This document shows positions 1-64,000 of a stretch of DNA of 64,000 nucleotides, piece by piece. Numbering within the stretch: the first letter of the stretch is position 1; the number at the start of each line of letters is the position of its first letter. The stretch is from Exiguobacterium alkaliphilum 12/1 (GTDB lineage: Bacteria; Bacillota; Bacilli; Exiguobacteriales; Exiguobacteriaceae): assembly GCF_000714435.1 (NCBI RefSeq), contig NZ_JJMW01000060.1, forward strand, positions 1 to 64,000, in the 5' to 3' direction. The notes below the pieces were generated by a model. That model was not told where the DNA came from. It was given only the letters and a program-made list of their open reading frames with translations, and did not search any database. A program made the position numbers and the translations under genes.

Positions 1-30
1 CGCCTGAAACGTGACTTTTTCTACAATCTG

Positions 31-56
31 AACCGCCGAAGTTTCGGCGGTTTTTT
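31..56 (+). terminator. Rho-independent terminator of an upstream + strand gene
   Basis: A perfect stem AACCGCCGAA / TTCGGCGGTT is followed by a run of six T on the + strand. No T-run follows on the minus strand, so it ends a + transcript coming from outside the window. It touches the stop codon of the nitroreductase gene. Confidence 0.85.
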
Positions 57-804
57 AGTGCTTCAAATAACCTTGTGCCTTCAAGAAATCTTTGACGTCG
101 AGCCGAGTCGGCTTCGACAGCATCCGTCCCATCTGAGCAGTCCACGTGTCGTCCCGGCGATTCGCCCCCCGCGCCGCATAGTAGCCATGAATCGTCTCGT
201 CATAATGCGACAGTTGGCGCTTCAGCTCGTTCGGGTCGAGTTCATATGTATTCTCGTGATAGACGTGTTCGAACGGCAAGCGCGGCTTCTGGTCCTCGAC
301 GTGGTCTGGGACACCAACCGCGAGCCCGAAGAGCGGCAACACACGTTCCGGCAGGCCGAGCAATTCCTTCACCGCGAACATGTCGTTTCGAATGCCCCCG
401 ATGTAACAAATGCCGAGTCCCATCGACTCCGCAGCGACGACGGCGTTTTGTGAGGCGAGCGCCGCATCAATGACGGCGACGAGGAGCTTCTCATCCGTCT
501 CGAGCGTCCCGGTCACATCGGCGTCACGCATGTCTCCAATCACTTCATGGCGATACAAGTCGGCGCAAAAGACGAAGAAGTGCCCGTTGTCGGCGACGTA
601 GCTTTGGTTACCGGCAATCTCGGCGAGCCGTGCTTTCTTGTCCGAATCGGTCACACCGATGATGGAATAGGCTTGGATGAAGCTCGACGTCGAGGCACGT
701 TGGGCACTCTCGACGATGAGCCGAATTTGTTCTTCGGTCAAACGCTCGTCCGTGAAGGAGCGGACGGAGCGGTGGTTCAATAACGTTTCGATGACTTGGT
801 TCAT
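55..804 (-). CDS. NfsA/NfrA-type NADPH-dependent flavin nitroreductase
   Basis: A 249-residue FMN oxidoreductase of the NfsA/FRP group, expected to reduce nitroaromatics, quinones or FMN with NADPH in the cytoplasm. The N-terminus has the family signature RSVRSF (residues 13-18) and an early helix with QRAST(S)SF for FMN phosphate binding. The middle carries the glycine-rich GLGICYIGGIRND segment and the C-terminal part a basic loop typical of NfsA-like enzymes. Length matches the family (about 240-250). The ATG is preceded by a strong AAAGGGGGAAG ribosome binding site. In Bacillus the counterpart NfrA is stress-regulated by Spx, but no such control can be read here. It appears to be a single-gene unit. 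Confidence 0.9.
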   Translation of the reverse strand: MNQVIETLLNHRSVRSFTDERLTEEQIRLIVESAQRASTSSFIQAYSIIGVTDSDKKARLAEIAGNQSYVADNGHFFVFCADLYRHEVIGDMRDADVTGTLETDEKLLVAVIDAALASQNAVVAAESMGLGICYIGGIRNDMFAVKELLGLPERVLPLFGLAVGVPDHVEDQKPRLPFEHVYHENTYELDPNELKRQLSHYDETIHGYYAARGANRRDDTWTAQMGRMLSKPTRLDVKDFLKAQGYLKH

Positions 805-865
805 GCAGCTTCCCCCTTTTGTCTAATCTTGACATAGCGGAACGTTCCCGACAATTTTAGAGACT

Positions 866-1552
866 TCACTCTACTTTCGAAATGATCCATGGTAACCATA
901 AGACAGGCTCCGTCCCCACATCTTCTTGATTGCTGTATGCGCAATACCGTTCCGCTTCTTCGAGCGTCGCAATAAAGCCATGGTCGTTCAACCGAAACGT
1001 GAATCGTTCGGCGAAGTCATGCTCTAGCCCATTACATAAGTATGAGTGGAACGTGCCGTACTCATACCCGAGCACTTCATAACCGAGAGGTCGTCCAAGC
1101 GGTTCGTCGTGTTCGTGTCGCAAAATGAACCGCTCGACGCCGTACTGCTCGGGATGGTCCCCAACTTGTCCTTCTGCTAAAAAGTCCGCGACATAGGATA
1201 CAGGCAGTTTCAGCTCGATGATGTCGAGTTCGATGTGGGTGAAGAAGCGGTCCCGAAACGTCTTGGCGAGTTCAATCGTCTGAAACGTTTGGGGATATCC
1301 GAGTTCTCCACTCTCGTGAAACACCTCCACCCATTCCATGAGCAGGAGGAAGTCTTCCTCGCTGAGTCGCAATCGTTCTCGATACGCCTCCTTACGACGT
1401 TTCGATGTCCCCCAAAGTACATCAAGCGTGGGGTGTTGCTCACAAATGCATGCACTCGCTGACTGCACGAACTCCGGAATCCGTTGCTCGTCCATATAGT
1501 CGGCTCGCTCAGTTCGTTCAATCAGTAAGTAACCTCCACTTCGTACATTCAT
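866..1552 (-). CDS. Hypothetical protein, 228 aa
   Basis: I do not recognise this protein. It is acidic, has no signal peptide or membrane segment and looks like a soluble alpha/beta protein. The N-terminal half is rich in charged helices (residues 20-90, with Cys-containing SACICEQH), and the C-terminal half contains a patterned beta region with GYEVLGYEYGTFHSYLCNGLE and a tryptophan-rich end. Codon usage resembles its neighbours. The first ATG (AAGGCGGTG upstream) is used; an internal ATG at residue 20 has a poorer ribosome binding site. It lies between the katA terminator and the nitroreductase gene and may be monocistronic. Confidence 0.7.
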   Translation of the reverse strand: MNVRSGGYLLIERTERADYMDEQRIPEFVQSASACICEQHPTLDVLWGTSKRRKEAYRERLRLSEEDFLLLMEWVEVFHESGELGYPQTFQTIELAKTFRDRFFTHIELDIIELKLPVSYVADFLAEGQVGDHPEQYGVERFILRHEHDEPLGRPLGYEVLGYEYGTFHSYLCNGLEHDFAERFTFRLNDHGFIATLEEAERYCAYSNQEDVGTEPVLWLPWIISKVE

Positions 1553-1579
1553 CTCGACACCGCCTTCTCTAGTATACGC

Positions 1580-1612
1580 AAAAAAAGCAGAGTGGCGTTT
1601 TCTCCACTCTGC
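1580..1612 (-). terminator. Terminator of katA
   Basis: Stem GCAGAGTGG / CCACTCTGC with an eight-base loop, followed by seven U on the minus strand, eight bases past the catalase stop codon. Confidence 0.9.
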
Positions 1613-1620
1613 TTACGTGC

Positions 1621-3090
1621 TTATTCTGTCACTTGGCTCAAGAACGGTGTGATATCGACGTTCAACTCTTTCGAGAGACGCTCGCCGAGGTCACGGTCGG
1701 CCCGGTAGAAGTTGCAAATCAAGAGAAGGACGGTCTTCTCGTGACGGACTTCTTTGATGTGGGCGACGAGGTTACGGACGAGGCCATCTTTCTCTTCTTG
1801 CGAGTAACGACGGTACACTTCGCCTGCTTGACCGAAGTCGTTCGTCTTCTCAATCTTTTGACGACCGGCTACGCCATTGAGCGGTTGCTCCTGTTCAATA
1901 TACGCAGCATCCGGTCGCGGTGTGTCTTCATAACGGTTCGGTTCATAGTTCACAGTGCTCGTCTGTTGCTTGAACGGCATCGCCCCATCACGCTGGTTGT
2001 TCGACACTTGGGCGAACGGGCAGTTGATCGGGAGTTGGAGATAGTTCGCGCCGATGCGGTACCGTTGCGTGTCCGAATACGAGAAGAGACGCCCTTGAAG
2101 CATCTTATCTTCAGACGGTTGAATCCCTGGGACGAGAACGCCCGGGTTAAAGCCGACCGATTCCGTCTCAGCAAAGTAGTTGTCGACGTTTTTGTTCAAT
2201 GTCATCGTTCCGACGAGTTGATACGGGATGACGTCTTCGAACCAATCTTTTGTCGCGTCGAGCGGATCGAAGTCGAAGTTGTCCATATCGGCCGGGTCGA
2301 GGATTTGGACGTAAAGATCCCACTCTGGGAAGTCGCCTTCTTCGATGGCGTTGAACAAGTCGCGTGTCGCGTGGTTGAAGTCCTCGGCCTGTACTTTGGC
2401 CGCTTCTTCCATCGACAAGTTTTTAATCCCTTGTTTCGGAACCCAACGGAGTTTTATGTACACCGTGTTCCCGTATTCGTTGACCCATTTGAATGAGTGG
2501 ACCGATGAACCGCGCATATGACGGTATGAGGCCGGGATTCCTTCATCACTGAACAAGTGGATGAGCATGCTCGTCGATTCCGGCGTGAGCGACATGAAGT
2601 CGAAGAAACGGTCCGGGTCTTGTAGGTTCGTGCGTGGGTCCGGTTTGAGTGAGTGAATCACGTCTGGGAATTTGATAGCGTCACGGATAAAGAATACCGG
2701 CAAGTTGTTTCCGACGAAATCGTAGTTCCCTTCTTCCGTGTAAAACTTGACGGAGAATCCACGTGGGTCACGGAGCGTCTCCGGTGAGCCGAGACCATGG
2801 ATGACAGTCGAGAAGCGAGCGAAAACCGGTGTCTCTTGTCCTTCTTCCTGCAAAAATTTGGCTTTTGTATATCGTTTCATGCTATTTTTAACTTTGAAGA
2901 CACCGTGTGCTCCGGCACCACGGGCATGCACGACCCGCTCCGGCACGCGCTCACGGTCAAAGTGGGCGAGTTTTTCAATAAGTTGATAGTCTTCGAGAAG
3001 CGTCGGGCCACGGCGACCCGCAGTGATGGAGTTGGCGTTATCCCCGATCGGGACGCCTTGGTTAGTAGTTAGACGACGATGTTGATCCAT
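1621..3090 (-). CDS. katA: Monofunctional haem catalase
   Basis: Catalase of 489 residues that dismutates hydrogen peroxide in the cytoplasm. The distal haem histidine is seen at H55 in RVVHARGAGAHG, the essential asparagine in DFVGNN (about 128), and the proximal haem tyrosine at Y338 in RLFSYSDTQRYRIG. NADPH-binding and catalase-related C-terminal segments are present, and the length is typical of small-subunit clade 3 catalases such as Bacillus KatA and the Exiguobacterium enzyme. The ATG has GGAGG seven to eight bases upstream. A sigma-A-like promoter and two PerR/Fur-like boxes lie just upstream, so peroxide- or iron-responsive repression is likely. It is monocistronic, with its own terminator. 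Confidence 0.97.
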   Translation of the reverse strand: MDQHRRLTTNQGVPIGDNANSITAGRRGPTLLEDYQLIEKLAHFDRERVPERVVHARGAGAHGVFKVKNSMKRYTKAKFLQEEGQETPVFARFSTVIHGLGSPETLRDPRGFSVKFYTEEGNYDFVGNNLPVFFIRDAIKFPDVIHSLKPDPRTNLQDPDRFFDFMSLTPESTSMLIHLFSDEGIPASYRHMRGSSVHSFKWVNEYGNTVYIKLRWVPKQGIKNLSMEEAAKVQAEDFNHATRDLFNAIEEGDFPEWDLYVQILDPADMDNFDFDPLDATKDWFEDVIPYQLVGTMTLNKNVDNYFAETESVGFNPGVLVPGIQPSEDKMLQGRLFSYSDTQRYRIGANYLQLPINCPFAQVSNNQRDGAMPFKQQTSTVNYEPNRYEDTPRPDAAYIEQEQPLNGVAGRQKIEKTNDFGQAGEVYRRYSQEEKDGLVRNLVAHIKEVRHEKTVLLLICNFYRADRDLGERLSKELNVDITPFLSQVTE

Positions 3091-3105
3091 ATTATTGCCT
3101 CCTCT

Positions 3106-3120
3106 TTATAATCATTCTTA
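3106..3120 (-). promoter_or_regulatory. PerR-like box downstream of the katA promoter
   Basis: The + strand sequence TTATAATCATTCTTA matches the Bacillus PerR consensus TTATAATNATTATAA at all but two positions. It lies between the predicted transcription start and the ribosome binding site, where a bound repressor would block elongation or initiation. The regulator itself is not in the window. Confidence 0.65.
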
Positions 3121-3128
3121 CAAAACTA

Positions 3129-3157
3129 ATAATATAAAAAGATAATAATTATTACAA
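3129..3157 (-). promoter_or_regulatory. katA promoter with overlapping Fur/PerR-type box
   Basis: On the minus strand TTGTAA (3157-3152) and TATTAT (3134-3129) are separated by 17 bases. Between them, at 3140-3154, AGATAATAATTATTA matches the 7-1-7 Fur/PerR consensus TGATAATNATTATCA at 12 of 14 fixed positions. Two repressor-type boxes thus flank the start point. Confidence 0.65.
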
Positions 3158-3159
3158 AC

Positions 3160-3189
3160 AAAACAGCTCGACTTTAATCGAACTGTTTT
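3160..3189 (-). terminator. Terminator of the membrane protein gene
   Basis: Stem AACAG-TCGA / TCGA-CTGTT with one internal C/A mismatch, followed on the minus strand by TTTGTTTG. It separates the 201-residue membrane protein gene from the katA promoter. Confidence 0.6.
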
Positions 3190-3199
3190 GAAAGCGTTA

Positions 3200-3778
3200 T
3201 CAAACTCCGTTTTTCGTCTGTTCATTTCGGTGCATCTCGGTGACTAAAAACGCAGCCAAAATCCCACCGAGCGAGCCAGCAATGATGTCGACCATCGTAT
3301 CGTCGTTACCGTTCCCTTGCATCGTCGTGTTCAAGACGAGATCGGACGTGAATTCATACATCTCCCAAAGCGCCGCCCCTGCCATCGCGAAGACGACGAT
3401 ATAGACGAAGACGAAGCGCTTCGGCATCTCGAGCCGGATGTCGTCATCGAGCCGACTAAAGAAGTCATACCCGAGAAACGCGATAAATACTCCACTCAAT
3501 ACGTGGAGGAACGTGTCCCACCACCCGTTCGAATACAATCCGACGATCGAACCCAAATATTGTGAGGCGAACAGGAACAAGATATAGGCGACTTTCATTT
3601 TGGCGTCAAATTCGGTTTTGAACACTTTTTCTAATATGAACGGAATCAATCCAGACACGATGCCGGCAGCGGCGACGCTTGCGTCAAACCACGCCTCTTC
3701 AATCACCGAAGCGACGAGAATGATTGCCATGAACAACACAAAACCGAACTCTAGCATCCGTCCACGCGTCAGTTTCAT
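3200..3778 (-). CDS. DUF2238/YjdF-like small integral membrane protein
   Basis: An integral membrane protein with about five predicted hydrophobic helices. Its motif layout resembles the DUF2238 (YjdF) family: GWWDTFLHVLSG in the middle, a WEMYEF helix, and DDTMVDIIAGSLGG followed by the last transmembrane segment. Function is unknown. I place the start at the ATG at 3778 (192 residues) because AAGAAGGGA lies eight bases upstream; a GTG nine codons earlier has AAGGA directly adjoining it, too close to serve. It is a single gene with its own terminator and no functional link to its neighbours is visible. Confidence 0.75.
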   Translation of the reverse strand: MKLTRGRMLEFGFVLFMAIILVASVIEEAWFDASVAAAGIVSGLIPFILEKVFKTEFDAKMKVAYILFLFASQYLGSIVGLYSNGWWDTFLHVLSGVFIAFLGYDFFSRLDDDIRLEMPKRFVFVYIVVFAMAGAALWEMYEFTSDLVLNTTMQGNGNDDTMVDIIAGSLGGILAAFLVTEMHRNEQTKNGV

Positions 3779-3881
3779 CTCGAATCCCTTCTTTCTATCA
3801 TTCACTCCTTATCCGATTCCCGTTTTGACGTGAATCGCAACGATGCCTTCAAACAATTCACTCTTTTGTCGGATTGTACAC

Positions 3882-3911
3882 AAAAGGCCCCATCGCGTTC
3901 GCGATGGGGCC
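3882..3911 (-). terminator. Terminator of the yqeG-yqeM operon
   Basis: Perfect stem GGCCCCATCGCG / CGCGATGGGGCC with a three-base loop and a TTTTGTG tail on the minus strand, four bases past the yqeM stop. Confidence 0.92.
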
Positions 3912-3915
3912 AAGT

Positions 3916-4641
3916 TCATTTCTCGGCAACGAAGAAGATTCGTTCAGCGTTCGGTCCTGGCGCCTTGTCCGTGAAGTCGGCCGTGACCGACTTCACATGA
4001 AAGCCCGCACCGATGAGCCACTGCATGTATTGCCCCGGCTCATACGTCCGTTGCTCGTGCGTCTCTTCGACCCGCTCGTACGTCCCGTCCTCTAGGGCGA
4101 CGAAAAACGTCAAGTCGTGGACGACCGAGAGCGGGGCTTCGCCCGGGTCGGCGAACCAGATGTACGAACAGTCCTCTCCGTTCGACGCGTACGTCTTTTG
4201 GTTGAAGAGCGTCTGCATCTTGTTCGGCGAGTGGACGTCGAAGAGGAACGTGCCGCCCGGTTTGAGTTGCTCATAGACAGCTTCGAACGTATCGATGACG
4301 TCGGCCTCGTCCGCAAGATAGCAGAGCGAATCACACAGAATCGTCACGGCATCGACAGGACTCGGCAACTCGAGCTCGCGCATGTCTTGCTGCCAAAGCG
4401 GCAAAGCAACACCAGCTTCAAGCGCCTTCTCTTGGGCGACTTCAAGCATCGACTCCGACAAGTCGAGTCCGATCGCATCATAGTGTGCGGCAAGTTGAAT
4501 CGTCGCAGAACCCGTCCCGCATCCGACGTCGGCGAGCGATGCCCCGTCCGGCACGTGGCGTCGCACGAAGGCGACCCACTCTCCGTACGGTGCATCTTTC
4601 ATCAACTCATCGTATACGTAGGCGAACCCTTCGTACGCCAT
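3916..4641 (-). CDS. yqeM: Class I SAM-dependent methyltransferase (YqeM)
   Basis: A 241-residue Rossmann-fold methyltransferase. Motif I is visible as LADVGCGTGSAT (about 36-47), followed by the acidic motif II residue in AIGLDLSE and a motif IV-like VDAVTILCDSLCYL. The substrate is unknown. Position as the last gene of the yqeG-yqeH-aroE-yhbY-nadD-yqeK-rsfS-yqeM order, as in Bacillus, makes orthology to YqeM secure even though its biochemical role is not. The start ATG overlaps the rsfS stop codon by one base, so translation is probably coupled. A strong terminator follows directly, so comER is not part of this operon here. Confidence 0.9.
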   Translation of the reverse strand: MAYEGFAYVYDELMKDAPYGEWVAFVRRHVPDGASLADVGCGTGSATIQLAAHYDAIGLDLSESMLEVAQEKALEAGVALPLWQQDMRELELPSPVDAVTILCDSLCYLADEADVIDTFEAVYEQLKPGGTFLFDVHSPNKMQTLFNQKTYASNGEDCSYIWFADPGEAPLSVVHDLTFFVALEDGTYERVEETHEQRTYEPGQYMQWLIGAGFHVKSVTADFTDKAPGPNAERIFFVAEK

Positions 4642-4988
4642 TAGCCGACTTCCACTTCGACGTGCGGCGCGTCAGCCCAAAGTTTTTCGAGGTTGTAGTA
4701 GTCACGGTCGTCACGGTGGAAGATGTGGACGACGACGTTCTCGAGGTCAGCGAGCACCCAACGTGCCGTGTCCATTCCTTCGAACTTGTGGAGCGGGAGA
4801 TCGTTCTCGCCTGCGACGTCTTTGATTTCACGCGCGATTGCTTCGACTTGCTTCTCTGAGTTCCCGTGGCAGATGACGAAGTAATCCGCAATCGGCGAGA
4901 TGCCTTCCATGTCGAGGACGACGATTTCTTCGGCGCGCTTATCGTCGGCAGCCTTCACAATCAATTCAAGTTGTTCTTTTACAGTCAT
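4641..4988 (-). CDS. rsfS: Ribosomal silencing factor RsfS
   Basis: RsfS/Iojap family protein of 115 residues. It binds ribosomal protein uL14 and prevents joining of the ribosomal subunits, reducing translation in starvation. The family signature is visible: DMEGISPIADYFVICHGNSEKQVEAIAREI (26-55) and the C-terminal RWVLADLENVVVHIFHRDDRDYYNLEKLW. Length is typical. A GGAGG lies eight bases before the ATG. It sits between yqeK and yqeM as in other Bacillales; the next gene starts at its stop codon. Confidence 0.96.
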   Translation of the reverse strand: MTVKEQLELIVKAADDKRAEEIVVLDMEGISPIADYFVICHGNSEKQVEAIAREIKDVAGENDLPLHKFEGMDTARWVLADLENVVVHIFHRDDRDYYNLEKLWADAPHVEVEVG

Positions 4989-4998
4989 ATTGACCCTC

Positions 4999-5556
4999 CT
5001 AAGGTGTTTTCACAAAATCGTTATATGTCGCAATCGTCAGTGGGAAAATCCGCACCGACTTGTTCAATAGATGTTGAATCGATTGACGTAACGTCGCGAC
5101 GACAGCCAATTCGAGTGACTGCTCGGCGACGTCCCGCAACGCTTCAACGCCAGGATAACGCCGGTTCGGTTCAATCGCATCGGAAACGAAGATGACTTGG
5201 TCGAGGCGCGACATACCAGGGGAACCGGTCGTATGGTTCTTGATGGCGGAGACGACCGCTGCATCGAGGTCGTAGGCCCGGTCTAACAAGACCGCCCCGA
5301 CTGGCGCATGCAGGAGCTCGTCATCAAATTCGAGTAAAGCAAGGTCGAGCTGTTCGGCGCGGACGACTTGACGCATCTCGTCACGGTCCATATATTTCGC
5401 ATAATCATGTAACATCGCGGCCAGACGGGCCTGTTCGACGTTCACGCCATATGTCTTCGCCAAGTGTTCCGCCGTCTCGACGACACCGAGCGTATGAATG
5501 AACCGTTTCTCAGGCAACGTCTGTTCAATCAACGTTCTCGCTTGTTCATACGTCAT
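4999..5556 (-). CDS. yqeK: HD-domain bis(nucleosyl)-tetraphosphatase YqeK
   Basis: HD-superfamily metal-dependent phosphohydrolase. The YqeK family hydrolyses Ap4A symmetrically and so removes alarmone-like dinucleotides. The HD motif is in AAMLHDYAKYMD, with a downstream H in LLHAPVGAVLL and a later KNHTTGSPGMSRLDQVIFVSDAIEP carrying further metal-binding residues. The reading frame is open upstream to 5808, but the real start is the ATG at 5556: AAGGAG lies ten bases upstream and the earlier residues are an antisense-like arginine/serine string lying inside nadD. This gives 185 residues, the usual length. It overlaps the end of nadD by 11 bases. Confidence 0.93.
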   Translation of the reverse strand: MTYEQARTLIEQTLPEKRFIHTLGVVETAEHLAKTYGVNVEQARLAAMLHDYAKYMDRDEMRQVVRAEQLDLALLEFDDELLHAPVGAVLLDRAYDLDAAVVSAIKNHTTGSPGMSRLDQVIFVSDAIEPNRRYPGVEALRDVAEQSLELAVVATLRQSIQHLLNKSVRIFPLTIATYNDFVKTP

Positions 5557-6115
5557 ACAATCCATGCTCCTTGATATAAGTTTCCACTTCCGCCGGCACG
5601 AGATAGGTGATCGAACGATTCCGTTTCGCCCGCTCGCGGATATCGGTCGACGAGATTTCGAGTTGTGGCATGTCGATCGTCCGGACATCGGCCCGTCTCG
5701 GGATACGATAACGGCTCCCTGGGCGAGCGACGGCTCCGAACGTGACGAGCGTGATGAGCGTCTCGTAGTCATACCACTTCTCGAGCGCATCGAGCGAGTC
5801 GGCCCCAATCAAGAAATAGAACGCATCGTCCGGATAGCGCTCGCGCAACCGTCGCATCGTCTCCACCGTATAAGACGGCTCGGTCCGTTCGAACTCAATC
5901 AAATCGAGCTTGAACGCCGGGTTCGACGCGATCGCGCGTCGCGTCATCTCGATTCGGTCTTCCGCTTGACTGAACCCGGACTTATGGGGCGGGATGGCCG
6001 CCGGCAAAAACCAGACTTCGTCGAGTTCAAGCTGTTCACGCGCCTGCTCGGCAATCAACAAATGACCGAGGTGCGGCGGGTCGAACGTTCCTCCCATCAG
6101 TCCGATGCGGCTCAT
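5546..6115 (-). CDS. nadD: Nicotinate-nucleotide adenylyltransferase
   Basis: NadD transfers AMP from ATP to nicotinate mononucleotide in NAD synthesis. The nucleotidyltransferase motif GGTFDPPHLGHLL is at residues 8-20 and the C-terminal ISSTDIRER at about 155-163, both diagnostic. Length of 189 residues is normal. Its ATG overlaps the stop codon of yhbY (ATGA), so it is translated in coupling with it, and it runs into yqeK. Nothing unusual. Confidence 0.97.
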   Translation of the reverse strand: MSRIGLMGGTFDPPHLGHLLIAEQAREQLELDEVWFLPAAIPPHKSGFSQAEDRIEMTRRAIASNPAFKLDLIEFERTEPSYTVETMRRLRERYPDDAFYFLIGADSLDALEKWYDYETLITLVTFGAVARPGSRYRIPRRADVRTIDMPQLEISSTDIRERAKRNRSITYLVPAEVETYIKEHGLYDV

Positions 6116-6408
6116 GGGAGTTTGATTTGGCGGTTTTCTTTCTCTGTCGCCTGTTTGTACAAGACGATGACTTTGCCGATGACTTGAACGACTTCTGCCT
6201 TCGTCCCTTCCGCAAGCTCTCCAGCCACGTCTTTCGGCGTGTCGGCACAGTTTTGAAGCACTTGAACTTTCAACAACTCACGCTTCTCGAGCGCGTCACT
6301 GATATCTTTGCACATCGCTTCGCTGACACCATTTTTTCCGACTTGATAAATCGGCGAGAGGTGGTGTGCCTCTGCACGTAAAAAACGTTTTTGTTTACCT
6401 GATAACAT
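6112..6408 (-). CDS. yhbY: CRM-domain RNA-binding protein YhbY/YqeI
   Basis: A 98-residue single CRM domain protein associated with pre-50S ribosomes in bacteria. The conserved start LSGKQKRFLRAEAHHLSPIYQVGKNGVSE is at residues 2-30, and the GxxG-type loop and the C-terminal VIGKVIVLYK strand are present. It lies between aroE and nadD, the usual place. The stop overlaps the nadD start. The ATG follows GAGGAATAGAAAT with GGAGG nine to ten bases upstream. Confidence 0.95.
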   Translation of the reverse strand: MLSGKQKRFLRAEAHHLSPIYQVGKNGVSEAMCKDISDALEKRELLKVQVLQNCADTPKDVAGELAEGTKAEVVQVIGKVIVLYKQATEKENRQIKLP

Positions 6409-6413
6409 TATTT

Positions 6414-7199
6414 CTATTCCTCCAATAAGCTCTCAATTAACTTCATTCCAACAAATCGATCCGGTTTCACACCTGTCCAAAATTCAAACGCCAAAGCACC
6501 TTGTCCGACGAACATGGCTGTTCCGTTGACGATGATCGCCCCTTTTTTAGCGGCTTCTTTTAAAAACGGTGTGACGAGTGGACGATATATGATATCACAA
6601 ACGACCGTGTTTTGTCGTAACCCATTTAACGATTGCGGCGAATGCACCCCGTCCATCCCGACCGAAGTCGTCTGAATGATGACGTCGTATCGCGCGATGT
6701 CAACGTCTACAAAGGCTTTTGCTTCGATGCCGAACCGTTCGGCAAGACGCTCCGCCCGTTCCATCGTCCGGTTCGTGATGGTGACGTCACGGGTCGGTAG
6801 CGCACTGATAATCCCGCGCGCCGCACCACCTGCTCCGATGACGAGCACACGACCGGACCAGTCTGTCAGAGGAGACAGGGCGGCGACGAGACCGGCACCG
6901 TCCGTGTTCGTCCCAATCAATTTGCCGTCCCGCTTATACACCGTATTGACCGCACCGGCATCCGTAGCCGCCAAATCGAGTTCGTCAAGGTACGGGATGA
7001 CGGTTTCTTTATACGGAATCGTGACGTTGAAGCCGTCCCATTCGCCATCGCGCATCGCCTGAAACAATCCGCTCAAGTCTTCTTCGGCGACGTCGAGCGC
7101 CTCATAACGCCCGAAAAGCCCAGACGCCCTCAGCCACTGCTCGTGCAGGACGGGAGAGAGCGAATGAGCAATCGGGTGACCGATGACGGCCAGTCTCAT
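6414..7199 (-). CDS. aroE: Shikimate dehydrogenase (NADP+)
   Basis: AroE reduces 3-dehydroshikimate to shikimate in aromatic amino acid synthesis. The substrate-binding SLSP motif (HSLSPVLHEQW, residues 12-22), the catalytic lysine in NVTIPYKE, and the NADP Rossmann motif VIGAGGAARGI followed by NRTMERAE are all visible. At 261 residues it is slightly shorter than average but complete. The start overlaps the yqeH stop by four bases. Confidence 0.97.
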   Translation of the reverse strand: MRLAVIGHPIAHSLSPVLHEQWLRASGLFGRYEALDVAEEDLSGLFQAMRDGEWDGFNVTIPYKETVIPYLDELDLAATDAGAVNTVYKRDGKLIGTNTDGAGLVAALSPLTDWSGRVLVIGAGGAARGIISALPTRDVTITNRTMERAERLAERFGIEAKAFVDVDIARYDVIIQTTSVGMDGVHSPQSLNGLRQNTVVCDIIYRPLVTPFLKEAAKKGAIIVNGTAMFVGQGALAFEFWTGVKPDRFVGMKLIESLLEE

Positions 7200-8326
7200 A
7201 CGAGTGCCTCACGCAATGTGACGGCGACTCCTTTTGGTGCCCAGGCAGCGATGCGGCCGCCTTTGCCGTGAATGGCGACCCAACCGAGACCGCTGAAGAC
7301 GATGTCCGTCTTCACGCCGTCCCGGAGACTGAACTCGTGACGGACGAGCGGCGGCAACTTCTCGAGCGTCTTCTCGTTCGGCGGGTTGAGCATTTGACCG
7401 ATGTGATTCTCGTACAACTCGTCCGCTTTATCGAGTTTCGTACGGTGTGTCTTCAACTCGTTTGACATGTAGACGACGAATGAGCGCTTGTTGCCTTCCA
7501 TGTAGTCGAGACGAGCGAGACCACCGAAGAAGAGCGTCTGCTGCGGGTTCAACTGGAACACGTGTGGCTTGATCTCTTTTTTCGGCGTGATCGTCTTCAA
7601 GTCTTTGGCGTCGACGTAGTGGGCCATCTGATGGCGGTTGATGATCCCTGGTGTGTCATACAAGTTCGCGTCATCATCGAGCGGGACGTCAATCAAGTCG
7701 AGCGTCGTTCCCGGGAAATGGCTGACCGTAATGATCGCCTCGTCCGCTTCGCCGAAACGTTTGATGATTTGGTTGATGAGCGTCGATTTCCCGACGTTCG
7801 TACAACCGACGACGTAGACGTCCTTGCCTTTCCGATAATATTCAATCTTCTCGGCGAGCTCGTCGATGCCGTGCCCTTTCTTCGCACTAATCAAATGGAC
7901 GTCGACCGGGTTCAAGCCGAGTTCTTTCGCCTCGCTCTTCATCCAGTTCGCCATCCGGTTCGGGTTGACGGATTTCGGTAACAAGTCGACTTTGTTCCCG
8001 ACTAAAAGGACCGGGTTCGACCCGACTGACCGTTGCAGTCCCGGGAGCCAGCTCCCGTTAAAGTCAAAGATGTCGACGATTTTAATGACGAGCGCTTCGC
8101 GCGAACCGATTCCGTTCAAGATGCGCAAGAAGTCGTCATCTGTCAGTTCGACGTCTTGAATCTGATTGTAGTGTTTCAGTTTGAAGCAACGTTGGCAAAT
8201 GACGATTTCGCGATCAAGTGCCGATTTCGGAGCATACCCGACACCAGCCGGGTCTTCCGTTTGAATGAGAACGCCGCAACCGGCGCAATAACGTTTTGTT
8301 TCTTCCATAGCATGATTTGCTGTCAT
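7196..8326 (-). CDS. yqeH: Ribosome biogenesis GTPase YqeH
   Basis: A circularly permuted GTPase required for 30S subunit assembly. An N-terminal treble-clef zinc finger has CAGC and CQRC pairs. The GTPase motifs come in permuted order: NKVD (G4) and the SAKKG region (G5) precede GCTNVGKS (G1) and DTPG (G3). The C-terminal domain matches Bacillus YqeH throughout, ending in IVFSGLGWVAIHGKGG and an APKGV motif. I take the ATG at 8326 as start because AGAGGAAA precedes it at the right distance; a GTG eight codons earlier is also open. Second gene of the operon. Confidence 0.94.
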   Translation of the reverse strand: MTANHAMEETKRYCAGCGVLIQTEDPAGVGYAPKSALDREIVICQRCFKLKHYNQIQDVELTDDDFLRILNGIGSREALVIKIVDIFDFNGSWLPGLQRSVGSNPVLLVGNKVDLLPKSVNPNRMANWMKSEAKELGLNPVDVHLISAKKGHGIDELAEKIEYYRKGKDVYVVGCTNVGKSTLINQIIKRFGEADEAIITVSHFPGTTLDLIDVPLDDDANLYDTPGIINRHQMAHYVDAKDLKTITPKKEIKPHVFQLNPQQTLFFGGLARLDYMEGNKRSFVVYMSNELKTHRTKLDKADELYENHIGQMLNPPNEKTLEKLPPLVRHEFSLRDGVKTDIVFSGLGWVAIHGKGGRIAAWAPKGVAVTLREALV

Positions 8327-8442
8327 TTGAGTTTCCTCTTCTTCATTCACTGTAGCGCCTCGCCGCTACTCCTGAAGCGTTAATTCCGACGCCTTACGCG
8401 CCGTACAAGGACAGCCTCCTTCTTCCTTTGCGTTCGAGGTCC

Positions 8443-9069
8443 TTATTCATCTTTTTTATGTGAATCTTCGGAACGCGAGTGCATCGCTTCCCCGATTTTC
8501 TCAGCGACGGCCACTTTGGCCCGCTTCGCATCGACGGCGATTTCCTCGACTTTTTTCGTGATCAATACGTACTTCCCGCGACGTTTCATATGCGCGAACA
8601 CGACTTTCTCGAGCATGCGATTGAACTTCGTGACGAGTCCATCCGTCTTGACGACCGGTTCGACGTGAATGACGTGGATGCCGGCCATGTTCGCGCCGAG
8701 CACGTCCGTGAACAACTGGTCGCCTAAGAAAATCGCTTCTTTCGTCGAGTAGCCGTATTTCGCGAGCGCTTGCTTGAAGCCGGACGGCAACGGTTTTTTC
8801 GCACGCGATACGTAATGGAGTCCGAGCGGTTCCGTGAACGTCCGGACGCGGTTTTCATTGTTATTCGACACGACGATGACGTCAAGTCCATGTGATTTCA
8901 CTTTTTCAAGCCAGAGCAAAAGAAGCTCCGGTGCGTGCGGGACGTCCCAAGCCACGAGTGTATTATCAAGGTCCGTCAAAATGACGCGGACACCACGGTC
9001 TTTTAATTCTTCAAGGTCGATGTCAAAGACTGACGCGACGAACTGTTTCGGATAAAGTCGATTAAACAC
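8443..9069 (-). CDS. yqeG: YqeG family HAD-IIIA phosphatase
   Basis: First gene of the operon. A HAD-type phosphatase with the nucleophile motif LTDLDNTLVAWD (about 31-42), a second motif VVSNNNENR and a third GDQLFTDVLGAN. The substrate is unknown; in some bacteria and plastids relatives act on phosphatidylglycerophosphate. The last 40 residues form a basic and then acidic tail (AVDAKRAKVAVAEK onward) beyond the HAD core. A 92-base gap separates it from yqeH. GGAGG precedes the ATG. Confidence 0.9.
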   Translation of the reverse strand: MFNRLYPKQFVASVFDIDLEELKDRGVRVILTDLDNTLVAWDVPHAPELLLLWLEKVKSHGLDVIVVSNNNENRVRTFTEPLGLHYVSRAKKPLPSGFKQALAKYGYSTKEAIFLGDQLFTDVLGANMAGIHVIHVEPVVKTDGLVTKFNRMLEKVVFAHMKRRGKYVLITKKVEEIAVDAKRAKVAVAEKIGEAMHSRSEDSHKKDE

Positions 9070-9140
9070 GTTTGAATTCCTCCAATTATCTAAAGCGATT
9101 CAACTACTCTTATAAGTATTGATATCCCTTCTATGGTAAA

Positions 9141-9178
9141 CGAAAACCGACCAAACGACTAGTGTATCGTTTGGCCGG
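9141..9178 (-). terminator. Terminator of psd
   Basis: Stem CCGGCCAAACGA / TCGTTTGGTCGG with one mismatch and a TTTTCGTTT tail on the minus strand, just past the psd stop. Confidence 0.8.
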
Positions 9179-9198
9179 AATGAAAAAGTTTGAAATTT

Positions 9199-9975
9199 TC
9201 ATTGAATCGTGCCGATGGCTTCACCGAGCCGGACCGGACCGATTTTAGACGAATCGATATGGACGCGCCCTTTTTCGAAGCAAAGGACGACGGTCGAGCC
9301 GAACGAGAAGTAGCCGACTTCGTCTCCCTTTTCCACGTACGACCCGTCATGGGTCCACTCGATCGTGTTGACGTTCAAGGCGCCGACCATGATGTGTTCA
9401 TAGACACCGGCAGGGCTATCGAATCGCGTGATGCGGCGATAGTTGCGCGAGAGCGGACGAACCGTCTCCGTCAAGCCGATCTCGTTGACCGGTGCCGAGC
9501 GGTCGCCTAGCTCGTAGTGACTGAGGACGCGCCCGGCGAGCGGGACGTGGACGCGGTGATAATCGCGCGGGCTCAAGTAGAGCACGCAGACGGTGCCGCC
9601 TGCATAGCGACGTGCCTCTTGTTGCGAACCGAGCATCTCAGCGAGCGTGTACGATTGGCCCTTCACTTCAAAGCGGCTATCGTCTGTGATATCGGTGACG
9701 ATGGATAACTTCCCGTCACACGGAGAGACGATCGATTGTGCATCTACGTCAATCAATCGGGCCCCTTCTTTCAGATGTCGAGTGAAGAACGCGTGCAGAC
9801 TCGGATACGCATCCATTGGGTCTTTCGCTTCTTCAACGTCAATCTTGTACGTTTTCGCGAACGAGGCGATGAGCGGACGGCTATAGTTCGATTCAGCGAA
9901 CCACCGGAGCCGTTTGGCGATGAACGGTGAGGCGTTCAATTCAAACAACGTCTGGTAGAAACGGCTTTTAATCAC
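9199..9975 (-). CDS. psd: Phosphatidylserine decarboxylase proenzyme
   Basis: Converts phosphatidylserine to phosphatidylethanolamine at the membrane. The proenzyme cleaves itself at the G/S bond of an xGST motif, seen here as YFSFGSTVVLCFEKG near residue 230; the serine becomes the pyruvoyl group of the small alpha subunit. The catalytic DYHRVHVPLAG segment and the early VSPCDGKL motif are intact. 258 residues is typical of the Bacillus enzyme. Its partner, phosphatidylserine synthase, is encoded 20 kb away at 30034. The start overlaps the preceding thioredoxin-like gene by four bases. Confidence 0.95.
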   Translation of the reverse strand: MIKSRFYQTLFELNASPFIAKRLRWFAESNYSRPLIASFAKTYKIDVEEAKDPMDAYPSLHAFFTRHLKEGARLIDVDAQSIVSPCDGKLSIVTDITDDSRFEVKGQSYTLAEMLGSQQEARRYAGGTVCVLYLSPRDYHRVHVPLAGRVLSHYELGDRSAPVNEIGLTETVRPLSRNYRRITRFDSPAGVYEHIMVGALNVNTIEWTHDGSYVEKGDEVGYFSFGSTVVLCFEKGRVHIDSSKIGPVRLGEAIGTIQ

Positions 9976-10391
9976 TGTTCGCCCTCCTCATTTTTAAAGA
10001 ATGTCTCATACTGCTGTTCCGATACGGCTCCTTCGATGCGGCCCGTCTCTTGACCATCCTCAAACCGGATGACCGTCGGCGTGCCGTTGATGCCGTACGT
10101 CGTCCAGACGTTATGGTCGGCCAAGTTGATTGAGACAGCATCATATTCTTCAACGAGCGGCTCGATATACGGCTTCACCTGCTCACAGTACTCACAGCCA
10201 GTCTGCCAGAAGTAAACGACGACCTCTTCTTCTTCCGAAATCTTCGTCTCCAGCTCTTCGGCATTGACCGCGTTGACACCCTCTTCTTCATTGGCGTTGT
10301 TCAAGAAGAACAAGAGCCCGATGCCGATCACGATGATGGCAGCGATAATGGCGAACGTAATAAAGTTCGCGCGTTTTGCATCATTTTTCAT
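9972..10391 (-). CDS. Membrane-anchored thioredoxin-like protein
   Basis: A 139-residue protein with one N-terminal membrane anchor (residues 10-30), an acidic linker and a thioredoxin fold facing outward. The redox centre is CEYC (C66/C69) in VVYFWQTGCEYCEQVKP, and the cis-proline loop is GINGTPTVIRF. It probably acts as a thiol-disulfide oxidoreductase or its partner at the outer face of the membrane. GGAGG precedes the ATG. The four-base overlap with psd indicates a two-gene operon, though no functional link is evident. Confidence 0.87.
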   Translation of the reverse strand: MKNDAKRANFITFAIIAAIIVIGIGLLFFLNNANEEEGVNAVNAEELETKISEEEEVVVYFWQTGCEYCEQVKPYIEPLVEEYDAVSINLADHNVWTTYGINGTPTVIRFEDGQETGRIEGAVSEQQYETFFKNEEGEQ

Positions 10392-10414
10392 AGTAAGTCC
10401 CTCCTAAAATGATA

Positions 10415-10444
10415 TAAAAAGAACTGACTCGACTGTGAGCCAGT
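10415..10444 (-). terminator. Terminator of yjzD
   Basis: Stem AACTG-CTC / GAG-CAGTT with single mismatch, then CTTTTTAT on the minus strand. Confidence 0.75.
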
Positions 10445-10459
10445 TTGATTGTGAACGTC

Positions 10460-10654
10460 TTACTTCTCTTGGGCGACGTCGCTGATCCCCATATCTTGGT
10501 TCACGACATCCAAGAGCACGATAAAGATTGTGATGACCACGCCAAACGCTGTCGCGAGCATCGCATTGAATGGCACGCCGTCGACAGCAGAAATGATAAA
10601 GATTGCTGTGTTCGAAAGCAAAATTGCCCAGAACAATGTGACTAAATATCGCAT
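10460..10654 (-). CDS. yjzD: YjzD family (DUF2929) two-helix membrane protein
   Basis: A 64-residue protein beginning MRYLVTLFWAILL and consisting of two hydrophobic helices (about 4-24 and 30-52) with a short acidic tail. This is the pattern of Bacillus YjzD/DUF2929, of unknown function. I place the start at 10654, where GGAGGGG lies seven bases upstream, rather than at an ATG seven codons earlier. Single gene, divergent from the HAD gene. Confidence 0.85.
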   Translation of the reverse strand: MRYLVTLFWAILLSNTAIFIISAVDGVPFNAMLATAFGVVITIFIVLLDVVNQDMGISDVAQEK

Positions 10655-10817
10655 CGAAAGTCCCCTCCATCTCACAGATGATGCATGAATTGCTCATACG
10701 AGATTAGTATAGCATTGTTCCTGATAAATGTGCGACCTCGATTGTATATTCTTTCCGTTGAAACCGGAAATATGATACCGTCAGAGAAACAGCACATCGT
10801 AGAAAAGAGGATGACTA

Positions 10818-11630
10818 ATGTCACGTTATTTAATCGCAGTAGATTTGGATGGCACGTTGTTACGAGATGACAAGACGATTAGCGACCGGAACATTCGTGC
10901 GCTACAGGCGGCTCGGGAGGCGGGTCATGAAGTCATGATTGCGACGGGACGTCCCCAACGCCACTCCATCATGTACTACGAACAGCTCGGCTTGACGACG
11001 CCGCTCATCAACTTCAACGGCGCGCTCGTCCACCATCCGAAAGACTCGTCATACGCCGTGACACACCGACCAATCCCACTCAAGACGGCGCACGAGATCA
11101 TCGAGGAAGTGTCGGAGACGAAAGCACACAACATCGTCGTCGAAGTGACGGACCACGTCTACTTCCAAAAAGAACCGCAAGAATTTTATAGCCCCTACAC
11201 CGAGCGCGCGCTCAGCGTCACATCGGGCAACTTGCTCAAACACTTACAAGAAGAGCCGACGTCACTCCTCATCCATGCGACGAAAGAGCACGTCGACAAC
11301 GTCCGTGCACGTTTGAATAAAGTTCACGCCGAGGCCGTCTTGAACCGCCAATGGCGCATGCCGGAGCACATGATCGAAGTCATGAGCCAAAACACATCGA
11401 AGGCGCTCGGATTGCGTGAAGTGTCGAAACATCTCGGCATCAACCGCAAAAACATCATCGCGTTCGGCGACGAGGAGAACGACCTCGAGATGCTCGACTA
11501 TGTCGGCACCGGCGTCGCGATGGGGAACGCCATCAGCCAGTTGAAAGCCGTCGCGAACGAAGTGACCGCGTCGAACATGGAAGACGGCATCGCCATCTAC
11601 CTCGAAGAAAAACTCGGCATCAAGGCATAA
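10818..11630 (+). CDS. Cof-type HAD-IIB sugar/nucleotide phosphatase
   Basis: A 270-residue HAD phosphatase of the Cof subfamily. The nucleophile motif AVDLDGTLLRDD is at residues 7-18, motif II in MIATGRP, the C2B cap domain at about 85-190, and the last motifs as the conserved lysine (TSKALGL) and FGDEENDLEMLDYVGTGVAMGNA. Such enzymes hydrolyse sugar phosphates, pyridoxal phosphate or flavin nucleotides; the substrate here cannot be read. GAGGATGACTA lies before the ATG and a strong terminator follows. Confidence 0.9.
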   Translation: MSRYLIAVDLDGTLLRDDKTISDRNIRALQAAREAGHEVMIATGRPQRHSIMYYEQLGLTTPLINFNGALVHHPKDSSYAVTHRPIPLKTAHEIIEEVSETKAHNIVVEVTDHVYFQKEPQEFYSPYTERALSVTSGNLLKHLQEEPTSLLIHATKEHVDNVRARLNKVHAEAVLNRQWRMPEHMIEVMSQNTSKALGLREVSKHLGINRKNIIAFGDEENDLEMLDYVGTGVAMGNAISQLKAVANEVTASNMEDGIAIYLEEKLGIKA

Positions 11631-11633
11631 TCA

Positions 11634-11665
11634 ACACACCGACTGAATGCAGTCGGTGTGTTTTA
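11634..11665 (+). terminator. Terminator of the HAD phosphatase gene
   Basis: Perfect 12-base stem ACACACCGACTG / CAGTCGGTGTGT with a four-base loop and TTTTAG tail, just past the stop. Confidence 0.93.
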
Positions 11666-11681
11666 GCTTATTGACCACCAC

Positions 11682-11745
11682 AATGTTTCGCGCGCTTCCT
11701 TTTGGTGCCTCCCGAATGTTTTGCGCTCTTCCTTCTGGCGCCTCC
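11682..11745 (+). repeat. Two tandem copies of a 31-bp unit
   Basis: Positions 11682-11712 and 11715-11745 repeat the same 31 bases with only a few differences (shared AATGTTT, GCGC, CTTCCTT, TGG, GCCTCC). The second copy runs into the long inverted-repeat element at 11737, suggesting that the element border has been duplicated. Confidence 0.75.
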
Positions 11746-11832
11746 GCTTTCCTAGGGGCGAGCAGGGAGCCGCATCGCTTAACGCTGCTGGGTCTCCCCT
11801 TGCTCGCTAATCCCTTAGGAGTCTCCGGCGCC
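11737..11832 (+). repeat. Bacillales-type intergenic inverted-repeat element, copy 1
   Basis: A 96-bp imperfect palindrome bounded by GGCGCC. The left arm contains CCGCTTTCCTAGGGGCGAGC and the right arm GCTCGCTAATCCCTTAGGAG, with a middle CGCTGCTGGGTCTCC. The same layout (CCGCTTTCC, GCTGCTGGGTCTC, CGCTAAT, GGGAGTC) recurs in copy 2 at 18507-18605 in the opposite orientation. Elements of this look are scattered through Bacillus-related genomes. The rest of the 11640-11930 gap holds no gene I can support. Confidence 0.75.
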
Positions 11833-11930
11833 ATCGGATGAGCGAAGCAGCAGGTTCTCGTCATTTTCCTGAGGTCTGGACGGCCGATCGATTACGTCAT
11901 CCAACGTACCAACTTGACCTCTATCTATAC

Positions 11931-11966
11931 AATAACCCCTGCTGAGTGTTCAGCGGGGGTTATTTT
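11931..11966. terminator. Terminator of the YitT-family gene, T-rich on both sides
   Basis: Stem AATAACCCC-GCTGA / TCAGC-GGGGTTATT with loop GTGT at the end of the yitT-like gene. The stem itself supplies U-rich ends in both directions. Confidence 0.8.
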
Positions 11967-12813
11967 AGCGTCGAAACGCACCTTCGACATCTTCGGTCGG
12001 AACCATGTTGATGAAGACGGTCGGATCGGCATCCTTACAGATGCGCGTGATTTCACGAACTTCGTGGCGCTGGGCGACCATCATGAGCGTCGCCTTTTCG
12101 ACTTTTGAGTACGTGCCGATCGACGGCATGAGCGTGATGCCGCGGAAGACGTGTTGATGCAACTCTTTCGTCACTTCGTCCGGATGGCTCGTGACGATGA
12201 AGAGTGTTTGACGCTGCGTGTTCGTATAAATCTCGTCGATGACTTTCGACGTCACGTACAAGAAGACGATTGTATAAAGCGCAGTCTGCCAACCAAATAA
12301 CGCACCGGCCCAAAGTGCGATCATCATGTTCATGAGGAACAAGTAGACGCCGACCGAATTGTTCGTGAATTTCGCCAAGATGAGCGCGACGATATCGAAT
12401 CCGCCGGTCGAGGCGCCGAAGCGAATCGTGATCCCTGAACCGATGGCGAGCAAAACCCCGCCGAACACGGCGTTCAAGAGCGGGTCGTCCGAGAGGAGCT
12501 GCGATTGTGGAAGCACACGAATGAACACGGTGACTGCCGCGACACTGATGAGTGTATGAATCATCATGTTCTTGCCGAGCATGAAGTAGCTGACAATGAG
12601 TAGCGGCACGTTTAAGACGAAGAACCAAATTCCTTCCCCGAGCTCAAACGGTGTCCCCGCAAACAGTTGCGTAAAGATTTGGGCGAGCCCGGTAAATCCG
12701 GTCGAGTATACCCCCGCCGGGATTAAAAATAATGTCATAGATAATGCAACGAATACTCCCCCAATAATCGAAACGATTCCGATGCGAGCATGTTCTTTAA
12801 CGGCTTCCGTCAA
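11965..12813 (-). CDS. YitT family membrane protein (DUF161 + DUF2179)
   Basis: A 282-residue protein with five to six N-terminal membrane helices (residues 10-175) including the conserved GxTGGFDIVALI motif (STGGFDIV) and GVYLFLMN, followed by a cytoplasmic DUF2179 domain (about 205-280, LFIVTSHPDEVTKELHQHVFRGIT...GTYS). Function unknown; several paralogues are common in Bacillales. GGGGAGAC precedes the ATG. It is downstream of malP but separated by a terminator. Confidence 0.9.
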   Translation of the reverse strand: MTEAVKEHARIGIVSIIGGVFVALSMTLFLIPAGVYSTGFTGLAQIFTQLFAGTPFELGEGIWFFVLNVPLLIVSYFMLGKNMMIHTLISVAAVTVFIRVLPQSQLLSDDPLLNAVFGGVLLAIGSGITIRFGASTGGFDIVALILAKFTNNSVGVYLFLMNMMIALWAGALFGWQTALYTIVFLYVTSKVIDEIYTNTQRQTLFIVTSHPDEVTKELHQHVFRGITLMPSIGTYSKVEKATLMMVAQRHEVREITRICKDADPTVFINMVPTEDVEGAFRR

Positions 12814-12910
12814 GTTTTGTCTCCCCTTTCAAAAATAGCTAAGAATCAAGATAACATAGATTCCAAGCGCTGCCTATCATTAAAATAATGCAATCTGCAG
12901 AGGCGCGATG

Positions 12911-12944
12911 AAAAAAAACAAGCCGACCGAAGCCGACTTGTTGT
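12911..12944 (-). terminator. Terminator of malP
   Basis: Stem AACAAGTCGGC / GCCGACTTGTT around a TTCGG loop region with eight U following on the minus strand. Confidence 0.92.
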
Positions 12945-12958
12945 GCTGACGCATTTGA

Positions 12959-15256
12959 TTACGCTTTCACCGTCTCGATCGTCACGGCATCGTTTGCCGG
13001 GACGTTGACGACATTTCCATAGACCTTGATGGAGACGTCCGTGCCGCCCGTCTGCTTGATCGTCACATGGTCACGCGTCGATGTGATCGTCAAGTGATGG
13101 CCGCGCCAGAGCATATTGAATGAATAGCCGTTCCAATCCTTCGGAATCATCGGGCTGAACGTAAGCTCGTTCTCGAGGGCACGCATGCCAGCGAAACCGT
13201 GCACGATTGACATCCACGAGCCGACCATCGACGTGATGTGAAGACCGTCTTCCGTGTCGTTGTTGTAGTTGTCGAGGTCGAGGCGGGCTGAACGTTGATA
13301 GAGCTCGACCGCCTTATCCTCGTAACCAACTTCAGCCGCGATAATCGAGTAGACGCAAGGCGACAAGCTCGACTCATGAACCGTGCGCGGCTCATAGAAG
13401 TCGAAGTTGGCCCGTTTCTGCTCGATCGTGAAACGGTCACCGAACGTATAGAGACCTTGGAGCACGTCCGCCTGCTTGATAAAGTTCGAGCGGAGGATAC
13501 GGTCCCACGACCAGTTTTGGTTGAGCGGCAAGTGTTTCGGATCGAGATCTTTCACTAAGATTTGTTCTTTATCCATGAAGCCGTCCTGTTGCATGAACAC
13601 GTCTGGGACGAGGTCGTCTTTCGGATAGTACATCTTCGTCTGGATATCGTTCCACTTCGCAATCTCTTCGTCCGTGATGCCGAGCGTCGAGACGAGCTCT
13701 TCAAGACGAGCCGGCTCCGCTTGTTTCAAGTAGTTGTACACCTCTTGCGTGTATTCAAGCGTCCACGCGGCAATCAAGTTCGTGTACCAGTTGTTGTTGA
13801 CGTTGTTATCGTATTCGTTCGGACCTGTGACGCCTAGGATCATGTAGACATCTTTGTGCGGGACAAAGTTGACACGGCTCGCCCAGTAACGCGAGATCTC
13901 GACCAATACTTCAAGTCCGTATTTCCCGAGGTATGACTTATCGCCTGTGAAGTTCGTATAGTTGAAGATGGCATGTGCGATGGCGCCGTTCCGGTGAATC
14001 TCTTCATGCGTGATCTCCCACTCGTTGTGGCACTCCTCGCCGTTCATCGTCACCATCGGATAGAGGGCGCCTTCCATGCCGACGTTCTTGACCGAGTTCT
14101 CTTTTGCTTGCGGCAATTGGTTGTGGCGATATTTGAGCAAGTTCCACGACACTTCTGGTTTGGCTGTCGCTAAATAGAAGTGGAGGCAATACGCTTCTGT
14201 ATCCCAATACGTGGCACCGCCATACTTTTCACCGGTGAACCCTTTCGGACCGATGTTGAGACGTGAGTCCTCGCCTGTGTACGTCTGATACATATTGAAG
14301 ATGTTAAAGCGAATGCCCTGTTGTGCTTCGGCGTCGCCGTCGATGCGGACGTCCGCGTCCTCCCAACGTGCGAGCCAAGCGTCCGTCTGCTCGGCGAGGA
14401 GCGTCTCAAAGCCTTTCTCAAACGCCATCTCAACGCGTTGCATTCCCGTCGACTGCAATTCCTCGACTTCGTAGTCACGGTTCGTAACGACCGAGACGTA
14501 TTTGTACGCCGTTGCCGTCTCACCGGCTGGCGCCGTCACCGTGAACTTGTTCGCGACGAACAGGTCGGTCGCTTCGAGCACTTCAGAGCGCGCGCCTTCG
14601 ACGTCTGCAATCATCGAAGCCGTCACGTGCCAATCGAGCTTTTTCGTCTTCGTCGTGACAAAACCGAAACGCTCTTCGACACCGTGTTCGACCGGCAACC
14701 AGAACTTCTCGTCATAGTTCGAGTCCTCGTTGACGACATCACCGTCCAAGTATGGCGTGAACTCGATTTTCGCCTCGTAGTTGACCGGCGTGACGTTATA
14801 ACGAATCGCTAAGATTTCTTTATCGACGATCGAGAAGAAACGGACGACTTCCACTTTCGTCTCTTCCGTCCCGTTCAACAATGTGAACGTCCGTGTTAGG
14901 ACGCCGCGTTGCATATCGAGCTCACGCGTGAAGTCTTTCACTTCCCACTTCGCCAAATCAACCGGTGTCCCGTTGATGGCGACACGAAGACCGACGACGT
15001 TCGTCGCGTTCAACACTTTTGCGAAGTATTCCGGGTACCCGTTCTTCCACCAACCGACGCGCGTCTTGTCCGGATAATAGACGCCCGCCACATAAAACCC
15101 TTGGTGCGTATCGTTCGAGTAATCTTCCTCGAAGTTGCCGCGCATCCCCATATGCCCGTTCCCGAGCGAGGTGATCGACTCGGCAAGACGGTTCTCTTTC
15201 GGATGAAGCCCTTCTTCGGTTACTTTCCATTCATCGACTGCAAACAATCGTTTCAT
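12959..15256 (-). CDS. malP: GH65 maltose phosphorylase
   Basis: Family GH65 inverting phosphorylase, 765 residues, closely matching Bacillus YvdK/MalP (RLFxxDEWK start, NFEEDYSxDxHQGxYVAGVYYPDKTRVGWWKNGYPEYF, NIGPKGFTGEKYGGATYWDTEAY). It splits maltose with phosphate into glucose and beta-glucose-1-phosphate in the cytoplasm. The general acid is E481 in GVTGPNEYDNNVNNNWYTN; the phosphate-binding HESSLSP loop is near residue 630. It lies in a separate transcription unit downstream of the importer genes and carries its own promoter with two GCAAACG-type operators and a cre-like site. Kojibiose or trehalose phosphorylase activity is less likely given the match to YvdK. Confidence 0.93.
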   Translation of the reverse strand: MKRLFAVDEWKVTEEGLHPKENRLAESITSLGNGHMGMRGNFEEDYSNDTHQGFYVAGVYYPDKTRVGWWKNGYPEYFAKVLNATNVVGLRVAINGTPVDLAKWEVKDFTRELDMQRGVLTRTFTLLNGTEETKVEVVRFFSIVDKEILAIRYNVTPVNYEAKIEFTPYLDGDVVNEDSNYDEKFWLPVEHGVEERFGFVTTKTKKLDWHVTASMIADVEGARSEVLEATDLFVANKFTVTAPAGETATAYKYVSVVTNRDYEVEELQSTGMQRVEMAFEKGFETLLAEQTDAWLARWEDADVRIDGDAEAQQGIRFNIFNMYQTYTGEDSRLNIGPKGFTGEKYGGATYWDTEAYCLHFYLATAKPEVSWNLLKYRHNQLPQAKENSVKNVGMEGALYPMVTMNGEECHNEWEITHEEIHRNGAIAHAIFNYTNFTGDKSYLGKYGLEVLVEISRYWASRVNFVPHKDVYMILGVTGPNEYDNNVNNNWYTNLIAAWTLEYTQEVYNYLKQAEPARLEELVSTLGITDEEIAKWNDIQTKMYYPKDDLVPDVFMQQDGFMDKEQILVKDLDPKHLPLNQNWSWDRILRSNFIKQADVLQGLYTFGDRFTIEQKRANFDFYEPRTVHESSLSPCVYSIIAAEVGYEDKAVELYQRSARLDLDNYNNDTEDGLHITSMVGSWMSIVHGFAGMRALENELTFSPMIPKDWNGYSFNMLWRGHHLTITSTRDHVTIKQTGGTDVSIKVYGNVVNVPANDAVTIETVKA

Positions 15257-15311
15257 CTGTCTGCCACTCCTTTTTCTCTAACAAGGCTACTGTTCATTAG
15301 ACAACGAAATC

Positions 15312-15327
15312 ATGCAACCGTTTGTCT
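15312..15327 (-). promoter_or_regulatory. Second LacI-type operator upstream of malP
   Basis: Minus strand GACAAACGGTTGCA, an imperfect copy of the operator at 15381-15396, lying downstream of the predicted start point and 56 bases upstream of the ATG. Confidence 0.5.
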
Positions 15328-15342
15328 ATGAAAGCGCTGTAT
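15328..15342 (+). promoter_or_regulatory. cre-like site in the malP leader
   Basis: ATGAAAGCGCTGTAT matches the CcpA consensus WTGNAANCGNWNNCA except for the last two bases. Its position after the start point suits carbon catabolite repression by road-block. Confidence 0.5.
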
Positions 15343-15358
15343 TTCAATCTCACCTCTC

Positions 15359-15396
15359 ATTTTACACGACTCAACGAAGAATGCAATCGTTTGCAT
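15359..15396 (-). promoter_or_regulatory. malP promoter with embedded palindromic operator
   Basis: On the minus strand TTGCAT (15386-15381) and TAAAAT (15364-15359) are separated by 16 bases. The -35 hexamer is part of ATGCAAACGATTGCAT (15381-15396), a LacI-family palindrome that also fits the cre consensus. A bound MalR-type repressor would cover the -35 region. Confidence 0.7.
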
Positions 15397-15437
15397 AGAA
15401 CTTTTTCTTTCTTTTTTTCCTCACAGTTTACGGCAGA

Positions 15438-15469
15438 CAAAAACGGCTTCGAATTCCCCCGAAGCCGTT
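15438..15469 (-). terminator. Terminator of the YflT-domain protein gene
   Basis: Perfect stem AACGGCTTC / GAAGCCGTT with TTTTTGTC tail on the minus strand, immediately after the stop at 15475. Confidence 0.88.
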
Positions 15470-15474
15470 CCAAA

Positions 15475-15882
15475 TCAAACGTCGCGATCGCGGCCGAACG
15501 TCGCATTGCCTTCATGCCCTTCAAACGCCGGGTTGTCCCCGTCGTTGAAGCCGGTATCCGGTTCATCGAGAATGAGCGCATAACCACCGCTCATGATGTC
15601 TCCGTACGCCTTGTTCACGTCATCGTCCGCGAGTCCGAGGTCGAGGAGCGCTCGTTTCACTTCTTGCTCGCCTTCAGCGACGCCGGCAAACTTTTGCAGC
15701 CATGAAGCTGAAGCCTCTTCCACTTTCGCATCGGTGTTTCGTTTGACGAGCGATACGTTATCCTCGTCTCGCACGACGACGAACAAGTCCTTCTCGTCAT
15801 AGCCATCATGGTTCAACTGATCAATCTTCGAGACGAGGGCCGCCTCGTCTTGGTACGTGTCAACAAATCGTCTTCTGCTCAT
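15475..15882 (-). CDS. General stress protein, YflT (GSP17M-like) domain
   Basis: A 135-residue acidic protein beginning RRFVDTYQDEAALVSKIDQL and continuing DGYDEKDLFVVVRDEDNVSLVK, the YflT/GSP17M-like domain (residues 5-100). The remaining tail is short and charged (DEPDTGFNDGDNPAFEGHEGN). Members in Bacillus are sigma-B stress proteins of unknown biochemical role. It is paralogous to the N-terminal part of the 321-residue protein at 16773. Its ATG overlaps the stop of the upstream gene (TAATG), so the two are coupled. Confidence 0.82.
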   Translation of the reverse strand: MSRRRFVDTYQDEAALVSKIDQLNHDGYDEKDLFVVVRDEDNVSLVKRNTDAKVEEASASWLQKFAGVAEGEQEVKRALLDLGLADDDVNKAYGDIMSGGYALILDEPDTGFNDGDNPAFEGHEGNATFGRDRDV

Positions 15883-16691
15883 TATGTCTCATCCTTTCGC
15901 TCTGTAAGTGATGAATCGATGTCGATGCGGGCATCGCCTTCCTCCCGGACCTCGATCTCTTCTTTGCGCAACGTCTCCGTGACCGTTTCGACGTCTTCTC
16001 GCACGTGCTTATGCACGATGATCTCCTCGACGACGACAGGTCGCTTGACGATGAACGCTCGCTCTTCGATAACTTGAATCCGAAGGTGATCGCCTTCGTC
16101 GATCGTCCGGATGCCCGGTCGGTCGAAATCATAGTCTTCAATCTCTTCTAGCGAACCGTCTTTGCGCTCTACGTGTAACTGTTCCCTCCGAATCGGGATT
16201 TCAATCTCTTGATCGGTCTCGGTGACACGTTTGTTCACGACGAGCTCACCGGTTTGGACCGCTCGCTTCTTCACGTCGAGCCGTTCCTCATGCAGGGCGA
16301 GCGTTTGTTCTTCGGTGTCTGTCGCTTGTTTTCGACGGGTCGCTGTCTCTGCTTCGAGCCGTTCGCCTTGTTCCGCGTCGACGTAGAGGAACAACTTTCC
16401 TTGCTCGATCGCCTGGGCGAACGTCTCCTGTCTTTCAGGCGTCAAGCGCATACTGCCGAGCCATCGCTCGACCGGACGCTCGCTCGATGTGACGAGCGAA
16501 GCGATCGCCTGCGGGTCGTCGGCGACGAGAACGTATAGATTCGATTGACGTTTCACGGCCTCTCCCGTCTCTTTACGTTTGACGAGCACGAACATGTCTC
16601 CTTCGTCGTAACCTTCTCGTTTCAAGTCGACCGTCCGCGCGAGCAACGCCGTGGCATCGTCGAACAGTTCAGAAATGATGGCTTGTCTCAT
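15882..16691 (-). CDS. YflT-like + YsnF/AvaK (DUF2382) stress protein
   Basis: A 269-residue two-domain protein. Residues 1-115 form a diverged YflT-like domain; residues 130-260 carry the YsnF/AvaK repeat pattern LALHEERLDVKKRAVQTGELVVNKRV and VTETLRKEEIEVREEGD, predicted long beta strands with alternating charge. In Bacillus YsnF is a general stress protein, and in cyanobacteria AvaK is an akinete marker; the role is unknown. It is first in a two-gene unit with the 135-residue protein. CTAGGAGGAATGAG precedes the ATG closely. Confidence 0.82.
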   Translation of the reverse strand: MRQAIISELFDDATALLARTVDLKREGYDEGDMFVLVKRKETGEAVKRQSNLYVLVADDPQAIASLVTSSERPVERWLGSMRLTPERQETFAQAIEQGKLFLYVDAEQGERLEAETATRRKQATDTEEQTLALHEERLDVKKRAVQTGELVVNKRVTETDQEIEIPIRREQLHVERKDGSLEEIEDYDFDRPGIRTIDEGDHLRIQVIEERAFIVKRPVVVEEIIVHKHVREDVETVTETLRKEEIEVREEGDARIDIDSSLTERKDET

Positions 16692-16717
16692 GTCTCATTC
16701 CTCCTAAAGTATGTCGT

Positions 16718-16751
16718 AAAAAAAGGATGGTCCCTTTAGAGAGAACCATCC
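16718..16751 (-). terminator. Terminator of the 321-residue YflT/YsnF gene
   Basis: Stem GGATGGT / ACCATCC with a 13-base loop and eight or more U on the minus strand, separating the third paralogue from the two-gene unit below it. Confidence 0.85.
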
Positions 16752-16772
16752 TTCTTCAGGTACTTGGTCAAA

Positions 16773-17738
16773 TTAGAGGCGGTCGCGGTCGTCACGGCGT
16801 GTATGGTCACCGTCACGCTTGCGGAGGTCATCTTCACCCTCGATATGGGCTTCTTCCTTCCGGACTGTCTCGCGTACTGTTTCAGTATCCTTCACTTTTT
16901 TCTTGCCGACGACAATCTCTTCAGCGACGACATCTTTCTTCGTCACATCGACCCGCTCTTCCGTCACCGGAACGCGAATCTCGTCACGATCGTTCGTCGC
17001 ATCGAACGAGTGGTCTGTCGCGGCGCGGTCACCGTCGACTGGACGTCGCTCGACATACACTTCGTCACGCTCGACTTCGACATCGATGCGTTCTTCATGC
17101 TCGACGACGTCTTTCTCGACGCGAACCTCGCCCGTTTGGACGCGCTCTTTGTTCACTTGTAGACGTTCTTCATGCAACTGCAACTTCTGCTCGTCCGTCA
17201 AGTCGGTGCGGTTACGGATATCCTCGTCCATGTCGTGGTGACGCGTCGAGTCATGATGCGATCCCGTCGCGTCAAGACCTGTTCCGGCTGCTCCGACACC
17301 TGTACCAATCGGGTCACGAGCCGTCATGTTTCCAGCCTCGTTCCCTTCTGAACCGTAGCCTGCTGACGTACGTCCTTCGAACGTATCGTTCCGTCCGTTA
17401 TCGAGGACACCATCGTCCGTATCAAGCAAGAGGACGAAGCCGCCGTTCTCGATATCTGAATGGTGGCGTGCCGTCTCTTCTTCTGAGAAGCCGAGTTTGT
17501 CGAACGTATGACGGACTTCGTCTGCGCCATCTGACACGCCGAAGAAGCGGTCGAGCCATGATGCCTTCGTTTCTTTCACTTCTGCATCGGTTTCGCCACG
17601 AACCATTGAAAGGTTCGATTTATCTTTCACAACGACGTACAAGTCTTCTTCACGATGACCTTGAGCACGGAGCTCATCAATTTTTGACACGAGTTCTGAC
17701 TCCTGATAGTAAGTTCCTACGTAACGTTTGTTATCCAT
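16773..17738 (-). CDS. YflT + YsnF/AvaK (DUF2382) stress protein
   Basis: A 321-residue protein joining an N-terminal YflT domain (3-100: RYVGTYYQESELVSKIDELRAQGHREEDLYVVV), a flexible Gly/Thr-rich linker (about 115-160) and a C-terminal YsnF/AvaK domain (165-310: QLHEERLQVNKERVQTGEVRVEKDVVEHEERIDVEV, then DTETVRETVRKEEAHIEGEDD). It is strongly charged and probably cytoplasmic. The domains are those found separately or in diverged form in the two proteins encoded just downstream, so the three genes form a local paralogous set. GGGAG precedes the ATG. I looked for a clear sigma-B promoter (GTTT...GGGTAT) in the 200 bases upstream and did not find one. Confidence 0.85.
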   Translation of the reverse strand: MDNKRYVGTYYQESELVSKIDELRAQGHREEDLYVVVKDKSNLSMVRGETDAEVKETKASWLDRFFGVSDGADEVRHTFDKLGFSEEETARHHSDIENGGFVLLLDTDDGVLDNGRNDTFEGRTSAGYGSEGNEAGNMTARDPIGTGVGAAGTGLDATGSHHDSTRHHDMDEDIRNRTDLTDEQKLQLHEERLQVNKERVQTGEVRVEKDVVEHEERIDVEVERDEVYVERRPVDGDRAATDHSFDATNDRDEIRVPVTEERVDVTKKDVVAEEIVVGKKKVKDTETVRETVRKEEAHIEGEDDLRKRDGDHTRRDDRDRL

Positions 17739-17929
17739 GATTGTATCTCCCTTTCAAAATCTTTATTTTTTTGGTTATAGGCTAGGCCGATTCGCTATGA
17801 ATTGCCATCCTGCCGGTAGTGTATATGTTCCCTTGCAACTCCGTTTCATGCATTTCTTTCATGATTGTAATCAGTTTGTAACGTTGTGACTATTGTCCGA
17901 TTGAACGACCTTCCATTATATGCACGAAA

Positions 17930-17952
17930 AAAACCTCCCGCCCGAAGAGGAG
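17930..17952 (-). terminator. Hairpin with U-tail left of the IS remnant
   Basis: On the minus strand CCTCC ... TTCG ... GGGAGG is followed by seven U (17937-17931). It contains CGCCCGAAGA (17939-17948 on +), which recurs at 18713-18722 on the other side of the element. It may be the original distal end of the mdxR terminator region split by the insertion. Confidence 0.6.
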
Positions 17953-18046
17953 GGCACTGAAAAACCTCCGCTCTATCCGAGCGTGAAAAGAAAAAAGGGG
18001 GATTGAACCGACTCACGTCGGGACAATCCCTCTTTTTTCCTTGCCC

Positions 18047-18435
18047 TCATCCTGTATTTTCTTTTCGAAGGGCGATGATTCGCTTCAGGTTGACCGCAAT
18101 GATTGCCATCACGCCCTGTAACGTCATGCCTTTCAGGTCTGACGTCTTGTTGCGCGCCAGACCTTGCGGGTTCTTCAATTGACTATTTTTCGCCTCGATG
18201 GCGAAGCGTTTCCGGTGATGGTCCTTGAAATCATCCGTCTGCTCATAATCGAGTTGGTCGCTGTGCTCCCTCGACTTCAATGACACGCTGTAAGGCTTCG
18301 ACTTGGCCTCGTCGCCCACGATGTGATCGAACGGGACAAGGTCGTGGATGAGCTGCAGCTCGTCATCGGCCGGGTCAACAGGTCATAGAGCGCCACATAC
18401 GGGCTCGGCGGCATGTTCGGCAGGTCGGGCATCAT
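18047..18435 (-). pseudogene. IS1182-like transposase remnant (internal deletion and frameshift)
   Basis: Starting at the ATG at 18435, behind TTGGAGG, the reading is MMPDLPNMPPSPYVALYDLL. Here a one-base deletion near 18378 shifts the frame; restoring it gives LLIPADDELQLIHDLVPFDH. This is the N-terminus of an IS1182-type transposase. It is then joined directly to the C-terminal DDE segment: HSDQLDYEQTDDFKDHHRKRFAIEAKNSQLKNPQGLARNK and the end GVMAIIAVNLKRI. Several hundred central residues with most of the catalytic domain are missing, so the protein is dead. Confidence 0.85.
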
Positions 18436-18506
18436 CGGGATGGCCTCCAATTTGGTGTTACGGTCAGTATAGTCCGGAATGCAAGGCGCCTACAGCGCCG
18501 CCCGAG

Positions 18507-18605
18507 GGCACGCCGACTCCCGGGGAAATTAGCGGGCAAGGCGAGACCCAGCAGCGACGACGTCGCGTTGCGGCTCGACGCCCGCCCCCAGGAAAGCGGC
18601 GTGCC
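18507..18605 (-). repeat. Bacillales-type intergenic repeat, copy 2, nested in the IS remnant
   Basis: A 99-bp element bounded by GGCACGCCG / CGGCGTGCC. Read on the minus strand it contains CCGCTTTCCTGGGGGCGGGC, GCTGCTGGGTCTCGCCTTG, CCCGCTAAT and GGGAGTC in the same order as copy 1. It sits between the transposase start and the upstream hairpin, so it landed in the element after the IS arrived. Confidence 0.75.
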
Positions 18606-18736
18606 GGACAGGGCGGCTGAAGGGCGATGAAAACAGCGGAAAACAGAGGAGCGTCATCCATACCGGGACGACGCTCCTCTGTTCAAAATCATTAAAAGTT
18701 TTTCAGTGCCTTCGCCCGAAGACGAAAGGTTCATGT

Positions 18737-19780
18737 TTACTCGACCGGTTGCCCGGCTTTCTTTTGCCCACACGATTGACGTACAACGAGATAGTGCGGC
18801 ACGATGACGCGTTTCCCGTACGGCGGCGCACTGTCGCCGATTTGCTCGATTAGGCAGTTCGTCGCCTCGAACCCGAGGCCGAAGATGTTGATTTCGACCG
18901 AGGTCAGCGGTGGATTGGAGTGCTCGGCGATGTAGACGTTGTTGAAGCTGACGACCGCGACGTCCTCTGGAATTTTCAGCCCCATCTCACTGAGCGTGCT
19001 GATGACACCGAGCGCCATCATGTCGTCACTGACGACGACGGCTGTCGGCGGCTCTTCGAGTTGAAGCAGCTCCCGAACGGCTTTTGCCCCGCCTTTCGTC
19101 ATGAACTCGGCCCGCGCGATGTAATCCTCGCGCACCGGGATGCCCGCTTCCATGAGCGCCGTGGCATACCCGTTACGCCGATCTTGCGTGACGGCGAGTT
19201 TATCCGACCCACCGATGAAGGCGATGCAGCAATGACCGAGGTTGTACAGATGCTTCGTCACTTCCCGGCCGGCCAAATAGTTGTCCGTGTCGACGTATGT
19301 GATCGATGAAGCATCCCCGAACGGCTTCCCGACCACGACGAATGGGAATTTCGTTTGACGTAAATACTGGACGACTTTGTCATCTTCTCGCGAATAAAGG
19401 ACGATGACACCATCGACACGGCGGCCTTGCACCATCTCGATGACGCCCGACAATACCTCTTCCTCTGTGACGCCCGTCGTCATATAGAGCGAGTATCCGT
19501 TCTGATGCGCTTTCGTGCTGATTCCCCGAAGCACTTCCGGGAAGAACGGGTTTTGCAGTGTCTTTGTGGCCGCACTCGGCATGACGAGACCGATCGACTG
19601 TGTCGAGCGGTTCGCGAGGCTACGTGCATGAATGTTCGGATGGTACCCGAGTTCCTCCATCGAACTGCGCACGCGCTCTTTCGTTTTTTGACTGATTCGT
19701 GGACTGTTCGCGATAACACGTGACACCGTCGATGGTGCGACGTTGGCATGTTTCGCGACATCTTTAATCGTGATTTGCAT
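18737..19780 (-). CDS. mdxR: LacI-family transcriptional regulator of maltodextrin genes
   Basis: A 347-residue LacI/GalR regulator. The helix-turn-helix is ITIKDVAKHANVAPSTVSRVIANSPRIS (3-30), the hinge helix follows near residue 50, and the periplasmic-binding-like effector domain runs from about 62 to 335, ending in TSVEINIFGLG. Its place at the end of the mdxEFG-amylase operon and the LacI-type palindromes at every maltodextrin promoter in the region argue that it is the MalR/MdxR regulator, with maltose or a maltodextrin as inducer. The original terminator seems disturbed by the adjoining IS remnant. Confidence 0.88.
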   Translation of the reverse strand: MQITIKDVAKHANVAPSTVSRVIANSPRISQKTKERVRSSMEELGYHPNIHARSLANRSTQSIGLVMPSAATKTLQNPFFPEVLRGISTKAHQNGYSLYMTTGVTEEEVLSGVIEMVQGRRVDGVIVLYSREDDKVVQYLRQTKFPFVVVGKPFGDASSITYVDTDNYLAGREVTKHLYNLGHCCIAFIGGSDKLAVTQDRRNGYATALMEAGIPVREDYIARAEFMTKGGAKAVRELLQLEEPPTAVVVSDDMMALGVISTLSEMGLKIPEDVAVVSFNNVYIAEHSNPPLTSVEINIFGLGFEATNCLIEQIGDSAPPYGKRVIVPHYLVVRQSCGQKKAGQPVE

Positions 19781-19821
19781 GGTGCTCCCCCTTGCTTCCG
19801 TTAGTTCTTGATTCCCTGTTG

Positions 19822-21333
19822 TCAGTTAACGCTTCTCCGGCGCTTCCACATCACGAGCCCCGTCAAAAAGATTGGGATGGCGATCACGAGCAGGCCGATC
19901 GTCCACATGTTCACTTCTGACTCTTCGACGATATAGGCGTTCGCGCTCTCACCTGACAGTTTGATGGTAAACGTGCCACGGCTGTCGGTGACGAGTTGCG
20001 AGAACAGGAGACCGCGAAGACGTGTATCTTCACCGACTTCGCTTACCTCGAATTGAATCTCTCTGTCCTCTTCGTTCATATTGATTGCATATAAGGCGAC
20101 GTCGTCACCGTCACGGCGTTCAAACACGGCCATGCCGTCTTTAGAGGCGATGAGGCGTTGTTCACCGGTCGCGAACACCGGATATTCGGCCCGCATCCGG
20201 TTCATCGTCGCGACGTAACCGTGAAGGTCTTCATTTCCCGGGAATTCGGTCATCTCCCGGTTGGCTGGGTCAGCCCCGCCCGTTTGTGCGTTCTCTGTCC
20301 CTTGGAAGACAATCGGCATACCCGGCGACGCATAGAGTGCGAACAATCCGAGACGCAATCTTCGTTCCGCCGATTCGGCACCGCCCCGTTCCGCGACGTG
20401 CATGAACCGTTCGACATCGTGATTGTCGAGGAACGTCGCCATTTGGTTCGGGTCGTTGAAGAACGTCTGGGCGTAGCTTGCGGCGACATCGATCTCGTCG
20501 ACGTTCGCCTGCTTTTGCGCCATCGTCTTGGCGACGCGGTCATAAAACGTAAAGTTCGTGATGCTGTTGAAGCCTAGGTCATCATATTCAGCGACATATT
20601 GCGGGTTCGGGTCGAACACCTCGGCTAACAGATAAAAGTCTGGGTCGACCGCACGCACCGCTTCGACGAAATCTTCCCAAAACGGCTTGTCGACGTGGCG
20701 GACCGTATCGAGACGATAGCCGTCGATGCCGGTCTCTTCAATCCAGTACGTCGCCGCCTCGATCAAGTAGTCTTTCACTTCCGGGTCTTCGGTTTTAAAG
20801 TCCGGCAAGTCAAAGAGCCAATGTGTCTCGACTTGTTCTTGATCGTTCCATAAAACGATCGGTAACTCGTCATGGAACCAGTCTGGCTTCTCTTCGACCC
20901 AAGGATGACCCGGGCCGACGTGGTTGACGACGAAATCGAGGATGACTTTCATGTCTCGCTTATGCGCCTCGTCGACGAGTTCCTGTAAATCTTCTTTCGT
21001 CCCGAACTGCGGGTCGATCTCATAAAAATCTTTAATCCAATAGCCGTGGTAGCCGTCCGGCATATTCTCAAACACCGGCGTCAACCAGATGGACGTGAAA
21101 CCGAGCGACTCGATGTAATCGAGCTTTTCAATGACGCCTCGAATATCTCCGCCATGGAAGGCTTTCGGGTCATTTTTGTCGACTTGGTCGTTGTTATCGG
21201 GATTTCCGTCAACGAACCGGTCGACCATAATAAAGTACATGCGTTCTTGTTCCCATGTTGCTGCTTCTTTCGCTCCGACAATTGTAGGAAACAAAAGAAG
21301 CGACAGGAGAACGAGCACGACGCCTCGCCTCAT
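19822..21333 (-). CDS. Secreted, membrane-anchored GH13 alpha-amylase
   Basis: A 503-residue glycoside hydrolase family 13 enzyme with an N-terminal signal peptide (1-21, cleavage likely after VGA) and a C-terminal membrane segment followed by KRRRS (about 476-503). It is therefore expected to stay bound at the outer membrane surface. The (beta/alpha)8 motifs are DFVVNH (133-138), GYRLDTVRH with nucleophile D209, AEVFDPN with acid/base E238, and FLDNHD with D306. It should cut starch or long maltodextrins next to the MdxEFG importer, whose genes directly precede it with a 23-base gap. Cell-bound amylase plus importer is a coherent starch-uptake unit. Confidence 0.92.
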   Translation of the reverse strand: MRRGVVLVLLSLLLFPTIVGAKEAATWEQERMYFIMVDRFVDGNPDNNDQVDKNDPKAFHGGDIRGVIEKLDYIESLGFTSIWLTPVFENMPDGYHGYWIKDFYEIDPQFGTKEDLQELVDEAHKRDMKVILDFVVNHVGPGHPWVEEKPDWFHDELPIVLWNDQEQVETHWLFDLPDFKTEDPEVKDYLIEAATYWIEETGIDGYRLDTVRHVDKPFWEDFVEAVRAVDPDFYLLAEVFDPNPQYVAEYDDLGFNSITNFTFYDRVAKTMAQKQANVDEIDVAASYAQTFFNDPNQMATFLDNHDVERFMHVAERGGAESAERRLRLGLFALYASPGMPIVFQGTENAQTGGADPANREMTEFPGNEDLHGYVATMNRMRAEYPVFATGEQRLIASKDGMAVFERRDGDDVALYAINMNEEDREIQFEVSEVGEDTRLRGLLFSQLVTDSRGTFTIKLSGESANAYIVEESEVNMWTIGLLVIAIPIFLTGLVMWKRRRSVN

Positions 21334-21356
21334 ATCGCTTCCCCCTTAAGTGAGTA

Positions 21357-22190
21357 TTATCCTTTCGTACCACCCGCAGTGAGACCCGAGACGAAGTAGC
21401 GTTGGAACATGAAGAACAAGAGCACGATTGGGAGGGCCGAAAGGACGGCGCCTGCCGCGAACAACGTGAAGTTGTTGTCGAACTGTCGAGAAATCATGTT
21501 ATAGAGACCAACCGCAAGTGTCTGTTTCTCCGGTGAACGAAGGACGAGCGATGCCAAGATAAAGTCGTTGAACGGGCCCATGAAGTTGAACAGGGCAATC
21601 GTTGCGACAATCGGCTTCGCGAGCGGCAAAATAATTTGCCAGAAGATACGAAGGTGACCGGCACCATCCATCCGAGCGGCTTCATCGAGCTCTTTCGGAA
21701 TCGTATCGAAGTAACCTTTGGCGAGATACGTGTTCATCGGAATCGCCCCGCCGGCGTACAGCAGGATGAGCGCCGTATGCGTGTCAAGAAGACCGAGCAT
21801 GTTCAGGAGCACGTAAATCGCGATGATGGCAACGAATTGCGGCACCATTTGCAAGACGAGGAACAAGATGAGCGAGTTCTTCCGTCCGACGAAACGATAA
21901 CGCGAGAATACATAACCGGTGATCGTAACGAGAATGACCGCGAGTGCCATCGTGATGAAGGCAATCTTCAATGTATTCACATACCATAAACTATAATCTG
22001 AAATCGTTAGATCAAACAAGTTTTTATAGTGAATGAGCGTCGGATTGTCCGGAATGATTTTCGACGTGATCGTACGTCCCGGGTTGAACGACGTCCCCAC
22101 TACCCAAAGCATCGGATAAAGGATGATGATCGACGCCAACGTCAAGATGACATAAGAGAGCGCCAGATTGATTCGTTTTTGTTTTTTCAT
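21357..22190 (-). CDS. mdxG: Maltodextrin ABC transporter permease MdxG
   Basis: A MalG-type permease of 277 residues with six predicted membrane helices. The EAA loop that contacts the ATPase is visible as ELDEAARMDGAGHLRIFWQIILPLAKP (about 167-193). The C-terminus FVSGLTAGGTKG is the typical MalG ending that reaches into the ATPase dimer. It starts one base after the mdxF stop. No ATPase gene is present in the window, so a shared MsmX-type ATPase elsewhere is presumably used, as in Bacillus. Confidence 0.95.
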   Translation of the reverse strand: MKKQKRINLALSYVILTLASIIILYPMLWVVGTSFNPGRTITSKIIPDNPTLIHYKNLFDLTISDYSLWYVNTLKIAFITMALAVILVTITGYVFSRYRFVGRKNSLILFLVLQMVPQFVAIIAIYVLLNMLGLLDTHTALILLYAGGAIPMNTYLAKGYFDTIPKELDEAARMDGAGHLRIFWQIILPLAKPIVATIALFNFMGPFNDFILASLVLRSPEKQTLAVGLYNMISRQFDNNFTLFAAGAVLSALPIVLLFFMFQRYFVSGLTAGGTKG

Positions 22191-22191
22191 A

Positions 22192-23544
22192 TCAAATCAT
22201 ATCCTCGTCTTTGAAAGATTTTGTCCGACGGAACTGGATGACGGCAAGTGTCATGATGAAGAATGACAAGATGAGCGTGATCGCAGCCGCAAGTCCGTAT
22301 TGCGGGTTGGCACCGAGAGACAATTTGTAAATCCATGAGATCAAGATGTCGGTACCGCCGGCCGTCTGTCCTGGCACAGCTGGTCCCCCACCGTTGAAGA
22401 GATAAATCAAGTTGAAGTTGTTGAAGTTGAACGTGAACTGCGTGATCAAGATCGGTGCTGTTGCGAACAAGAGCATCGGCAACGTGATCAAGCGGAACTT
22501 ATCAAAGATTGTTGCGCCGTCAATCGTCGCGGCTTCATACAAGTCACCCGGGATCGACTGCAACACACCCGTCATGAGCGTCATGATGAACGGGAAGCCT
22601 AGCCACCACTGAATCAAGATGAGCGCGCTTCGCGTCGCCGTCGGGTCCGTCATCCAACTGATCGGGTCAAGCCCGAACGCCGGGAGGATCGTCGTGTTGA
22701 ACACACCGAACGATTCGTTGAACATCGAACGGAAAATCAAGATCGTGATGAACGCCGGTACGGCCCATGACAAGATCAAAATCGAACGGAACAAGCGACG
22801 GAAACGGAGTCCTTCTTGGTTCAACAGAACCGCAAGGAAGATCCCGATCGCGATGACACCGACCGTTGAAGCGACCGTCCAGACGAGCGTCCAACCGAGG
22901 ACGCTGACGAACGTATCACGCCAGATGTCGATTTGGAAGATGCTCGTGAAGTTGCTGAATCCGATCCACTCGACGAGTTTCGCCGGTGGTGCGTTATTGT
23001 AGCGGTAGTTCGTGAAAGCGATCAAGAACGTGAAGATGAGCGGTAAAACGACAGTGAAGACGAGCAAGATGAGTGACGGGATCAACATCAAGTATGGGAA
23101 TCCGTGGTCACGCAAGTTGCGAAGCTGCACTTGGAACGATGGCACGTTTAGGTGCTGATCACGAATGCGACCGACCCGGTATGCGTCACGAATGTTCCAG
23201 ATGTAAAACGCAATCCCGAAGAACAGTAAGATTAATGCGACAATACCTTCTACCATCAAGAAGATGGAGTGGTCGTTACGAGGTCCTGCTACTTCGCCAA
23301 GCGTGATCAATCCCCAAAGGCCACCACGGTCGCCAGGTCCTGCGCCCGCGCCTTTGAAAAAGAGATCGTAGTTTACTGCGAAATAAGACATAATGACGAT
23401 AAAGAAAGCGATCGCTTTCGCACGTTGATTGTTATAAAACTGTCCGGCTCCCGGAATGATCGAGAGTAATGCGGCGTTCCGGGCATGGTTGGTCGGTTTG
23501 TCCGGACGTTGATCCGGCGTGTTCGGTTTCGGAATTGAAGCCAT
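22192..23544 (-). CDS. mdxF: Maltodextrin ABC transporter permease MdxF
   Basis: A MalF-type permease of 450 residues. The N-terminus has two extra hydrophobic segments (about 25-55 and 75-115) as in Bacillus MdxF, followed by the binding-protein-dependent transport domain with the EAA loop ELYEAATIDGATIFDKFRLITLPML (about 335-360). I choose the ATG at 23544, with AAGGAGA nine bases upstream, over a TTG two codons earlier. A 100-base gap to mdxE contains a hairpin and a LacI-type palindrome. Confidence 0.94.
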   Translation of the reverse strand: MASIPKPNTPDQRPDKPTNHARNAALLSIIPGAGQFYNNQRAKAIAFFIVIMSYFAVNYDLFFKGAGAGPGDRGGLWGLITLGEVAGPRNDHSIFLMVEGIVALILLFFGIAFYIWNIRDAYRVGRIRDQHLNVPSFQVQLRNLRDHGFPYLMLIPSLILLVFTVVLPLIFTFLIAFTNYRYNNAPPAKLVEWIGFSNFTSIFQIDIWRDTFVSVLGWTLVWTVASTVGVIAIGIFLAVLLNQEGLRFRRLFRSILILSWAVPAFITILIFRSMFNESFGVFNTTILPAFGLDPISWMTDPTATRSALILIQWWLGFPFIMTLMTGVLQSIPGDLYEAATIDGATIFDKFRLITLPMLLFATAPILITQFTFNFNNFNLIYLFNGGGPAVPGQTAGGTDILISWIYKLSLGANPQYGLAAAITLILSFFIMTLAVIQFRRTKSFKDEDMI

Positions 23545-23579
23545 CCTCAATTTCTCCTTTCAATTTGAGCAAATCAATC

Positions 23580-23595
23580 GAGCAAGCGTTTGCTC
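23580..23595 (-). promoter_or_regulatory. LacI-type palindrome between mdxE and mdxF
   Basis: GAGCAAACGCTTGCTC has perfect six-base arms around ACGC and contains the GCAAACG core shared with the operators of malP, mdxE and the neopullulanase gene. It lies inside the operon, 36 bases upstream of the mdxF start. Confidence 0.6.
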
Positions 23596-23606
23596 AATTC
23601 TAGAAA

Positions 23607-23640
23607 ATGAGGGGGAACGCCAGTTGGCGTACCCCGTCAT
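23607..23640 (-). terminator. Intra-operon hairpin after mdxE (partial terminator)
   Basis: Stem ATGA-GGGG-ACGCCA / TGGCGT-CCCC-TCAT followed by TTTTCT on the minus strand, ten bases after the mdxE stop. Its weak U-tail suggests partial termination or 3' end protection, which would give more binding protein than permease. Confidence 0.65.
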
Positions 23641-23649
23641 TTCAGTTCC

Positions 23650-24918
23650 TTATTGGTTGTTCGCTTGGATTTGTTGCTCGATGACTTTCACAGCATCGTC
23701 AGCTGATTTTTGTGCATCTTGCTTGCCAGTTGCAACGAGCTGAAGTGCTTGTGCCATTGGCTCCCAAACTTGTCCCATTTCAGGAATGTTAGGCATTGGG
23801 ATCGCGTTTGTCGCTTGATCGAATACCGCTTTCGCTACTTCGTTCGACGTGATTGTCTCGTTCGTCTCAAGAGCAGCTACTGGTGGGATCTCGTTGTAAG
23901 CTTCAAACATCTTCAATGCGTTCTCTTCGTTCGTGAGTTCTGCGAGGAACATTTCAGCCCACTCTTGGTTCTCTGTGTAAGCAGAGAGCGCATACGTCTT
24001 CACGCCCATGAACGTCTTGATTGGCTCACCGTTTGGAAGTGTCGGCATTGCAGACGCTCCGAGGTTGACGCCGGCATCTTGGTAACCAGCTACGGCCCAT
24101 GGTCCGTTCATGACTGTGTGTGCTTTCTTCTCAGTGAAGAGTTGGTCCATCGCTTGGCCACCAGACTCGCCGATCAACCCTTTAGGGAAGAGACCTTCTT
24201 GGTACCATTTGCCGATGTACTCGAATCCTTCAACCGCGCCTTCGTTGTTCAAGCCGATGTCAGCCGGGTCGAGCGCGCCGCCATCTTCCTTGAATACGTA
24301 ACCGCCGAAGCCAGCGATGACGCCGTGTGCGAAGTAGAAGTTATCCCAAAGACCGAGGAAACCGTATTCGCCGTCACCTTTCACATCGTTCGACAACTCG
24401 TACAACTCATCCATTGTCGCAGGTGCTTCAGATACTAAGTCCTTGTTGAACATGAGAACTGGTGTTTCAACTGATTTCGGGTAACCGTACGCTTGACCGT
24501 CGAACATGACAGCTGATTTCGAAGCGTCTGTGAACGAATCGAGTGCGCCTTCGTCAGCGAGCGGTGCCAAGTGACCTTGGTCAGCGATCGTTCCGATTTG
24601 GTCGTGTGGTACGAGAACGATGTCTGGACCTTTACCAGCTGGGCCATCGAGGGCCAACTTGTCTTTTTGGTCCGTCATCTGTACTTCGACGACTTCAACT
24701 ACGACGCCATGCTCTTCTTCAAACGCCTTGGCAACTTCTTTCGTCGTTTCCGACTTTTCAATATCTTCCCAAATTACGATTTTTTCTGGCTTGTTCTCGC
24801 TAGAAGAACCGCCGTTTTCGTTAGAAGAACCGTTGTCCGTACCGCCACCACATGCAGCGAGTGCACCGAATGCGAGTACTGCCGTTGAAAGTCCTGCTAC
24901 CATCTTTTTCATCTTCAT
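23650..24918 (-). CDS. mdxE: Maltodextrin-binding lipoprotein MdxE
   Basis: Extracellular solute-binding protein (422 residues from the ATG at 24918, which follows GGGGAGG). The signal peptide ends in a lipobox ALAAC with lipidated Cys23, followed by a Gly/Ser/Asn-rich linker. The mature part has the MalE-type fold with IVIWEDIEKSE, DGPAGKGPDIVLVPHDQIG, EKKAHTVMNGPWAV and the C-terminal NIPEMGQVWEPMAQAL. It captures maltodextrins for MdxFG. It is first in the operon mdxE-mdxF-mdxG-amylase-mdxR. Confidence 0.95.
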   Translation of the reverse strand: MKMKKMVAGLSTAVLAFGALAACGGGTDNGSSNENGGSSSENKPEKIVIWEDIEKSETTKEVAKAFEEEHGVVVEVVEVQMTDQKDKLALDGPAGKGPDIVLVPHDQIGTIADQGHLAPLADEGALDSFTDASKSAVMFDGQAYGYPKSVETPVLMFNKDLVSEAPATMDELYELSNDVKGDGEYGFLGLWDNFYFAHGVIAGFGGYVFKEDGGALDPADIGLNNEGAVEGFEYIGKWYQEGLFPKGLIGESGGQAMDQLFTEKKAHTVMNGPWAVAGYQDAGVNLGASAMPTLPNGEPIKTFMGVKTYALSAYTENQEWAEMFLAELTNEENALKMFEAYNEIPPVAALETNETITSNEVAKAVFDQATNAIPMPNIPEMGQVWEPMAQALQLVATGKQDAQKSADDAVKVIEQQIQANNQ

Positions 24919-25018
24919 GATGAAAAACCTCCCCAAGGAAATAGTATGGTCAGATTTGCGCAAACGTACTGTCCGATTGATTATAAAATGATACTCCGCT
25001 ACGAAATCAACCGTTCAG

Positions 25019-25033
25019 TGAAAACGTTTGCAT
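25019..25033 (-). promoter_or_regulatory. LacI-type/cre operator in the mdxE leader
   Basis: Minus strand ATGCAAACGTTTTCA fits the GCAAACG-type operator and is also a full match to the CcpA consensus. It is downstream of the mdxE start point. A related half-site GCGCAAACG lies at 24957-24966. Confidence 0.6.
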
Positions 25034-25049
25034 CCTCACCTCAATTTTT

Positions 25050-25077
25050 ATTATACAGTTGTGTAAGCGTTTTACAA
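25050..25077 (-). promoter_or_regulatory. mdxE promoter with overlapping operator
   Basis: On the minus strand TTGTAA (25077-25072) and TATAAT (25055-25050) are 16 bases apart. The -35 overlaps TGTAAGCGTTTTACA (25062-25076 on +), a cre/LacI-like near-palindrome. Confidence 0.75.
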
Positions 25078-25170
25078 GTCTTTTTTTTAGGATTTTTTCT
25101 TGCCGTTAACCCATTTATCTCTTTTTTAATTTTTTGTCGTCGTTTCTTCAATAATTATCGCAATGTACGA

Positions 25171-25222
25171 TTGACAAAATGTAAACGCTTTATTAACCTG
25201 TGCTTGAGCAAACGTTTTCGCA
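25171..25222 (+). promoter_or_regulatory. Putative neopullulanase promoter region with two operators
   Basis: TTGACA at 25171 is followed 17 bases later by a weak TAACCT. The spacer holds TGTAAACGCTTTAT (25180-25193), and GCAAACGTTTTCGCA lies at 25208-25222. A second candidate -10, TGTAAAAT, lies at 25250-25257. Which start is used is uncertain. With the divergent mdxE promoter the 375-base gap 24919-25292 is wholly regulatory. Confidence 0.5.
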
Positions 25223-25292
25223 ACTGTTGTTTCTTTTCCGAATCGACAGTGTAAAATGGTAACAACCCTAATAGAGAAAGGAACGATTTCAT

Positions 25293-27077
25293 TTGATCAA
25301 AGAAGCTATTTACCATCGTGCCATGTCCCCTTTCGTTTACAAGTATGACCGGGAGACGATTCACATTCGTTTTCATACAAAAAGAAATGATATCCAATCG
25401 GTTGACTTAATTTGGAACGATCCTTACGACTGGCACTCGGAAGATCCGGCCATGTGGAACTTCGACCCGGACAAGCCGAGCTTCTGGCGGACGTTCGAGA
25501 CACCGATGGAAAAAATCGGCCACGATGACCAATACGACTATTGGTTCATCGCCGTCAAACCTCCTTTCCGTCGTCTCCGCTACGGTTTCCGTCTTCATGA
25601 CGGTAATGAGACGGCCGTATTCACAGAGAAAGGCTGGTTCGAAGACAAACCGCTCGACGATACCGGTTACTACTTCTGTGTCCCGTTCATCAATCCGATC
25701 GACATCTTCCACGCCCCGTCTTGGGTGAAAGACACGGTATGGTATCAAATCTTCCCGGACCGCTTCGGAAATGGTGACCCGTCGCTCAATCCAGAAGAGA
25801 CGCTTCCATGGAACAGCACCGAGCCGACAATCACAAACTTCTTCGGTGGGGATTTCCAAGGGGTCATCGACCATATCGACCATCTCGTCGACCTTGGCAT
25901 TACCGGTATTTATTTCTGCCCGATCTTTAAAGCGACGACGAACCATAAGTACGATACGCTCGATTATATGGAAATCGATCCTCAGTTCGGGACGAAAGAG
26001 AAATTTAAAGAACTCGTCGATTTGCTTCATGCGAATGGCATCAAAGTCATGCTTGACGCTGTGTTCAACCATGTCGGTTACCATCATCCGTGGTTCCAAG
26101 ACGTCGTCGAGAACGGTTCCCACTCGGAGTATCGGGATTGGTTCTACTTGCGCGACTTCCCGATCGAGACGACGCCGAAGCCGAACTACGACACGTTCGC
26201 GTTCGAGAAGAATATGCCAAAAATCAACACCGAGCATCCTGCGCTCAAAGCTTACTTATTAGAAGTCGCCCGTTATTGGGTCGAGGAGTTCGGCATTGAC
26301 GGCTGGCGTCTAGACGTCGCCAACGAAGTCGACCACGCGTTCTGGCGAGACTTCCGTCGCACCGTGAAACAAGCGAACCCGGACGCCTACATCCTCGGTG
26401 AGATTTGGCATGACGCCCAACCGTGGCTTCAAGGCGATCAGTTCGATGCGGTCATGAACTACCCGTTCACGAACGCGAGCTTGAACTATTTCGCGCTCGA
26501 CCGGACGACGGCATCACAGTTCCGCGACGAGTTGACGCGCGTCGAGATGATGAACACGATGAACGTGAACGAAGTGACGTTCAACTTGATCGACTCTCAC
26601 GACACGCCGCGTGCCCTCACCCGGGCGAAAGGCCATAAAGGCAAGTTCAAACTCCTCATGACATCGATGCTCACGTATACGGGCAGTCCATGTATTTACT
26701 ATGGAGATGAGATAGGACTCGAAGGTGAACAAGACCCGGGCTGCCGCCGCTGCATGCCATGGGACGAAGAACAAGAAGACCGTGAGTTGTTCCGTTTCAC
26801 GAAGAAATTGATTCAACTTCGTAAAGAGCATCCGGTGCTCGCGAACGCAGGCTCGTATCGGTTCAATCTCGTCGATGACGAAGAGAACGCCCTCATCATC
26901 GAGCGGTGTACGAAAGATGAGACGTACTTGATATACTTCAATAACTCAGACACGACGTCGAAGCTCAACCCGCTCTGGCATACCGGAAGCGCTTACGACT
27001 TGCTCAACGACCGCGATGTTGACTCACTTGAGCTCGAATTGGCACCATACGGGACGGCGATTTTGAAAATGAAATAA
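25293..27077 (+). CDS. Neopullulanase / maltogenic amylase / cyclomaltodextrinase (GH13)
   Basis: A 594-residue cytoplasmic enzyme with an N-terminal CBM34-type domain (about 1-125) and a GH13 catalytic domain. Motifs: DAVFNHVG (255-262), GWRLDVANE with nucleophile D341, LGEIWHD with E370, and LIDSHD with D437; WYQIFPDRFGNGD and GGDFQGVIDHID are typical of the YvdF/BbmA group. It lacks a signal peptide and should hydrolyse imported maltodextrins and cyclodextrins. The start is a TTG at 25293 with GAAAGGA ten bases upstream. It is divergent from mdxE with shared-type operators. Confidence 0.92.
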   Translation: MIKEAIYHRAMSPFVYKYDRETIHIRFHTKRNDIQSVDLIWNDPYDWHSEDPAMWNFDPDKPSFWRTFETPMEKIGHDDQYDYWFIAVKPPFRRLRYGFRLHDGNETAVFTEKGWFEDKPLDDTGYYFCVPFINPIDIFHAPSWVKDTVWYQIFPDRFGNGDPSLNPEETLPWNSTEPTITNFFGGDFQGVIDHIDHLVDLGITGIYFCPIFKATTNHKYDTLDYMEIDPQFGTKEKFKELVDLLHANGIKVMLDAVFNHVGYHHPWFQDVVENGSHSEYRDWFYLRDFPIETTPKPNYDTFAFEKNMPKINTEHPALKAYLLEVARYWVEEFGIDGWRLDVANEVDHAFWRDFRRTVKQANPDAYILGEIWHDAQPWLQGDQFDAVMNYPFTNASLNYFALDRTTASQFRDELTRVEMMNTMNVNEVTFNLIDSHDTPRALTRAKGHKGKFKLLMTSMLTYTGSPCIYYGDEIGLEGEQDPGCRRCMPWDEEQEDRELFRFTKKLIQLRKEHPVLANAGSYRFNLVDDEENALIIERCTKDETYLIYFNNSDTTSKLNPLWHTGSAYDLLNDRDVDSLELELAPYGTAILKMK

Positions 27078-27087
27078 ATTCGGTTTG

Positions 27088-27114
27088 ACACCTGCTTCGG
27101 CGGGTGTTTTTTTT
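27088..27114 (+). terminator. Terminator of the neopullulanase gene
   Basis: ACACCTGC-TTCG-GCGGGTGT stem with a stable tetraloop and eight T. Confidence 0.93.
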
Positions 27115-27165
27115 GTTGAAAATAATTGACGATATCTCTTTCCTTTTCATTTCAAAAGGAGTAAC

Positions 27166-27192
27166 ATGACCCTTGTGATTTTTAAAACGTAA
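27166..27192 (+). CDS. Possible 8-residue leader peptide before the MATE gene
   Basis: ATG ACC CTT GTG ATT TTT AAA ACG TAA encodes MTLVIFKT, with AAAAGGAG four bases upstream. That ribosome binding site is one arm of the hairpin TCCTTTT-CATTTC-AAAAGGA (27141-27160). The main gene starts 41 bases further on. Short leaders of this kind precede drug-resistance genes controlled by translation attenuation, but a chance ORF is possible. Confidence 0.3.
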   Translation: MTLVIFKT

Positions 27193-27233
27193 ATATTTCA
27201 TAGAGAGAATTGTAGAAACAAGGGAGAATACAC

Positions 27234-28592
27234 ATGCCGAATAAAAACACCGAACAGCTCAGCCTGTTCAAAATCTCATGGCCCATCTTTATCGAGCTCG
27301 CGCTCCATATGGGGACCGGGATTATCGCGACACTCATGCTCGCCCACTATTCCGATGCCGCCGCTTCTGCCGTCGGGGTCGCCAACCAAATTTTGAACGT
27401 CTTCTTAATCGTCTTCAGCGTCACGTCGGTCGGTGCCACGATTTTGATTGGCCAAGCAATCGGCGCCAACCGGATGAAGAAGAGCCGGGACTTCGCCCGG
27501 TCCGCCGTCAGCTTGAACATGTGGCTCGGTGTCTTCATGGTCGTTTTCGTGTTCTTGTTCGGCGAGACGTTCCTTCGTCTGTTCGGCTTGTCCGACGAAC
27601 TATTCGCGCACGGGATTTTATTCTTAAAGATTGTAGGGCTCTCGCTCTTCACCGAGGCGCTCATCATGGCACTGAGCGCGGTGCTCCGCAGCCACGGGAT
27701 GACGAAGCACGCCATGCTCGCGACGCTCTTGATTGACGTCATCACGGCAATCGGCGCCATGCTCGCCGTCACAGGTTGGTTCGGCCTTCCGGTGACCGGT
27801 GTGGCCGGCGTCGCCTGGTCCATCGTGATCGCTCGTTTTGCCGCGATGTTACTCTTGTTTTGGATCGTCAAAAAACGGCTCATGCTTCGCTTCCCGATTA
27901 AAGAGTTGATTCGCCCGCAAGGTGACGACATCAAGGCACTCCTTCAAATCGGGGTGCCATCTGCCGGCGAGAACTTATCGTATCAGTTCTCACAAATCAT
28001 CATCACTGGTTTCATCGCGACGATGGGTGAGGCGTCGCTCGCGGCGCGTGTGTACGTCATGAACTTGTCGATGCTCGCCTTTCTCCTCACTGTCGCGATC
28101 GCCCAAGGGACACAGCTATTGATTGCACGTGACATCGGCGGTAAACGGTTCAAGGAGGCTTATACACGAGCCGTACGGACACTGAAAATCGCCATGTTCT
28201 CGTCGCTCGTCGCCTCGCTCGGCCTCGCGGTCTTCGGAAAATCGTTGCTCGGCTTGTTCACGTCGAACCCAGACATCATCGCAGTCGGGATTCCAATCCT
28301 TTGGGCGACGCTCATCCTTGAGCCAGGGCGGGCGATGAACATCGTTCTGATGGGCTCGCTGAAAGCGGTCGGGGACGTCCGCTTCCCGGTCATGATTGGG
28401 ATCGCCTCGATGTGGGGTGTCGCCGTCGTCTTCAGTTACTTGTTCGGGCTCCAGATGGGTCTCGGGATTCTCGGGATTTGGCTCGCCTTCTCACTCGACG
28501 AGTGGTTCCGCGGCTTCTTCGCCTTCCGGCGTTGGAAGTATGGCACGTGGCAACAAAAAGGGTTCCAGTTCGAAGCAAAACCAACGGCATAA
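27234..28592 (+). CDS. MATE family multidrug/Na+ efflux transporter
   Basis: A 452-residue polytopic protein with twelve predicted membrane helices in two MATE halves: FKISWPIFIELALHMGTGIIATLMLAHYSD at the start and LLQIGVPSAGENLSYQFSQIIITGFIATMGEASLAARVYVMNL at the start of the second half. Members extrude cationic drugs or metabolites in exchange for H+ or Na+; the substrate cannot be read. AAGGGAG precedes the ATG. A long bidirectional terminator follows. The 156-base leader may carry a regulatory mini-ORF. Confidence 0.92.
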   Translation: MPNKNTEQLSLFKISWPIFIELALHMGTGIIATLMLAHYSDAAASAVGVANQILNVFLIVFSVTSVGATILIGQAIGANRMKKSRDFARSAVSLNMWLGVFMVVFVFLFGETFLRLFGLSDELFAHGILFLKIVGLSLFTEALIMALSAVLRSHGMTKHAMLATLLIDVITAIGAMLAVTGWFGLPVTGVAGVAWSIVIARFAAMLLLFWIVKKRLMLRFPIKELIRPQGDDIKALLQIGVPSAGENLSYQFSQIIITGFIATMGEASLAARVYVMNLSMLAFLLTVAIAQGTQLLIARDIGGKRFKEAYTRAVRTLKIAMFSSLVASLGLAVFGKSLLGLFTSNPDIIAVGIPILWATLILEPGRAMNIVLMGSLKAVGDVRFPVMIGIASMWGVAVVFSYLFGLQMGLGILGIWLAFSLDEWFRGFFAFRRWKYGTWQQKGFQFEAKPTA

Positions 28593-28631
28593 CGAAAAGG
28601 GTGTAGACGACCAACGTCTACACCCTTTTCG
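28593..28631. terminator. Bidirectional terminator between convergent genes
   Basis: A perfect 17-bp stem beginning CGAAAAGGGTGTAGACG with loop ACCAA. Its A/T-rich ends provide a U-tract in both directions, serving the MATE gene (+) and the enoyl-CoA hydratase gene (-). Confidence 0.9.
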
Positions 28632-28658
28632 AATATCTCCTCCATTTGCCCACACTCT

Positions 28659-29396
28659 TTATTTTTTCGTCAAAAAGGCGTGCATCGCTTGCCGATGAAT
28701 CTCGGTCTGTCCACATTTTCGTTGCCACTGAATCTCTTCTTCGAGCCCCGCCTCGAACGATTCGGTCCGGAATAGCGCCTTCATCCCTTCGACGGCGACC
28801 GGCGACTGCTTCGCGAGCGCCTCGGCGTACTCCGTCAACGCTCTTGTGTAGGCGTCATCTTCGACGAGCTCGGTGACGAGACCGAAGCGTTCCGCTTGTT
28901 CGGCGTCAATCGTTCGCCCGCTCCACATCCAGCTGAGCGCGAGGTCTGGTCGCATCAACCGCTTCAAGTGATACGGTCCGCCCGCATCCGCGACGAGTCC
29001 GATTTTAATGAACGCCGAGCTGAATTTCGTCGAGCGTGCCACGATGCGGACGTCAGCAGCAAGCGCGAGGCTGAGCCCGGCACCGGCGACGACCCCATGG
29101 ATGCCGGCGATCAGCGGTTTTTTGCACGACTCAAGCGCGCGTACGAGCGGATGATACACGTCTTCTAAATATGTCCCGTAATCGGCATCCCCTTCAATCG
29201 TCAAGTCTTGACCGGATGAGAAGGCCCGCCCTTCCCCGACGAGCACGATGACGCGTACGTCCTCGTCAGCTACGAGGCCTTTCATCGCCTCGGTCGCCTC
29301 CTTTAAGAGCGTCTCGTTTAACGCGTTCAACTTTTCAGGCCGATTCCATTTGAGCCAGCCTACCCCGTTATGTCGCGTGATTTGAATCGTTTCCAT
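28659..29396 (-). CDS. Enoyl-CoA hydratase/isomerase family protein
   Basis: A 245-residue crotonase-fold protein. The oxyanion-hole segments are AFSSGQDLTIEG (about 58-69) and IAGIHGVVAGAGLSLALAADVRI (97-119). The position after GAGLS corresponds to the first catalytic Glu of hydratases but reads as part of LSLAL, and the second Glu position reads ADAGGPYHL. It may therefore be an isomerase or PaaG/PaaB-like member rather than a true hydratase. It probably acts in beta-oxidation or phenylacetate-type degradation. A FadR-like palindrome lies 24 bases upstream of the start. Confidence 0.85.
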   Translation of the reverse strand: METIQITRHNGVGWLKWNRPEKLNALNETLLKEATEAMKGLVADEDVRVIVLVGEGRAFSSGQDLTIEGDADYGTYLEDVYHPLVRALESCKKPLIAGIHGVVAGAGLSLALAADVRIVARSTKFSSAFIKIGLVADAGGPYHLKRLMRPDLALSWMWSGRTIDAEQAERFGLVTELVEDDAYTRALTEYAEALAKQSPVAVEGMKALFRTESFEAGLEEEIQWQRKCGQTEIHRQAMHAFLTKK

Positions 29397-29419
29397 GTCT
29401 ATTGCTCCCCCTTCTCATA

Positions 29420-29437
29420 AATGAATCGCTATTCATT
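29420..29437 (-). promoter_or_regulatory. FadR-like palindrome upstream of the enoyl-CoA hydratase gene
   Basis: AATGAAT-CGCT-ATTCATT has perfect seven-base arms. The same half-site architecture occurs upstream of the acyl-CoA ligase gene at 62641-62658, and resembles the TGAATGA/TCATTCA half-sites of Bacillus FadR. Confidence 0.55.
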
Positions 29438-29551
29438 TCGCCATTTCGTAAACTGTTTCCTTCCTGACATGAAAATTTCGTGTGTACGATTGCCCGACAC
29501 TACCACTATTTGCTATTCTTAGAGAAGTCATTCAACGAAAGGGTGGGCTTG

Positions 29552-30016
29552 ATGCAACTGACGAACGCCGCTCGACAATTGAAGCAACGAAACATTCCGT
29601 TCACGTTCCATACATACGTGGTGGACCCGTCGGACGTATCGGCGAGCCATGTCGCTGCGTCGATGGGAAAACCGGTCGACCAACTGTATAAAACGATTTG
29701 TCTCGAAAGCGAACAGAAGCGCCACGCCTTCTTCCTCATCTCCGGCGACCGTGATATCGATTTAAAGGCGGCCGCGAAAGCTTGGGGCGTCAAGAAAGTC
29801 ACACCTGTCCCGATGAAAGAACTTGAAGCGCTTACCGGATACATCCGCGGTGGCGTCTCACCGATCGGGGCGAAAAAAGCGTTCCCCGTCTTTTTGCACG
29901 ACAGTGCGAAAGAAAAAGCAACGATCATCATTTCCGCCGGTAAACGCGGCGCCCAACTCGAACTCACGCCAGACGATTTGCTCCGTTTCACGAACGGTCG
30001 CTGGTTCACTCAATAG
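29552..30016 (+). CDS. ybaK: Cys-tRNA(Pro)/Cys-tRNA(Cys) deacylase YbaK
   Basis: A 154-residue YbaK/EbsC editing-domain protein that hydrolyses misacylated Cys-tRNA(Pro). The fold is visible from the early HTYVVDPSDVSASHVAASMGKPVDQLYKTICL to the catalytic-site GYIRGGVSPIGAKKAFPVFLHDSA, where the conserved GGxSPxG motif and lysines line the pocket. The reading frame is open upstream to 29480 but the ATG at 29552 has GAAAGGGTGG upstream and yields the normal family length. It is followed 17 bases later by pssA and may be co-transcribed with it. Confidence 0.93.
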   Translation: MQLTNAARQLKQRNIPFTFHTYVVDPSDVSASHVAASMGKPVDQLYKTICLESEQKRHAFFLISGDRDIDLKAAAKAWGVKKVTPVPMKELEALTGYIRGGVSPIGAKKAFPVFLHDSAKEKATIIISAGKRGAQLELTPDDLLRFTNGRWFTQ

Positions 30017-30033
30017 AAATTGGAGGCAATATT

Positions 30034-30732
30034 ATGTGGAAAGAACGAATCCGGTCATGGGTTCCTAACTCGTTTACGTTCGGTAACTTATTTTGCGGGG
30101 TCATCGCCATCGTCTATGCGGCGCGCGGTGATTTCTCAAACGCGACGTTACTCATCATCATCGCCATGATGCTCGACAGTCTCGACGGACGGCTCGCCCG
30201 TATGCTCGGCGTCGCCGGGGATTTCGGAAAAGAGCTCGACTCGCTCGCTGACGTCGTCACGTTCGGCGTGGCTCCAGCCTTACTCGCCTATTACACGTTC
30301 TTCATCGACTATGGCAACTACGGTCTGTTCTTCGCCGCCTTATTCCCGCTCTTCGGTGCCTATCGCCTGGCCCGGTTCAACTTGTCGGCGACGAACGTCA
30401 CTGCGAGTTACTTCTCCGGTGTCCCGATCACGGCTGCAGGCGGTCTACTCGCTGTCGTCACGACGTTCGGCGATCGTGTCAGCGAACTACTCACCCCAAT
30501 CTTTTTCACGGGGCTCGCGCTCCTCATGGTGAGCCGCGTCCGCATCCCGAGTTTCAAAGAAGTGCCGCTCCCGCGTCACTCATTCATCATCACGGTCAGC
30601 CTCGTCTACTTGACGTACATGATTTTCGCTCGTTGGAAAGAGTGGCCGTCATTCTGGTTCATCGCCGTACCGTTTTATATCCTTTTCATCGCCTTCTCGT
30701 TCGTCAAAAAGCGGAAGAGCATGGCAAACTGA
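30034..30732 (+). CDS. pssA: CDP-diacylglycerol-serine O-phosphatidyltransferase
   Basis: An integral membrane CDP-alcohol phosphatidyltransferase of 232 residues that makes phosphatidylserine. The family signature DG-x2-AR-x8-G-x3-D-x3-D is exact: D51 G52, A55 R56, G65, D69, D73. About seven membrane helices follow, with a basic C-terminus. Its product is the substrate of Psd encoded at 9199. GGAGG lies upstream of the ATG, and a terminator follows at once. Confidence 0.94.
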   Translation: MWKERIRSWVPNSFTFGNLFCGVIAIVYAARGDFSNATLLIIIAMMLDSLDGRLARMLGVAGDFGKELDSLADVVTFGVAPALLAYYTFFIDYGNYGLFFAALFPLFGAYRLARFNLSATNVTASYFSGVPITAAGGLLAVVTTFGDRVSELLTPIFFTGLALLMVSRVRIPSFKEVPLPRHSFIITVSLVYLTYMIFARWKEWPSFWFIAVPFYILFIAFSFVKKRKSMAN

Positions 30733-30733
30733 C

Positions 30734-30763
30734 GAGCTCCTCGACATGAGGGGCTCTTTTTTT
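30734..30763 (+). terminator. Terminator of pssA
   Basis: Stem GAGC-CCTC / GAGG-GCTC with loop GACAT and seven T, two bases past the stop. Confidence 0.9.
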
Positions 30764-30774
30764 GCACGCATTCA

Positions 30775-30804
30775 TTAGACGCCCGAGTAAAACCTCTTTA
30801 GAAT
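30775..30804 (+). promoter_or_regulatory. Putative promoter of the + strand carotenoid block
   Basis: TTAGAC (30775-30780) and TAGAAT (30799-30804) with an 18-base spacer, about 19 bases upstream of the first ATG of the block. It directly follows the pssA terminator. Confidence 0.5.
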
Positions 30805-30822
30805 AGTATTTGAGGTGATGAA

Positions 30823-31572
30823 ATGAAAGTGTATCCATGGATTTGGAAATGGTTTGTTGTTTGGTACGTCATCGGGGTCATCTTGGTCGGTTTCGACCTG
30901 CTCCCAAGTTGGCTCGAATGGGCGAACCCGGTATTCTTGTGGCTCGCTGGCGCCATCGGAGCGTTCGTGATTGCCGACGGGGTCCGTCACGCCAGATGGA
31001 TCGTCCCGTTCATCTTTTTCGGGTCAATCGCCGTCGAGACGCTCGGTGTGAAGACGGGCTTCCCGTTCAGCGAGTATCTCTATGCCGAGGCGTTCGGTCC
31101 GACCGTGTTCGGTGTCCCGGTCACGATCGGGGCCGCTTGGCTCGCCGTCATCGGGGCAAGTTTTGCCGTGGCACGCTTTTTTAACTTTCAACGACGCACG
31201 CTCTGGCTCGTCCCGTTTCTCGCCGTCTGGCTCGACATGGCGATCGACCCGGTCGCTGCGAACGTGAAAGGGTATTGGGAATGGGCGAACGGTGGATTAT
31301 ATTACGATATCCCGACGCAGAACTTCCTCGGTTGGTTCGGTCTGTCGCTCATCTTCTCGTGGGTGCTCGACCGCTACGAGGTCGAAGCCGAACCGCTCTT
31401 GTTGACGCACGGCCGCTATTTGTTCGTCATGTTGCACGCCTTGTTCGGTGTGACGGCCGTCAACGCCGGTTTGTACGGCATCGGCGTGCTCAGCATCTTG
31501 ACCGCAAGCGTCATCTACTTCGAACGGAGGGTCCGCCATGATCGAGTCGAACAAAAAGAAATGGTTCAATGA
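30823..31572 (+). CDS. CruF-like carotenoid biosynthesis protein (DUF422)
   Basis: A 249-residue membrane protein with seven or so helices, matching the DUF422/CruF family. Conserved features include GSIAVETLGVKTGFPFSEYLYAEAFGP (65-91) and WLDMAIDPVAANVKGYWEWANGGLYYDIPTQNFLGWF (about 136-172). Characterised relatives are carotenoid hydratases (CruF, acting on the psi end group). Its position at the head of the acyltransferase-glycosyltransferase-crtP block suggests it modifies a carotenoid end group here too. The next gene starts inside its last 35 bases. Confidence 0.85.
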   Translation: MKVYPWIWKWFVVWYVIGVILVGFDLLPSWLEWANPVFLWLAGAIGAFVIADGVRHARWIVPFIFFGSIAVETLGVKTGFPFSEYLYAEAFGPTVFGVPVTIGAAWLAVIGASFAVARFFNFQRRTLWLVPFLAVWLDMAIDPVAANVKGYWEWANGGLYYDIPTQNFLGWFGLSLIFSWVLDRYEVEAEPLLLTHGRYLFVMLHALFGVTAVNAGLYGIGVLSILTASVIYFERRVRHDRVEQKEMVQ

Positions 31573-32236
31573 CGTCTTCTCGCTTTTTGTGAAAGAGCGT
31601 CAAATCCGTCCGTTCTTCCATACGATTAACGTACGCGCCGATGACGTCCCGACCCCTGGCCTGTTCCTTGCGACCCACAGCTCGTTTTGGGACGGACTCA
31701 TCCTGCTCATGCTGAATCAGCATTACTTACGACATGACGTCCACGTCTTAATGGATGAGGAAGGCTTGCGACGCTTCCCGTTCTTTCGTCATCTCGGCGC
31801 GTTTTCGATTCAAAAAGGGAACTTGTCCGAAGTGCGGGCCTCGCTCGGCTATGCGTCCGACTTGCTCGAAGCAGGCAAGTCCGTCTGGGTGTTCCCACAA
31901 GGACGGGAGTACCCGCAAGAACATCGCCCGCTCGAGATTGGCACCGGGGCGACGATGCTCCTGACGAAACCCGATGTGCGGCTCTGCGCCATCTATTATG
32001 CGTTCGAGTCACATGCCGCACCGGTCGTGTACGTCCGGTTTCGGAACTATACGGTCGTCTCAGAAACGAGACGGCTCCAAAAGCGCGAGTTGGCAGAGGC
32101 GCTCGAGCGGCTCTATGACGACACGCGCGCCGATGTCATCGAACAATCGACGAACTATGTCCCCCTCTTCCCGCCAAAGCGGAGTCTCGCGGACTGGACC
32201 GAACACCTCTTGACATTCAGGAGGGGCGGCCGATGA
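31538..32236 (+). CDS. PlsC-type acyltransferase, probable carotenoid glycoside acyltransferase
   Basis: A 232-residue protein with the PlsC acyltransferase motifs: HSSFWD (HX4D, about 46-51), GAFSIQKG, and VFPQGRE in place of the usual FPEGTR. There is no membrane segment. In staphyloxanthin synthesis the last step is acylation of the sugar by CrtO, which is not homologous; this protein is the obvious functional replacement given its neighbours. GGAGGG lies nine bases upstream of the ATG within the preceding gene, and the end overlaps the glycosyltransferase start (ATGA). Confidence 0.85.
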   Translation: MIESNKKKWFNDVFSLFVKERQIRPFFHTINVRADDVPTPGLFLATHSSFWDGLILLMLNQHYLRHDVHVLMDEEGLRRFPFFRHLGAFSIQKGNLSEVRASLGYASDLLEAGKSVWVFPQGREYPQEHRPLEIGTGATMLLTKPDVRLCAIYYAFESHAAPVVYVRFRNYTVVSETRRLQKRELAEALERLYDDTRADVIEQSTNYVPLFPPKRSLADWTEHLLTFRRGGR

Positions 32237-33300
32237 TTCTATTCGCGCTGACGTTTTGTATGCTCGTCTTCACGCTCGTCAACCTGTTATTTTTACGACC
32301 GCTCACCAAGCCCGTCGCTTCTCCCCCGACGGCCGTCTGCATCCCACTCCGGAACGAGGAGCGGAACGTCCCGAAACTGATCGCCAGCTTAAAGGAAGCC
32401 GTTCCACGTGAGAGTCACGTCTATTTATTCGAAGACCGGTCCGACGACGGTACATACGCCGCGCTCGTCCAATCGATTGCGGACGACCCCCGCTTCACCA
32501 TCTTTCGTGGGGTGCCGCTCCCCGAAGGATGGGCAGGGAAGGTTCATGCCTGCCATCAGTTGGCGAGCCGGACGACGGAACCGTACCTCTTGTTCCTCGA
32601 CGCCGACGTGACCATCGACCCGACGTTCATCGACCGGCTACACGGGACACGTCTGCGTGAGGGAGTCGTCTTTTTGTCCGGCTTCCCTCGTTTCCCGACC
32701 CCGACATGGCTCGGAAAACTGCTCATCCCGATGCAACACGTCTTGATCGCCCAACACTTGCCGCTGTTTTGGCGAAAAGTCCGTCACCCCGCTTTCGCCG
32801 CAGCGAACGGGATGAACGTCCTCGTCGAACGGACGAGCTATGACGAGGTCGGTGGTCATGCCTCGATTCACAACTCTTTGATTGATGACATCGATTTATG
32901 CCGGGAGTTCAAACGGCGAAAAAAATTGACGTCGCTCGTACAAGTGTCGCCGTATATCACGTGTGACATGTATGCCACGAATGAAGAAGTATGGAACGGG
33001 TTTTCAAAAAACGTATTCAAGGGAATGAATGAATCAGTGGGCATCGCCCTTTATTTCTTTCTTTATTACGGCGTCCAAGCATCGGCGTTCGTCGCCCTAC
33101 TCGTCCGGCCCGACTGGTATTCGCTCGGAGCGGTCCTCTGCGTCCTACTCGCACGGCTCGCCATCGATTTGAAATCAGGGGGAAGACAGTTTTGGTTGCA
33201 TCCGTTCAGCCTCATCGCCTACTTGGCGTTGCTTGCGAGCGCGGTCATCCGTAAATGGAGACGACAACCGATCACTTGGAAAGGCCGCATGTACCCTTAG
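32233..33300 (+). CDS. Family 2 glycosyltransferase, CrtQ-like
   Basis: A 355-residue GT2 enzyme with an N-terminal membrane anchor (3-23), nucleotide-binding CIPLRNEERNV and DRSDDGT, the DxD motif FLDADVT, an acceptor-side segment IDDIDLCREFKRR, and two to three C-terminal membrane helices ending in WKGRMYP. The layout and the WKGR ending match CrtQ, which adds glucose to 4,4'-diaponeurosporenoate. I infer the same role, glycosylating the carboxylated carotenoid made by CrtP encoded next. Confidence 0.87.
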   Translation: MILFALTFCMLVFTLVNLLFLRPLTKPVASPPTAVCIPLRNEERNVPKLIASLKEAVPRESHVYLFEDRSDDGTYAALVQSIADDPRFTIFRGVPLPEGWAGKVHACHQLASRTTEPYLLFLDADVTIDPTFIDRLHGTRLREGVVFLSGFPRFPTPTWLGKLLIPMQHVLIAQHLPLFWRKVRHPAFAAANGMNVLVERTSYDEVGGHASIHNSLIDDIDLCREFKRRKKLTSLVQVSPYITCDMYATNEEVWNGFSKNVFKGMNESVGIALYFFLYYGVQASAFVALLVRPDWYSLGAVLCVLLARLAIDLKSGGRQFWLHPFSLIAYLALLASAVIRKWRRQPITWKGRMYP

Positions 33301-33323
33301 AAAACGTTAGGAGGCACATCGCC

Positions 33324-34790
33324 ATGAAACAAATTGCCATCATCGGGGCCGGTCTCGGCGGCTTGAGCGCCGCTGTCACCCTCGCCTCACGCGGTTACGA
33401 CGTCACCGTCATCGAGAAAAACGAGCACGTCGGCGGCAAGCTCATGCCCGTCATCACCGACGGCCATCGCTTTGACTTCGGTCCGAACACGATCACCATG
33501 CCGGACGTGTTCCGTTCCGTCATCCGTAACAGTGGGGCGAACCCGGAAGATTACTTCGAGCTCGTCAAACTCGATTTGCATACGGTCAACCACTTCACCG
33601 ACGGCTCGACGTTCACGTTCCGGTCCGGACGCGAGCAGATGGAAGAGGAAGTCCGACGCTTGACGGGCGGCAAGGCCGACCAAAACCAACTCGCCGACTA
33701 TTTGGACGAGGCGGAGAAACTGTTCGAGATCGCGAACAAGCGCTTCTTCACCCGGATGGAGACGAAAATGGACACCGGATTGTGGAGCGATATGATGAAA
33801 GTCCATCCGCTCACGAGCCTGCACGCGCTCCATAAGAAGTACTTCAAAGACCCGCGCATCATTCAAGCGCTCGACCGCTACGCGACATATATCGGCAGCA
33901 GCCCTTACGTCACACCGGGCACGTTCGCGCTCATCTCACACCTCGAATTGAATGACGGGGTGTATTACGCCAAAGGCGGAAACTGGACGATTGCCAAAGG
34001 CTTCGCCAAACGGGCCAGTGAACTCGGCGTCGAGTTCAAGCTCGGTCAAGAAGTGACGAAGATTGAAGTGATGAACGGCAAAGCCCACGCCGTCGTCATC
34101 GACGAGGAGGACGTGTTATCGTGCGACGCCGTCTTATTGAACGGCGAGTTGCTCACGCAGTACCCGCGTCTCGTCGATGCGATCCATCGCCCGTCGTTCC
34201 CGGTCCCGACACGTGATACGGTCGAACCGTCCGTCTCGGCATTCGTCGTCATGGTCGGATTGAACAAACGATTGAATCTTGCCCATCATAACGTCTACTT
34301 CTCTGACGACTATGAGGCCGAGTTCCGTGCCTTGTTCGAGGAAGAGCGCTATGCGGACGAGCCGACGATTTACATCTCGAACTCGTCCCATACGGACCCA
34401 TCGATGGGTGAAGCCGGGGACAACTTGTTCATCCTCGTCAACGCCCCGGCCCACTTGACCGATATCGATGCCGAGACGTATGAACACCTCATCCGTCGCC
34501 GCCTCCGTAAGTTCGGCGTCGAGTGGGACGACGCGGACGTCGTCTATCATCATCGCGTCACCCCGCATGACTTGACCCGAGACTTCTACGCTTATTACGG
34601 AGCGCTTTACGGCACGTCCGCCAACTCGAAGAAAGGCGCCTTCTTCCGCCCGTCAGCCCGGTCCGAAGACGTCTCGAACATCTGGTTCGCGGGCGGGTCG
34701 ACCCATCCGGGCGGGGGGAGCCCGATGGTCACGCTTTCAGGACAACTCGCCGCCCGCTCGATGTTAGAGGACATACCTCTGACAATTTGA
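33324..34790 (+). CDS. crtP: 4,4'-diaponeurosporene oxygenase-like protein (CrtP/CrtNb)
   Basis: A 488-residue FAD flavoprotein of the CrtI/CrtN family. The dinucleotide motif IAIIGAGLGGLSAAVTLA starts at residue 3, and the C-terminal FAD motif is VSNIWFAGGSTHPGGGSPMVTLSGQLAA. The central ALDRYATYIGSSPYVTPGTFALISHLELNDGVYYAKGG and the LAHHNVYFSDDY stretch match CrtP (oxidising terminal methyls to aldehyde or acid) more than CrtN. Start at 33324 with TAGGAGG upstream; the frame is open 69 bases further but without a ribosome binding site. Last gene of the + block; no terminator follows before the RNA-like region. Confidence 0.88.
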   Translation: MKQIAIIGAGLGGLSAAVTLASRGYDVTVIEKNEHVGGKLMPVITDGHRFDFGPNTITMPDVFRSVIRNSGANPEDYFELVKLDLHTVNHFTDGSTFTFRSGREQMEEEVRRLTGGKADQNQLADYLDEAEKLFEIANKRFFTRMETKMDTGLWSDMMKVHPLTSLHALHKKYFKDPRIIQALDRYATYIGSSPYVTPGTFALISHLELNDGVYYAKGGNWTIAKGFAKRASELGVEFKLGQEVTKIEVMNGKAHAVVIDEEDVLSCDAVLLNGELLTQYPRLVDAIHRPSFPVPTRDTVEPSVSAFVVMVGLNKRLNLAHHNVYFSDDYEAEFRALFEEERYADEPTIYISNSSHTDPSMGEAGDNLFILVNAPAHLTDIDAETYEHLIRRRLRKFGVEWDDADVVYHHRVTPHDLTRDFYAYYGALYGTSANSKKGAFFRPSARSEDVSNIWFAGGSTHPGGGSPMVTLSGQLAARSMLEDIPLTI

Positions 34791-34815
34791 ACATTTTGTG
34801 AACAGAAGATTCGAC

Positions 34816-34846
34816 ACTTGTCGACAAGTCTGAGACGTGATAATAT
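34816..34846 (+). promoter_or_regulatory. Promoter of the putative C-loop RNA, with palindrome
   Basis: TTGTCG (34818-34823), 17 bases, then TAATAT (34841-34846). The -35 hexamer is inside the perfect 14-bp palindrome ACTTGTCGACAAGT (34816-34829), a likely operator. TTCGACA at 34810-34816 equals the complement of the Bacillus Spo0A box core TGTCGAA, which may be chance. Confidence 0.55.
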
Positions 34847-34852
34847 CATATT

Positions 34853-35179
34853 CGAGTTCAAGCAGTATTGTAACGTTTGTTACACCTGTAGCGATCGAAT
34901 GGCTTCCCCGAGCCAATCGCGTTTTGAACTTGTCACACCCGAGAAAAAATGATGAGCGAGTTTCCCCACTCGTATGCCGTAGCTGGATCAGCATGCATCT
35001 GATGTTCCCCCTTAGTCCATCAAGCATCCTGTTTCAGCGAAGATGCCCCATCGTTTCATTCCCCATGAGACGAGGCACATCTTTAGGTGTTCATCACAAG
35101 CCGATTCGTTCGTTTCCCCGACGGACGGGTCACATAACGCTTACGCCACTTTTGGTCCCCCGCCAAAAGTGGTTTTTTT
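34853..35179 (+). ncRNA. Putative multi-hairpin small RNA with C-rich loops
   Basis: This 420-base gap between convergent carotenoid operons has no convincing gene but is dense in hairpins. By eye: 34869-34884 (TGTAAC/GTTACA), 34891-34920 (loop TCCCCG), 34957-34972 (loop TTCCCC), 35000-35022 (loop beginning TTCCCCC), 35042-35052 (CCCC), 35052-35072 (8-bp stem, loop TCCCC), 35107-35127 (7-bp stem, loop TTCCCCG), and the terminator 35146-35179 (10-bp stem, loop TCCCCCG, seven T). Seven C4-C5 tracts thus all fall in loops. Such loops in RsaE- and LhrC-type small RNAs pair with Shine-Dalgarno sequences. Family unknown to me; the 5' end is inferred from the promoter. It could instead be the 3' UTR of the crtP transcript. 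Confidence 0.6.
35146..35179 (+). terminator. Strong + strand terminator with C5 loop
   Basis: Perfect ten-base stem CCACTTTTGG / CCAAAAGTGG, loop TCCCCCG and seven T. It ends 355 bases after the crtP stop, so it belongs to the RNA-like region rather than directly to crtP. Confidence 0.93.
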
Positions 35180-35185
35180 GTGCGC

Positions 35186-35212
35186 AAAAAAAGCGGCCGC
35201 CTATGCGGTCGC
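35186..35212 (-). terminator. Terminator of crtM
   Basis: GCGACCGC / GCGGCCGC (one mismatch) with loop ATAG and seven U on the minus strand, abutting the crtM stop. Confidence 0.88.
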
Positions 35213-36052
35213 TCACAGTCGTGCCAATAGTTTTCCTTTTTGCAACGTCGAGACGTACGCGCGCTTGGTAAACACGTCATACGCGTTCCCCCTTGCCGCG
35301 TCTAAGATGCCTTCATAGAGGAGCGCTGCCGCCTGTACCGGTTTCCGGCTCGCCGGTGGGTAGAGGTGATGTGTTTCCCTCGCCCGGGTATATAAGAATT
35401 CAGCTCGACGGGCGAGCGTCTCCCAGACGTCCATGAACGCAGGTGTCACTTTCCGGGCGAACAAGTCCGCCTCCGAGACGCCGAACTCAGCGAGTAGCGT
35501 TTGCGGGAGATAAATCCGGTCCCTGCTCAAGTCTTCGCCGACGTCACGCAAGATGTTCGTCAACTGCATGGCGATGCCGAGATCGATTGCGCCTTGCCTC
35601 AGGCTCGCCTTCTCGGTCGCGTCCGGCTCTGGTACGAGAATCGGCAACAGCATTAAGCCGACCGTGCTGGCCGCATAATAGCTGTATTGTTCCGTCTCCT
35701 CGAGCGTCGCGTACCGTGACTTATGTAAATCCCATTTCATCCCTTCGGCCAACTCGAAGAAGGGCGCGACGTCCATGTCATAACGGCCCCACACATCACG
35801 GAGCGCGACCCAAAGAGCCCCTTCGACGTCTTCGTTCGCCAAAAAGCGATTAAAGTCATGCAAAAACTCCGTCAGGCTCGCTTCCGGTCGGTCGGATTCG
35901 TCGACGGCGTCGTCGAGCAGACGGCAAAACGTATAGACGGCCGCGACCGCCTGACGGTCCGGCTTGGAGAGCAAAGAGAAGGCCCGATAAAACGTCAACG
36001 AGCCTTTCTTCATGATTTCCTCACATTGACGATACGCTTCTTGTGTCGTCAT
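35213..36052 (-). CDS. crtM: Dehydrosqualene (squalene/phytoene) synthase CrtM
   Basis: A 279-residue all-helical isoprenoid synthase joining two farnesyl diphosphates head to head to dehydrosqualene (C30), the first carotenoid step. The first Asp-rich motif is RLLDDAVDE (D47, D48, D51) and the second MQLTNILRDVGEDLSRDRIYLP near residue 165-185. Family assignment to C30 rather than C40 synthase is inferred from the CrtN/CrtP partners. Its start lies 32 bases inside the crtN gene, so the two are translationally linked. Confidence 0.93.
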   Translation of the reverse strand: MTTQEAYRQCEEIMKKGSLTFYRAFSLLSKPDRQAVAAVYTFCRLLDDAVDESDRPEASLTEFLHDFNRFLANEDVEGALWVALRDVWGRYDMDVAPFFELAEGMKWDLHKSRYATLEETEQYSYYAASTVGLMLLPILVPEPDATEKASLRQGAIDLGIAMQLTNILRDVGEDLSRDRIYLPQTLLAEFGVSEADLFARKVTPAFMDVWETLARRAEFLYTRARETHHLYPPASRKPVQAAALLYEGILDAARGNAYDVFTKRAYVSTLQKGKLLARL

Positions 36053-37496
36053 AGAATGCCTCCATTTCTTCTTCCATTCTTTTCACGAGTAGTTCGGACC
36101 CAATCATCACGATCGGGACACCACCGCACGGGTGTACCGAGGCGCCGACGGCGAAGAGCCGTTCGATGTGCGCATATGGTCGGGCTTGCGGTTTGAACGC
36201 CGCCGACTGCGAGAGTTTCGGCGCGATGCCGAAGCTGCCGCCTTCAAAGAGACCGAATCGCTCCGCGTCCATCGGCGTCCGAAGTTTCATCTCGGTGACA
36301 CGCTCACTGAAGCCCGGTACGAGCGTCTCAAGCCGGCCGACGAGGTGATCGATCGTCCCGTTCGCCTCGAAATCAGAGCGCTCGAGCTTTCGCGGCACCG
36401 GTACGAGGACGTAGAGCACACTTGTGCCTTCGGGTGCGAGCGTTCGGTCGACCCGGGACGGATTGAACGTGTACATCGCCGGGTACTCGCTCAGTTTACC
36501 ATCTTCAAAGATGGTTCGCATCGATCCGGCAAAATCGTTCGGCAAGTCAAACTGATGCACCGGCAACTCAATCTCACCGTTGACGGTGAAGTACAAGAGA
36601 AGCGTCGCGCTCGATGGCTCGTATGCTTTCGGTTTGACGCCATCGATGAGTCGCTCCATGAGCGGGAAGTCCCCGTTCACGACGACCGCATCGTGCGGAT
36701 GGGTGACGCCGTCGACGACGACGGCGTTCGCCCGTCCGTTCTCGACACGAACACGTTCGACACGCGCGTTCAGGTTGAACTGAACACCGCGACGTCTCAG
36801 CTCTTGTTCTAGTTTCGTCGCGAGTGAGAAATATCCTCCTTTGACGTACCAGACCCCTTCTTCTTGCTCACGGTATGGGATGAGACCGTAAAGCGACGGC
36901 GTCGCATACGGGTTACCGCCGATATAGAGCGTCTGCAGACTATAGGCGACGCGCAGACGCTCGTCTTTGAAGAATCGTTTCATGTTCTCATGTGCCGTCT
37001 CATACGCCTTCAGGCGCATGAGGAGGAGCAACAGCTTCGGTTCGAACAAATCCGACTTTGCTTTATAGCCACGGTCTAAGAACGACTCAAAGCCGATTTG
37101 ATACTCGTCGCGCTTTTGGGTCATATACCCGCGGAAAGCATCCCCTTCCCCGAACATGCGCTCCACTTCTTCCGCTTGCCGCTCGATGTCGCGGTACTTG
37201 TAGAACGCCGTCCCGTCTTCATAACGGAGGCGATAGAGCGGGTCGATTTCGAGCAGCTCAACTTCCGTCTCGGGAAGACCCGCCTGTTTCAATTGCTGTT
37301 TCAGTTTCGACGGCAACAACACGATCGTCGGGCCTTCATCGACACGGGCGCCGTTGTCGAACTCGACATAGTTGAGACGTCCACCGACGCGCGCTTCCTT
37401 CTCATAAATCGTGACCTGCAACGATGGGTATTTATGCGTCAATAAGAGCGCCGCATACAAAGAGCCGATTCCGGCCCCGACGAATCCGATGTTCAT
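36021..37496 (-). CDS. crtN: Diapophytoene desaturase CrtN
   Basis: A 491-residue FAD-dependent desaturase. The N-terminal motif is IGFVGAGIGSLYAALLLT with YEKEARVGGR, and the C-terminal FAD segment LFAVGASVHPCGGVPIVMIGSELL. The central SLQTLYIGGNPYATPSLYGLIPYREQEEGVWYVKGG and the FGIAPKLSQSAAFKPQ stretch match CrtN of Staphylococcus, which desaturates dehydrosqualene. The second glycine of the usual GxGxxG is present but the following Gly is Ser (GIGSL). It overlaps crtM and starts four bases inside the preceding CrtN-like gene. Confidence 0.9.
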   Translation of the reverse strand: MNIGFVGAGIGSLYAALLLTHKYPSLQVTIYEKEARVGGRLNYVEFDNGARVDEGPTIVLLPSKLKQQLKQAGLPETEVELLEIDPLYRLRYEDGTAFYKYRDIERQAEEVERMFGEGDAFRGYMTQKRDEYQIGFESFLDRGYKAKSDLFEPKLLLLLMRLKAYETAHENMKRFFKDERLRVAYSLQTLYIGGNPYATPSLYGLIPYREQEEGVWYVKGGYFSLATKLEQELRRRGVQFNLNARVERVRVENGRANAVVVDGVTHPHDAVVVNGDFPLMERLIDGVKPKAYEPSSATLLLYFTVNGEIELPVHQFDLPNDFAGSMRTIFEDGKLSEYPAMYTFNPSRVDRTLAPEGTSVLYVLVPVPRKLERSDFEANGTIDHLVGRLETLVPGFSERVTEMKLRTPMDAERFGLFEGGSFGIAPKLSQSAAFKPQARPYAHIERLFAVGASVHPCGGVPIVMIGSELLVKRMEEEMEAFYDDTRSVSSM

Positions 37497-38983
37497 TGGC
37501 CGACACCTGCCCGGTCGCGAAGCAAGTTCGTCGTGATGCGAGCCGATTCGAAGATGGTCGGCAGTCCGCTGCCCGGATGGGTGCCGCCGCCGACGAGCCA
37601 GACGTGGTCGAGTTCTTCAAACTGGTTGTGCGGACGGAAGTACATCATCTGTGACAAGTTATGGCCCAGATTGAACGTCGCCCCTTCATAGACGCCGAAC
37701 GCCTCCCAGTCTTTCGGGGTGAGCGCTTGTTTCACTTCGATGTGGTCCCGGATGTCTTTATACGGGGAACGCGTCTCGAGCGCGTCGAGGACTCGTTCGG
37801 TCATCTTCGGCTCGAGCGTCTCCCACGGCAAATTCGATAAGTTGTTCGGTACCGGGACGAGCACGTAGAGTGAGGACTTGCCGGCTGGCGCGAGCGTCGG
37901 GTCGATCTTCGAGGCGTTTTGCACGTAGAACGAGAAGTCGTCGCTCAACTTCAAGTCTTTTGTCATCTCTTTGACGTTTTGCTCGTAATCGTCAGCGAAA
38001 TGAATCGTATGGTGGCCGACGTCATACAAGCGGTCGAGCCCGAGATAGAGCATGAACGTTGAGCACGAGTAGCGTTTCTTCTGCAACTGCTCGGGGCTCC
38101 AACGCGATAACGTGCCGTTCGGGACGAGCGATGTCATCGCGTGGGCGAAGTCGGCCCCGATAATCACTTCATCAAACGAGTAGTGGACGTTGTTCGCGAC
38201 GAGCCCGTTCACACTCTTCCCATCGAGCAACAACCGGTCGACCCCTTCACCGAGACGAATCGACCCGCCTTCTTCCTCGATGACGCGCGCCATCGCCGTA
38301 CATAACTGGTTCACGCCGCCAATCGGATGATGGACGCCGTATGCGTGTTCCATATAGGACAAAATCGAGAATCCGCCCGGACATTCCCAAGCCGACATGC
38401 CGAGATATTTCGCTTGGAATGTGAACGCATATTTCAGCTCTTCGCTCGTGAAGTATTCCGATAACACGTCATAGAGCGATTTACCGATCGAGAGGAACGG
38501 CAACGCCTTCAAGACACGAAGCGACACGTAATCGGTCAAACTGTCGTGCGCCGTCTGAAGCACCGGCATCAGCTTCGACAGCTTGATCGCTTGCTCCGAC
38601 ATGAATCGCTCATACCCTTCCCCGTTGCCCGGGAACTGTGCCTCAATCGCCTCGAACATCTCGTCACGGTCCGTCGTCATCGACAAGACGCGACGGCCAC
38701 GGTCGAAGTATAGATCGTACATCGGCTCGAGCCGTTTCATCTCGACGTAATCGTGCAAGTTCCGTCCCGTCTCTTCAAAAATCTCTTCTAGAATATATGG
38801 CATATTCAAAAAAGTCGGGCCACGATCGAACGCGAACTCCCCGACTTGTAGACGTGACGTCCGTCCACCGACGAACGGCTGTTTCTCGAACACGGTGACA
38901 GAGACGCCACGGCTCGCCAAAATCATGGCTGCGGCGAGCCCTCCTGGTCCGGCACCGATGACTGCAACTCTTTTTTCCGACAC
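37493..38983 (-). CDS. Second CrtN-like carotenoid desaturase/oxygenase
   Basis: A 496-residue member of the same FAD amine-oxidase/CrtI family: VAVIGAGPGGLAAAMILASRG with FEKQPFVGGR at the N-terminus and HVWLVGGGTHPGSGLPTIFESARI at the end. The middle (AFTFQAKYLGMSAWECPGGFSILSYMEHAYGVHHPIGG) differs from both CrtN and CrtP here. It may extend desaturation or oxidise the other end. Start is the GTG at 38983, with AGGGAG nine bases upstream; a TTG three codons earlier would leave no spacer. First gene of the minus block behind a consensus promoter. Confidence 0.85.
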   Translation of the reverse strand: MSEKRVAVIGAGPGGLAAAMILASRGVSVTVFEKQPFVGGRTSRLQVGEFAFDRGPTFLNMPYILEEIFEETGRNLHDYVEMKRLEPMYDLYFDRGRRVLSMTTDRDEMFEAIEAQFPGNGEGYERFMSEQAIKLSKLMPVLQTAHDSLTDYVSLRVLKALPFLSIGKSLYDVLSEYFTSEELKYAFTFQAKYLGMSAWECPGGFSILSYMEHAYGVHHPIGGVNQLCTAMARVIEEEGGSIRLGEGVDRLLLDGKSVNGLVANNVHYSFDEVIIGADFAHAMTSLVPNGTLSRWSPEQLQKKRYSCSTFMLYLGLDRLYDVGHHTIHFADDYEQNVKEMTKDLKLSDDFSFYVQNASKIDPTLAPAGKSSLYVLVPVPNNLSNLPWETLEPKMTERVLDALETRSPYKDIRDHIEVKQALTPKDWEAFGVYEGATFNLGHNLSQMMYFRPHNQFEELDHVWLVGGGTHPGSGLPTIFESARITTNLLRDRAGVGQ

Positions 38984-39027
38984 GTTGAACAACTCCCTAT
39001 GTGAATAGTCTCTTATGCTTCTACTCC

Positions 39028-39056
39028 ATTATAGAAACGAGTCGAGACAAGTTCAA
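39028..39056 (-). promoter_or_regulatory. Strong promoter of the crtN2-crtN-crtM operon
   Basis: Minus strand TTGAAC (39056-39051), 17-base spacer, TATAAT (39033-39028), about 40 bases upstream of the GTG start. It gives the minus block a start independent of the methyltransferase gene. Confidence 0.8.
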
Positions 39057-39087
39057 ATCTGAATCGGCTCGCCGTGTGTAGTCTATG

Positions 39088-40089
39088 TCAGTCGCCACGT
39101 TCGGCGATGACGATATACCAAGACCCTTCTGGGATGAACGGGATGAAGCGGACGTTCCCGAAGCCGCTTTGTTCCATTTGACGACGGAGGGCGCGAATCG
39201 TAGGAAGTGGATATAAATTATCGTGGAGCGTCATGAACGCGTTGAACGCCGAGGCGAAGCGTGCGCCGAGCGGGGTCTCCGCGAGCGGCGTGACGAGGAC
39301 GGCGACGCCACGCTCATCTAGATTCTCGAGCATGCGTCCGAGTAGCTTCGTCCGTTCGTCCGGCGAGAAGTAATAGAGCATGTTGTTCATCATGACGGCA
39401 TCGAACCGTTCATCATGGTCCCATTCCATGAAGTCGGCCACTTCGTAACGAATCTCACCCGTCTCATCTTTCTCCCGTGCCTCTTCGATGACGTCTTCCT
39501 CCAAATCGATCCCCGTCAATTTCCAGTCCGGCTCGAGGTCATGCAGTTTACGCAAATAGCCACCGTGGCCGCAACCGATGTCGAGCATCGTCTTGACGTC
39601 TGCCTGACGCAAGAGTTGCTGCACGATCGGGAAGGCGACCGTCTCGACGAGCGTCGACGTCTGGGCGACGACTTGGCCGTGCGTGGCCCCGTCGAACGTC
39701 TTCTGTTTCCCCGACTCTAAAAACTCCGGATAGGCGATGAGCGCCGGAATGTGAAGTTCCATCATCTCTTGCAACATGAAGCCGATACTACGCTCATCTT
39801 CATGCGATAATTGATACTTCAAGCTACGCGTTGGATAGTAGCGCCATCCTCGCTTTTTCAAGTGTCGAACGGCGACACCGACATCAAGCCAGCGCTCGAG
39901 CGCGAGTTTCGTCAGCGGCCGCTTCAATCGAAGCGTCATTTCCGCGTAGCTGGCCCCGCCTTGGAGCGCATCAAATAAACCGTACTTATAACCAATATAG
40001 CCATGCCATAACGGCAGGAACGACTCGGTTTGTTTCATCCATCTCCGCGCATGAAGCACGCGCGACCATTCATTCATCTGTTGATCCAT
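39088..40089 (-). CDS. Class I SAM-dependent methyltransferase
   Basis: A 333-residue protein with an N-terminal helical domain (about 1-150) and a Rossmann methyltransferase domain. Motif I is TMLDIGCGHGGYLRKLHDLEP (about 166-186), motif II LTGIDLEED, and motif IV AVMMNNMLYYF. The domain layout is that of O-methyltransferases acting on small molecules. Lying next to the carotenoid genes in the same orientation, it may methylate the carotenoid or its sugar, but the intervening strong promoter means it could be independent. No terminator was seen after it. Confidence 0.82.
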   Translation of the reverse strand: MDQQMNEWSRVLHARRWMKQTESFLPLWHGYIGYKYGLFDALQGGASYAEMTLRLKRPLTKLALERWLDVGVAVRHLKKRGWRYYPTRSLKYQLSHEDERSIGFMLQEMMELHIPALIAYPEFLESGKQKTFDGATHGQVVAQTSTLVETVAFPIVQQLLRQADVKTMLDIGCGHGGYLRKLHDLEPDWKLTGIDLEEDVIEEAREKDETGEIRYEVADFMEWDHDERFDAVMMNNMLYYFSPDERTKLLGRMLENLDERGVAVLVTPLAETPLGARFASAFNAFMTLHDNLYPLPTIRALRRQMEQSGFGNVRFIPFIPEGSWYIVIAERGD

Positions 40090-40152
40090 CGTTTCACCTC
40101 ATCATCGTTATCACTGATTTTTGTATTTTCCCCTAATAATTTGAGGACAAAC

Positions 40153-40185
40153 AAAAAAATCCCACTTCAATGTGTGAAGTGGGAT
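40153..40185 (-). terminator. Terminator of yisL
   Basis: Stem ATCCCACTTC / GAAGTGGGAT with a seven-base loop and seven U on the minus strand. Confidence 0.92.
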
Positions 40186-40190
40186 CCGGC

Positions 40191-40571
40191 TCAAATGAAG
40201 TTGCTGAAAAACGATTGGCCGTACGGAAGCGCGTAACCGATGAAGATTGTCACGAGCGACAAGACAGCGAAACCGCCAAGCATGGCGCTGGCCGGCTTTT
40301 GTTTCTTCATGCGGATGAGCGCCACCTCGCCGAAGATGAGCGTCAAGAGTCCGACCGTGATTTTCACGTGGTAGAACATCCCTCCGCTGTTCAATTGTAA
40401 GTACAAATAAAGTCCCGTCCCGAACGCGACGAGAAGCATGAGGCGAAACGCCATATGCGCGATTTTGCCGCTCTTGTTCCCGTTCTTGTAGCCGACGTAC
40501 GCGACGGCGAACAAGACGAGGAGTAAAATCCAGCTTGTCACGTGCGTATGCAGGAATGCAGTCAATGGCAT
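40191..40571 (-). CDS. yisL: YisL family (DUF1516) membrane protein
   Basis: A 126-residue protein with four membrane helices, starting HTHVTSWILLLVLFAVAY and with the conserved KIAHMAFRLMLLVAFGTGLYLY, KITVGLLTLIFGEVALIR and the final GYALPYG, as in Bacillus YisL (UPF0344). Function unknown. GGGGG precedes the ATG. Monocistronic. Confidence 0.9.
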   Translation of the reverse strand: MPLTAFLHTHVTSWILLLVLFAVAYVGYKNGNKSGKIAHMAFRLMLLVAFGTGLYLYLQLNSGGMFYHVKITVGLLTLIFGEVALIRMKKQKPASAMLGGFAVLSLVTIFIGYALPYGQSFFSNFI

Positions 40572-40643
40572 TCATTTATCCCCCTTTCATCATATACAAT
40601 CCTTATTGTACACGAATAAACCTGTGACCGGTCAAGCGAGAGC

Positions 40644-40684
40644 AAAAAAAGAGAGGGACACCCGGCTTCGGGCACCCCTCTTTC
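40644..40684 (-). terminator. Terminator of the sensor kinase gene
   Basis: A long imperfect stem (GAGGGG-GCCCG / CGGGT-CCCTC) around AAGC, followed by CTTTTTTT on the minus strand, three bases past the stop. Confidence 0.85.
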
Positions 40685-40686
40685 CT

Positions 40687-43245
40687 TTATACGGTCGTCG
40701 GTGTCTCTTCGCGAACAGCATGCTCATAGCTCGGGATGACGACGGTGAACGTCGACCCTTGATGCTGCACGGACTCGACATGGATTTGACCGGCATGGCC
40801 TCGGACGATTTCCTGACAAATCGGGAGTCCAAGACCCGTACCGCCAATCTCACGGCTGTCCGAGTTGTCGACGCGATAGAACTTGTCGAAGAGGCGGTCG
40901 AGCGCTTCGCTCGGGATTCCGATCCCTTCGTCCTTCACTTTAATCGACACGGACTGGTCGTGGTGGGCCAATTCGACCGTGATTTTACCGCCGTGCGGTG
41001 AATATTTCACTGCATTCGACAGCAAATTACTCATCAGCTGCTTAAACTTCTGACAGTCAGCATACAGCTCATACGGACGGTCGTCGGATGTGATGAGCTC
41101 GAACTGGTGCTTCAACGATGAGGCCTCATAGAACGTCATCATGTCGCGGATGACCGGCTCGACGTCGAGTTGTTCGCGGTCATACATTTGACTGCCCGCT
41201 TCCATCCGCTGCACGTCGAGGAAGTCGTTGACGAGATGCGTCAGGCGCTCCGTCTCGGCATGAATCGTCTCCAAATACTTCGCCTGTTTCTCGTTTGGCA
41301 GCTGTTTCTTGACCATGAGCTCGGTGAACCCATAAATCGAAGAGAGCGGCGTGCGCAACTCGTGCGAGATCGTCGAGATGAACTCGCTCTTCAACCGTTC
41401 GGCCTCCGTCTCGCTCGTGATGTCACGGAAGACGAGGAGCGTCCCTTTCGAGATGCCGCCGACGATGATCCGTTCGGCGTACATCTGTAGGTTCATCTCG
41501 CCTTTACGGATCGAGAAGCTGACGCTGTCATGCGGGAAGTCGTCAGTGAAAAGTCGTTCCGTATATTTCAGGAAATCGTCTTCTTGGTCGACCGTCGTCG
41601 AAATCGTCTCGCGCCACTCGTTCCAAGACAGCTCGGCGAGTTCGTTCGATGTGATCTCGTCGAGTTCCGGGAACATTTCATAGAGCGGACGGTTGACGAA
41701 GACGTCGTCGGTCGCGTGCTCGACGTAAATGACGGCTTCGCGAATCGAATCGAGAATCCGCTCGGTCTTCCCTTTCTCACGGGTCATCTCTTCGAAGAGA
41801 CGCATCCGGAGAAGCGAGAGCGACAGCTGACGCGCGAACGACATGATGTCGCCCATCTGCGTCTGGGTGAAACGGTCCTTATAGCGGACGAGATAGATGA
41901 ACGCGATAATCGTATCGTCGGTCGGGTCGTGGACCGGGACCGCCGTCTCGTACATATAGTACGGATACGGGAGCGGATGGTCACTTGCGACTTGTTTCGA
42001 CGAATGGACCGTCGTCCGGAGCGTCATCGCCCGGGTGAGGACCGAGTTCTCACTTTCAAGCAGCTGACGCGTGAGCGTCTCGTTTAGGCCGTGGCTCGTC
42101 ACTGAATACGAGCCGGCCTCGTCGACGAAGACGAGTGCCCCGACTTCCGAGTCTGTGATCGCGACGAGTTTCTCGATAATCTCTGGATACGCCGTCAACG
42201 AGTCGCGGGCTGCGAGCGTCTCCGTCAACTCGTTCCGGTACGCCAAATGTTGCTCGTTCTGTTGCGTCTGCTCGAGAATCTCTTCGAGTTCTTGTTGTTG
42301 CGCTTGCAACTCTTCTTGCTGGGCAATCAGTTCTTCTTGTTGCGCCTGAAGCTCGTGATTCTTCTCAATCAAGTGGCGCTCATTGTCACGAAGCGTCTCG
42401 GCCATCTTGTTGAACGAGCGAGACATCGTCCCGATTTCGTCTTCGCGGACCATCTGATCGCTCAAATCGACGATCTCACCCTTCAAGAGGCGGTCCGATG
42501 CGACCGAGAGGCGTGAAATTAGACGCGACTGGCGACGCAAGAACGGTTGGACGAACAAAAGGATCAGGATGGCGAACGACACGATGCTTGCAATCCATAA
42601 GAACTGCAAAATGTTATTGTTTTGCCGCCATTCGGTATATACTTTCTCTTTTTCGCTGCCCATGAGCCCTTTGTAGTCCGTGAGCGACGTCTCGATTTGT
42701 TGAATCGGACCGAGCGTGTCGATGCCGCGCTCCGGACTAAACTGGACGACACCTTGCTCAATCAAACGCTGGGCCGTCGGGAGCGACGCGACCGTCTCCG
42801 GGTCGATGAACGTCTCGATGACCTCACCTTCGCTCCGCGACTCCCCGTATTCGAGCGTGACCGGTAAAATCACATCAAAATAAAAGTCATGGAAATTTTG
42901 CAGGTCGTCCGCAAAAATCTCGCCTTGCCGCGTCTGGACGACGCTCTTGAACCAATTGATTTCTTGTTGGAACTCATTTTCTTTCGAGCGGGCCCGATCG
43001 AGCGCCGCCGTATCGCCGAACAACAAATAGCCGCGCGAATCGTACTGCGCCCCTTGCCACTCGTCCCAAAGCGTGTTCAATCGGCTGATGCGCTCGTCGA
43101 CCTCACGAAGGCGCGCCTCGTTCGCTTCGAGACGATTCTCGACGTACCAGTAAGCGATGCCAGACCCAATTAAAGCAACCGCTAAAAATGTATAGAGGAC
43201 GACCATGATGTCACGGCCGAGCTTTTGCTTAAACCATCTGTTCAA
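40687..43245 (-). CDS. Large membrane sensor histidine kinase (HAMP-GAF-PAS-HisKA)
   Basis: A sensor kinase of 852 residues. Order: membrane helix (about 12-33), extracellular helical sensor domain (35-225, CHASE3-like), second helix (235-260), HAMP (260-312), a Gln/Glu-rich coiled coil (315-350: EELIAQQEELQAQQQELEEIL), GAF (about 360-500), PAS (510-610), HisKA with H628 in ISTISHELRTPLSSIYGF, and HATPase with N-box NLLSNAVKYSP and G-boxes DEGIGI and GGTGLGLPIC. The start is a TTG at 43245 overlapping the TGA of the response regulator gene, nine bases after AGGAGG. The frame is open upstream, but those residues overlap the regulator. The signal is unknown. Confidence 0.88.
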   Translation of the reverse strand: MNRWFKQKLGRDIMVVLYTFLAVALIGSGIAYWYVENRLEANEARLREVDERISRLNTLWDEWQGAQYDSRGYLLFGDTAALDRARSKENEFQQEINWFKSVVQTRQGEIFADDLQNFHDFYFDVILPVTLEYGESRSEGEVIETFIDPETVASLPTAQRLIEQGVVQFSPERGIDTLGPIQQIETSLTDYKGLMGSEKEKVYTEWRQNNNILQFLWIASIVSFAILILLFVQPFLRRQSRLISRLSVASDRLLKGEIVDLSDQMVREDEIGTMSRSFNKMAETLRDNERHLIEKNHELQAQQEELIAQQEELQAQQQELEEILEQTQQNEQHLAYRNELTETLAARDSLTAYPEIIEKLVAITDSEVGALVFVDEAGSYSVTSHGLNETLTRQLLESENSVLTRAMTLRTTVHSSKQVASDHPLPYPYYMYETAVPVHDPTDDTIIAFIYLVRYKDRFTQTQMGDIMSFARQLSLSLLRMRLFEEMTREKGKTERILDSIREAVIYVEHATDDVFVNRPLYEMFPELDEITSNELAELSWNEWRETISTTVDQEDDFLKYTERLFTDDFPHDSVSFSIRKGEMNLQMYAERIIVGGISKGTLLVFRDITSETEAERLKSEFISTISHELRTPLSSIYGFTELMVKKQLPNEKQAKYLETIHAETERLTHLVNDFLDVQRMEAGSQMYDREQLDVEPVIRDMMTFYEASSLKHQFELITSDDRPYELYADCQKFKQLMSNLLSNAVKYSPHGGKITVELAHHDQSVSIKVKDEGIGIPSEALDRLFDKFYRVDNSDSREIGGTGLGLPICQEIVRGHAGQIHVESVQHQGSTFTVVIPSYEHAVREETPTTV

Positions 43246-43604
43246 TTCACGATGCCTCCTATAATTTTGACGAGTTCGAGCGGACTGAACGGTTTCGAGA
43301 TGAAGTAGTCGACACCAATCTCGTTCGCGCAATCACGGTCAGATTGTTGACTCTTCGCCGTCAACATCATCACTTTCGTATGTTGACGTCCCGGTAATTT
43401 TCGGACCTTCTCGATGACTTCTAGGCCGGTCATGCCGGGCATCATATGGTCAACGATAACGAGATCGTATTCATTCTGTTCAATCAAACGGTATGCTTCG
43501 AGGCCGTCTGGTGCCTCATCGATGTCGTAGCCTTCATCTTCTAACGTATCTAAAACGAGCATGCGTAATACTTCTTCATCTTCTGCGAGTAGGATTTTTA
43601 CCAT
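43242..43604 (-). CDS. Single-domain response regulator (CheY/Spo0F-like)
   Basis: A 120-residue receiver domain with no output domain. Acidic pocket EDEE (about 8-11), phospho-acceptor Asp in DLVIVDHMMPGMTG, the conserved Thr in MMLTAKS and Lys in FISKPFSP are all present. It starts at the ATG at 43604, seven bases after GGAGG. With the overlapping kinase gene it makes an operon, so it probably relays phosphate from that kinase to a further protein or acts by protein contact. Confidence 0.9.
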   Translation of the reverse strand: MVKILLAEDEEVLRMLVLDTLEDEGYDIDEAPDGLEAYRLIEQNEYDLVIVDHMMPGMTGLEVIEKVRKLPGRQHTKVMMLTAKSQQSDRDCANEIGVDYFISKPFSPLELVKIIGGIVN

Positions 43605-43663
43605 GACGATTCCTCCATTTTCATTCCATTTCATTATTTTACCGGATTTATTTCATAATCACA

Positions 43664-43697
43664 AAACAAAAGGTGCACGGTTTATAACCGTACACCT
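43664..43697 (-). terminator. Terminator of addA
   Basis: Stem AGGTG-ACGGT / ACCGT-CACCT (one mismatch) and TTTTGTTTTGTG on the minus strand, 21 bases past the addA stop. Confidence 0.88.
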
Positions 43698-43717
43698 GAA
43701 AACAATTCCCGTCTATA

Positions 43718-46700
43718 TTATATTGAAACAACGTCTTGTAAATCGAGCGAGTAAATGACCGTCTGCCCGACCGTAATTCCCCAAATCGATTCGATGGCCT
43801 CGCGATAAAGCGAGAGTTGAACCGTATAGCGTTCGCGCAACATCTGTCTCGCCGCCTCATCCGAGTCCGTCAAGTAGAGCACCGAGTCGGATTTATAGTC
43901 GAGAAGCACATACGTCTCGCCGTCAAAGAAGAGGCAGTCGATAATCCCTTGGATGAGCACCCGTTCGTCCGTGAACGCACCGTCTGGATTGACGCGTTCG
44001 GCCGGCACGGCATACGTGAACGGCAACTCGCGCCACGCCTGATTTTTCGCTAACGCCTCGGTCAACGCCCGGCCGATCGGGGCGTCAAAAAATGTCTCGA
44101 TATCTGCCATGGCGAGCCGGGCCGTCTTCGCTTCGACCGGGCTGAGCATCTGATGATTCTCGAGCCGGTCGATTTGGGGCGCGATCGGTTGTCTTGGGTC
44201 GAGCAGTTGGAACAACAAGTGAAGCGTCGTCCCGCGCTCGGCACCGGTCTGGTCCGTCTGTTTCCACTTCGGTTCCCGATACGGCGTGTCCGTCGCCCGG
44301 AACGTCTCTTCAAACGCCGCCGTTTCCAGTTGCATCGCCCGTTTCAGTTCGGTGACGGTCTGTTTGGCGGCCGTCTCCGTCGCGGCCTGGGCCGGATACG
44401 TGTAAGCGAACGCCCGTCGAACCGCCTCCGTCACTTCTTGCTCACGTTTGACGGGGAAGTCGATCGCTTCGAACTGTTTGACGTGATGGAGCTGCGCCAT
44501 CATCTCTTGGAGCGCGGCCACTTCGGCCAAATCGTCTTCGGCGATGATACGGTACGTCCAGCGCGTCGCCTCTGGCATCCCGCGAAAGACCGGGAGGCCG
44601 TTTCGTTCAAGGAACGGGGCGGCGCCCTCGAGTTTGAGAAGTGCCGGCGCGACCCAATCCAAATACGTCTTGGCGTCACGTCTTGCCTCGGCCGATAACG
44701 CCTCGCCATGACTCTCGACGTGTAGCCAATCGTGCACTTGCTTCATCGGGTCGGCGACGGTGCCGACTAAAATCAATTTTTCTTTCGCCCGGGTCAACGC
44801 GACGTACAAGACGCGCATCTCTTCGGCTTTCATCGTCTTGTCGAGGTCTCGGCGAATCATCTCTTTGACGAACGTCTCGGTGCGTGTCCGCGTGATGACG
44901 TCGATCGCATCCAAGGAGATGCCGTACCGTTTATGGAAGATGACCCGTTGCATTTGATCACGCTTGTTGAACTGCTTGCCGAGCTGGGCGACGATTGTCA
45001 CCGGGAATTCAAGCCCTTTCGATTTATGGACCGTCATGATGCGGACGACGTTCTCTTCTTCCCCGAGCGACCTGGCTTCCGACAAGTCCTCCCCGTTATC
45101 CTGCAATCGATCCATCACACGTAAGAACCGATACAGCCCCCGATACCCGCTCCGCTCGTAGGAGAGCGCTCGGTCATAGAGTGCCTTCAAGTTCTCTTGG
45201 CGACCTTTCCCACCCGGCAGACCGCCGGCAAAATCATAAAACCCGGTATCGTTGAACACTTGTTGAATCAGTTCAGACAGGCTGTGGTTGCGGGCGAACG
45301 TTCGCCACATCGAGAGTCGGTCGAGCACCTCACCGCACTTCAAGCCGAGCTCATCCTCATCGTCCGCCTTCATCTTCAAAGCGTCATAGAACGACTCCTC
45401 CGACTCGAGGCGAATCTTGGCGAGCTCTTCGTCCGTGAAACCGAACATCGGAGAACGGAGTGCCCCAGCGAGAGGGATGTCTTGGAGCGGGTTGTCAATC
45501 AGTTTCAAGACAGACAACATCATCCGAATCTCCGTCGCCTGGAAGTAGCCGCCGTCCGAGTCGGTGTACGCCGGGATATTGTATTGGGTCAAGATATCCA
45601 TCAACTGTTCGACTCGTTCTTTCTTCGATCGGACGAGAATGACGATATCCCGATATTCACATGAGCGGAGTAACCCGGTCTCTTCATCGGTCACTTTGAA
45701 CGGTTCGTCGCCTGAGACGAGCTCTAAAATGCGTGTCGCGATCGCTCGACCTTCAAGTTCTTGCTTCGACAACTCGTGGCTCTGTCCGTTGACGAGCACG
45801 AGCTCCGGACTCGCCTCGAGCGGCTCGTAGTCGCGGCCTGGCACGAGACGGGCCGCCTCGTCGTATGCGATTTCTCCGACTTCCTCGTCCATCAACTGAA
45901 TGAACAAATCGTTGATGCCGTGGAGCACTTCGGCCCGGCTGCGGAAATTTTGTGACAAGTCGATGCGCTGGCCCGCCTCCGTTCGTTTGAATCGCGTCGC
46001 CTTGTCGATGAAGAGGCCTGGCTCGGCGTGACGGAAGCGATAGATCGACTGCTTGATATCGCCGACCATGAACAGGTTGCCGACTTGTTCGTCTTCTTGA
46101 CTGACCAGACCGATAATCGTCTCCTGAATCTCGTTCGTATCTTGGTACTCATCGATGAGCACCTCGACGAACCGTTGTTTATAGAGCGAAGCGACTGAGG
46201 ACGGCGCGTCCCCTTCTCGCAAGATGGCGAGGGCGTAATGTTCAAGGTCACTGAAGTCGACGAACGCCCGGTCGCGCTTCGCCTGCTCGTAAGCGACGGC
46301 GAACGTCCGGACCGTCCCGACGAGCGTCTCGACGAGCGGACGTTGCGCCGCGAGGGCCTCGAGATGGTCGGCCCCGCTCACGCTCGCCTCCGTGAGCGCA
46401 TCCGTCAATTTTTTCTTCGCCTGATCGTACGCGGGTTTTAACACGTTATGATAGATGGCATGCTCGTCTACCCGTTTGACCGACTTCATCGTGCCAAACT
46501 TGACGGCCCGTGCCGCCGTCTCGAGCTCGCTCCATTTCAACGTCTCCGCCTCGATTCGTTCGAACGGGGCAATCGCGGCGAGCACGTTCTCAGCTTGGGC
46601 CTCGTAACCGGCAAGACGAAGCTCGATGCCGACACGTCGGAGCTGCCGAAGCGCCCGTTCGATATCGGTGAACAACACACGGCCGAACTCGATTAAGAGC

Positions 46701-47329
46701 GGCTCTTCGTCCGGGTCGCTGTCCATCTGATAGAGCGAAACGAGTTCATCCAAGTACGCCTCCGGGTCCGGGAGCGTCCGGGCATAGTGATACAATCCGA
46801 GGATGAGCTCTTCAAGCTCATTGTCGCCCCGGTCTGACGTATAGGCGTCGACAAGGGCGAAGAAGCCGCTGTCTTGTTTCCCGTATTCTTCTTCAAGGAC
46901 GTCTTCGAGGACGTCGTCTTGAAGGAGCACCAAATCTCGTTCCTCGGCGATTTTAAACGCCGGGTCGAGGTCGAGCAAATAATAGTTCTCCCGAATCACT
47001 TCTAAGCAAAACGAGTGAATCGTCGTGATGAGCGCCCGGTTGAGCATTTGACGTTGCCGCCGGACGTAGTCGTTATCCGGGTCATCACGAAGTGCCCCGT
47101 CGAGCGCTTTGGCGATTCGCCGTTTCATCTCTGCCGCTGCCGCGTTCGTGAACGTGACGACGAGCATGCGGTCGGCCGTCAAGTCGTCGTTTTCATCGAG
47201 CAGTCGGCTCGCGAGCCGTTCGACGAGGACGGCCGTCTTCCCGGAACCGGCCGCTGCCGAGACGAGCACGTGTGAATCTCTCGCGTCGATGGCGGCTTGT
47301 TGGTCATTCGTCCACTTCATCGGCGTCAC
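43718..47329 (-). CDS. addA: ATP-dependent helicase/nuclease subunit A
   Basis: AddA, 1203 residues, the UvrD-like helicase and nuclease subunit of the AddAB complex that processes double-strand breaks to a Chi site for RecA. Walker A is VSAAAGSGKTAVLVERL (24-40), with UvrD motifs FTNAAAAEMKRRI, DEYQDTNEIQ, GDIKQSIYRFRHAEP and VHKSKGLEFP following. The C-terminal RecB-type nuclease has LLDYKSD (about 1155-1161). Length is typical (about 1230 in Bacillus). Its start lies inside the last 26 bases of addB. Confidence 0.97.
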   Translation of the reverse strand: MTPMKWTNDQQAAIDARDSHVLVSAAAGSGKTAVLVERLASRLLDENDDLTADRMLVVTFTNAAAAEMKRRIAKALDGALRDDPDNDYVRRQRQMLNRALITTIHSFCLEVIRENYYLLDLDPAFKIAEERDLVLLQDDVLEDVLEEEYGKQDSGFFALVDAYTSDRGDNELEELILGLYHYARTLPDPEAYLDELVSLYQMDSDPDEEPLLIEFGRVLFTDIERALRQLRRVGIELRLAGYEAQAENVLAAIAPFERIEAETLKWSELETAARAVKFGTMKSVKRVDEHAIYHNVLKPAYDQAKKKLTDALTEASVSGADHLEALAAQRPLVETLVGTVRTFAVAYEQAKRDRAFVDFSDLEHYALAILREGDAPSSVASLYKQRFVEVLIDEYQDTNEIQETIIGLVSQEDEQVGNLFMVGDIKQSIYRFRHAEPGLFIDKATRFKRTEAGQRIDLSQNFRSRAEVLHGINDLFIQLMDEEVGEIAYDEAARLVPGRDYEPLEASPELVLVNGQSHELSKQELEGRAIATRILELVSGDEPFKVTDEETGLLRSCEYRDIVILVRSKKERVEQLMDILTQYNIPAYTDSDGGYFQATEIRMMLSVLKLIDNPLQDIPLAGALRSPMFGFTDEELAKIRLESEESFYDALKMKADDEDELGLKCGEVLDRLSMWRTFARNHSLSELIQQVFNDTGFYDFAGGLPGGKGRQENLKALYDRALSYERSGYRGLYRFLRVMDRLQDNGEDLSEARSLGEEENVVRIMTVHKSKGLEFPVTIVAQLGKQFNKRDQMQRVIFHKRYGISLDAIDVITRTRTETFVKEMIRRDLDKTMKAEEMRVLYVALTRAKEKLILVGTVADPMKQVHDWLHVESHGEALSAEARRDAKTYLDWVAPALLKLEGAAPFLERNGLPVFRGMPEATRWTYRIIAEDDLAEVAALQEMMAQLHHVKQFEAIDFPVKREQEVTEAVRRAFAYTYPAQAATETAAKQTVTELKRAMQLETAAFEETFRATDTPYREPKWKQTDQTGAERGTTLHLLFQLLDPRQPIAPQIDRLENHQMLSPVEAKTARLAMADIETFFDAPIGRALTEALAKNQAWRELPFTYAVPAERVNPDGAFTDERVLIQGIIDCLFFDGETYVLLDYKSDSVLYLTDSDEAARQMLRERYTVQLSLYREAIESIWGITVGQTVIYSLDLQDVVSI

Positions 47330-50300
47330 CTCCTAATCTTGATAGCACATCGTTTTTCTCTAGCTTCTTCAACTGTCGCGGCTCATTGGCGAGCGCCTCG
47401 TCAAAATGACAGACGCTCTGATACGGACACGTCTGGCACGGACGGCGCTCCTTGTACTCGTACGGCTCGACACCGATTGTGCCGTCATACATCGCCTCGG
47501 CGCTCGCCTCGGCTATATCAATGGCGTGGTCCATCAACTGTTCGAGTTGCGGTGGCGTGACGACTTTCTTCACCGTGTTCGCATCAATCGTCCCGTCTTT
47601 CTTATATTTGACCGGGATGACGATCGATTTTTTCGCTTCCGCCTTCGCCGTCCGGTCCATCATGTCGAGCACTTCCGGGTCGTCGACGAGCAGCCCTTGC
47701 ATCTGATACGACTCGAGCACTTTACGCGCCGTGTCAGCCTCCGTCCCGCCCGGTGTGACGAGCGGCCGGTGGACGTGGAAATAGAGCGCCGCTGCTGGTG
47801 CGACGTTCTCTTTCGTCCAGGCATCGGCCTGCTCAATCAACACTTTCAAATAGATGAGCATCTGCATGGCGAGACCGTAATAAATCTCAGCGAAATCGAT
47901 ATCGCGCTTGCTCGACTTGTAGTCGACGATCCGGACGTAAAGCTGGTCATGGACCTGTGCCGTGTCGACCCGGTCGATGCGGCCGACGAGTTCACACGTC
48001 GCCCCGTTGCTGAGCGTGAACGAGACGGGCGGGAAGTTGCCGCTGCCGAATGCGAGCTCGAACGCTACGGGATCGAACCCGTCTCGTTTCGACTGTTCAA
48101 TCAACACTTCGGCCGTCTTCGTGACGACGTCGGTCAATTTCTTCTTCAAATATCCATAGCGGTTCGAGCTCATTAAAATCGCATGCTGAATCTCCGGGGT
48201 GACGAGTTCGACGGCAGACTCGGCGAGTGTCACGCACTCGGCTTGATCGACGTCGCGCCACTCCTTCCCGTCCATCTTCACGGTTTGAGACATGTGTTCG
48301 ATCGTTCGATGGTACAAGTTCCCGATATCCGGTGCCTCGAGCCGATACAAGCGGCGCTCCCTGAGGCGAAGCCCGTAACTCGCGAAGTGGCGGAACGGGC
48401 ACGCCTGGAACGTCTCGAGTCGGGACACGCTCGCCCGAATCGAGTTCGTGTAAAGTGACTTGGCCACGTCTTTTGAGAGCGGCTCCGGTACGTTCTGATA
48501 AAACAAGGCGCTCGTCAACAGACGGATGCGCGCGCGTCCTTCCGGATGCTTGAGTAGCTCGTTATAAACAGCGAACCATGTGTCTTGAATCGGATAGTGT
48601 CGGCTGAGGCGTTGCAACTCGAGTGCGGTCACGGCCGCCGTCTGGTTGACGTTCGTGATGAAGCGAAGTTGATCGGCCGGACGATGCTCACCGGCCTCGG
48701 CGAAGTGTGTCTTGACGACGGCGCCATTCAACAGGCGCGTCTTGATGTCGGCGACGAACCCAGCCGGCTGAATCGCCTTCCCGCTCCGGTCGACTAGCGC
48801 ATAGCTGACGTACAACCGATGACTCGGTGCCGTCAGCGCTTTATAGACGTAATACGTCTCATCGTCAAACAGATGCTCGGTCGCTTTTCCGGCCCGTACG
48901 CCATGCTCATGCATGAAGTCGAGATCGTGGTCGGTCAACAGTTTCGACTGCGTCGCGACGAGCGGGATTTGGTCCTCGTTCGCCCCGAGTAAAAAGATGA
49001 CTTTCTTATCGATGAGACGCCCCCGGACATAATCCGTCACCGTCAATTGATCGAGCGACGGAGGCACGAGGGCATAACGCAGACTATCGAGTCCGGTGTC
49101 CATCATCTGCAAGAACAGTTCCGTCGAGAGCGTCTCTTCCGGCGCGGCCGCCTCGAGCTGTTCAAGTAAGTGCAACACCGCGTCCCAAACTTGCGTATGC
49201 TCGCGGGCCTCGAGCAATCGGGCGTCCTCGAGCGCCTCGTCGCGCCAATACGATAGACAAGCGGCGACATCGATTCGCTCCAGAAAGTGATAGATGGCAT
49301 GCGTGTATGCCTGCATCGTCTTGGCCGCCTTCAAGTCAGCCAGGAGCGGGTCGAACGTGTCGACGACGGTCTGGCGATAACGGTTGAGCGCGGTCTCGAG
49401 ATCGAGTTCTTCCCCGGTAAGCTTCGCTTCGTCCTCAGCCCGGCGCTTCAATTGCCACTCGTCGTGCCAATGGTAATGCTTGATGCCGCGTTCGATGACG
49501 AACGCCTCGAGTCGATCGACCGACGTGCGGCGATGCTCGGCGTCGAGTAAGACGAGCTCCGTCTTGAGCGCGCGGAACACCGGCTCTTCCCGATAGCCGC
49601 GGAGGGCAATGTCGACGGTCGCCTTCAACAGTTCGACCACGGGATGGTCGAGCATCGGTTGCCGCTCATCGAGAAAGAACGGCAATGCCGCTTTCTGCAG
49701 GGCCTGTGATGCCAAGTCCCCATACGCTTCAAGCGAACGCGAGACGAAGGCGATATCTCGATAGCGGTACCCGTCTTCGCGGACGAGCCGCATCACTTCA
49801 CGGACAGCCGCCTCCACCTCGACCGTCCGATCGACGGCGGCCTCGAGCGAGACGTGGTTCGTTTCGCGCGTATAAGGTGCCGCGGTCATTTGGCCGAACG
49901 TCGCCTCGAGATAGGCGAGACTCGGATGCGTGAACCGCTTCGCGCCATCGTGCGGCACGTCTGTCGAGCTGATTCGTGACTCGGACAGTCGTTCTTTGAA
50001 CCGCATGAGTGTCCGCTGCGTCGGACCGAAGAGCGGATTCGGCCGATAGAGCGTGTCCGGATCAATCGTCAATAAGACCGACAGCGGGGCTTTCTCGGCA
50101 ATCGCGACGAGGACGGCGAGCTCTTGCTCGGAGAACTCGTTGAACCCGTCGACGTAAAACTGCGTGCCCGTCAAGTCAACCTCTGGTAACAGCTCGAGCA
50201 TGACGTTGAAATAGTCTTCCGCATGGAGCGCCTTACCGGCCGTCATCGCCATGAACCCTTCATATAGAATCGATAAGTCTTGTAACTTTAACGCCCGATG

Positions 50301-50744
50301 CGGATCTTGCTCGCTCAAGCGGAGCAATTGTTCCGGGTCGACGAGCCCACGCTTCAACATCGTGATGAGCGTGTTCAACTCCTCATAAAACCCGTATTGG
50401 TTCATCGTCCGTCGGAACAGTGTCAGCCGCTCCTCGTTCATCTCGACGACGCGACGCAACAACAGATGCGTCCCCGTCTGATCCAAAAACTGTTCGGTCG
50501 AGATGCCGTGGTCACGCATGAGCAAGAACGCAAGGCGGCGCATCGATAACACTTGCACTCGGGTCGAACCCGTCAAGCCGTCCGTCATCGCCATCTTCCG
50601 TTCCATCTCAAATGACATTTGGTCCGGTACCAATAAGTAGATGGTCGGTCCGCTCGGGTCGCGTTTGAGTTCCTTGATGATGTGACGCATCATCGTTTCG
50701 CTCTTTCCGCTCCCGGAACGTCCGACATGAAAAGTGACCGTCAT
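47304..50744 (-). CDS. addB: ATP-dependent helicase/nuclease subunit B
   Basis: AddB, 1146 residues, the second AddAB subunit with Chi recognition and a nuclease domain. Walker A is HVGRSGSGKSETM (6-18). The C-terminal nuclease has VDYKSSKRDIDFAEIYYGLAMQMLIYL. The four cysteines of the 4Fe-4S cluster are visible: one in FQACPFRHFASYG (about 790) and three in CQTCPYQSVC near 1110-1120. addB precedes addA as in Bacillus, with a 26-base overlap. Confidence 0.97.
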   Translation of the reverse strand: MTVTFHVGRSGSGKSETMMRHIIKELKRDPSGPTIYLLVPDQMSFEMERKMAMTDGLTGSTRVQVLSMRRLAFLLMRDHGISTEQFLDQTGTHLLLRRVVEMNEERLTLFRRTMNQYGFYEELNTLITMLKRGLVDPEQLLRLSEQDPHRALKLQDLSILYEGFMAMTAGKALHAEDYFNVMLELLPEVDLTGTQFYVDGFNEFSEQELAVLVAIAEKAPLSVLLTIDPDTLYRPNPLFGPTQRTLMRFKERLSESRISSTDVPHDGAKRFTHPSLAYLEATFGQMTAAPYTRETNHVSLEAAVDRTVEVEAAVREVMRLVREDGYRYRDIAFVSRSLEAYGDLASQALQKAALPFFLDERQPMLDHPVVELLKATVDIALRGYREEPVFRALKTELVLLDAEHRRTSVDRLEAFVIERGIKHYHWHDEWQLKRRAEDEAKLTGEELDLETALNRYRQTVVDTFDPLLADLKAAKTMQAYTHAIYHFLERIDVAACLSYWRDEALEDARLLEAREHTQVWDAVLHLLEQLEAAAPEETLSTELFLQMMDTGLDSLRYALVPPSLDQLTVTDYVRGRLIDKKVIFLLGANEDQIPLVATQSKLLTDHDLDFMHEHGVRAGKATEHLFDDETYYVYKALTAPSHRLYVSYALVDRSGKAIQPAGFVADIKTRLLNGAVVKTHFAEAGEHRPADQLRFITNVNQTAAVTALELQRLSRHYPIQDTWFAVYNELLKHPEGRARIRLLTSALFYQNVPEPLSKDVAKSLYTNSIRASVSRLETFQACPFRHFASYGLRLRERRLYRLEAPDIGNLYHRTIEHMSQTVKMDGKEWRDVDQAECVTLAESAVELVTPEIQHAILMSSNRYGYLKKKLTDVVTKTAEVLIEQSKRDGFDPVAFELAFGSGNFPPVSFTLSNGATCELVGRIDRVDTAQVHDQLYVRIVDYKSSKRDIDFAEIYYGLAMQMLIYLKVLIEQADAWTKENVAPAAALYFHVHRPLVTPGGTEADTARKVLESYQMQGLLVDDPEVLDMMDRTAKAEAKKSIVIPVKYKKDGTIDANTVKKVVTPPQLEQLMDHAIDIAEASAEAMYDGTIGVEPYEYKERRPCQTCPYQSVCHFDEALANEPRQLKKLEKNDVLSRLGGDADEVDE

Positions 50745-50903
50745 TTAGGCGAACACCCCTTCCCTTTTTTCTTTATTATGACGTATCGCTCCCGGTTTGT
50801 AGAGCGAAACCTCCGTTTCACCTAAGCAAAAAAAAGACTAACCCTTTCCTTTACCCATGCTCCATGAAAATCGATTAGACTAAAGGTATGAGGGGGATGG
50901 ATG

Positions 50904-51284
50904 ATGAGTGCATATGAACAATTTGGAGGCGAACGCGGCGTCAAACAACTCGTCGAGGCATTTTATGACCTCGTCTACGCCGATCCGGTCTTACTGCCGC
51001 TGTTTCCGGATGACAAAGAGCGGGTAAAACAACATCAGTTTGAGTTTCTGACTCAACTACTCGGCGGGCCGAAACTGTATACGGAACGACGTGGCGGTGG
51101 AAACTTGGCGATGATTCATCGGGACCACCCGATTTCGGAGACACACGCCGGGCATTGGCTCGGTTGCATGGAACAGGCGCTCAAGACGGTCGAGGCGCCC
51201 GAACCGATCAAACGACAGCTGTTCCATCGCTTGATTATGTCCTCGTCTAACGTCGTTCGCGTCTGCTCCCACCATTTTGAGTAG
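50904..51284 (+). CDS. Group II truncated haemoglobin
   Basis: A 126-residue 2-on-2 globin. The start YEQFGGERGVKQLVEAFYD, the LPLFPDD segment, the proximal His in GNLAMIHRDHPIS and the family Trp in HAGHWLGCMEQAL identify group II (YjbI/TrHbO). It binds oxygen or NO and is linked to oxidative or nitrosative stress in relatives. Two ATGs in tandem (50901, 50904) follow GAGGGGG; the second has the better spacing. It is divergent from addB and followed by the acidic protein gene. Confidence 0.92.
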   Translation: MSAYEQFGGERGVKQLVEAFYDLVYADPVLLPLFPDDKERVKQHQFEFLTQLLGGPKLYTERRGGGNLAMIHRDHPISETHAGHWLGCMEQALKTVEAPEPIKRQLFHRLIMSSSNVVRVCSHHFE

Positions 51285-51338
51285 TCAGCTTCTCAAAAAG
51301 CGGGTATGATAGGAAAGTAAGTAAAGGAGGTCGTTGTC

Positions 51339-51695
51339 ATGACAGAAGAAGAGAAAAAAGAAGCCGTTTCCTCTGAGGAAGAAACGGAAGAAGTCGAGCC
51401 TACGGCTGTCCTCGCCGATGCGCTCGATGAGGATGACGAAGAAGAGGATCAGCCTGAAGAAAAGAACATGGACCACATTAAAGGCGTGTTCAACTATATG
51501 CATGAGAACGGACGGGAATATCGTGTCGTCTTTTATAACGACCGAAAAAACCTCGTCTTCCGTGAACTCGGGAACGGAAAAGTCGAATTCGTGGGACGTT
51601 TCACGGATGAGTCGTATGACCAAGAGAACGAGGACGAAATGCGTGAACTCGGTGAAACCGAATTGAACCGAATTCTCGCCGACCGTCTCAAATAA
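51339..51695 (+). CDS. Acidic hypothetical protein, 118 aa
   Basis: I do not recognise a family with confidence. The first 45 residues are an almost purely acidic, probably disordered region (EEETEEVEPTAV, DEDDEEEDQPEE). Residues 46-118 look folded, with beta strands REYRVVFYNDRKNLVFRELGNGKVEFVGRF and a final helix. AAAGGAGG precedes the ATG and a strong terminator follows. It may share a transcript with the globin gene 54 bases upstream. Confidence 0.72.
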   Translation: MTEEEKKEAVSSEEETEEVEPTAVLADALDEDDEEEDQPEEKNMDHIKGVFNYMHENGREYRVVFYNDRKNLVFRELGNGKVEFVGRFTDESYDQENEDEMRELGETELNRILADRLK

Positions 51696-51725
51696 AAAAA
51701 TCGCCCCAGCCCGGGCGATTTTTTT
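51694..51725. terminator. Bidirectional terminator between convergent genes
   Basis: A7-TCGCCC-CAGCCC-GGGCGA-T7, symmetrical, serving the acidic protein gene (+) and the tail-anchored protein gene (-). Confidence 0.92.
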
Positions 51726-52134
51726 ATTTGTTCTTGTTTCGCTTTTTCTTCCGCAGCGCATAGACCGCACCGGCAATCCCACCGGCGACGGCGAGGCCGG
51801 CCATGACCGGGACGAGCACTTTCTTCGTCGGAATCATCTCACGCACGCGCTCATACGGCGTCGGCACCGACAGTTCGAATTGAACGGCCGCTTCGCCATG
51901 TCCATTCGCCCGTGCTTTACGCGCCGCATCGGTGATGACGACACGACTCGTCGTGTAGCGGCGGTTGCCATGCTCGTCCGTGAATGGGCGACGGACGCGT
52001 TTCACACCACGAACCGTCTTTCCACGCGCCGCATCCGGACGGACGACGCGCTCACTCGTCCACGCCCGTCCCCCTGTCGCACTATAAGCCGGGCGAATCG
52101 TCCGGCGATTTAACCATGTGTATGAATCATTCAT
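51724..52134 (-). CDS. Hypothetical basic protein with C-terminal membrane anchor
   Basis: A 136-residue protein of unknown family. Residues 1-90 are very rich in Arg/Thr/Val (RRTIRPAYSATGG, VVRPDAARGKTVRGVKRVRRPF), probably beta-rich or disordered. Residues 103-125 form one hydrophobic helix (VLVPVMAGLAVAGGIAGAVYAL), followed by KKKRNKNK. This is the layout of a tail-anchored protein with the basic domain in the cytoplasm. Start at 52134, eight bases after GGAGGG. Confidence 0.72.
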   Translation of the reverse strand: MNDSYTWLNRRTIRPAYSATGGRAWTSERVVRPDAARGKTVRGVKRVRRPFTDEHGNRRYTTSRVVITDAARKARANGHGEAAVQFELSVPTPYERVREMIPTKKVLVPVMAGLAVAGGIAGAVYALRKKKRNKNK

Positions 52135-52230
52135 CGTTGATTCCCTCCAATATTGTGAAGTCCTTCTCTTATTATACCCATAGAGCATCTCAAAAAAACA
52201 TCTCTCCCGCTGCCGAAACAGCCGACAGAC

Positions 52231-52254
52231 AAAAGACCGGCACGGCGGCCGGTC
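52231..52254 (-). terminator. Terminator of the RND transporter gene
   Basis: Stem GACCGGC / GCCGGTC with a six-base loop and TTTTGTC on the minus strand. Confidence 0.82.
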
Positions 52255-52259
52255 TCAAG

Positions 52260-55200
52260 TCATTCCGTGAACGGTTTGTCACGGTGGCGACGTTTCGCCA
52301 AAATCAGGTAATACGCCGGCACGAGGACGAGCGTGAGAATCGTCGAGAACATGATTCCCGAGACAATCCCAATCGCGAGCGGCTTGAAGAGCGGATCACT
52401 ACCGAGGGCGACCGGCAACAGGGCAACGACCGCCGTGAGCGCCGTCAACAAGATTGGACGAATCCGAGCCCGGCCGGCCTCATATACCGCCGTCGTGACC
52501 GCCATCCCTTGGCGAATGCCCTGCTCGATGAATTCGAACAAGACGACCGCATTCCGGACGACGATTCCGGCGAGCGAGACCATCCCCATCGAGGCCATGA
52601 AGCTAAACGGTGTCTGCGTCACGAATAGACCGACGACCGCGCCAGCGATGGCCAAGTAAATCGTGAACAAGACGAGTAGCGGCAAGGACAACGAGTTGAA
52701 CTGGAACGCGATAATCAAGAAGATCAAGAACAAGACGACGACGAACAACGTCGCGAGTTCGAGGAAGAACTCGTTTTGCGTATCACTCGACCCGGTCTGG
52801 GCGAATGAGATGCCATCGTCAGTCAAGCCGGCTTGCGCGTCCTCAAGCACGCGATCGACGTCCGCTCTGAACGCTTCCTCGTCCATCCCTTCGGTCGGAT
52901 AGATGCGAAGCGTCACGGTGCGTTCTCCGTTCTCCCGCGGGATTTGTTGAATTTGCTCGGTCGTCGTCTCATCGACGAACGTACTGAGCGGGGCGACCGG
53001 CGGACCGGCCTCCGTTTGCACCGGGACGAGAATGTCGTCTAGTGCGAGCGCCTCACGGTTCGCCTCAGCATCGATGACGATTTTGACGTCACGTTGCTCG
53101 ACGCCGTCGTCGAACGTTCCGATTGGCACCCCGTCTGTGACGAGACGGATTTGATCACTGATCGTCTTCGCCGTCACACCGGCGGATGCCATCGCTTCAC
53201 GGTCGAGCTCGTACGTGAGCGTCTGGAACGGCTCTTTGATGTCGTCGAGGACGAGCGCACCTTCTATCGCCTCGAGCTCGGCTTTCACCGTGTCGCGGGC
53301 TTCGACAAGCTGATCAATCGTCTCACCGCGCATCGTGAACTCGACCGGGGCCGAAGCCGGTGGTCCTTGCTGTTGCGTTTCTAAGAAAATCTCCGCGTCA
53401 GGATAATTTTCACGTAATTGTGTCGTGTAGCGGTCAATCAGTTGAATCGCGTCAATTTGATCGTTATCGACGCGGACGACGATCTGTCCTGTGTTTTCGC
53501 CTGACTGGTCTAGCCCACCCGTGAACAGACTCGGCAATCCACTTCCGGCGAAGACGGACGTCTCGACGACGCCGTCGACGTCTCGGAACTCGGCTTCCAT
53601 CTGCCTCAAGCGACGTTCCGTCTCTTCAAGGTTCGTCTGGACCGGGAACGTGACGCTCGTGACGACTTCCGGGCGGTTCGCTGCCGGGAAGAACTCGAAC
53701 GGCGTCAACAAGATGAGGCCGTAGAGCGCCGTCGTGAGGACGAAGCCGACGAGACCGAACGTCCATGGCCGTTTCGCGACGAGCGGGAGCAATTTATCTG
53801 CATAGAAGTTGCTCAACCGGTTAAGCGGTCCACCGAGCCAACCCGGCTCGCGTTTCGAGACGCGGACTTGCTTGCGGTTCAGCCAATATTGCGCGATCGG
53901 GACAAGCGTCAAGCTGATGACCATTGATGCGAGCACCGATAAAGCGAGCACGGTCGGCAGCGCCCGGATGAAGTTCCCGTTCGCGCCCGACAGTAACGTC
54001 AGCGGCAAGAAGGCGAAGACGACAGCGAGCGTCGACGTGACGATCGAGCCCCACACTTCCTTCGTCCCACGGACGGCCCCGAGCATCGCCGAGTCCCCTT
54101 TCCGGTATCGACGTAAAATATTGTCGTTGACGACGATGGCGTCATCGACGAGAATCCCGAGGGCGATAATCGCGCCGATAATCGAGATTTGGTTCAAATC
54201 GACCCCGGTGAAGCGGAGGGGAATCAACGCGAGCAAGAACGAGAGCGGGATCGCCAAGCTGACGATGAGCGAGCCCGTGAACGTCAAGCCGATCGTCGTC
54301 ACGACGATGACCGCGATCATCGCGATCAAAAACTCGCGCGTGAGCGAGGAGAAGATCGCATCGACCGCTTCCGCCTGATCGGAGTACGTGACGAGCTCGA
54401 CGCTGTCGAGGTTGCCGACTTCCGATGTGACGACTTCGTCGACCCGTTCCTGAAGCGTTGGAATGTCTTGACCTGGTTCAATCGTCACCGTGAACGAGAC
54501 GGCCGGCTTCCCGTCAAGCGAGACGAGGTCGGTCACCGCTTTCGGTGCCTCCTCGACCGTACCGACGTCTGCGAGCAACACCGGCTCGCCTTCGAACGAT
54601 CCGATGACGACTTGGTCCATGTCATTGACGTTCGTCAAGCTATCGATCGCAAGCTGATAGATGCCGTCTTCCGTCGATTGACGTCCGAGCGGCGTCGTCT
54701 TGTACTCTTCATTGATGGCTGTCAACACGTCTGGGAAGGCGAGTTGGCGTTCCCCGAGCGCTTCCGAATCGAGCGAGACGACGAACTCCGTTTCCGGGAG
54801 CCCTTTAACCGTCACGCCGGTAACGCCGGCCGTGCGGGACAGGCGTTCTTCTAACTGTTCGACGTTGCCTCGAATCGTCTCGAGTGATTCACGGTCATCC
54901 CCCGTCAACAAGTACGAGGCGACCGGAAGTTGACCGACCGAATCGTTCACGGTCGGCGGGAGCGCCTCATCCGGCAGACGCGACTGGGCATCCGACACGG
55001 CTTGGCGCACGTTCGCCTGAAGTTCGGACTTGTTCAAGCCGTCCTCGTATTCGACCGTGATGTTTGAGAACTCGGACGCCGAGAGGGAGGTCACGTTCTC
55101 CACCCCTTCGATGTTCCTTAATTCGTCCTCGAGCACACTCGTGACGTTCCGTTCGACCGCTTCAGCGGTCGCCCCTGGATACGGCGTCTGGACGAGCACG

Positions 55201-55328
55201 ATGTTGATGCTCGTCTCCGGGATTTCACGCTTCGGCAGTTGGAAGAACGTGAGCACGCCGACGATGATTGCGACGAGTAAAAACACGATGACGAGTTTTC
55301 CTCGCTCAATCATTTGTTGAAAAAACAT
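52260..55328 (-). CDS. RND-superfamily efflux permease (SwrC/YerP-like)
   Basis: A 1022-residue inner-membrane pump with the AcrB layout: one helix at the N-terminus (about 10-28), a large extracytoplasmic loop, five to six helices (about 335-540), a second large loop, and the last helices (about 860-1010). The proton-relay DD pair is visible in ALGILVDDAIVVND (about 390-403). GIVVRNAVVLFEFIEQG marks the second half. In Gram-positives such pumps export surfactants, fatty acids or antibiotics; SwrC of Bacillus exports surfactin. No adaptor protein gene is adjacent. GAGGGG precedes the ATG. Confidence 0.92.
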   Translation of the reverse strand: MFFQQMIERGKLVIVFLLVAIIVGVLTFFQLPKREIPETSINIVLVQTPYPGATAEAVERNVTSVLEDELRNIEGVENVTSLSASEFSNITVEYEDGLNKSELQANVRQAVSDAQSRLPDEALPPTVNDSVGQLPVASYLLTGDDRESLETIRGNVEQLEERLSRTAGVTGVTVKGLPETEFVVSLDSEALGERQLAFPDVLTAINEEYKTTPLGRQSTEDGIYQLAIDSLTNVNDMDQVVIGSFEGEPVLLADVGTVEEAPKAVTDLVSLDGKPAVSFTVTIEPGQDIPTLQERVDEVVTSEVGNLDSVELVTYSDQAEAVDAIFSSLTREFLIAMIAVIVVTTIGLTFTGSLIVSLAIPLSFLLALIPLRFTGVDLNQISIIGAIIALGILVDDAIVVNDNILRRYRKGDSAMLGAVRGTKEVWGSIVTSTLAVVFAFLPLTLLSGANGNFIRALPTVLALSVLASMVISLTLVPIAQYWLNRKQVRVSKREPGWLGGPLNRLSNFYADKLLPLVAKRPWTFGLVGFVLTTALYGLILLTPFEFFPAANRPEVVTSVTFPVQTNLEETERRLRQMEAEFRDVDGVVETSVFAGSGLPSLFTGGLDQSGENTGQIVVRVDNDQIDAIQLIDRYTTQLRENYPDAEIFLETQQQGPPASAPVEFTMRGETIDQLVEARDTVKAELEAIEGALVLDDIKEPFQTLTYELDREAMASAGVTAKTISDQIRLVTDGVPIGTFDDGVEQRDVKIVIDAEANREALALDDILVPVQTEAGPPVAPLSTFVDETTTEQIQQIPRENGERTVTLRIYPTEGMDEEAFRADVDRVLEDAQAGLTDDGISFAQTGSSDTQNEFFLELATLFVVVLFLIFLIIAFQFNSLSLPLLVLFTIYLAIAGAVVGLFVTQTPFSFMASMGMVSLAGIVVRNAVVLFEFIEQGIRQGMAVTTAVYEAGRARIRPILLTALTAVVALLPVALGSDPLFKPLAIGIVSGIMFSTILTLVLVPAYYLILAKRRHRDKPFTE

Positions 55329-55415
55329 ATGGACCCCTCGCTTTCAGATAATGTGCAAATACACATATGAACTATTCTTCTTCATCATAGAGGGGTTCCA
55401 CATCGATTTCAATGC

Positions 55416-55886
55416 TTACGTTTGTTTCAATGTGCTGCCGTGAAACCGTTTTTGGAAAGCGTAGGAGATTTCGATGGAACGTTGCTTCTGACGCGAGACG
55501 GTATGGTCGGACACGTTCACTTGGACGGACTCGCCTGTCAAAAATTGAATGCGCGTGCCGTTCGCCCCCGGCTTGATGTCCGTGACATGCTGAAAGTTGA
55601 TCCATGCGCAGTCCGGGCTCTCTTTCGCAATCGTCGGAAAGAAGACCGCGTCGGCATGCCAATCCATGACGACCGGTGTTTTCCGGTGCGGACCGAGCAC
55701 GTGTCGCGCCGCCTCGATGCGCCCTTGGATGCTCGACCCATAATAGAGACAAGCGTGCTCGAGCAACTGCATCGGTGCCCCTTTCATCCGATGAATCCCG
55801 TCCGGCTGATAGACGAGCGTCTCGGCTTCCCCATACTCGTTAAACACCGGAATCAAAGCTCTTGTGTCATTCGTCAACTGCGTCAT
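55416..55886 (-). CDS. comK: Competence transcription factor ComK
   Basis: A 156-residue ComK-family protein. The core matches Bacillus ComK: ACLYYGSSIQGRIEAARHVLG, a KTPVVMDWHADAVFFPT segment, and CAWINFQHVTDIKPGANGTRIQFLTGESVQVNVSDHTVSRQKQRS. ComK activates the late competence genes for DNA uptake. The C-terminal extension needed for MecA/ClpCP recognition in Bacillus (total 192 residues) is mostly missing, so proteolytic control may differ. Start at 55886: the earlier ATG is inside the GGAGG ribosome binding site. I saw no A4-N5-T4 K-box upstream. Confidence 0.88.
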   Translation of the reverse strand: MTQLTNDTRALIPVFNEYGEAETLVYQPDGIHRMKGAPMQLLEHACLYYGSSIQGRIEAARHVLGPHRKTPVVMDWHADAVFFPTIAKESPDCAWINFQHVTDIKPGANGTRIQFLTGESVQVNVSDHTVSRQKQRSIEISYAFQKRFHGSTLKQT

Positions 55887-55976
55887 CTGTTCATCCTCCA
55901 TACCGTTTATTGTGCCTTACACGTTATTCATATCAAGTTCTTATGAAAGCCGCAAATCGGATTTCCCCATTGCCAA

Positions 55977-56006
55977 TAAAAAAAACCAGCCGTTTCAGCT
56001 GGTTTT
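55977..56006 (-). terminator. Terminator of cssS
   Basis: Stem AACCAGC / GCTGGTT with loop TGAAACG and eight U on the minus strand. Confidence 0.9.
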
Positions 56007-56012
56007 TGAGAA

Positions 56013-57383
56013 TCATTCGTCTGAATTTGAGATTTGAACGGTTTTCGAATGCGGGAAACGGAAACGCACAGCCACTCCGTCCGCCGTATTTCCTAACGTG
56101 ACCTCGCCGTGATGCAACGTCACGATACGTTGGACGATGAACAGGCCGAGCCCGAACTTGCCTTGCTTGCCTCTAGAGAATTGATGGAACAAGTCGAGGT
56201 TTTCGTCGACCGGCGGACCGTCGTTTGCAATGACAATTTCGACACCGGCGTCGGTGCGATTCAAATGGATTCGAATCGACGACTGCGCATAGCGAAGGGC
56301 GTTGTCGAGCACGTTTTCGAATGCGACCCGAATCTGCTCGCCGTCCCCGAGCATCTCTCCGGCGTGCCCGGTCACCGCCCACTCGAGGTCCCCTCTCAGT
56401 TTGAAACGGGCTACGAGCAACTCCATCAGCTTGTCGAGATTGATCGGCTCAAGCCGCATCTCCTGTCCTTTAAAATATTCGAGTTTTGTGACGTAAAGCA
56501 AATCGACGACTTTTTTCTCAAGACGCGACGCTTCTTCGTCAATCACTTCGGCCGACCCTCTCAAATCACCGGTCGGGTAAATCCCGTCCCCAATCGATTG
56601 CGCATAACCGCGAATGACCATGATTGGCGTCTTCAAATCGTGCGAGATGTTCTGGAGGAGCGCCTGCTGCGCCAAGTCCTGCTCTTGAAGTTCGAGTCGC
56701 ATCGCATCAATCGAGCGCGCCAACTGTCCAAGCTCATCCTCTCTTGCGAGCGGGAGCACGGTCTCCCATTGCCGATTCGAAATCTTCTCGACGGCTCGTT
56801 CCATCTCGACGATCGGTTTCGTCAACTCACGTGACATCCAAAGCGCCGGGATGAGCGACAACAGACTGATGACCCCAATCAAGATGGAGATGCGCCAGAA
56901 CAATGTCGAGACGAGCTCACGGCGATACGCATCCCAGGCGTAAGACGCCTGATAAATGAGCGTCCCGTCGTATTCGTTTTGACGGATGATATAGTAGACG
57001 TCCTCTCCGTCAATCGTCGTCTGGTATTTCGCGATCTCACTCGTCTGTTCAATCGCTTCCCGATACATCCGATTCGTCAACTCGAGCGGAGCCGAACCAT
57101 AAATGATGCGACCGTTCGGCAAAAAGATGAGCTGATTGACCGAGCGCGATTCTTGTTGGCGCCGGTCATACTCGATCGGATTTTGCGGAATGTTCTCGAG
57201 CTGGTTCGTATTGCCGAGGTAATAATCGACGTCCTGCAGCGTCTCGTACACTTGTTCATCGATAAATTGCGCGATCGAAGAGCGGACCGTCAGGAGAATC
57301 ATGAGCGCGAGCGTGACGATGATGAGCAGGATGAGCACCCAAATCTTCCACATGAGCCGTTTCGGCTTGAGTTGCTCGAACAT
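56013..57383 (-). CDS. cssS: Secretion-stress sensor histidine kinase CssS
   Basis: A 456-residue kinase with two membrane helices (about 15-35 and 162-184) bounding an extracytoplasmic sensor loop, a HAMP domain (185-237), HisKA with the phospho-His (about H248) in LLQNISHDLKTPIMVIRGYAQSIGDGIYPTGDL, and HATPase with ENVLDNALRYAQ, ANDGPPVDE and GKQGKFGLGLFIVQRI. The HisKA stretch is nearly identical to Bacillus CssS, which senses misfolded secreted proteins such as amylases. Start ATG at 57383 overlaps the cssR stop. Confidence 0.88.
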   Translation of the reverse strand: MFEQLKPKRLMWKIWVLILLIIVTLALMILLTVRSSIAQFIDEQVYETLQDVDYYLGNTNQLENIPQNPIEYDRRQQESRSVNQLIFLPNGRIIYGSAPLELTNRMYREAIEQTSEIAKYQTTIDGEDVYYIIRQNEYDGTLIYQASYAWDAYRRELVSTLFWRISILIGVISLLSLIPALWMSRELTKPIVEMERAVEKISNRQWETVLPLAREDELGQLARSIDAMRLELQEQDLAQQALLQNISHDLKTPIMVIRGYAQSIGDGIYPTGDLRGSAEVIDEEASRLEKKVVDLLYVTKLEYFKGQEMRLEPINLDKLMELLVARFKLRGDLEWAVTGHAGEMLGDGEQIRVAFENVLDNALRYAQSSIRIHLNRTDAGVEIVIANDGPPVDENLDLFHQFSRGKQGKFGLGLFIVQRIVTLHHGEVTLGNTADGVAVRFRFPHSKTVQISNSDE

Positions 57384-58045
57384 CACGGTTTGACGAGACG
57401 ATACCCGATGCCGTAGAGCGTCTCGAGCTCGAGTCGATGCAACTTCTTGCGCAGACGGCGGACCAAGTCATCGACGACCCGGTCCGAACCGAAGTAATCG
57501 TGTCCCCATACACCCTCGAGAATCTGTTCGCGCGACAACGCCGAACCGGGATGCTCGAGGAAGAGGAGCAACAAATCAAACTCTTTCGACGTCAAATCGA
57601 TATCGTCCTCTTGGTGTTTGATGAGCCGCTTGTCCGGATAAATCGTGTATTCGCCGTACTCGATATGCTCATTGGACTTCGAGCCGTACACGCGATCGAT
57701 CAGCTTTTTGACACGGATGACGAGTTCGCGCGGCAAGAACGGCTTGGCGATATAGTCGTCCGACCCCATCTCGAGCCCGATAATCTTATCGATATCCTCA
57801 TCGCGTGCCGAGATAAAAATCGTCGGGGTGTTGGCGTTCGTCGCCTTGATTTGTTTCAATAGCTGGAACCCGTCAAGGTCCGGCAACATGATGTCTAGTA
57901 CCCATAAATCGGGCTCATCTTTAATCGCCGCTTGTGCCGAGGCACCGTCGGCGAACGAACGGACCCGGTAACCTTCCTGCTCTAAATATGTGACGAGCAT
58001 TTTATTCAAGTTGATTTCATCGTCGACCAAATAGATTGTATACAT
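57383..58045 (-). CDS. cssR: Secretion-stress response regulator CssR (OmpR family)
   Basis: A 220-residue regulator with receiver (LWVLDIMLPDLDGF with the phospho-Asp, KPFLPREL with the Lys) and winged-helix output domain (LTSKEFDLLLLFLEHPGSALSREQILEGVWGHDYFGSDRVVDDLVRRLRKKL). The match to Bacillus CssR, including TIYLVDDEINLNKML and IFISARDEDIDKIIGLE, is strong. It should activate quality-control proteases of the HtrA type; none is in the window. Start at 58045, seven bases after AGGAGT. Confidence 0.9.
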   Translation of the reverse strand: MYTIYLVDDEINLNKMLVTYLEQEGYRVRSFADGASAQAAIKDEPDLWVLDIMLPDLDGFQLLKQIKATNANTPTIFISARDEDIDKIIGLEMGSDDYIAKPFLPRELVIRVKKLIDRVYGSKSNEHIEYGEYTIYPDKRLIKHQEDDIDLTSKEFDLLLLFLEHPGSALSREQILEGVWGHDYFGSDRVVDDLVRRLRKKLHRLELETLYGIGYRLVKP

Positions 58046-58136
58046 CCGATTCACTCCTGCAACGTTTTTACATATCATATCAAACAATTATGGATAAATG
58101 ATGGGAAGGACTACGTCTAAACCTGCAATTGCTCGA

Positions 58137-58161
58137 CAAAAAAAGAGGGTCTCCCCTCTTT
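58137..58161 (-). terminator. Terminator of the 30-residue peptide gene
   Basis: AAAGAGGG-GAGAC-CCTCTTTTTTT on the minus strand; the stem begins at the stop codon. Confidence 0.82.
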
Positions 58162-58252
58162 AACGGGACGTCTGTCCGCGTAATTGTTGAGCCAAGAAAG
58201 CCGCTCCTCCGCTCACGAGCGCCACGACGCCACTAATCATGACGAGTTCCAT
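58160..58252 (-). CDS. 30-residue single-helix membrane peptide
   Basis: ATG at 58252 opens a 30-codon frame: MELVMISGVVALVSGGAAFL followed by AQQLRGQTSR. It has one hydrophobic helix (3-20) and a basic polar tail. A GAGAGGTGGGG sequence lies five bases upstream, a terminator starts at the stop, and a promoter-like sequence with a Fur-like box precedes it. That makes a complete tiny transcription unit. The composition resembles regulatory or toxin-like small membrane peptides, but I do not recognise it. Confidence 0.6.
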   Translation of the reverse strand: MELVMISGVVALVSGGAAFLAQQLRGQTSR

Positions 58253-58271
58253 CGTAACCCCACCTCTCATT

Positions 58272-58302
58272 GATACCGATTCTCATTATCACCTATAATA
58301 TA
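58272..58302 (-). promoter_or_regulatory. Fur-like box at the start site of the 30-residue peptide gene
   Basis: GATACCGATTCTCATTATC (58272-58290, + strand) agrees with the 19-base Fur consensus GATAATGATAATCATTATC at 15 positions. It lies directly after a -10-like TATATT (58302-58297, minus strand), where iron-loaded Fur would repress. Confidence 0.6.
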
Positions 58303-58329
58303 GCACATTTCTGTCTCGATGGAAAACGC

Positions 58330-58355
58330 AAAAAAATCCCGCCTCAAGGGCGGGA
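58330..58355 (-). terminator. Terminator of the csoR-copA-copZ operon
   Basis: Stem TCCCGCC / GGCGGGA with loop CTTGA-like bases and seven U on the minus strand. Confidence 0.92.
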
Positions 58356-58361
58356 TCTCGG

Positions 58362-58568
58362 TCAGGCGTTTACGTCGTAGCCTTGCTCTTCAATCGCTTC
58401 AATCATTTTTTTCACCGATACGTGATCGTTATGAATCACGTCGACGCGGTGGTCTTGGAGTGACACGATTGCCGACTCGACACCTTCTAATTCCGTCAAA
58501 GCGCCCTCGACGGCCGCCTTGCAGTGGTTACATGTCATGCCTTCTACTTTCAATACCGTTTCATTCAT
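58362..58568 (-). CDS. copZ: Copper chaperone CopZ
   Basis: A 68-residue heavy-metal-associated domain with the Cu(I)-binding motif GMTCNHC (residues 10-16). It carries Cu(I) to the CopA ATPase or to CsoR. The start overlaps the copA stop by eight bases. Third gene of the operon. Confidence 0.96.
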   Translation of the reverse strand: MNETVLKVEGMTCNHCKAAVEGALTELEGVESAIVSLQDHRVDVIHNDHVSVKKMIEAIEEQGYDVNA

Positions 58569-60675
58569 GTGGATGTCCTCCTTGTGTTTTCAATCGTAAC
58601 GCGTTCAAGACGACCGAGACCGAACTGAACGCCATCGCCGCGCCGGCGATCCAAGGCGCGAGTAGCCCCGCCGCCGCGACCGGGATACCAAGGCTGTTAT
58701 AGGCGAGCGCCCAGAACAAGTTTTGACGGATGTTTTTCATCGTCAACCGGCTCATCTCGAGGGCTCGGTTCACACCGACGACGTCTTTGCCCATCACTGT
58801 CACATCGGCCGCCTCCAAGGCGACGTCTGTGCCGCTCCCAAAAGCGATGCCGACGTCTGCGACGGCGAGCGCCGGGGCATCGTTCATGCCGTCCCCGACC
58901 ATGGCGACGCGGCCTTTTTTCTTCAGCGCCTCGACGTGGTCGGCCTTCTCGACGGGGAGCACCTCCGCGATCACGTTCGACGCGGGGATACCGAGTTCAC
59001 GGGCCACATCGAGCGCGACTTCCTTACGGTCACCGGTCAAGACGTAGACGGCCCGCGTCTTCGCGAGTTCGGCCACGACGTCACGGCTCCCTTGTTTCAA
59101 GCGGTCCTTCAATCCGAACGCCGCCTGGATCCCGGAAGCATCCGCCACATACACCGGCGTCATCGCTCCCATCTTCCAATCGGGCAAGCTGAATCCTGCT
59201 TCTTCCATTAAGCGAACCGAACCGATGAGAAGTTCATTCCCATCCACGACCGCTTTCAATCCTCGACCGGCGAGCTCTTCCATTTGTTCGACCCGCCCCG
59301 TCCCATCAAGCTTCCCAATCGCCGTCGCGAGCGGGTGCGTTGACTGGCGCTCAGCCATGACCGCTTGGCGCATCAACGTCTCATCTCCGAACGTGGCTAC
59401 CACTTCCGGCGTCCCGTTCGTGAGCGTACCCGTCTTATCAAAGACGACGATGTCGGCCCCGTTCAACGACTCGAGCTGACCGCCACCTTTGAACAAGACG
59501 CCCTGCTCGGCGGCACGGCCTGTCCCGACCATGATGGACGTCGGCGTGGCGAGACCGAGGGCACATGGGCAGGCGATGACGAGTACCGCGATCGAGGATC
59601 GAATCGCCATATCCAAATTACCGAACCCGAACGCCCAGACGGCGAACGTGACCGCACTGATGGCGACGACAATCGGGACGAAGACACCGGAGATGCGGTC
59701 GGCCTGCCGTTGAATCGGAGCTTTATCGGTCTGGGCCTGCTCGACGACGCGCACGATTTGAGCGAGCATCGTCTCACTGCCGACACGTTCGGCCTGCATC
59801 ACCACGCGGTGCGACCGGTTGATCGTCCCGCCGACAATTTCTGCGCCCATCGCTTTTTCAGTCGGAATCGATTCACCTGTTAACATTGATTCATCGATGA
59901 TCGTCTCACCCTCGATGATTCGTCCATCGACCGGTACTTTTTCACCCGGTCGGACGACGAGCATATCTCCGGCGCGGACGAGTTCGACCGCCACGGCACG
60001 TTCTTCACCATCGACGAGGAGAATCGCTTCTTTCGCCTGAAGCGACAAGAGCGATTTGAGCGCATCGGTCGTTTTCTCTTTTGCCCGCGCCTCGAGCCAT
60101 TTCCCGACGAGGACGAGCGTGATCAACACCGCACTCGTCTCAAAGTAGAGTGCCGGGTGCATCGGGTGAGCGAGCATCTCGAACACCGAATAGAAGTAGG
60201 CAGCCGACGTCCCCGTCGCGACGAGGACGTCCATATTCGCACTGCCGCTCTTCAAGCTCTTGTATGCCCCTTGATAAAACTGCGCCCCAATCCAAAACAG
60301 GACCGGCGTCGCCAGGGCGAACTGCCACCACGGGTTCATGAGCCAATCGGCATGAAACATGAACCCCGGGATGTGCGTGATCATAACGAGCAACAGCGGG
60401 GCCGATAGGAGCGACGAGATGAGTACTTTCCGTTCGAGCGGACGCAAGTCCCGCTTTGGCGTCATCTCGACTTTGTGTGCTGCCCCGTAACCGAGTTTCT
60501 CGATGCGGGCGATCAGCTCTTCCTCGGTGATGCCGTCTTCGACACGGATCGTCGCCGTCTCAAGCGGCAAGTTGACGGTCGCTTCGACACCGTCCATCTT
60601 ATTCAACACTTTTTCGATTCGGGCCGAACATGCGGCGCACGTCATCCCTTGAATCGAGAGTTCGACGGTTTTCAT
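58561..60675 (-). CDS. copA: Copper-exporting P1B-type ATPase CopA
   Basis: A 704-residue P-type ATPase that exports Cu(I). It has a single N-terminal HMA domain with GMTCAAC (C13, C16), where Bacillus CopA has two. The membrane CPC motif is IACPCALGLATP (369-371), the phosphorylated Asp is D413 in DKTGTLTN, the actuator is TGES (267-270), and the hinge is GDGMNDAPALAVADVGIAFG. Signature residues YN (ALAYNS) and MxxSS (AMAFSSVSV) in the last helices confirm Cu(I) specificity. It lies between csoR and copZ. Confidence 0.96.
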   Translation of the reverse strand: MKTVELSIQGMTCAACSARIEKVLNKMDGVEATVNLPLETATIRVEDGITEEELIARIEKLGYGAAHKVEMTPKRDLRPLERKVLISSLLSAPLLLVMITHIPGFMFHADWLMNPWWQFALATPVLFWIGAQFYQGAYKSLKSGSANMDVLVATGTSAAYFYSVFEMLAHPMHPALYFETSAVLITLVLVGKWLEARAKEKTTDALKSLLSLQAKEAILLVDGEERAVAVELVRAGDMLVVRPGEKVPVDGRIIEGETIIDESMLTGESIPTEKAMGAEIVGGTINRSHRVVMQAERVGSETMLAQIVRVVEQAQTDKAPIQRQADRISGVFVPIVVAISAVTFAVWAFGFGNLDMAIRSSIAVLVIACPCALGLATPTSIMVGTGRAAEQGVLFKGGGQLESLNGADIVVFDKTGTLTNGTPEVVATFGDETLMRQAVMAERQSTHPLATAIGKLDGTGRVEQMEELAGRGLKAVVDGNELLIGSVRLMEEAGFSLPDWKMGAMTPVYVADASGIQAAFGLKDRLKQGSRDVVAELAKTRAVYVLTGDRKEVALDVARELGIPASNVIAEVLPVEKADHVEALKKKGRVAMVGDGMNDAPALAVADVGIAFGSGTDVALEAADVTVMGKDVVGVNRALEMSRLTMKNIRQNLFWALAYNSLGIPVAAAGLLAPWIAGAAMAFSSVSVVLNALRLKTQGGHPHE

Positions 60676-60687
60676 GAACAGACCTCC

Positions 60688-60990
60688 CTACTTTTTAATG
60701 CGGTTGACGATTGTCATCAATTCGTCAATGTACGGGTCCATATTTTCCGTCTCACTGGCATGGACGAGACATTTCCGCATATGTCGTTCGAGCAAATGCA
60801 ACTCGACTTGTTTGAGCGCGGCTTGAATCGCTGACGTCTGCGTCAAAATGTCGACACAGTAACGGTCGTTCTCGACCATCTTTTGAATCCCTCGGACTTG
60901 TCCCTCGATCCGGCGCAGCCGTTTGCTGAGCGCTTCCCGTTCGGCATCGTCCCGCGGGACGATCGGTTGCTCATGCATGAATTCTTCCAT
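60688..60990 (-). CDS. csoR: Copper-sensing repressor CsoR
   Basis: A 100-residue all-helical DUF156 repressor. Cu(I) ligands are C45 (NDRYCVDIL), H70 and C74 (ERHMRKCLVH), spacing as in Bacillus CsoR. Basic RRIEGQVRGI residues contact DNA. Cu(I) binding releases it from the promoter. I take the ATG at 60990, behind GAGGTG. First gene of the csoR-copA-copZ operon and so autoregulated. Confidence 0.96.
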   Translation of the reverse strand: MEEFMHEQPIVPRDDAEREALSKRLRRIEGQVRGIQKMVENDRYCVDILTQTSAIQAALKQVELHLLERHMRKCLVHASETENMDPYIDELMTIVNRIKK

Positions 60991-61008
60991 GGTTATCACC
61001 TCACCACC

Positions 61009-61037
61009 AATATACCCCTACCCCGTAAAGGTGTCAA
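61009..61037 (-). promoter_or_regulatory. csoR-copAZ promoter with CsoR operator in the spacer
   Basis: Minus strand TTGACA (61037-61032), 17-base spacer, TATATT (61014-61009). The spacer is the G-tract sequence TTACGGGGTAGGGGTA, which resembles the GC-rich TACCC...GGGTA operators of CsoR. Binding there would occlude RNA polymerase. Confidence 0.78.
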
Positions 61038-61048
61038 ATGTAGTGCTC

Positions 61049-61071
61049 AAAAAAGAGCGACAACACGTCGC
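61049..61071 (-). terminator. Terminator of the acyl-CoA ligase gene
   Basis: Stem GCGAC / GTCGC with loop GTGTT, then TCTTTTTTG on the minus strand, ten bases past the stop. Confidence 0.75.
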
Positions 61072-61079
61072 CCCTTCGT

Positions 61080-62624
61080 TCAACTGTTTTGGAACGCCTC
61101 GCTCTTCAAGACGGTCCGTAAAATCTTCCCGGTCGTGTTCCGTGGCAACTCGTCAATCAACTCGATTTGCGTCGGTTGCTTATATTTCGCGAGCTTCGTC
61201 GCCGCGAACGAACGGATGTCCTCGATCGAGACGTCCTCCCGCGTCACGACGAACGCCTTGACCGCCTCGCCTTGCTCGGCGTCCGGTACTCCGATGACCG
61301 CCGCTTCGACGATTCCCGGATGTTGATACAACACTTCTTCGACTTCGCGCGGATAGACGTTATAGCCGCCGACGATGACCATATCTTTCTTCCGGTCGAC
61401 GATGTAGAAGTAGCCGTCTTCATCCCGTCTAGCCAAGTCGCCCGTATAGAGCCAGCCGTCTCGAAGCGTCACCGCCGTCTCTTCAGGCAGCTTATAGTAG
61501 CCTTTCATGACGTTCGGCCCGCGGACGATGAGCTCCCCGACTTCATCGACACCGACCTCTTCTCCGAGCTCATCGACGATCTTATTCTCCACATGGACGA
61601 TGGACGGTCCAATCGATCCGGCTTTCCGTTCCCCGTGGAGCGGGTTGAAGCATGTCACCGGAGATGCTTCAGACAAGCCATACCCTTCGAGGATCTTGCA
61701 TTCAAACGTCGTCTCGAACGTCTCGAGCAACTGGACCGGAAGGCTCGCCCCGCCGGAGACGAAGATACGGACGTGCTTCAAAGCCGACGTATAGGCCGGG
61801 ACTTTCAGCGCGGTCTGCAGGAGGAAGTTGTACATCGTCGGCACGCCCGCGAAGATGGTGACGCGATGCTTCGGAATCAAGTCGAACACGTCCTGTGGCG
61901 AGAATTTCGGCAGAATGACGATGGTCGCCCCGCGTAGTAACGGCGCATTGACGATGACCGTGAGACAGAAGACATGGAACATCGGCAACGCGGCGAGCGC
62001 TTTGTCGTCCGGAGTGATCTCCAAATATTCCCCTATCGATTGCGCGTTGGAGTATAGATTCCGATGGGTCAAGAGGGCTCCTTTCGGTTTGCCCGTCGTC
62101 CCGCTCGTATACAAGATGACGGCGACTTCCTCTTCGTCGACGAAGTGTAACGTCCCACCTGAGCCTTTAAGCGCGTCGGCGAACGGTAAGAACTCGATGG
62201 CGCCACGTTCAGCTTCGGCCGGCACGTCGGCGTACGGTACCGAGACGACGAGTTTCAATTGCGGCAGTTGCGACAGCGCCGCTTTCGCTTGGGCGATGAG
62301 CGGCGATAAGCCAACAATCGCCTTCACGTCCCCATCAAGTAAGATATACGCCATCTCGTCGGGCGTGTATGTAGGGTTGATTGGGATCACGACCCCGCCC
62401 CGTGCGAGCACCGCGAAGTATGAAATCAAAAACGCCGGGCTATTGCCGAGGACGAGGGCGACGTGGTCGCCTTGATTGACCCCTTTTGCTTCAAGCGTCG
62501 ACGCCATCGCCTGCACTTGTCCTAAAAATTGTTCGTAGCTGACCGTGTCTTCCCCAAACACGTAGGCCGCTTTTGCTGGATGTTCAGCCACTACATCTCG
62601 TAACGCCGTGACTAAGTTTGCCAT
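61080..62624 (-). CDS. Long-chain fatty acid-CoA ligase
   Basis: A 514-residue acyl-adenylate-forming enzyme. The P-loop is VILYTSGTTGKPKGALLTHRN (about 160-180), further motifs are GYGLSEASPV, DGWLYTGDLARRDEDGYFYIVDRKKDMVI and the C-terminal catalytic lysine in PRNTTGKILR. It activates fatty acids to acyl-CoA for beta-oxidation. Start at 62624 behind AAAGGGGGA. A palindrome-like site shared with the enoyl-CoA hydratase promoter lies 17 bases upstream, suggesting FadR-type control. Confidence 0.9.
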   Translation of the reverse strand: MANLVTALRDVVAEHPAKAAYVFGEDTVSYEQFLGQVQAMASTLEAKGVNQGDHVALVLGNSPAFLISYFAVLARGGVVIPINPTYTPDEMAYILLDGDVKAIVGLSPLIAQAKAALSQLPQLKLVVSVPYADVPAEAERGAIEFLPFADALKGSGGTLHFVDEEEVAVILYTSGTTGKPKGALLTHRNLYSNAQSIGEYLEITPDDKALAALPMFHVFCLTVIVNAPLLRGATIVILPKFSPQDVFDLIPKHRVTIFAGVPTMYNFLLQTALKVPAYTSALKHVRIFVSGGASLPVQLLETFETTFECKILEGYGLSEASPVTCFNPLHGERKAGSIGPSIVHVENKIVDELGEEVGVDEVGELIVRGPNVMKGYYKLPEETAVTLRDGWLYTGDLARRDEDGYFYIVDRKKDMVIVGGYNVYPREVEEVLYQHPGIVEAAVIGVPDAEQGEAVKAFVVTREDVSIEDIRSFAATKLAKYKQPTQIELIDELPRNTTGKILRTVLKSEAFQNS

Positions 62625-62640
62625 AGTAATCCCCCTTTTG

Positions 62641-62658
62641 AATGAATGACGGTTCACT
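62641..62658 (-). promoter_or_regulatory. FadR-like site upstream of the acyl-CoA ligase gene
   Basis: AATGAAT-GACG-GTTCACT has the same left arm, spacer length and similar right arm as AATGAAT-CGCT-ATTCATT at 29420. Both lie 17-24 bases upstream of the start codon of a fatty-acid catabolic gene. Confidence 0.5.
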
Positions 62659-62668
62659 TTTACGCCGT

Positions 62669-62699
62669 AAAAAAGAGCACGGGCTCCGCGCTCTTTTTT
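62669..62699. terminator. Terminator downstream of the EIIA-like gene
   Basis: A6-GAGC-CGG ... CCG-GCTC-T6, U-rich on both strands; it lies downstream of the EIIA-like gene on the minus strand. Confidence 0.82.
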
Positions 62700-62726
62700 A
62701 GTTAGTTCTATTGTACATGAAACTGT

Positions 62727-63200
62727 TCAGGAAGAAAACGCTTTCAAATCCATCGTCTGCAAATGGTACAATCCGCTTCGACTCTTTATGTGCGCGAGTG
62801 CCTGAAGCGTCTCATCATCCATCAGCAAATCGTCCATCAGTTTATGGAACGCTTCCCGTCGCGCCTCTGTCGTCGCTGTGACAAAAAACAACATCTCGGC
62901 CCGGACCGGTTCGCCGGTGATGCTGAGGACGTCGAACGGATGGTTCAAGTGAAGTAGCGTGATCCCATCTTCTCGCGTCACGTGACGCGGTACATCGATG
63001 ACGGCGACCGGGACGGCCACATCCGCCACGCCGGACGGAATCGTCCGCTCCTGTTCGAGCACTGCCCGGGTGAACGTTCCGTCGACGATGCCTCTCCCTT
63101 CTAATTCTAAGCCGATCGCCTGTACAGCCCGATCGAACGTCATTTGATCGGTCACCCACAATTGGTTCGTGTCCATCCATTCTGTGATGAAACGGTACAT
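62727..63200 (-). CDS. PTS EIIA (GatA/fructose-type)-like protein lacking the active-site His
   Basis: A 157-residue protein that aligns by eye with type-2 PTS EIIA domains of the GatA sort: early helix, ALxxRExxFPTG-like segment seen as AVLEQERTIPSGV (46-58), core strands, and the helix EARREAFHKLMDDLLMDDETLQAL. The phosphorylated His in AIPH is replaced by Val65 (VAVPVAVID). It therefore probably cannot carry phosphate and may be a regulatory or decayed EIIA. No EIIB or EIIC gene is near. A cre-like site lies 32 bases upstream of the start. Confidence 0.68.
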   Translation of the reverse strand: MYRFITEWMDTNQLWVTDQMTFDRAVQAIGLELEGRGIVDGTFTRAVLEQERTIPSGVADVAVPVAVIDVPRHVTREDGITLLHLNHPFDVLSITGEPVRAEMLFFVTATTEARREAFHKLMDDLLMDDETLQALAHIKSRSGLYHLQTMDLKAFSS

Positions 63201-63231
63201 CTTGATTCCTCCTCCACGTCGTCGCTCGTTA

Positions 63232-63245
63232 CGAAAGCGCTTGCA
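63232..63245 (-). promoter_or_regulatory. cre-like site upstream of the EIIA-like gene
   Basis: Minus strand TGCAAGCGCTTTCG matches the CcpA core (TGNAANCG...) with a near-palindromic AAGCGCTT centre. It fits a sugar-related, catabolite-controlled gene. Confidence 0.55.
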
Positions 63246-63309
63246 CTGAATATGATACGCCTCTACCCGAGCCGTCGCAACGCCACCGTCAATGTTTCAC
63301 GAAACTGCC

Positions 63310-63340
63310 AAAAAAGGATGGTCTCGCGTTGAGACCATCC
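63310..63340 (-). terminator. Terminator of the lipoate ligase gene
   Basis: Perfect stem GGATGGTCTC / GAGACCATCC, loop AACGC, six U on the minus strand. Confidence 0.93.
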
Positions 63341-63356
63341 TGACCGTAGAGCCGCT

Positions 63357-64000
63357 TCAGCTAATAAGATCGACGAGTTCTTCGAGCTCGACGTTGCCGA
63401 AGTAATGTTTGATGTCAAGGTGTGACAATTGTTCCCGAATCGCGCCTCGTTCGAAACGCGTCCCGACGAGCGCTTGCTCGACGTCATGGATATCGCCGAC
63501 ACCGAAGAAGTCACCGTAAATCTTCGCCTCGGTGATCGTCCCTTTGTTGACGTTCAAGCGGACGTCAATCGTTCCGATTGGGAAGCGGCGTTTCGACTCG
63601 ACATCAAACTTCGGTGACTTGCCAAAGTTCCAGTCCCAGTTCGCGTAACGTTCCTTCGAGATGTCTTGGACGATTTCCCAGTCTTCGTCACGAAGCACGT
63701 AACGCTCTGGTTCTTTTCCATCATAGATTGAATGAAGGAGTGCCTCGATGAAGTGCTCCATCGCCATCTCACTTTCCAAAAACTCGGTGATGTTCGCGAC
63801 GCGGCTCCGGACCGACTTGATTCCTTTCGAGCGCATCTTCTCTTCCGAGACGTTGAGCGAGTTGACGACTTCTTCGATGTTCGAGTTGAACATGAGCGTG
63901 CCGTGGCTGAACATGCGACCGCGTGTCGTGAACTGGGCGTTACCGCTGATTTTACGTTCGCCGACTTGGATGTCGTTGCGTCCCGTCAGCTCGGCTTCGA
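63357..64000 (-). CDS. lplJ: Lipoate-protein ligase, LplJ type (5' end outside the window)
   Basis: The C-terminal 214 residues of a lipoate ligase. Reading in frame from the window edge gives ELTGRNDIQVGERKISGNAQ and then FTTRGRMFSHGTLMF, the substrate-binding core with the catalytic lysine in ERKISG. The accessory domain follows (EEKMRSKGIKSVRSRV, FFGVGDIHDVEQALVG). It attaches free lipoate to lipoyl domains of 2-oxoacid dehydrogenases and GcvH. The N-terminal third is missing only because the window ends. Confidence 0.93.
   Translation of the reverse strand, partial: EAELTGRNDIQVGERKISGNAQFTTRGRMFSHGTLMFNSNIEEVVNSLNVSEEKMRSKGIKSVRSRVANITEFLESEMAMEHFIEALLHSIYDGKEPERYVLRDEDWEIVQDISKERYANWDWNFGKSPKFDVESKRRFPIGTIDVRLNVNKGTITEAKIYGDFFGVGDIHDVEQALVGTRFERGAIREQLSHLDIKHYFGNVELEELVDLIS

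Follow-up and report, generated by a model that had tools for sequence, protein, structure and literature searches.

Several described small RNAs carry C-rich regions that are directed at Shine-Dalgarno (SD) sites. RNAIII of Staphylococcus aureus is a long multi-hairpin RNA with C-rich loops covering SD sites, and the LhrC family of Listeria consists of short multicopy RNAs with several C-rich SD-pairing motifs each. FsrA of Bacillus subtilis, which is iron-controlled, and IsrR of S. aureus have few C-rich regions. Another such RNA is the redox-responsive RsaE/RoxS, and an oligopeptidase F neighbour serves as a marker of roxS. According to the passages cited here, a conserved stretch of 8 nt near -65 points to activation of B. 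subtilis RoxS by ResD, the targets of RoxS include sucCD (PMC4409812), and it is reported to reduce sucC, sucD, citZ-icd-mdh, sdhAB and pyc (PMC10433868). Among the targets given for FsrA are sdhC, qcrB, resABC and citB (PMC8216469). None of the open-access main texts searched mentions both Exiguobacterium and RsaE. Among the papers listed on Exiguobacterium and small RNAs, one is centred on the genus by its title; predicted sRNAs are counted per genome in it, and the word carotenoid is absent (PMC10837837).

Locus, promoter and terminator

The window, i.e. the whole stretch of 64,000 nucleotides of Exiguobacterium alkaliphilum 12/1 DNA that was analysed, contains a predicted small RNA with multiple C-loops. 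It is flanked by a desaturase-like gene, whose carotenoid role we presume from context, and by a convergent phytoene synthase-like gene (Table 1). For comparison we used 19 genomes of clade 1, the genus group of the window, and 19 genomes of its sister group, clade 2. The promoter-like TTGTCG-17-TAATAT proposed in the sequence-only reading is present and is matched in clade 2 by TTGTAC-17-TACGAT; our promoter scan favoured another, overlapping pair, TCGACA-17-TATCAT. A start of the RNA at about 34854 is probable. The terminator, described in the same reading as excellent, does consist of a 12-bp stem followed by a U-run on the + strand.

Table 1. Features of the multi-C-loop RNA locus, in window coordinates
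Feature	Coordinates	Strand	Remarks
Carotenoid desaturase-like gene (presumed role), upstream	33255..34790	+	Amino_oxidase family PF01593
Putative ResD-type operator TGAACATTTTGTGA	34788..34801	+	about -66 to -53 relative to the predicted start of the RNA
-35 element TTGTCG	34818..34823	+	read in the sequence; clade-2 counterpart TTGTAC
-10 element TAATAT	34841..34846	+	17-bp spacer; clade-2 counterpart TACGAT
Multi-C-loop small RNA	34854..35180	+	start and end predicted; about 326 nt
5' domain, closed by GAGUUCAAG...UUGAACUU	34854..34933	+	portion modelled as R1
Hairpin H1, loop UCCCCG (tract 1)	34900..34915	+	CUUCCCCGAG kept in 38/38 genomes
Hairpin H2, loop UUCCCC (tract 2)	34956..34973	+	8/8 positions changed on both sides
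Hairpin H3, loop GUUCCCCCUUAG (tract 3)	35000..35022	+	loop kept in 38/38 genomes
C-tract 4	35046..35049	+	P(unpaired) 0.50; CCCC in 12/19 clade-1 genomes
Hairpin H5, loop UCCCC (tract 5)	35052..35072	+	CCCC kept in 37/38 genomes
Hairpin H6, loop UCCCC (tract 6)	35103..35131	+	CCCC kept in 38/38 genomes
Terminator hairpin H7, loop UCCCCCG (tract 7), U-run	35146..35179	+	CCCC kept in 38/38 genomes
Phytoene synthase-like gene (crtB), convergent	35213..36052	-	SQS_PSY PF00494; present in 38/38 genomes

Distribution of the RNA

The RNA was present in all 38 Exiguobacteriaceae genomes, always at the same carotenoid-gene location. A DNA search of 61 genomes recovered the region in 19/19 clade-1 genomes, its own included, with non-self identities of 86-97%; of the 18 clade-2 genomes sampled at that stage, one had a syntenic copy. 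With crtB as landmark, the RNA was found in all 19 clade-2 genomes. The clade-2 copies carry the promoter, the 5' end GAGTTCAAG, the C-loops and the terminator. Clade-2 DNA matches L027-L030 were left out as homologues because L027, the one that was read, resembles coding sequence. A pattern with 20 specified bases retrieved 24 loci from 84,980 species searched, all of them in Exiguobacterium. Model R1, which is mainly a sequence model because it was built with the H1 stem only (5 pairs), matched 27 of 299 genomes of the class; all 27 are Exiguobacteriaceae with a single match each. The other 272 genomes of the class sample (20 listed as other families, 252 without a listing) gave no match to R1 under strict filters, by which weak matches are lost.

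Two observations concern individual assemblies. Clade-1 genome G002 carries a transposase-like gene, presumably IS30-like, between the RNA terminator and crtB (L041:410-1438), with the RNA intact. In assembly G000 the contig pairs C14/C35 and C25/C70 share match coordinates that are identical or shifted by one base, which suggests duplicated contigs in this assembly (listed contamination 7.58%).

Fold, C-loops and covariation

The + strand fold has a z-score of -6.4 against dinucleotide shuffles, with 0/100 shuffles equally good. All seven C-tracts that had been pointed out (34906-34909, 34964-34967, 35007-35011, 35046-35049, 35061-35064, 35116-35119 and 35157-35161) are present, and their mean probabilities of being unpaired are 0.99, 1.00, 0.86, 0.50, 1.00, 1.00 and 0.99 for tracts 1 to 7. 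Five of the seven lie wholly inside hairpin loops when the 326-nt RNA adopts its minimum-energy fold, and 300 dinucleotide shuffles contained at most six C-tracts each, with at most two in hairpin loops. The sequence-only reading had placed every tract in a hairpin loop and seen a multivalent regulator with seven loops. The C-loops as such are borne out, and six of them are firm; tract 4 cannot be counted as a firm loop with its intermediate pairing probability, and since it is half paired and poorly conserved the number is reduced from seven to six.

Within clade 1, tracts 1, 2, 3, 5, 6 and 7 are intact in 19, 19, 19, 18, 19 and 19 of the 19 genomes, respectively, and across all 38 genomes the stems diverge and the loops are almost invariant. 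The H2 loop of clade 2 is ACCCA, with CCCCA in one genome, and clade 2 has no counterpart of tract 4 and a different C-tract in the 5' domain (UUGACCCCACAU). The window segment 34854-34905 varies by clade, with mostly a TGTAACGTTTGTTACA-type hairpin in clade 1 and the C-tract TTGACCCCACAT at this place in clade 2.

Covariation was counted hairpin by hairpin on distinct rows only. Paired cells amounted to 53/66 in H1 (2 positions changed on both sides), 113/136 in H2 (8 positions), 13/15 in H3 (1 position), 93/96 in H5 (6/6 positions), 122/128 in H6 (6/8 positions) and 28/28 in H7 (5/7 positions). When one arm was shifted by one base as a control, paired cells fell to 34, 51, 2, 23, 49 and 16 in the same order of hairpins, and permutation of the right arms among rows gave maxima of 53, 106, 13, 76, 112 and 28. 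The observed values for H2, H5 and H6 clearly exceed these maxima; H1, H3 and H7, with little variation or few distinct rows, merely equal them. Stems changed on both sides around fixed C-loops are the pattern that had been named beforehand as supporting a conserved RNA.

Coding potential and strand

In the window genome + strand frames of 144 and 91 amino acids span the region, the longer one (GTG start, 34837-35271) being open across the RNA. This 144-aa frame is open in just 1/19 clade-1 genomes and another + frame in 4/19; no + frame is open across the RNA in any of the 19 clade-2 genomes and no - frame in any of the 38 genomes. RNA length varies without regard to modulo 3. A protein-coding or dual-function RNA was ruled out by the absence of a conserved reading frame, in agreement with the earlier statement that the region holds no credible gene.

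Five of the hairpins (H1, H3, H5, H6 and H7) as well as the clade-1 H2 present GGA in their loops when read on the - strand, and csrA was found in both genomes tested. It might therefore be asked whether the functional RNA lies on the - strand, with its GGGGA loops as GGA-in-loop sites titrating CsrA in the manner of CsrB/RsmZ, all the more as the fold of this strand, too, is better than those of its shuffles (z = -3.5, 0/100 equally good). However, the z-score of the + strand is better and is accompanied by a conserved promoter, operator and terminator, and neither of the two promoter-like sites found in a scan of 34500-35500 drives the - strand across the region. Pairs common to both strand folds contain 22 G-U cells in 14 pairs versus six A-C cells in four; G-U cells pair on the + strand only and A-C cells on the - strand only, so that these counts favour the + strand. 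Moreover, the clade-2 H2 loops, mostly ACCCA, give no GGA on the - strand, and conservation of the H3 loop extends over 12 nt, well past GGA. We consider CsrA titration from the - strand extremely improbable and regard the + strand, with its C-loops, as the one probably transcribed.

RoxS in the same genome and the shared operator

Of the 61 genomes searched, 37 are Exiguobacteriaceae, and in four of these the RsaE/RoxS model gave sub-threshold matches (35.6-39 bits; the cut-off is 79). From the sequences read at three of these loci (L111:1500-1640, and about 1500-1640 on L110 and L113) it is plausible that they encode a divergent RoxS of Exiguobacterium. The RoxS-like RNA sits downstream of an oligopeptidase F gene, the family of which was verified for the genome of the window. 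By DNA search roxS was found in 19/19 clade-1 genomes and in 0/19 clade-2 genomes, yet the clade-2 genome G033 is among the four model matches. Clade-1 RoxS-like copies have additional C-loop hairpins and a C-loop terminator. Rfam family RF01820, applied at its cut-off, overlooks the RoxS of Exiguobacterium. Because a separate roxS locus was found, the multi-C-loop RNA is distinct from RoxS, and clade 1 and G033, at least, have both. A RoxS sponge like RosA was considered and rejected, since RosA is described as G-rich (PMC8216469) and the multi-C-loop RNA is C-rich.

The exact sequence TGAACRTTWTGTGA occurs at two sites in the 3,100,610-base genome, one upstream of the multi-C-loop RNA and one upstream of roxS, at about -64 to -51; the pattern was derived from both sites, and the finding is therefore one of similarity and rarity and not an independent match. 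Five further sites in the genome have one mismatch. The one-mismatch site L211 was discarded, as it resembles coding sequence. Upstream of the multi-C-loop RNA, TGAACRTTWTGTGA is exact in 37/38 genomes and has one mismatch in the remaining one (G028). Twenty roxS copies were read, of which 12 have the exact sequence and seven have TGAACAATATGTGA (one mismatch); the clade-2 copy in G033 has neither TGAACRTTWTGTGA nor TGAACAATATGTGA. The genome encodes a resABC-like cluster with genes for ResB (PF05140), a thioredoxin-like protein, cytochrome c assembly, a response regulator and a histidine kinase, arranged as in resABCDE. The names ResD and ResE rest on this gene order, because NCBIfam named neither. 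The putative operator is most likely bound by ResD.

Predicted targets

When the RNA was compared with its own genome at the DNA level, the best match other than itself was antisense to the sucC leader (a weak BLAST match, E = 0.63). In 19/19 clade-1 genomes GGACTAAGGGGGAA of this leader can form 14 uninterrupted pairs with the H3 loop; in clade 2 the sucC SD can form 9 pairs only (19/19 genomes). The sucD SD can form 10 pairs with the invariant H3 loop in clade 1 and 9 in clade 2 (38/38 genomes), and the H6 loop can pair with sucD too (-21.8). Covariation of the latter pairing was looked for in the genome set, and changes flanking the H6 loop had no mirror in the sucD SD. Two tandem G-runs, AAAGGGG and TAAGGGGGA, lie in the sucC leader (L002:1496-1516). 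The former matches the CCCCUUU of RoxS and the latter the H3 loop, an arrangement that might let the two RNAs bind next to each other.

Duplex energies were calculated for 455 leaders, 396 on one contig and 59 in the window, with gene starts from a simple ORF caller. The lowest energy belongs to sucC (-29.0), followed by ribF (-25.9); sucD is tenth (-21.8), and qcrA (-20.4), qcrB (-19.0) and fumC (-18.8) are among the best 45. The third- and fifth-best duplexes involve genes without an evident link to respiration. Among the 396 contig genes the longest match to the invariant H3 loop is shared by sucC and ribF. The leader of ribF, which encodes FAD synthetase/riboflavin kinase, carries CTAAGGGGGAA at L153:13380-13402 (C19:153380-153402). 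Of the targets proposed earlier within the window, nitroreductase and globin do have G-rich SDs, but they rank lower.

The ranking also bears on whether the RNA acts mainly on the adjoining carotenoid genes, either in cis or as a 3' UTR extension. Two genes of the neighbourhood are within the best 45 leaders (32233-33300, -20.5; 37493-38926, -19.4), which would fit such a role together with the constant position between convergent carotenoid genes in 38/38 genomes (in G002 with the insertion behind the terminator). Both leaders rank far under sucC, however, and the RNA has a conserved promoter, operator and terminator of its own, with the loop sequence as its most conserved part. Action on the carotenoid genes as the main function is very unlikely in our view, and we favour action in trans on SD sites.

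SD types were compared in 234 orthologue pairs between the contig, picked because sucC lies there, and genome G024, covering about 400 kb of each of the two genomes. GGGGA was the SD in both species in 17/234 pairs versus 5.5 expected, and GGAGG in 42 versus 24.4 expected; SD type is thus conserved generally, because GGAGG is also retained beyond expectation. A GGGGA SD in both species was found for 7/14 TCA/respiration genes versus 10/220 others (p = 7.3e-6), where the 14 genes were labelled from N-termini after the conserved G-rich genes had already been listed, and the comparison ran through four motifs in three modes. The difference persisted when sucC and sucD were omitted (5/12, p = 3.4e-4), and GGAGG showed the opposite trend (0/14 versus 42/220). 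Family searches support 13/14 of the labels, that of ctaB only at a broad superfamily level; the qcrA fragment had no family match and was named by its position before qcrB. Six TCA genes from other parts of the genome (citZ, icd, mdh and sdhCAB) were picked by family or position with their SDs unseen. Five of these, citZ, icd, mdh, sdhC and sdhA, carry GGGGA SDs in both species, whereas sdhB has GGGG in one species only. Their duplex ranks are 0.9% (citZ), 13% (icd), 20% (mdh), 0.4% (sdhC), 26% (sdhA) and 59% (sdhB) in clade 1 and 27, 23, 18, 15, 33 and 92% in clade 2. G-rich SDs in both species were also seen for other genes, among them what we take to be thyA, ndk, ftsZ and pyrF.

Duplex energy separates the 14 TCA/respiration genes moderately, with an AUC of 0.73 in clade 1 and 0.74 in clade 2. 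Letter-shuffled loops reached at most 0.67 and 0.70, RoxS loops 0.66, and 16S anti-SD strength, scored with a segment that we assume to be the correct one, 0.62. Poor duplexes were obtained for ctaA, ctaE, ctaG, sdhA and sdhB; icd and mdh are middling (ranks 13-23%). RoxS alone could be the cause of the SD pattern. Such a moderate separation leaves some room for a C-loop RNA with another main role, as in protein binding or RNA titration, in which SD complementarity is a by-product, given that C4-C5 loops match some SDs anyway and 79/396 SDs on the contig include GGGG. We hold this to be unlikely, as sucC ranks first of all leaders scored and shares the longest invariant-loop match with ribF, its match is retained in 38/38 genomes, and the GGGGA enrichment is specific to TCA/respiration genes, among which GGAGG is depleted. 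The anti-SD interpretation put forward in the sequence-only reading thereby gains support from the sucC/sucD complementarity in 38/38 genomes and from the SD enrichment, and TCA-cycle and respiratory genes are the best-supported predicted targets.

Proposed function

Taken together, the structure, covariation, fixed loops, promoter, terminator, shared operator and target complementarity seen in the sequences make it rather likely that the locus encodes a ResD-controlled, trans-acting anti-SD RNA which, beside RoxS, represses the TCA cycle and the respiratory chain. Transcription, ResD binding, repression and multivalent action are the steps that we infer. The product, a small RNA of about 326 nt acting in trans, would be made from its own sigma-A type promoter and end at its own terminator. 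ResD would bind the roxS-like control site under low oxygen or in the presence of nitric oxide, and faltering respiration would in this way lead to induction of the multi-C-loop RNA together with RoxS. The stable chain of hairpins would expose six C-loops with UUCCCC or UCCCCCUUA single-stranded. Pairing would be started by the H3 loop at GGGGGA SDs, chiefly those of sucC and sucD, and the other loops would pair with the remaining G-rich SDs, probably those of citZ, icd, mdh, sdhC, fumC, qcrA and ctaD. Loop-SD pairing would block ribosome entry, and the output of the TCA cycle and the respiratory chain would fall, with the multi-C-loop RNA and the RoxS of its genome acting in parallel.

A more speculative extension, which we put forward only tentatively and consider rather doubtful, is that the GGGGGA SD serves in Exiguobacterium as a shared address of TCA and respiratory genes, read by two ResD-induced RNAs, RoxS and the multivalent RNA with six loops. 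Several cistrons, e.g. sucC and sucD on one mRNA, could be held by this RNA simultaneously, giving a graded shut-off of the whole pathway. An RNA that is unrelated to RoxS but has apparently the same operator and predicted targets that overlap, and that is fixed across the genus, would show how a redox regulon acquires a parallel RNA arm. The multi-C-loop RNA would also show whether many like C-loops act additively. SD variants as regulatory addresses are directly testable here, because the target SDs look coordinated.

Comparison with known RNA families

At the gathering score no Rfam family matches the region, and RF01820 has no match anywhere in the window, consistent with the earlier impression that the RNA belongs to no named family. 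A lax Rfam scan of 34780-35215 returned 10 matches up to E = 10, all far under their gathering scores, and RF01820 was absent from them. Single-stranded C-tracts in a conserved structured RNA are a feature of the C-rich anti-SD class, and the multi-C-loop RNA has them. With FsrA and IsrR it shares C-rich regions; IsrR, however, is described as iron-controlled, and the multi-C-loop RNA has a roxS-like operator. Like LhrC, it offers multiple C-rich motifs per RNA for SD pairing, but it does not match that family in Rfam and is a single long RNA in single copy instead of a short multicopy one. RNAIII resembles it as a long RNA with many hairpins and C-rich loops directed at SD sites; the differences are the lack of an Rfam match, another control, no conserved reading frame, and predicted targets in metabolism rather than virulence. 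CsrB/RsmZ differ in that GGA hairpin loops would require the - strand, while G-U excess and promoter scan support the + strand as transcribed.

The RNA also resembles RsaE/RoxS (RF01820), for which C-rich regions aimed at SD sites as well as sucCD and TCA targets are described in the passages cited (PMC4409812, PMC10433868), together with a ResD-type site near -65 (PMC4409812) that has its putative counterpart at -66 to -53 here. It nevertheless differs from RsaE/RoxS: there is no sequence match, and a separate RoxS exists in the same genome. Its length is roughly threefold that of the 112-position model, its six firm C-loops are each set in a hairpin of their own, and it lies between carotenoid genes, whereas the roxS-like RNA follows the oligopeptidase F gene. 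Most likely, then, its mode of action is like that of RsaE/RoxS without membership in this family, and the RNA appears from its sequence to be a C-rich anti-SD RNA that has unusually many loops, occurs throughout the genus and has its operator in common with RoxS.
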